This document shows positions 1 through 5,025 of a stretch of DNA of 5,025 nt, one piece after another; the stretch's first letter is position 1; each line of letters opens with the position of its first letter. The notes beneath the pieces were generated by a model, which saw only the letters and a program-made list of their open reading frames with translations, made no database searches and was not told where the DNA came from. The stretch comes from Methanosarcinales archaeon (GTDB taxonomy: Archaea > Halobacteriota > Methanosarcinia > Methanosarcinales > Methanogasteraceae). A program made the position numbers and the translations under genes. The stretch lies in the NCBI GenBank assembly GCA_030609345.1, contig JAUWCK010000104.1, positions 1 to 5,025 of the forward strand. The letters are read 5' to 3'.

Positions 1-1
1 A

Positions 2-244
2 CGGCATCCCGAACTCAAGAACTTCGATTTGGCGAATAGGATCGGTATCGCCGTCGAATCTCCTGATTATGTCGTGCAGGGGAAATTTGGCAGACATATC
101 GCTGTGAGGTCAGAGCCGATGATGCTTGGCAAGGCTAAATACATGGTTGTGATCTACGAAGATGGTGGGGAAGTGATAACAGCATTTATGACTTCAAAGA
201 TCGAAAAGATCATCAAGAGGAATGTATTATGGAAGCGATGTTAA
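2..244 (+). CDS. PBECR-like toxin-type protein, 3' part (5' end outside window)
   Basis: The frame is open from the left edge, so the true start lies upstream. The TTG at 29 would cut into conserved sequence: the residues before it read RHPELKNF, and a His-Pro-Glu segment is typical of this family. The visible 80 residues hold a 'PDYVVQGKFGRH' block, a hydrophobic strand (YMVVIYEDG), then 'VITAFMTSKIEK' and a basic C-terminus ending near VLWKR. From memory this order (HPE, PD-V-QGK, VVVY, ITAF-TS, LWK) matches small archaeal and bacterial proteins with the phage Barnase-EndoU-ColicinE5/D-RelE-like (PBECR) fold, predicted RNases often found beside DUF2283 proteins. The next gene overlaps its 3' end by 16 nt, which fits a translationally coupled toxin-antitoxin-like pair. 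Nuclease activity is inferred, and the exact family needs a profile search. Confidence 0.7.
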   Translation, partial: RHPELKNFDLANRIGIAVESPDYVVQGKFGRHIAVRSEPMMLGKAKYMVVIYEDGGEVITAFMTSKIEKIIKRNVLWKRC

Positions 245-426
245 AGGTGAAAACGGTGGAGGCTCTGGATATAGATTACGATCGTGGCAGAGACGTGCTT
301 TACATAAGTTTTGGAGCACCAACTGCCGCGGATGATGCGGAACTCCTGGATAATGATGTTATCGTGCGGTACAGACAACACCGGATGATAGGGATAACGG
401 TTCCGGATTTTTCGCGAAGAAGTTAA
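229..426 (+). CDS. DUF2283 family protein (putative antitoxin partner)
   Basis: A 65-residue protein whose core reads 'DIDYDRGRDVLYISFG', then an acidic 'AELLDNDVIVRYRQHRMIGITVPDFSRR'. This is the DUF2283 pattern: Y-D-x-x-x-D-x-L-Y-I-x-F, then a -D-x-V-I-V-x-Y- strand and a closing -I-G-I-x-x-x-x-F-S/A- strand. The family is a small beta-rich fold of unproven biochemistry, often encoded next to a DUF4258 or PBECR-type protein, so an antitoxin role is plausible. GAGG at 217-220 sits 8 nt before the ATG at 229, which supports this start over the in-frame ATG at 238. It overlaps the upstream gene by 16 nt. The C-terminus is short, ending right after the last predicted strand. The family call is firm; the function is inferred from context. 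Confidence 0.85.
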   Translation: MEAMLKVKTVEALDIDYDRGRDVLYISFGAPTAADDAELLDNDVIVRYRQHRMIGITVPDFSRRS

Positions 427-433
427 GCAGATA

Positions 434-443
434 GAGACGTCTC
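434..443. repeat. Short perfect palindrome after the DUF2283 gene
   Basis: GAGACGTCTC is a 10-bp perfect palindrome 8 nt after the DUF2283 stop. A second imperfect inverted repeat, TGCATCACCC (466-475) with GGGCGATGCA (484-493), follows and ends inside repeat copy A. Neither has a downstream T-run, so I do not call a terminator. Either could be chance. Confidence 0.3.
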
Positions 444-483
444 GATCGTAGATCGCCTGTTGTGTTGCATCACCCATCACCGA

Positions 484-660
484 GGGCGATGCATCCCAGA
501 CCAACAGCCTCCCGCCGCCTGCGCACACACCTCTGCCCGCCCCCGCTCCTGCACTTCCACGACTCCACCGGCGGCGCATCCGCCAGCGACGCGAGGCGCC
601 CCCGCCGCCCGGCTCGCATGCTGCAAGCATACCAGAGACGAATAGGCGGCGGGCGGCGAA
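484..660 (+). repeat. GC-rich dispersed repeat, copy A
   Basis: First of four related GC-rich units in the window, all in the same orientation. Shared landmarks in order are: a GGGCGATGCATCC-type start; a C-rich stretch with GCGCAC and CCCGCCCCCGCTCC; CACTTCCAC (near 553-561); CACCGGCGGCGCATCC (566-581); CGCCCGGCTCGC; and ACGAATAGGCGGCGG. The distal part can fold as a hairpin with arms CGCCGCCCG (603-611) and CGGGCGGCG (650-658). In this copy the loop is the most diverged of the four, with a local ATGCT-GCA-AGCAT palindrome. Long open frames crossing it on both strands give Pro/Arg/Ala-rich low-complexity translations, so I treat it as noncoding. The boundaries are estimated by eye from the alignment with copies B and C. 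Confidence 0.85.
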
Positions 661-710
661 GGTCAGTGGGTGCTTGCAGTGGCGTGCTCACCCCCAACCA
701 CAGAAAACCT

Positions 711-720
711 TTTCAAATAT
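711..720 (+). promoter_or_regulatory. Possible archaeal TATA box for hicBA
   Basis: TTTCAAATAT follows an A-rich stretch (GAAAACC) in the first AT-rich segment after repeat copy A. Transcription starting about 25 nt downstream would fall near 740-745, just before the hicB ATG at 753. The match to an archaeal TATA box is modest. Confidence 0.4.
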
Positions 721-739
721 CAAAAACACATCTTCAGCG

Positions 740-744
740 GGTGA
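740..744 (+). promoter_or_regulatory. Ribosome binding site of hicB
   Basis: GGTGA matches the common archaeal Shine-Dalgarno core (complement of the 16S rRNA 3' end, AUCACCUCC). It lies 8 nt before the ATG at 753, which fixes that start. Confidence 0.65.
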
Positions 745-752
745 CTTGAAAG

Positions 753-956
753 ATGAAATACAAAGTAGTGATCAGCGAAGGTGAAGATGGTTGGTATGTC
801 GTGGAATGCCCCTCCATACCCGGCTGTGTATCGCAGGGGAAGACCGTTGAAGAAGCACTGGAAAATATAAAAGATGCGATGTATGGCTGTCTGGAAGTCC
901 TGAATGAGCGCATTGAAATCAAGGGTGGTGCACGGATAATGGAAGTGGCGGTCTGA
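753..956 (+). CDS. hicB: HicB family antitoxin
   Basis: A 67-residue protein with the HicB N-terminal pattern: 'YKVVISEGEDGWYVVECPSIPGCVSQGKTVEEALENIKDAM'. The key elements are G-W-Y-V-V-E-C-P-x-I-P-G-C, then S-Q-G-x-T-x-E-E-A-L-x-N-I-x-D-A. HicB folds as a partial RNase H-like domain that binds and blocks the HicA toxin. This is the short form: it ends about 20 residues after the core and lacks the C-terminal ribbon-helix-helix or HTH DNA-binding domain of longer HicB proteins. Autoregulation is therefore less certain than for the long type. The order is hicB-hicA, the reverse of E. coli, and the stop TGA shares its A with the hicA ATG, implying tight coupling. It starts 92 nt after repeat copy A. 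Confidence 0.93.
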   Translation: MKYKVVISEGEDGWYVVECPSIPGCVSQGKTVEEALENIKDAMYGCLEVLNERIEIKGGARIMEVAV

Positions 957-1183
957 TGGCAAGATTGCCCCGGATATCGGGCATGAAAGCAGTTAAGGCT
1001 TTTTCTAAAGATGGTTGGTTCATGGCAAGGCAGACCGGCAGCCACGTCATAATGGTAAAAACCGGCTACATGGTTACGCTTTCGGTGCCAAAACACAGAG
1101 AACTTGATAGAGGTACTCTCAGAAAACTCATCAGACTCGCTGGCTTAAGTGTCGATGAATTCGTTGAGTTGCTGCGGAGATAA
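956..1183 (+). CDS. hicA: HicA family mRNA interferase toxin
   Basis: A 75-residue protein with the full HicA (YcfA) layout. 'ISGMKAVKAFSKDGWFMARQTGSHVIM' carries the G-S-H motif with the catalytic histidine at residue 30. It is followed by the strand 'YMVTLSVPKHRELDRGTLRKLIRLAGLSVDEFVELL', the typical H-x-E-L-x-x-G-T-L-x-x-I-x-x-x-A-G-L-S-x-x-E-F tail. HicA proteins have a double-stranded-RNA-binding-like fold and cleave mRNA and tmRNA independently of ribosomes; HicB neutralises them. The length is normal and all landmark residues are present, so the toxin looks intact. The start overlaps the hicB stop by one base. Only a weak purine-rich site (GGAAGTGGCGG) precedes it, consistent with translational coupling. 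No clear terminator follows before repeat copy B. Confidence 0.94.
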   Translation: MARLPRISGMKAVKAFSKDGWFMARQTGSHVIMVKTGYMVTLSVPKHRELDRGTLRKLIRLAGLSVDEFVELLRR

Positions 1184-1239
1184 GTGGGCGGTTCGACAAA
1201 AAATGCCCTCCACCCAAAATTCCATTTGCGACTCACTTT

Positions 1240-1415
1240 GGGCGACGTATCCACGCCCACCCCCGCCCGCCGCCCGTGCGCACGGGCAGCCCACCCCCGC
1301 TCCGCCCCGCACTTCCACAACCCACCGGCGGCGCAATCCCCGCGACACCACGACGCAGATGCCCGCCGCCCGGCTCGCCTGCAGCGAAGCACGCACAGCA
1401 CGAATGGGCAGCGAA
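1240..1415 (+). repeat. GC-rich dispersed repeat, copy B
   Basis: Second copy, same orientation as copy A. It opens with GGGCGACGTATCC and has a CGTGCGCACG palindrome, CCCCCGCTCC, CACTTCCACAACC, CCACCGGCGGCGC (near 1322-1334), CCGCCCGGCTCGCCTGC (1365-1381), GAAGCACGCACAGCACGAAT (1386-1405) and ends GGGCAGCGAA. The distal arms are weaker than in copy A: only TGCCC (1360-1364) with GGGCA (1406-1410). It starts 57 nt after hicA and ends about 15 nt before a clear TATA box. Pro/His/Arg-rich open frames across it are low complexity and not called. The stretch 1184-1239 before it holds no gene that I can see. Confidence 0.87.
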
Positions 1416-1430
1416 GACTCGACACACCGA

Positions 1431-1441
1431 AAATTTTATAA
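1431..1441 (+). promoter_or_regulatory. Archaeal TATA box before the tandem small genes
   Basis: AAATTTTATAA is preceded by the purine-rich CCGAA (BRE-like). The box centre is about 26 nt before the ATG at 1464, so transcription would start at or next to that ATG. That predicts a leaderless or nearly leaderless mRNA and explains the absence of a Shine-Dalgarno site there. The box begins 15 nt after the end of repeat copy B. Confidence 0.65.
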
Positions 1442-1463
1442 CGAGACTGATGTAATCAAATCT

Positions 1464-1613
1464 ATGGAATCTATGCCAGAAAAGAGGATAGTTTTAACGA
1501 TAGACCCAAATGAATTGAAGGAAGGGGTATGCAAAATATACCCATCGAAAGATGAAAAATTTGCAGTGTGTATGGAAGACGAAAAGATCAAAATCTTCCC
1601 GATCGAAGAGTGA
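1464..1613 (+). CDS. Small unknown protein, tandem copy 1 (49 aa)
   Basis: I do not recognise the family. The ATG at 1464 was chosen because the TATA box at 1431-1441 places transcription start almost exactly there. The in-frame ATG at 1473 is possible, and starts further upstream would translate the GC-rich repeat. The core reads 'RIVLTIDPNELKEGVCKIY', then 'KFAVCMEDEKIKIFPIEE', and is predicted mostly beta. It aligns with the next gene product: I-V-x-I-D-P-x-x-[LF]-K-[ED]-G-x-C-K, then K-[FY]-x-V-C-x-x-D-x-x-x-[KV]-I. Two cysteines (residues 23 and 36) are conserved between the copies. It is acidic, with no signal peptide or membrane segment. The next gene starts 14 nt after its stop, so the two are probably cotranscribed. 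Confidence 0.65.
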   Translation: MESMPEKRIVLTIDPNELKEGVCKIYPSKDEKFAVCMEDEKIKIFPIEE

Positions 1614-1614
1614 G

Positions 1615-1620
1615 AGAAGG
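1615..1620 (+). promoter_or_regulatory. Ribosome binding site of tandem copy 2
   Basis: AGAAGG lies 7 nt before the ATG at 1628. This selects 1628 over the in-frame ATG at 1568, which lies inside the preceding gene. Confidence 0.55.
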
Positions 1621-1627
1621 TATTTGG

Positions 1628-1804
1628 ATGGATGTTCTTCCCATAAACCTATCGAGAAAGACAAGCGAGATCGTTATAGATCCAACTGTTTTTAAAGATG
1701 GTGATTGCAAAGAGATTCGCGTCTGGAGTTGGAAACGGTTTAAAACGGTAAAATATGTGGTGTGCTATAAAGACGGTGAATTTGTAATATCTAAATTCGA
1801 TTGA
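1628..1804 (+). CDS. Small unknown protein, tandem copy 2 (58 aa)
   Basis: An unrecognised 58-residue protein, clearly related to the preceding one. 'EIVIDPTVFKDGDCKEIRVW' and 'VKYVVCYKDGEFVISKFD' match the IDP/K-G-C-K and V-C-x-x-D-x-x-x-x-I blocks of copy 1. It has a longer N-terminus (MDVLPINLSRKTS) and a basic/aromatic insert (WSWKRFKT) between the blocks. It is predicted to be a small beta-sheet protein without membrane segments. The pair could be diverged duplicates or a two-component system of related folds. Both cysteines (residues 27 and 46) are kept, perhaps for metal binding, but two per chain is few. The last strand (KYVVCYKDGEFVI) loosely resembles the last strand of the PBECR-like protein at the left edge (KYMVVIYEDGGEVI), probably by fold convergence. 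Confidence 0.7.
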   Translation: MDVLPINLSRKTSEIVIDPTVFKDGDCKEIRVWSWKRFKTVKYVVCYKDGEFVISKFD

Positions 1805-1961
1805 ACATGAAAATTTGATGAGTTGTGCTGCCATTGTTACATGGTTGGGCGGGGAACGTGGGCGGTCGAGTGAGTGAGCTGGTTAGAGTGTCCGAAATAT
1901 TGGTGTGCTTTAATCCTGAAGATACATCACTCGCCCAATTATCCCCCTACAAATTACCCGT
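1805..1961 (+). other. Intergenic stretch without a recognised gene
   Basis: These 157 nt lie between tandem copy 2 and repeat copy C. They include GTGGGCGGTCGA (1858-1869), close to GTGGGCGGTTCGA (1184-1196) at the corresponding place before copy B, so the repeat unit or its flank may extend further left than drawn. GAGCTGGTTAGAG (1877-1889) looks like a tRNA D-arm, but no anticodon stem or TΨC arm follows. The open frame crossing the stretch continues into the repeat and is not convincing. Confidence 0.4.
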
Positions 1962-2134
1962 GGCGGCGTATCCCCCCACCACCTGTGCACACTCGGCAGC
2001 CCGCCCCCGCCCCACTCCTTCTCACTTCCACATACCCACCGGCGGCGCATCCGCCCACGCCGCGACGCGAGACGCCCCCGCCCGGCTCGCCTGCGACGAA
2101 GCACGCACAGCACGAATAGGCGGCGGGGCGGCAA
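1962..2134 (+). repeat. GC-rich dispersed repeat, copy C
   Basis: Third copy, same orientation, and the most consensus-like. It opens with GGCGGCGTATCC and has CACCTGTGCACAC, GGCAGCCCGCCCCCGC, CACTTCCACATACCCACC, GGCGGCGCATCCGCC (2041-2055), GCGACGCGAGACGCCCC (close to copy A), CCCGGCTCGCCTGC, GAAGCACGCACAGCACGAAT and AGGCGGCGGGGCGGCAA. The distal arms CCCCGCC (2076-2082) and GGCGGGG (2122-2128) can pair across a loop whose sequence is nearly identical to that of copy B. It ends 12 nt before a TATA-like element. Confidence 0.88.
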
Positions 2135-2142
2135 GGATATGG

Positions 2143-2154
2143 AAAGTTTAAATA
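2143..2154 (+). promoter_or_regulatory. Archaeal promoter (BRE/TATA-like) before the coiled-coil gene
   Basis: AAAGTTTAAATA has its TATA part (TTTAAATA) at 2147-2154. The expected transcription start, about 25 nt downstream, is near 2175. That falls just before the ATG at 2182 and after the ATG at 2170. It sits immediately after repeat copy C, as the promoter at 1431 does after copy B. Confidence 0.6.
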
Positions 2155-2181
2155 TGCAAGATGGTATAGATGGTGCCAACA

Positions 2182-2526
2182 ATGCAAGAAGAAGTCACAT
2201 TCGGGGAAATTTTGAACATGCGCCCTGAGAAGTTCGTATTCGAGAGCAAGAAAAATATGGGCAAGATCGTATACGCGCTTGCTCATGAGATATTTGAATT
2301 GAGAAAGGAACTCGAAGAAATAAAGAGCAATAAGTCGATGGAGGTTGTAGAAAAGATCGTAGTGTTAAACGATGTTCCTTATTCAGAGGCTAAAACTATG
2401 ATAGAAGATTATTTGAAGAGCCACGAAGACGTTTATATGTATGAGATATCTAATGACTTAAGATTGGACTTAAAGATTGTACATGAAATCGTTGAGGAAC
2501 TAATTAAAGAAGATAAGGTGAAATAG
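2182..2526 (+). CDS. Unknown protein: conserved N-terminus, helical middle, winged-helix-like C-terminus
   Basis: A 114-residue protein (118 if started at the ATG at 2170). I prefer 2182: GGTG at 2172-2175 lies 6 nt upstream, and the promoter at 2143-2154 would start transcription after 2170. It begins 'MQEEVTFGEILNMRPEKFVFESKKNMGKIVYALAHEIFELRKELEEIKS', which is mostly helical with a charged, coiled-coil-like run. The C-terminal half, 'YSEAKTMIEDYLKSHEDVYMYEISNDLRLDLKIVHEIVEELIKEDKVK', has the look of a winged helix: helix, turn, then L-x-L-D-x-x-x-V-x-E-I-x-E-E-L-x-K-E-x-K-V. I recall similar hypothetical proteins from methanogen/ANME-type archaea but know no function. A small DNA-binding regulator is possible; no catalytic motif is visible. 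It is AT-rich in codon use like its neighbours and unlike the adjoining repeat. Confidence 0.8.
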   Translation: MQEEVTFGEILNMRPEKFVFESKKNMGKIVYALAHEIFELRKELEEIKSNKSMEVVEKIVVLNDVPYSEAKTMIEDYLKSHEDVYMYEISNDLRLDLKIVHEIVEELIKEDKVK

Positions 2527-2535
2527 GTGGTTTTC

Positions 2536-2721
2536 ATGCCGATATGTAGGAACAAAGGAGATGCCATAGAAGGAGATGTGATAACCTGTCAGGCACGGAA
2601 ATATGAGACGCTGGTGATAAAAGGAAGTGGGGCACATAGAGCCGCAAGGATTAAATTAAGCGGTAGAGGTAGGACTTCTGCATATTGTGTGATAGATAAA
2701 CCGCTGAAATGGATAAAATAG
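2536..2721 (+). CDS. Small hypothetical protein (61 aa), weakly supported
   Basis: GGTGG at 2526-2530 lies 5 nt before the ATG at 2536. The ORF starts 9 nt after the upstream stop, so it could be the second gene of that operon; GTG at 2527 is an alternative start. The product is basic: 'MPICRNKGDAIEGDVITCQARKYETLVIKGSGAHRAARIKLSGRGRTSAYCVIDKPLKWIK'-like in order, with three cysteines and no recognised motif. The alternation of hydrophobic strands with Gly/Arg turns would fit a small beta protein. It ends in TAG, followed at once by an ATG that continues in the same frame to 3084. I do not recognise it. Confidence 0.4.
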   Translation: MPICRNKGDAIEGDVITCQARKYETLVIKGSGAHRAARIKLSGRGRTSAYCVIDKPLKWIK

Positions 2722-3084
2722 ATGGATCGTGTCTTAATATGGAAAGCTGCGATGCGATCAGAACCAACAGCCCATAGCTTATGGCAAGACAAGAGAATAT
2801 CAGGATTCAGAACAATAGCTGCAGTTGCAGTATTGTCAGCAGTGGCTTATTTTGAGAGGGGGACTGAAATAAAACAAGGGCGCTCGATTCTCTATGCAAA
2901 TCACATGGGGCGGCGCATCCGCCCGGCTCGCCTGCAACGAGTACGCACGGCACGAATAGGTGGCGGCGGGGCGGCGAATACACACAACGCCCGAGCCGCA
3001 AGCAATATATCATCGCAAGCAAAAGCAGCATACGAATGCCATATGCCTATAGGCATGAAAATAGCGAAGTATCTTCAGAGTTAA
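2722..3084 (+). CDS. Doubtful ORF carrying repeat copy D in frame
   Basis: The frame is open for 120 codons directly after the TAG of the previous ORF, with no ribosome site of its own. Codons 1-60 include 'FRTIAAVAVLSAVAYFE', a short hydrophobic stretch. Codons 62-86 are the translation of repeat copy D (Arg/Gly/Ala-rich, low complexity). The tail (AASNISSQAKAAYECHMPIGMKIAKYLQS) resembles nothing I know. The repeat in the middle argues that this is intergenic DNA or a decayed gene interrupted by the repeat. I list it so that 2722-3085 is accounted for, not because I believe it is translated. Confidence 0.15.
   Translation: MDRVLIWKAAMRSEPTAHSLWQDKRISGFRTIAAVAVLSAVAYFERGTEIKQGRSILYANHMGRRIRPARLQRVRTARIGGGGAANTHNARAASNISSQAKAAYECHMPIGMKIAKYLQS
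2907..2978 (+). repeat. GC-rich dispersed repeat, copy D (short form)
   Basis: Only the distal part of the unit is present: GGGGCGGCGCATCCGCC joins directly to CGGCTCGCCTGC, then ACGAGTACGCACGGCACGAAT, AGGTGGCGGCGGGGCGGCGAA. The C-rich first half and the segment between GCATCCGCC and CCCGGCTCGCC are missing. Arms CCGCCC (2919-2924) and GGGCGG (2969-2974) can still pair. It has the same orientation as copies A-C and lies about 107 nt before the HEPN gene. The missing part is explained by recombination between the direct repeats inside the full unit (see findings). Confidence 0.85.
3043..3056. promoter_or_regulatory. 14-bp perfect palindrome upstream of the HEPN/MNT operon
   Basis: ATGCCTATAGGCAT is self-complementary over all 14 bases. 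A partial extra half-site, ATGCC at 3036-3040, precedes it. It ends 29 nt before the HEPN ATG, a normal place for a toxin-antitoxin operator. The regulatory role is inference. A possible TATA element (AATATATC, 3004-3011) lies about 35 nt upstream of it. Confidence 0.45.
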
Positions 3085-3085
3085 C

Positions 3086-3452
3086 ATGAAACCAGAAGTC
3101 AAGAATTGGTTGGAACAAGCAGAACACGACATAGACGTCGCAGAATATAATTTTGACGGAAATATGCTGGATGCTGCTGCTTTTTATTCGCAGCAAGCAG
3201 TGGAAAAGGCATTGAAATCGCTATACCTCTTGAAGTTTAACGAACTGTGGAGGGTGCATGATCTGGTGAGAATCGCAAAAGAGGGTTGAAGCACCGACTA
3301 AAATTGTCAGATTATGTGCAAAAATTACTCCTGCATATACCAGCACTCGATATCCCGATGTCTGTAACGAATATGACCGTAGAGATGTGGAAGAGATTTT
3401 GATGGGTGCAAAGGAGGTACTGGAATGGGTGAAGATAAATCTAAACTTATAA
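3086..3452 (+). pseudogene. HEPN-domain (HepT-like) protein, frameshifted
   Basis: The first 66 codons give 'MKPEVKNWLEQAEHDIDVAEYNFDGNMLDAAAFYSQQAVEKALKSLYLLK...WRVHDLVRIAKE', a textbook PF05168-type HEPN N-terminus (W-L-x-x-A-x-x-D-x-x-x-A, F-x-x-Q-Q-A-x-E-K-A-L-K, H-D-L). The frame then hits TGA at 3287-3289. Moving one base within the GGG at 3283-3285 restores 'VEAPTKIVRLCAKITPAYTSTRYPDVCNEYDRRDVEEILMGAKEVLEWVK', the expected second half with its TRYPD block, ending at 3452. The joined product is about 121 residues, normal for the family, so a single extra G explains everything. It may be a real inactivating mutation, a sequencing error or a slippage site. HEPN proteins are RNases or their partners. 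After TRYPD I see no His in the usual R-x4-6-H spacing, so activity is uncertain even if repaired. The restored frame overlaps the MNT gene by 28 nt. Confidence 0.85.
3411..3418 (+). promoter_or_regulatory. Strong ribosome binding site of the MNT gene
   Basis: AAGGAGGT, an almost complete anti-Shine-Dalgarno match, lies 6 nt before the ATG at 3425. It is inside the HEPN reading frame, so the antitoxin can be translated efficiently regardless of the upstream frameshift. Confidence 0.75.
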
Positions 3453-3745
3453 AAGCGTTAAGAGCGTTTAAAGATATTATCTGCCAAAAATACGATATAA
3501 AAGAGGTGATATTATTTGGCTCTCAGGTGAGTGGAACGGCGGATAAGGATAGCGATGTTGATTTAATCGTGGTTGGCGATGAGTTTAGGGATAAAAGCCC
3601 GCTAAAAAGACCTTTTGACCTCTACCTGGAATGGACGATGGATTATCCAGTAGATTTTCTATGCTACACGCCAGAAGAATTTGAAGAGAAGCGAAATGAG
3701 ATAAGTATTGTTCGTCATGCGATAAACGAGGGAATTGCAATTTGA
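3425..3745 (+). CDS. MNT-type minimal nucleotidyltransferase (HEPN partner, MntA-like)
   Basis: A 106-residue protein with an intact polymerase-beta-like core. 'VILFGSQVSGTADKDSDVDLIVV' holds the G-S motif (residues 32-33) and the paired metal-binding aspartates D44 and D46. The third acidic residue is D77 in 'YPVDFLCYT'. It begins with a helical segment (KLIKALRAFKDIICQKYDIKE) and ends with a short helix. Family members are encoded next to HEPN proteins. In characterised pairs (MntA/HepT) the transferase AMPylates the HEPN toxin and so neutralises it. The ATG at 3425 is supported by AAGGAGGT 6 nt upstream. Partner contact is expected from the gene overlap. It is intact while its HEPN partner is frameshifted, the pattern expected if the toxin is lost first. 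Confidence 0.92.
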   Translation: MGEDKSKLIKALRAFKDIICQKYDIKEVILFGSQVSGTADKDSDVDLIVVGDEFRDKSPLKRPFDLYLEWTMDYPVDFLCYTPEEFEEKRNEISIVRHAINEGIAI

Positions 3746-3753
3746 TAGGTTGA

Positions 3754-4014
3754 TACGACGCTGTCTCTTCAAAAAATGTTTTGTATTCGGAATATCTAAC
3801 TTGCTACAAGTGTGGATACCCTCTACATTCCAAACTCATAGGAAACTCGCCCGATGGCATTCGCCAGCCGCCCACACAGGGATTTCCGGACTTGCAGTCC
3901 AAGGCGTGGCACGGTCGGGGCGAGGGCGCCACGATGAACGCAGAGGTCAAGACGCCCCTCGCACGGGCAATGTGTTATCAACACCTCGCGGTAGCAGCGA
4001 TACCACAACCTTGA
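3754..4014 (+). other. Open frame with coding-like third positions; possible gene remnant
   Basis: No good start is visible: the TTG at 3781 is the first candidate and has no clear ribosome site. From about 3840 onward the frame has G/C-rich third positions like the downstream marker 9 gene and unlike the AT-rich island genes. The product reads 'YSEYLTCYKCGYPLHSKLIG', then a Pro/Gly-rich stretch, then 'ATMNAEVKTPLARAMCYQHLAVAAIPQP' and stop. It has one CxxC (CYKC) and no second metal pair. This could be the tail of a decayed gene, a small protein, or the 5' region of the next gene; I do not recognise it. The other overlapping frame (3735-4067) gives an Arg-rich translation and is rejected. 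Confidence 0.25.
3888..4004 (+). other. Cluster of short inverted repeats upstream of the marker 9 gene
   Basis: Four inverted repeats follow one another. They are GGACT-TGC-AGTCC (3888-3900), GGGGCG (3917-3922) with CGCCCC (3953-3958), GTGTT-ATC-AACAC (3972-3984), and GGTA (3990-3993) with TACC (4001-4004). They end about 50 nt before the marker 9 start. They could form a structured leader or separate RNA, but no known riboswitch or ncRNA motif is recognised and stems this short arise by chance. Confidence 0.25.
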
Positions 4015-4040
4015 TATGCCCATCTTCCGATGTCAGCAGA

Positions 4041-4046
4041 GAGAGG
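4041..4046 (+). promoter_or_regulatory. Ribosome binding site deciding the TTG start of the marker 9 gene
   Basis: GAGAGG lies 7 nt before TTG at 4054. The only ATG upstream of the conserved region (4030, in frame) has no such site, so TTG is the better start. Confidence 0.55.
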
Positions 4047-4053
4047 CGTTTAT

Positions 4054-5025
4054 TTGACCGAATTTGACATACACGTTGGCTACACACACATCAAAAATCC
4101 GATCGCGCTTGCTCCGATGGCAGGCATCACAAACATCGATTTTGTCAGGGATCACGCAATGAGCGCAGGGCTTGCCGTGATCGGTGGATACAATCTGGAC
4201 GATGCGACAAACGAGGCAGCGAGGAACATTAACGAGCGCGGGCGTGCTGAATGTGTGACACCCGAGCCGATTGAACATCTGCGAAGCGAACTCGAGCGCT
4301 TGGAAGGGATGGATGACCCCCCCACAATCACACTCACCGTCAGAAGCACAGAAATTACGCCGCTAATGGAGGCAGCACTTCTTGCAAAGGAGTATAGCGC
4401 GATTCTTGAGATCGATTGTCATTGCCGACAGCCGGAGATGTCAGATATCGGCGTGGGCGAACCTCTTCTTCACGATTTGCAGAAACTTGGATCGATCATC
4501 TCGAAGATCAAGAAGACGGGGGTTGTCCTCTCTGTAAAGACCAGATCCGGAATCGTTGATGACCGCGAACTTGCGGTGGCGATCGAGGAGGCAGGCGCGG
4601 ATATGATCCACATCGATGCTATGGAACCCGGATTCGGTGCTGACTATAATGCGGTCAAGGCGGTAAGGAATGCCACCGATCTCTTTATCATAGGCAACAA
4701 TTCAGTCACGGATTTCAGAAGCGCAAAGGATATGTTCGGACACGGTGCAGACATGGTCTCGCTTGCGCGAGCCGTGCCCAAGATTCCCGGAGTGATAGAT
4801 GACCTTGTCCGCTCTGTCACCACCTTTCAGAAGCAGACCGGCTGGTACAATGCGCCAAAGCACATCTGCAGCGGGGGAGACGACCGGGCACTCACGTTCT
4901 GCTGCCTGCCTGTCAAGCGGTGTGCGATCCAGCGGGTGCTCCGCAGGTACGGGATGACGCCGCAGGAGTTTGCAGACTTGAAGATCGAACTCTCACGCGG
5001 AACACCGCTCGAACTTGGGGATAAC
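4054..5025 (+). CDS. Dus/NifR3-like barrel with methanogenesis marker 9 domain (3' end outside window)
   Basis: The frame is open to the right edge (324 codons seen). Residues 15-24, 'NPIALAPMAG', are the N-terminal flavin-binding signature of the dihydrouridine synthase/NifR3 TIM barrel. Later barrel landmarks are 'IDCHCRQPEM' (120-129, where Dus enzymes have their catalytic-Cys N-x-GCP motif), 'SVKTRSG' (160-166, the V-K-x-R strand), 'DMIHIDA' (183-189), 'IIGNNS' (212-217) and 'GADMVSLARA'. The usual GCP signature is replaced by C-x-C, so tRNA-uridine reduction is doubtful. After residue 270 comes 'ICSGGDDRALTFCCLPVKRC'. The FCC-x3-K-x-C block matches the first of the two [WFY]CC-x3-KPC motifs of the marker 9 domain, here with Arg for Pro; the second would lie beyond the window. 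The family tracks with methanogenesis but its function is unknown. An ATG at 4030 would add 8 residues; TTG 4054 has the ribosome site. Codon use differs from the AT-rich island, consistent with a resident gene. Confidence 0.9.
   Translation, partial: MTEFDIHVGYTHIKNPIALAPMAGITNIDFVRDHAMSAGLAVIGGYNLDDATNEAARNINERGRAECVTPEPIEHLRSELERLEGMDDPPTITLTVRSTEITPLMEAALLAKEYSAILEIDCHCRQPEMSDIGVGEPLLHDLQKLGSIISKIKKTGVVLSVKTRSGIVDDRELAVAIEEAGADMIHIDAMEPGFGADYNAVKAVRNATDLFIIGNNSVTDFRSAKDMFGHGADMVSLARAVPKIPGVIDDLVRSVTTFQKQTGWYNAPKHICSGGDDRALTFCCLPVKRCAIQRVLRRYGMTPQEFADLKIELSRGTPLELGDN

Follow-up and report, generated by a model that had tools for sequence, protein, structure and literature searches.

Among platforms for storing and shuffling small gene modules, integrons are the textbook case, and bacterial superintegrons are integron cassette arrays rich in toxin-antitoxin genes. 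The attC core sites, RYYYAAC and GTTRRRY, flank the site. Integrons have been reported from 75 archaeal MAGs, mostly as CALINs (PMC9668308), and the terms Halobacteriota, Methanosarcin, and ANME are absent from the main text of that report. In the titles and abstract openings of the literature searched, no array like the present one was described; a description outside that literature may exist.

In the window, the whole 5,025-nucleotide stretch of Methanosarcinales DNA analyzed here, four GC-rich repeats were found on the same strand between small gene modules, as the first-pass annotation had described; three of them were full (A, B, and C) and one was partial (D) (Table 1). The pattern CCCGGCTCGCMTGC-N15..24-ACGAATRGG, derived from these same copies, matched four times, always on the + strand (608, 1369, 2081, and 2922), and in 0 of 200 dinucleotide shuffles. 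An iterated profile matched A, B, and C at near full length (505–652, 1264–1413, and 1971–2126, respectively), and D at 2902–2966, with model positions 91–156 only. The 5′ half, including CACTTCCAC, was missing from D, which is thus a fragment. The repeat unit was about 165–190 bp long and C-rich, with a mean G+C content of 73% in 38 copies (C 46%, G 26%) versus about 45% in the modules. GGCGGCG was present at both repeat ends, and the outer parts of the repeat showed complementarity (CCGCC..GGCGG).

Table 1. Features of the window
Feature	Positions	Strand	Remarks
Module 2: weakly PBECR2-like gene (cut by the window start), DUF2283 gene (229–426)	1–456	+	Homology stops at about 456 (L041, L044) or continues to about 497 (L042, L043)
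Repeat A	484–662	+	Pattern and profile
Module 0a: hicB (753–956), hicA (956–1183)	663–1239	+	Also in L019, L020, and L040, with other neighbours there
Repeat B	1240–1415	+	Pattern and profile
Module 4: tandem small pair (1464–1613, 1628–1804)	1416–1954	+	Also in L040 and L041
Repeat C	1955–2136	+	Pattern and profile
Module 3: 118-aa protein (2170–2526), 64-aa protein (2527–2721)	2137–2901	+	Also in L042 and L022
Repeat D, 5′-truncated	2902–2978	+	Pattern and profile
Module 1a: shared leader, HEPN (3086–3289, broken frame), MNT nucleotidyltransferase (3425–3745)	2979–3862	+	Also in L019 and L020
Array right edge	3863–3886	.	Onward, the sequence matches chromosomal DNA of genomes without the repeat at this place
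Chromosomal flank, presumably a dihydrouridine-synthase-like gene ('DUS')	4030–5025	+	One match per genome in 13 of 17 family genomes

Each unit consisted of the repeat, a short leader, and a small gene module, all on the same strand, and the modules were mostly of the two-gene toxin-antitoxin type. Among the gene names given at first pass, HicA and HicB were confirmed by Pfam matches in adjacent genes (E = 4.6e-16 and, for HicB-like, 1.2e-9, respectively), as was the + strand of the module genes. The names of two other products held only in part. The first protein was weakly PBECR2-like (E = 0.012, under the Pfam cut-off) when scored on the longer L042 copy, the window's own piece giving no Pfam match, and the HEPN frame of the window was broken, its 67 residues covering 61 of 117 domain positions; the 157-aa frame in L019 held the domain nearly whole. 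Neither the module 4 pair nor the two module 3 proteins had a Pfam match.

The shared leader, which holds a TATA-like stretch, was located 9–30 nt downstream of the repeat in 18 of the 38 copies, a match being at least 21 of 29 positions of a consensus drawn by eye from these same sequences. One version of it was common to eight kinds of module. This position and the strong strand bias in C and G would suit a repeat that acts as a spacer with a regulatory function common to toxin-antitoxin modules, such as a terminator, an insulator, or an upstream element; the reordering would then be plain lateral transfer within a region resembling a defence island. We consider this explanation improbable, since it does not account for modules ending at the repeat, partial repeats at array ends, or the occurrence of arrays at several loci; in addition, a crude BRE/TATA scan after the repeats gave p 0.05 relative to shuffled sequences in just 2 of the 38 copies and otherwise stayed mostly at shuffle level. 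Because the repeat stands just before the leader in 18 copies, it may nevertheless combine recombination with a regulatory function, such as the terminator or insulator raised at first pass. Two other readings were rejected. With regard to a structured RNA, the best Rfam match of the repeat was at chance level (E = 0.99), and the folding z-scores were −0.48, −1.73, and +0.91. An alignment of 23 copies held 11 consensus pairs, one of them with a both-sided change (covariation term +0.64), and covariation lent no support. G-quadruplex motifs occurred in 3 of 38 copies on the bottom strand versus 2.8 expected, and in 0 of 38 on the top strand.

Among 185 genomes of the order, blastn detected relatives of the repeat in ten, the named matches including one ANME-2 MAG and two Methanosarcinales MAGs. 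The profile, applied to no more than 150 first-look candidates from each genome, gave 36 matches from nine of these ten genomes; G027 had a 44-base blastn match and no profile match. Thirty-two of the 36 were on contigs carrying two to ten copies, in a single orientation per contig, and four were lone copies; in G002, copies were spread over five contigs. Arrays sat at several chromosomal sites, and the module order differed between genomes, with 27 module–module junctions of 25 kinds by hand count. Joins that ignored the repeat were a fusion in L021 and a partial module in L023. These results support the recombination-assembled array proposed at first pass, and the modules stood in new orders when genomes were compared; no single gain or loss event was seen between close strains. 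A scan of 392 genomes drawn evenly across the phylum yielded G003 and two marginal matches, and was insensitive because stricter filters were applied and only six candidates were scored per genome. In L001 (Burkholderiales), the pattern matched and the profile did not, which was taken as chance. No viral contig carried the exact repeat pattern; 21 and 5 pattern stretches found for two module proteins in the search for a viral vector were not confirmed, and window positions 484–2978 had no match in plasmid or phage records.

Repeated GC-rich DNA between the genes of draft MAGs might likewise stem from a REP/MITE-like mobile repeat with intergenic insertions, as also raised at first pass, or from an assembly artefact, and the lone copies and the G007 array, which joins two regions that are separate in its kin, would be compatible with either. 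Both are extremely improbable in our judgement: the copies were not scattered or in mixed orientation, the modules and not the repeat alone recurred in new places, and several separate assemblies had arrays with common modules.

Between genomes, the identity of modules often greatly exceeded that of core genes, e.g., 96% versus 64–71%. In best local alignments, module identity was higher than that of the HK gene in every one of 20 pairs (means of 89.7 and 71.0%) and than that of DUS in 21 of 28 pairs (means of 92.0 and 82.0%), DUS being more alike in the other seven; of the 41 module pairs, 21 had no HK value and 13 no DUS value. G007, a member of another family, carried modules 1b and 2 at 86–93% identity to the G003 family. 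Its left flank matched G004 at 91% and G006 at 88%, both of its own kin, and had no match among the 17 genomes of the G003 family, and its two flanks were on separate contigs in G004 and G006. Since the modules were more alike than core genes and two kinds were present in another family, these identities demonstrate, at the level of sequence comparison, that units have been exchanged laterally, even between families. No clean empty site with both flanks, sought also to spot a target-site duplication, was found.

Homology of the modules faded at the repeat edges, and array-end repeats were truncated at varying points. Among the 25 full-length copies, those sharing the left or right module were not significantly more alike inside the repeat, the power of this comparison being limited by fast repeat divergence. 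A module 2 pair was 97.8% identical with an adjoining repeat at 85.9%, a module 5 pair was 96% identical with repeats at 84–88.5%, and the two repeat pairs with the same modules at left and right (L041_r3/L044_r1, 90.4%; L041_r2/L040_r3, 81.8%) fell on either side of the median of 85.4%. When all 38 copies were used, same-left pairs showed a small excess of about +8 points at repeat columns 119–147 and same-right pairs one of up to +10 points at columns 182–231, neither being significant in the 25 full-length copies. These excesses might point to a zone favored for crossovers, and the lost linkage could alternatively be due to fast repeat evolution.

We favor, with modest confidence, a repeat-bounded cassette array of ANME-2/Methanosarcinales whose units are swapped by recombination inside the repeats, and we infer that homologous recombination, its enzyme included, is the exchange process. 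The repeats would serve as portable homology: incoming repeat–module–repeat DNA would recombine anywhere inside the repeats by RadA-type homologous recombination or gene conversion. Such events would keep the orientation, swap whole modules, scramble the repeat, and leave truncated repeats at the array ends, and the toxin-antitoxin content would guard the arrays against loss.

The integrase screen, made with PF00589 as the model, gave matches in seven of ten repeat-bearing genomes and nine of ten others tested; G001, G003, and G036, MAGs that may be incomplete, had none. On the repeat contigs, the only match was a broken one about 9 kb from the lone G004 repeat. The genome with the longest array, a possibly incomplete MAG, had no tyrosine recombinase match. 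Resolvase PF00239 was found in four of ten repeat-bearing genomes versus none of nine without repeats, on other contigs than the repeats. IS200/IS605-type Y1 transposases were present in 17 of 19 genomes, with 61 matches in the ten with repeats and 15 in the nine without, one being 3.6 kb from the G007 array. None of the three families, tyrosine recombinases, resolvases, and Y1 transposases, was both common to all repeat-bearing genomes and restricted to them, and the nearby integrase or transposase envisaged at first pass did not emerge as a common component. The modules might also be moved by a dedicated site-specific recombinase or transposase that has escaped recognition, is encoded on a vector or elsewhere, and cuts at or near the repeat edges. 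Module homology ending near both edges, where GGCGGCG occurs, the single orientation per contig, and the PF00239 and Y1 distributions are consistent with such an enzyme, which we regard as rather unlikely, given that no family was common to the repeat-bearing genomes, PF00239 was absent from six of these ten, Y1 transposases were also present in seven of nine genomes without repeats, and the array-end breakpoints varied.

A diverged integron in the form of a CALIN, with attC-like sites arrayed far from any integrase and an IntI acting on them in trans, would agree with the same-oriented 0.5–1 kb cassettes rich in toxin-antitoxin genes, with their differing order between genomes, and with the archaeal CALINs mentioned above. 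The RYYYAAC/GTTRRRY pair was found in neither orientation in any of the 38 repeats, each taken with 45-nt margins, in line with the lack of canonical attC boxes noted at first pass; with only 0.1 expected by chance, this absence alone is weak evidence. DNA folding of the 25 full-length copies was no better than that of shuffles (mean z of −0.63 and −0.41 for the top and bottom strands, respectively), and the site did not clearly travel with its cassette. Together with the missing recombinase match in the longest-array genome, these results make a diverged integron very improbable, and the integron-type array suggested at first pass was not upheld.

A broader proposal, which we hold tentatively and with slightly more doubt than belief, is an ANME gene-capture platform unrelated to integrons, in which long non-palindromic GC-rich repeats, together with the shared leader, would provide portable homology, or else the sites for a new enzyme, for swapping toxin-antitoxin and other defence modules between species and families. 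An archaeal array with integron-like output and no integron parts would show a second way for cassette arrays to arise, and would offer uncultured methane oxidisers a means of exchanging genes for defence and stabilisation. As the repeat is easily recognised, the arrays can be found and traced in ANME metagenomes.

The array resembles integrons and CALINs in its co-oriented small modules, mostly toxin-antitoxin, in the repeated site between them, and in an order that varies between genomes; it differs in having neither attC core motif nor fold and no integrase common to array genomes, in a repeat not clearly carried with the cassette, and in array-end breakpoints that do not fall at one base. 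With REP and MITE elements it shares short GC-rich non-coding repeats between genes, whereas its copies are nearly all in arrays, in one orientation per contig, with unrelated modules reordered around them. Archaeal defence and dark-matter islands likewise hold mobile small toxin-antitoxin genes at variable loci, whereas in the present array a specific repeat marks the limits of each module and fixes its orientation.

The repeats of the window lie on one strand and alternate with small gene modules, as the first-pass annotation had described; A, B, and C are near full length, and D, on the same strand, is a 5′-truncated piece and not a full copy. The module genes run in the same direction as the repeats. 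The exact repeat pattern, written from the window copies, had four matches in the genome_contigs collection: an ANME-2 archaeon, two Methanosarcinales MAGs, and one Burkholderiales MAG, the last of which was unsupported by the profile, an iterated model of the repeat. With few candidates scored per genome, repeats were matched in 10 of 185 genomes of the order, eight belonging to one family of 17 genomes and two (G004 and G007) lying outside it. Profile search of these ten genomes yielded 36 matches in nine and none in G027. The matches were confined to one contig in eight of the nine genomes and spread over five contigs in G002. Nine contigs held 32 of the 36 matches, with two to ten copies each and uniform orientation within every such contig; the longest array (L040) spans about 7.5 kb and contains ten copies. 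Lone repeats were located on G004:C4, G032:C95, G002:C40, and G002:C1; the G002:C1 copy sits at the end of its contig.

The inter-repeat DNA of 38 repeats was clustered, and merged clusters were divided by hand. By hand count over the tabulated arrays plus loci L021 and L023, the 27 module junctions were of 25 kinds, and only 0b-1b and 1b-2 recurred in two genomes.

Module order, module contents (Pfam), and individual stretches
Feature	Position	Description
Window array		2-0a-4-3-1a
L042 array		2-3-1b
L041 array		4-0b-1b-2
L020 array		8-5-1a-9-0a
L040 array		0a-0b-1b-5-4-11-6-0c-0d-2
L019 array		0a-13-1a
L044 array		1b-2
Modules 0a, 0b, 0d, 1b		hicAB pairs
Module 5		HicA + partner without assigned family
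Module 1a		HEPN/MNT
Module 2		weakly PBECR2-like + DUF2283
Module 11		DUF4258 + zinc-finger-like partner (partner below cut-off)
Module 9		DUF4258 + zinc-finger-like partner (both below cut-off)
Modules 0c, 6		DUF5678 + protease-like partner (partner below cut-off)
Module 8		PIN
Module 13		nitroreductase
Modules 3, 4		pairs without known family
Window repeats	484-2136	strongly strand-asymmetric, C 46%, G 26% (38 copies); modules differ from this
Module 3 protein, 118 aa	window 2170-2526	24 relatives (E <= 0.001), of which four carry organism names, all archaeal (Euryarchaeota, Methanophagales, two ANME-1)
HEPN frame	window 3086-3420	breaks after 67 aa; L019 counterpart is a 157-aa frame, nearly whole domain
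Dispersed stretch, up to about 280 bp	L019 17117-17396	left of L019 array; eight further genomes of the family have versions 79-95% alike; G036 has it left of the L040 array
Fused modules	L021 12906-13975	hicAB module joined to tail of protease-like module, no intervening repeat
Lone repeat of G004	L046 8430-10572	3′ of D12-class adenine methyltransferase and EcoRV-like endonuclease genes, one strand; the genes are a restriction-modification pair in module position

The chromosomal gene at which an array terminates varies. G003 and G031 each carry an array at the HK gene, the two differing in their last module, and no array was found in the compared stretch of G001, G028, G029, and G032. At the dihydrouridine-synthase-like (DUS) gene flanking the window array, G027 has a different module plus a fragment from the middle of the repeat, G032 has a stretch resembling the HEPN/MNT tail, and G001, G003, G028, and G031 have no repeat. 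Of the 201 model positions, the first repeats of arrays begin at 66, 94, and 95, and end repeats stop at 73 (L019), 174 (L044), and 179 (L022).

Module identity was compared with that of the HK and DUS genes in the same genome pairs using best local alignments, some of them short, and was higher than that of HK in 20 of 20 pairs and of DUS in 21 of 28. Modules of G036 were 86–96% alike to those of other genomes versus 62–72% for the core genes, the sole exception being module 0c against G002 (68%). Two modules of G007 were 86–93% identical to G003-family modules, and its left flank matched G004 (91%) and G006 (88%) and no genome of the G003 family. G007 is the cross-family case of module exchange. 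Its right flank matched G004 and G006 (both 91%) on contigs other than those of the left flank; therefore, the G007 array lies at a rearrangement or misjoin.

If an attC-like site were carried by its module, copies with a common module would be expected to have a common repeat. Permutations with 25 full-length copies revealed left-module linkage at the 5′ repeat edge only (0 of 2000) and weak right-module linkage at the 3′ edge (0.04), and interior segments had no significant linkage (0.07 to 0.63). Pairwise bins broadly agreed. Small interior excesses persisted with all 38 copies and may mark a preferred crossover zone. Same-contig repeats were just slightly more alike than other repeats. Frequent recombination inside the repeats accounts for this pattern, but fast repeat evolution might do so too: at the two junctions with matching modules left and right, the repeats were 90.4% and 81.8% alike, and the median over all pairs was 85.4%. 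We therefore regard module exchange between genomes as demonstrated, and infer recombination inside the repeats as its mechanism. Downstream of the repeat, at +9 to +30, 18 of the 38 copies have a leader in common that contains a TATA-like stretch; it precedes eight different module kinds and may act as a promoter.

No recombinase was detected among the scanned module and flank proteins, and PF00589 had no match in G036, G001, and G003. PF00239 was matched in four of the ten repeat-bearing genomes versus none of nine others, never on a contig carrying repeats, and PF01797 in 17 of the 19 genomes (61 matches in the ten versus 15 in the nine). Given the PF00239 and PF01797 results, an unrecognised enzyme could instead move the modules. 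Tests of the repeats for an attC motif, unusual folding, structured RNA, and G-quadruplexes were all negative.

The arrays have the same output as integrons, but the defining integron parts tested are absent. Archaeal integrons have been published, in a report whose main text does not mention this lineage (PMC9668308). We class the present arrays as a variant form of cassette array; there is a fair chance that they constitute a separate kind.
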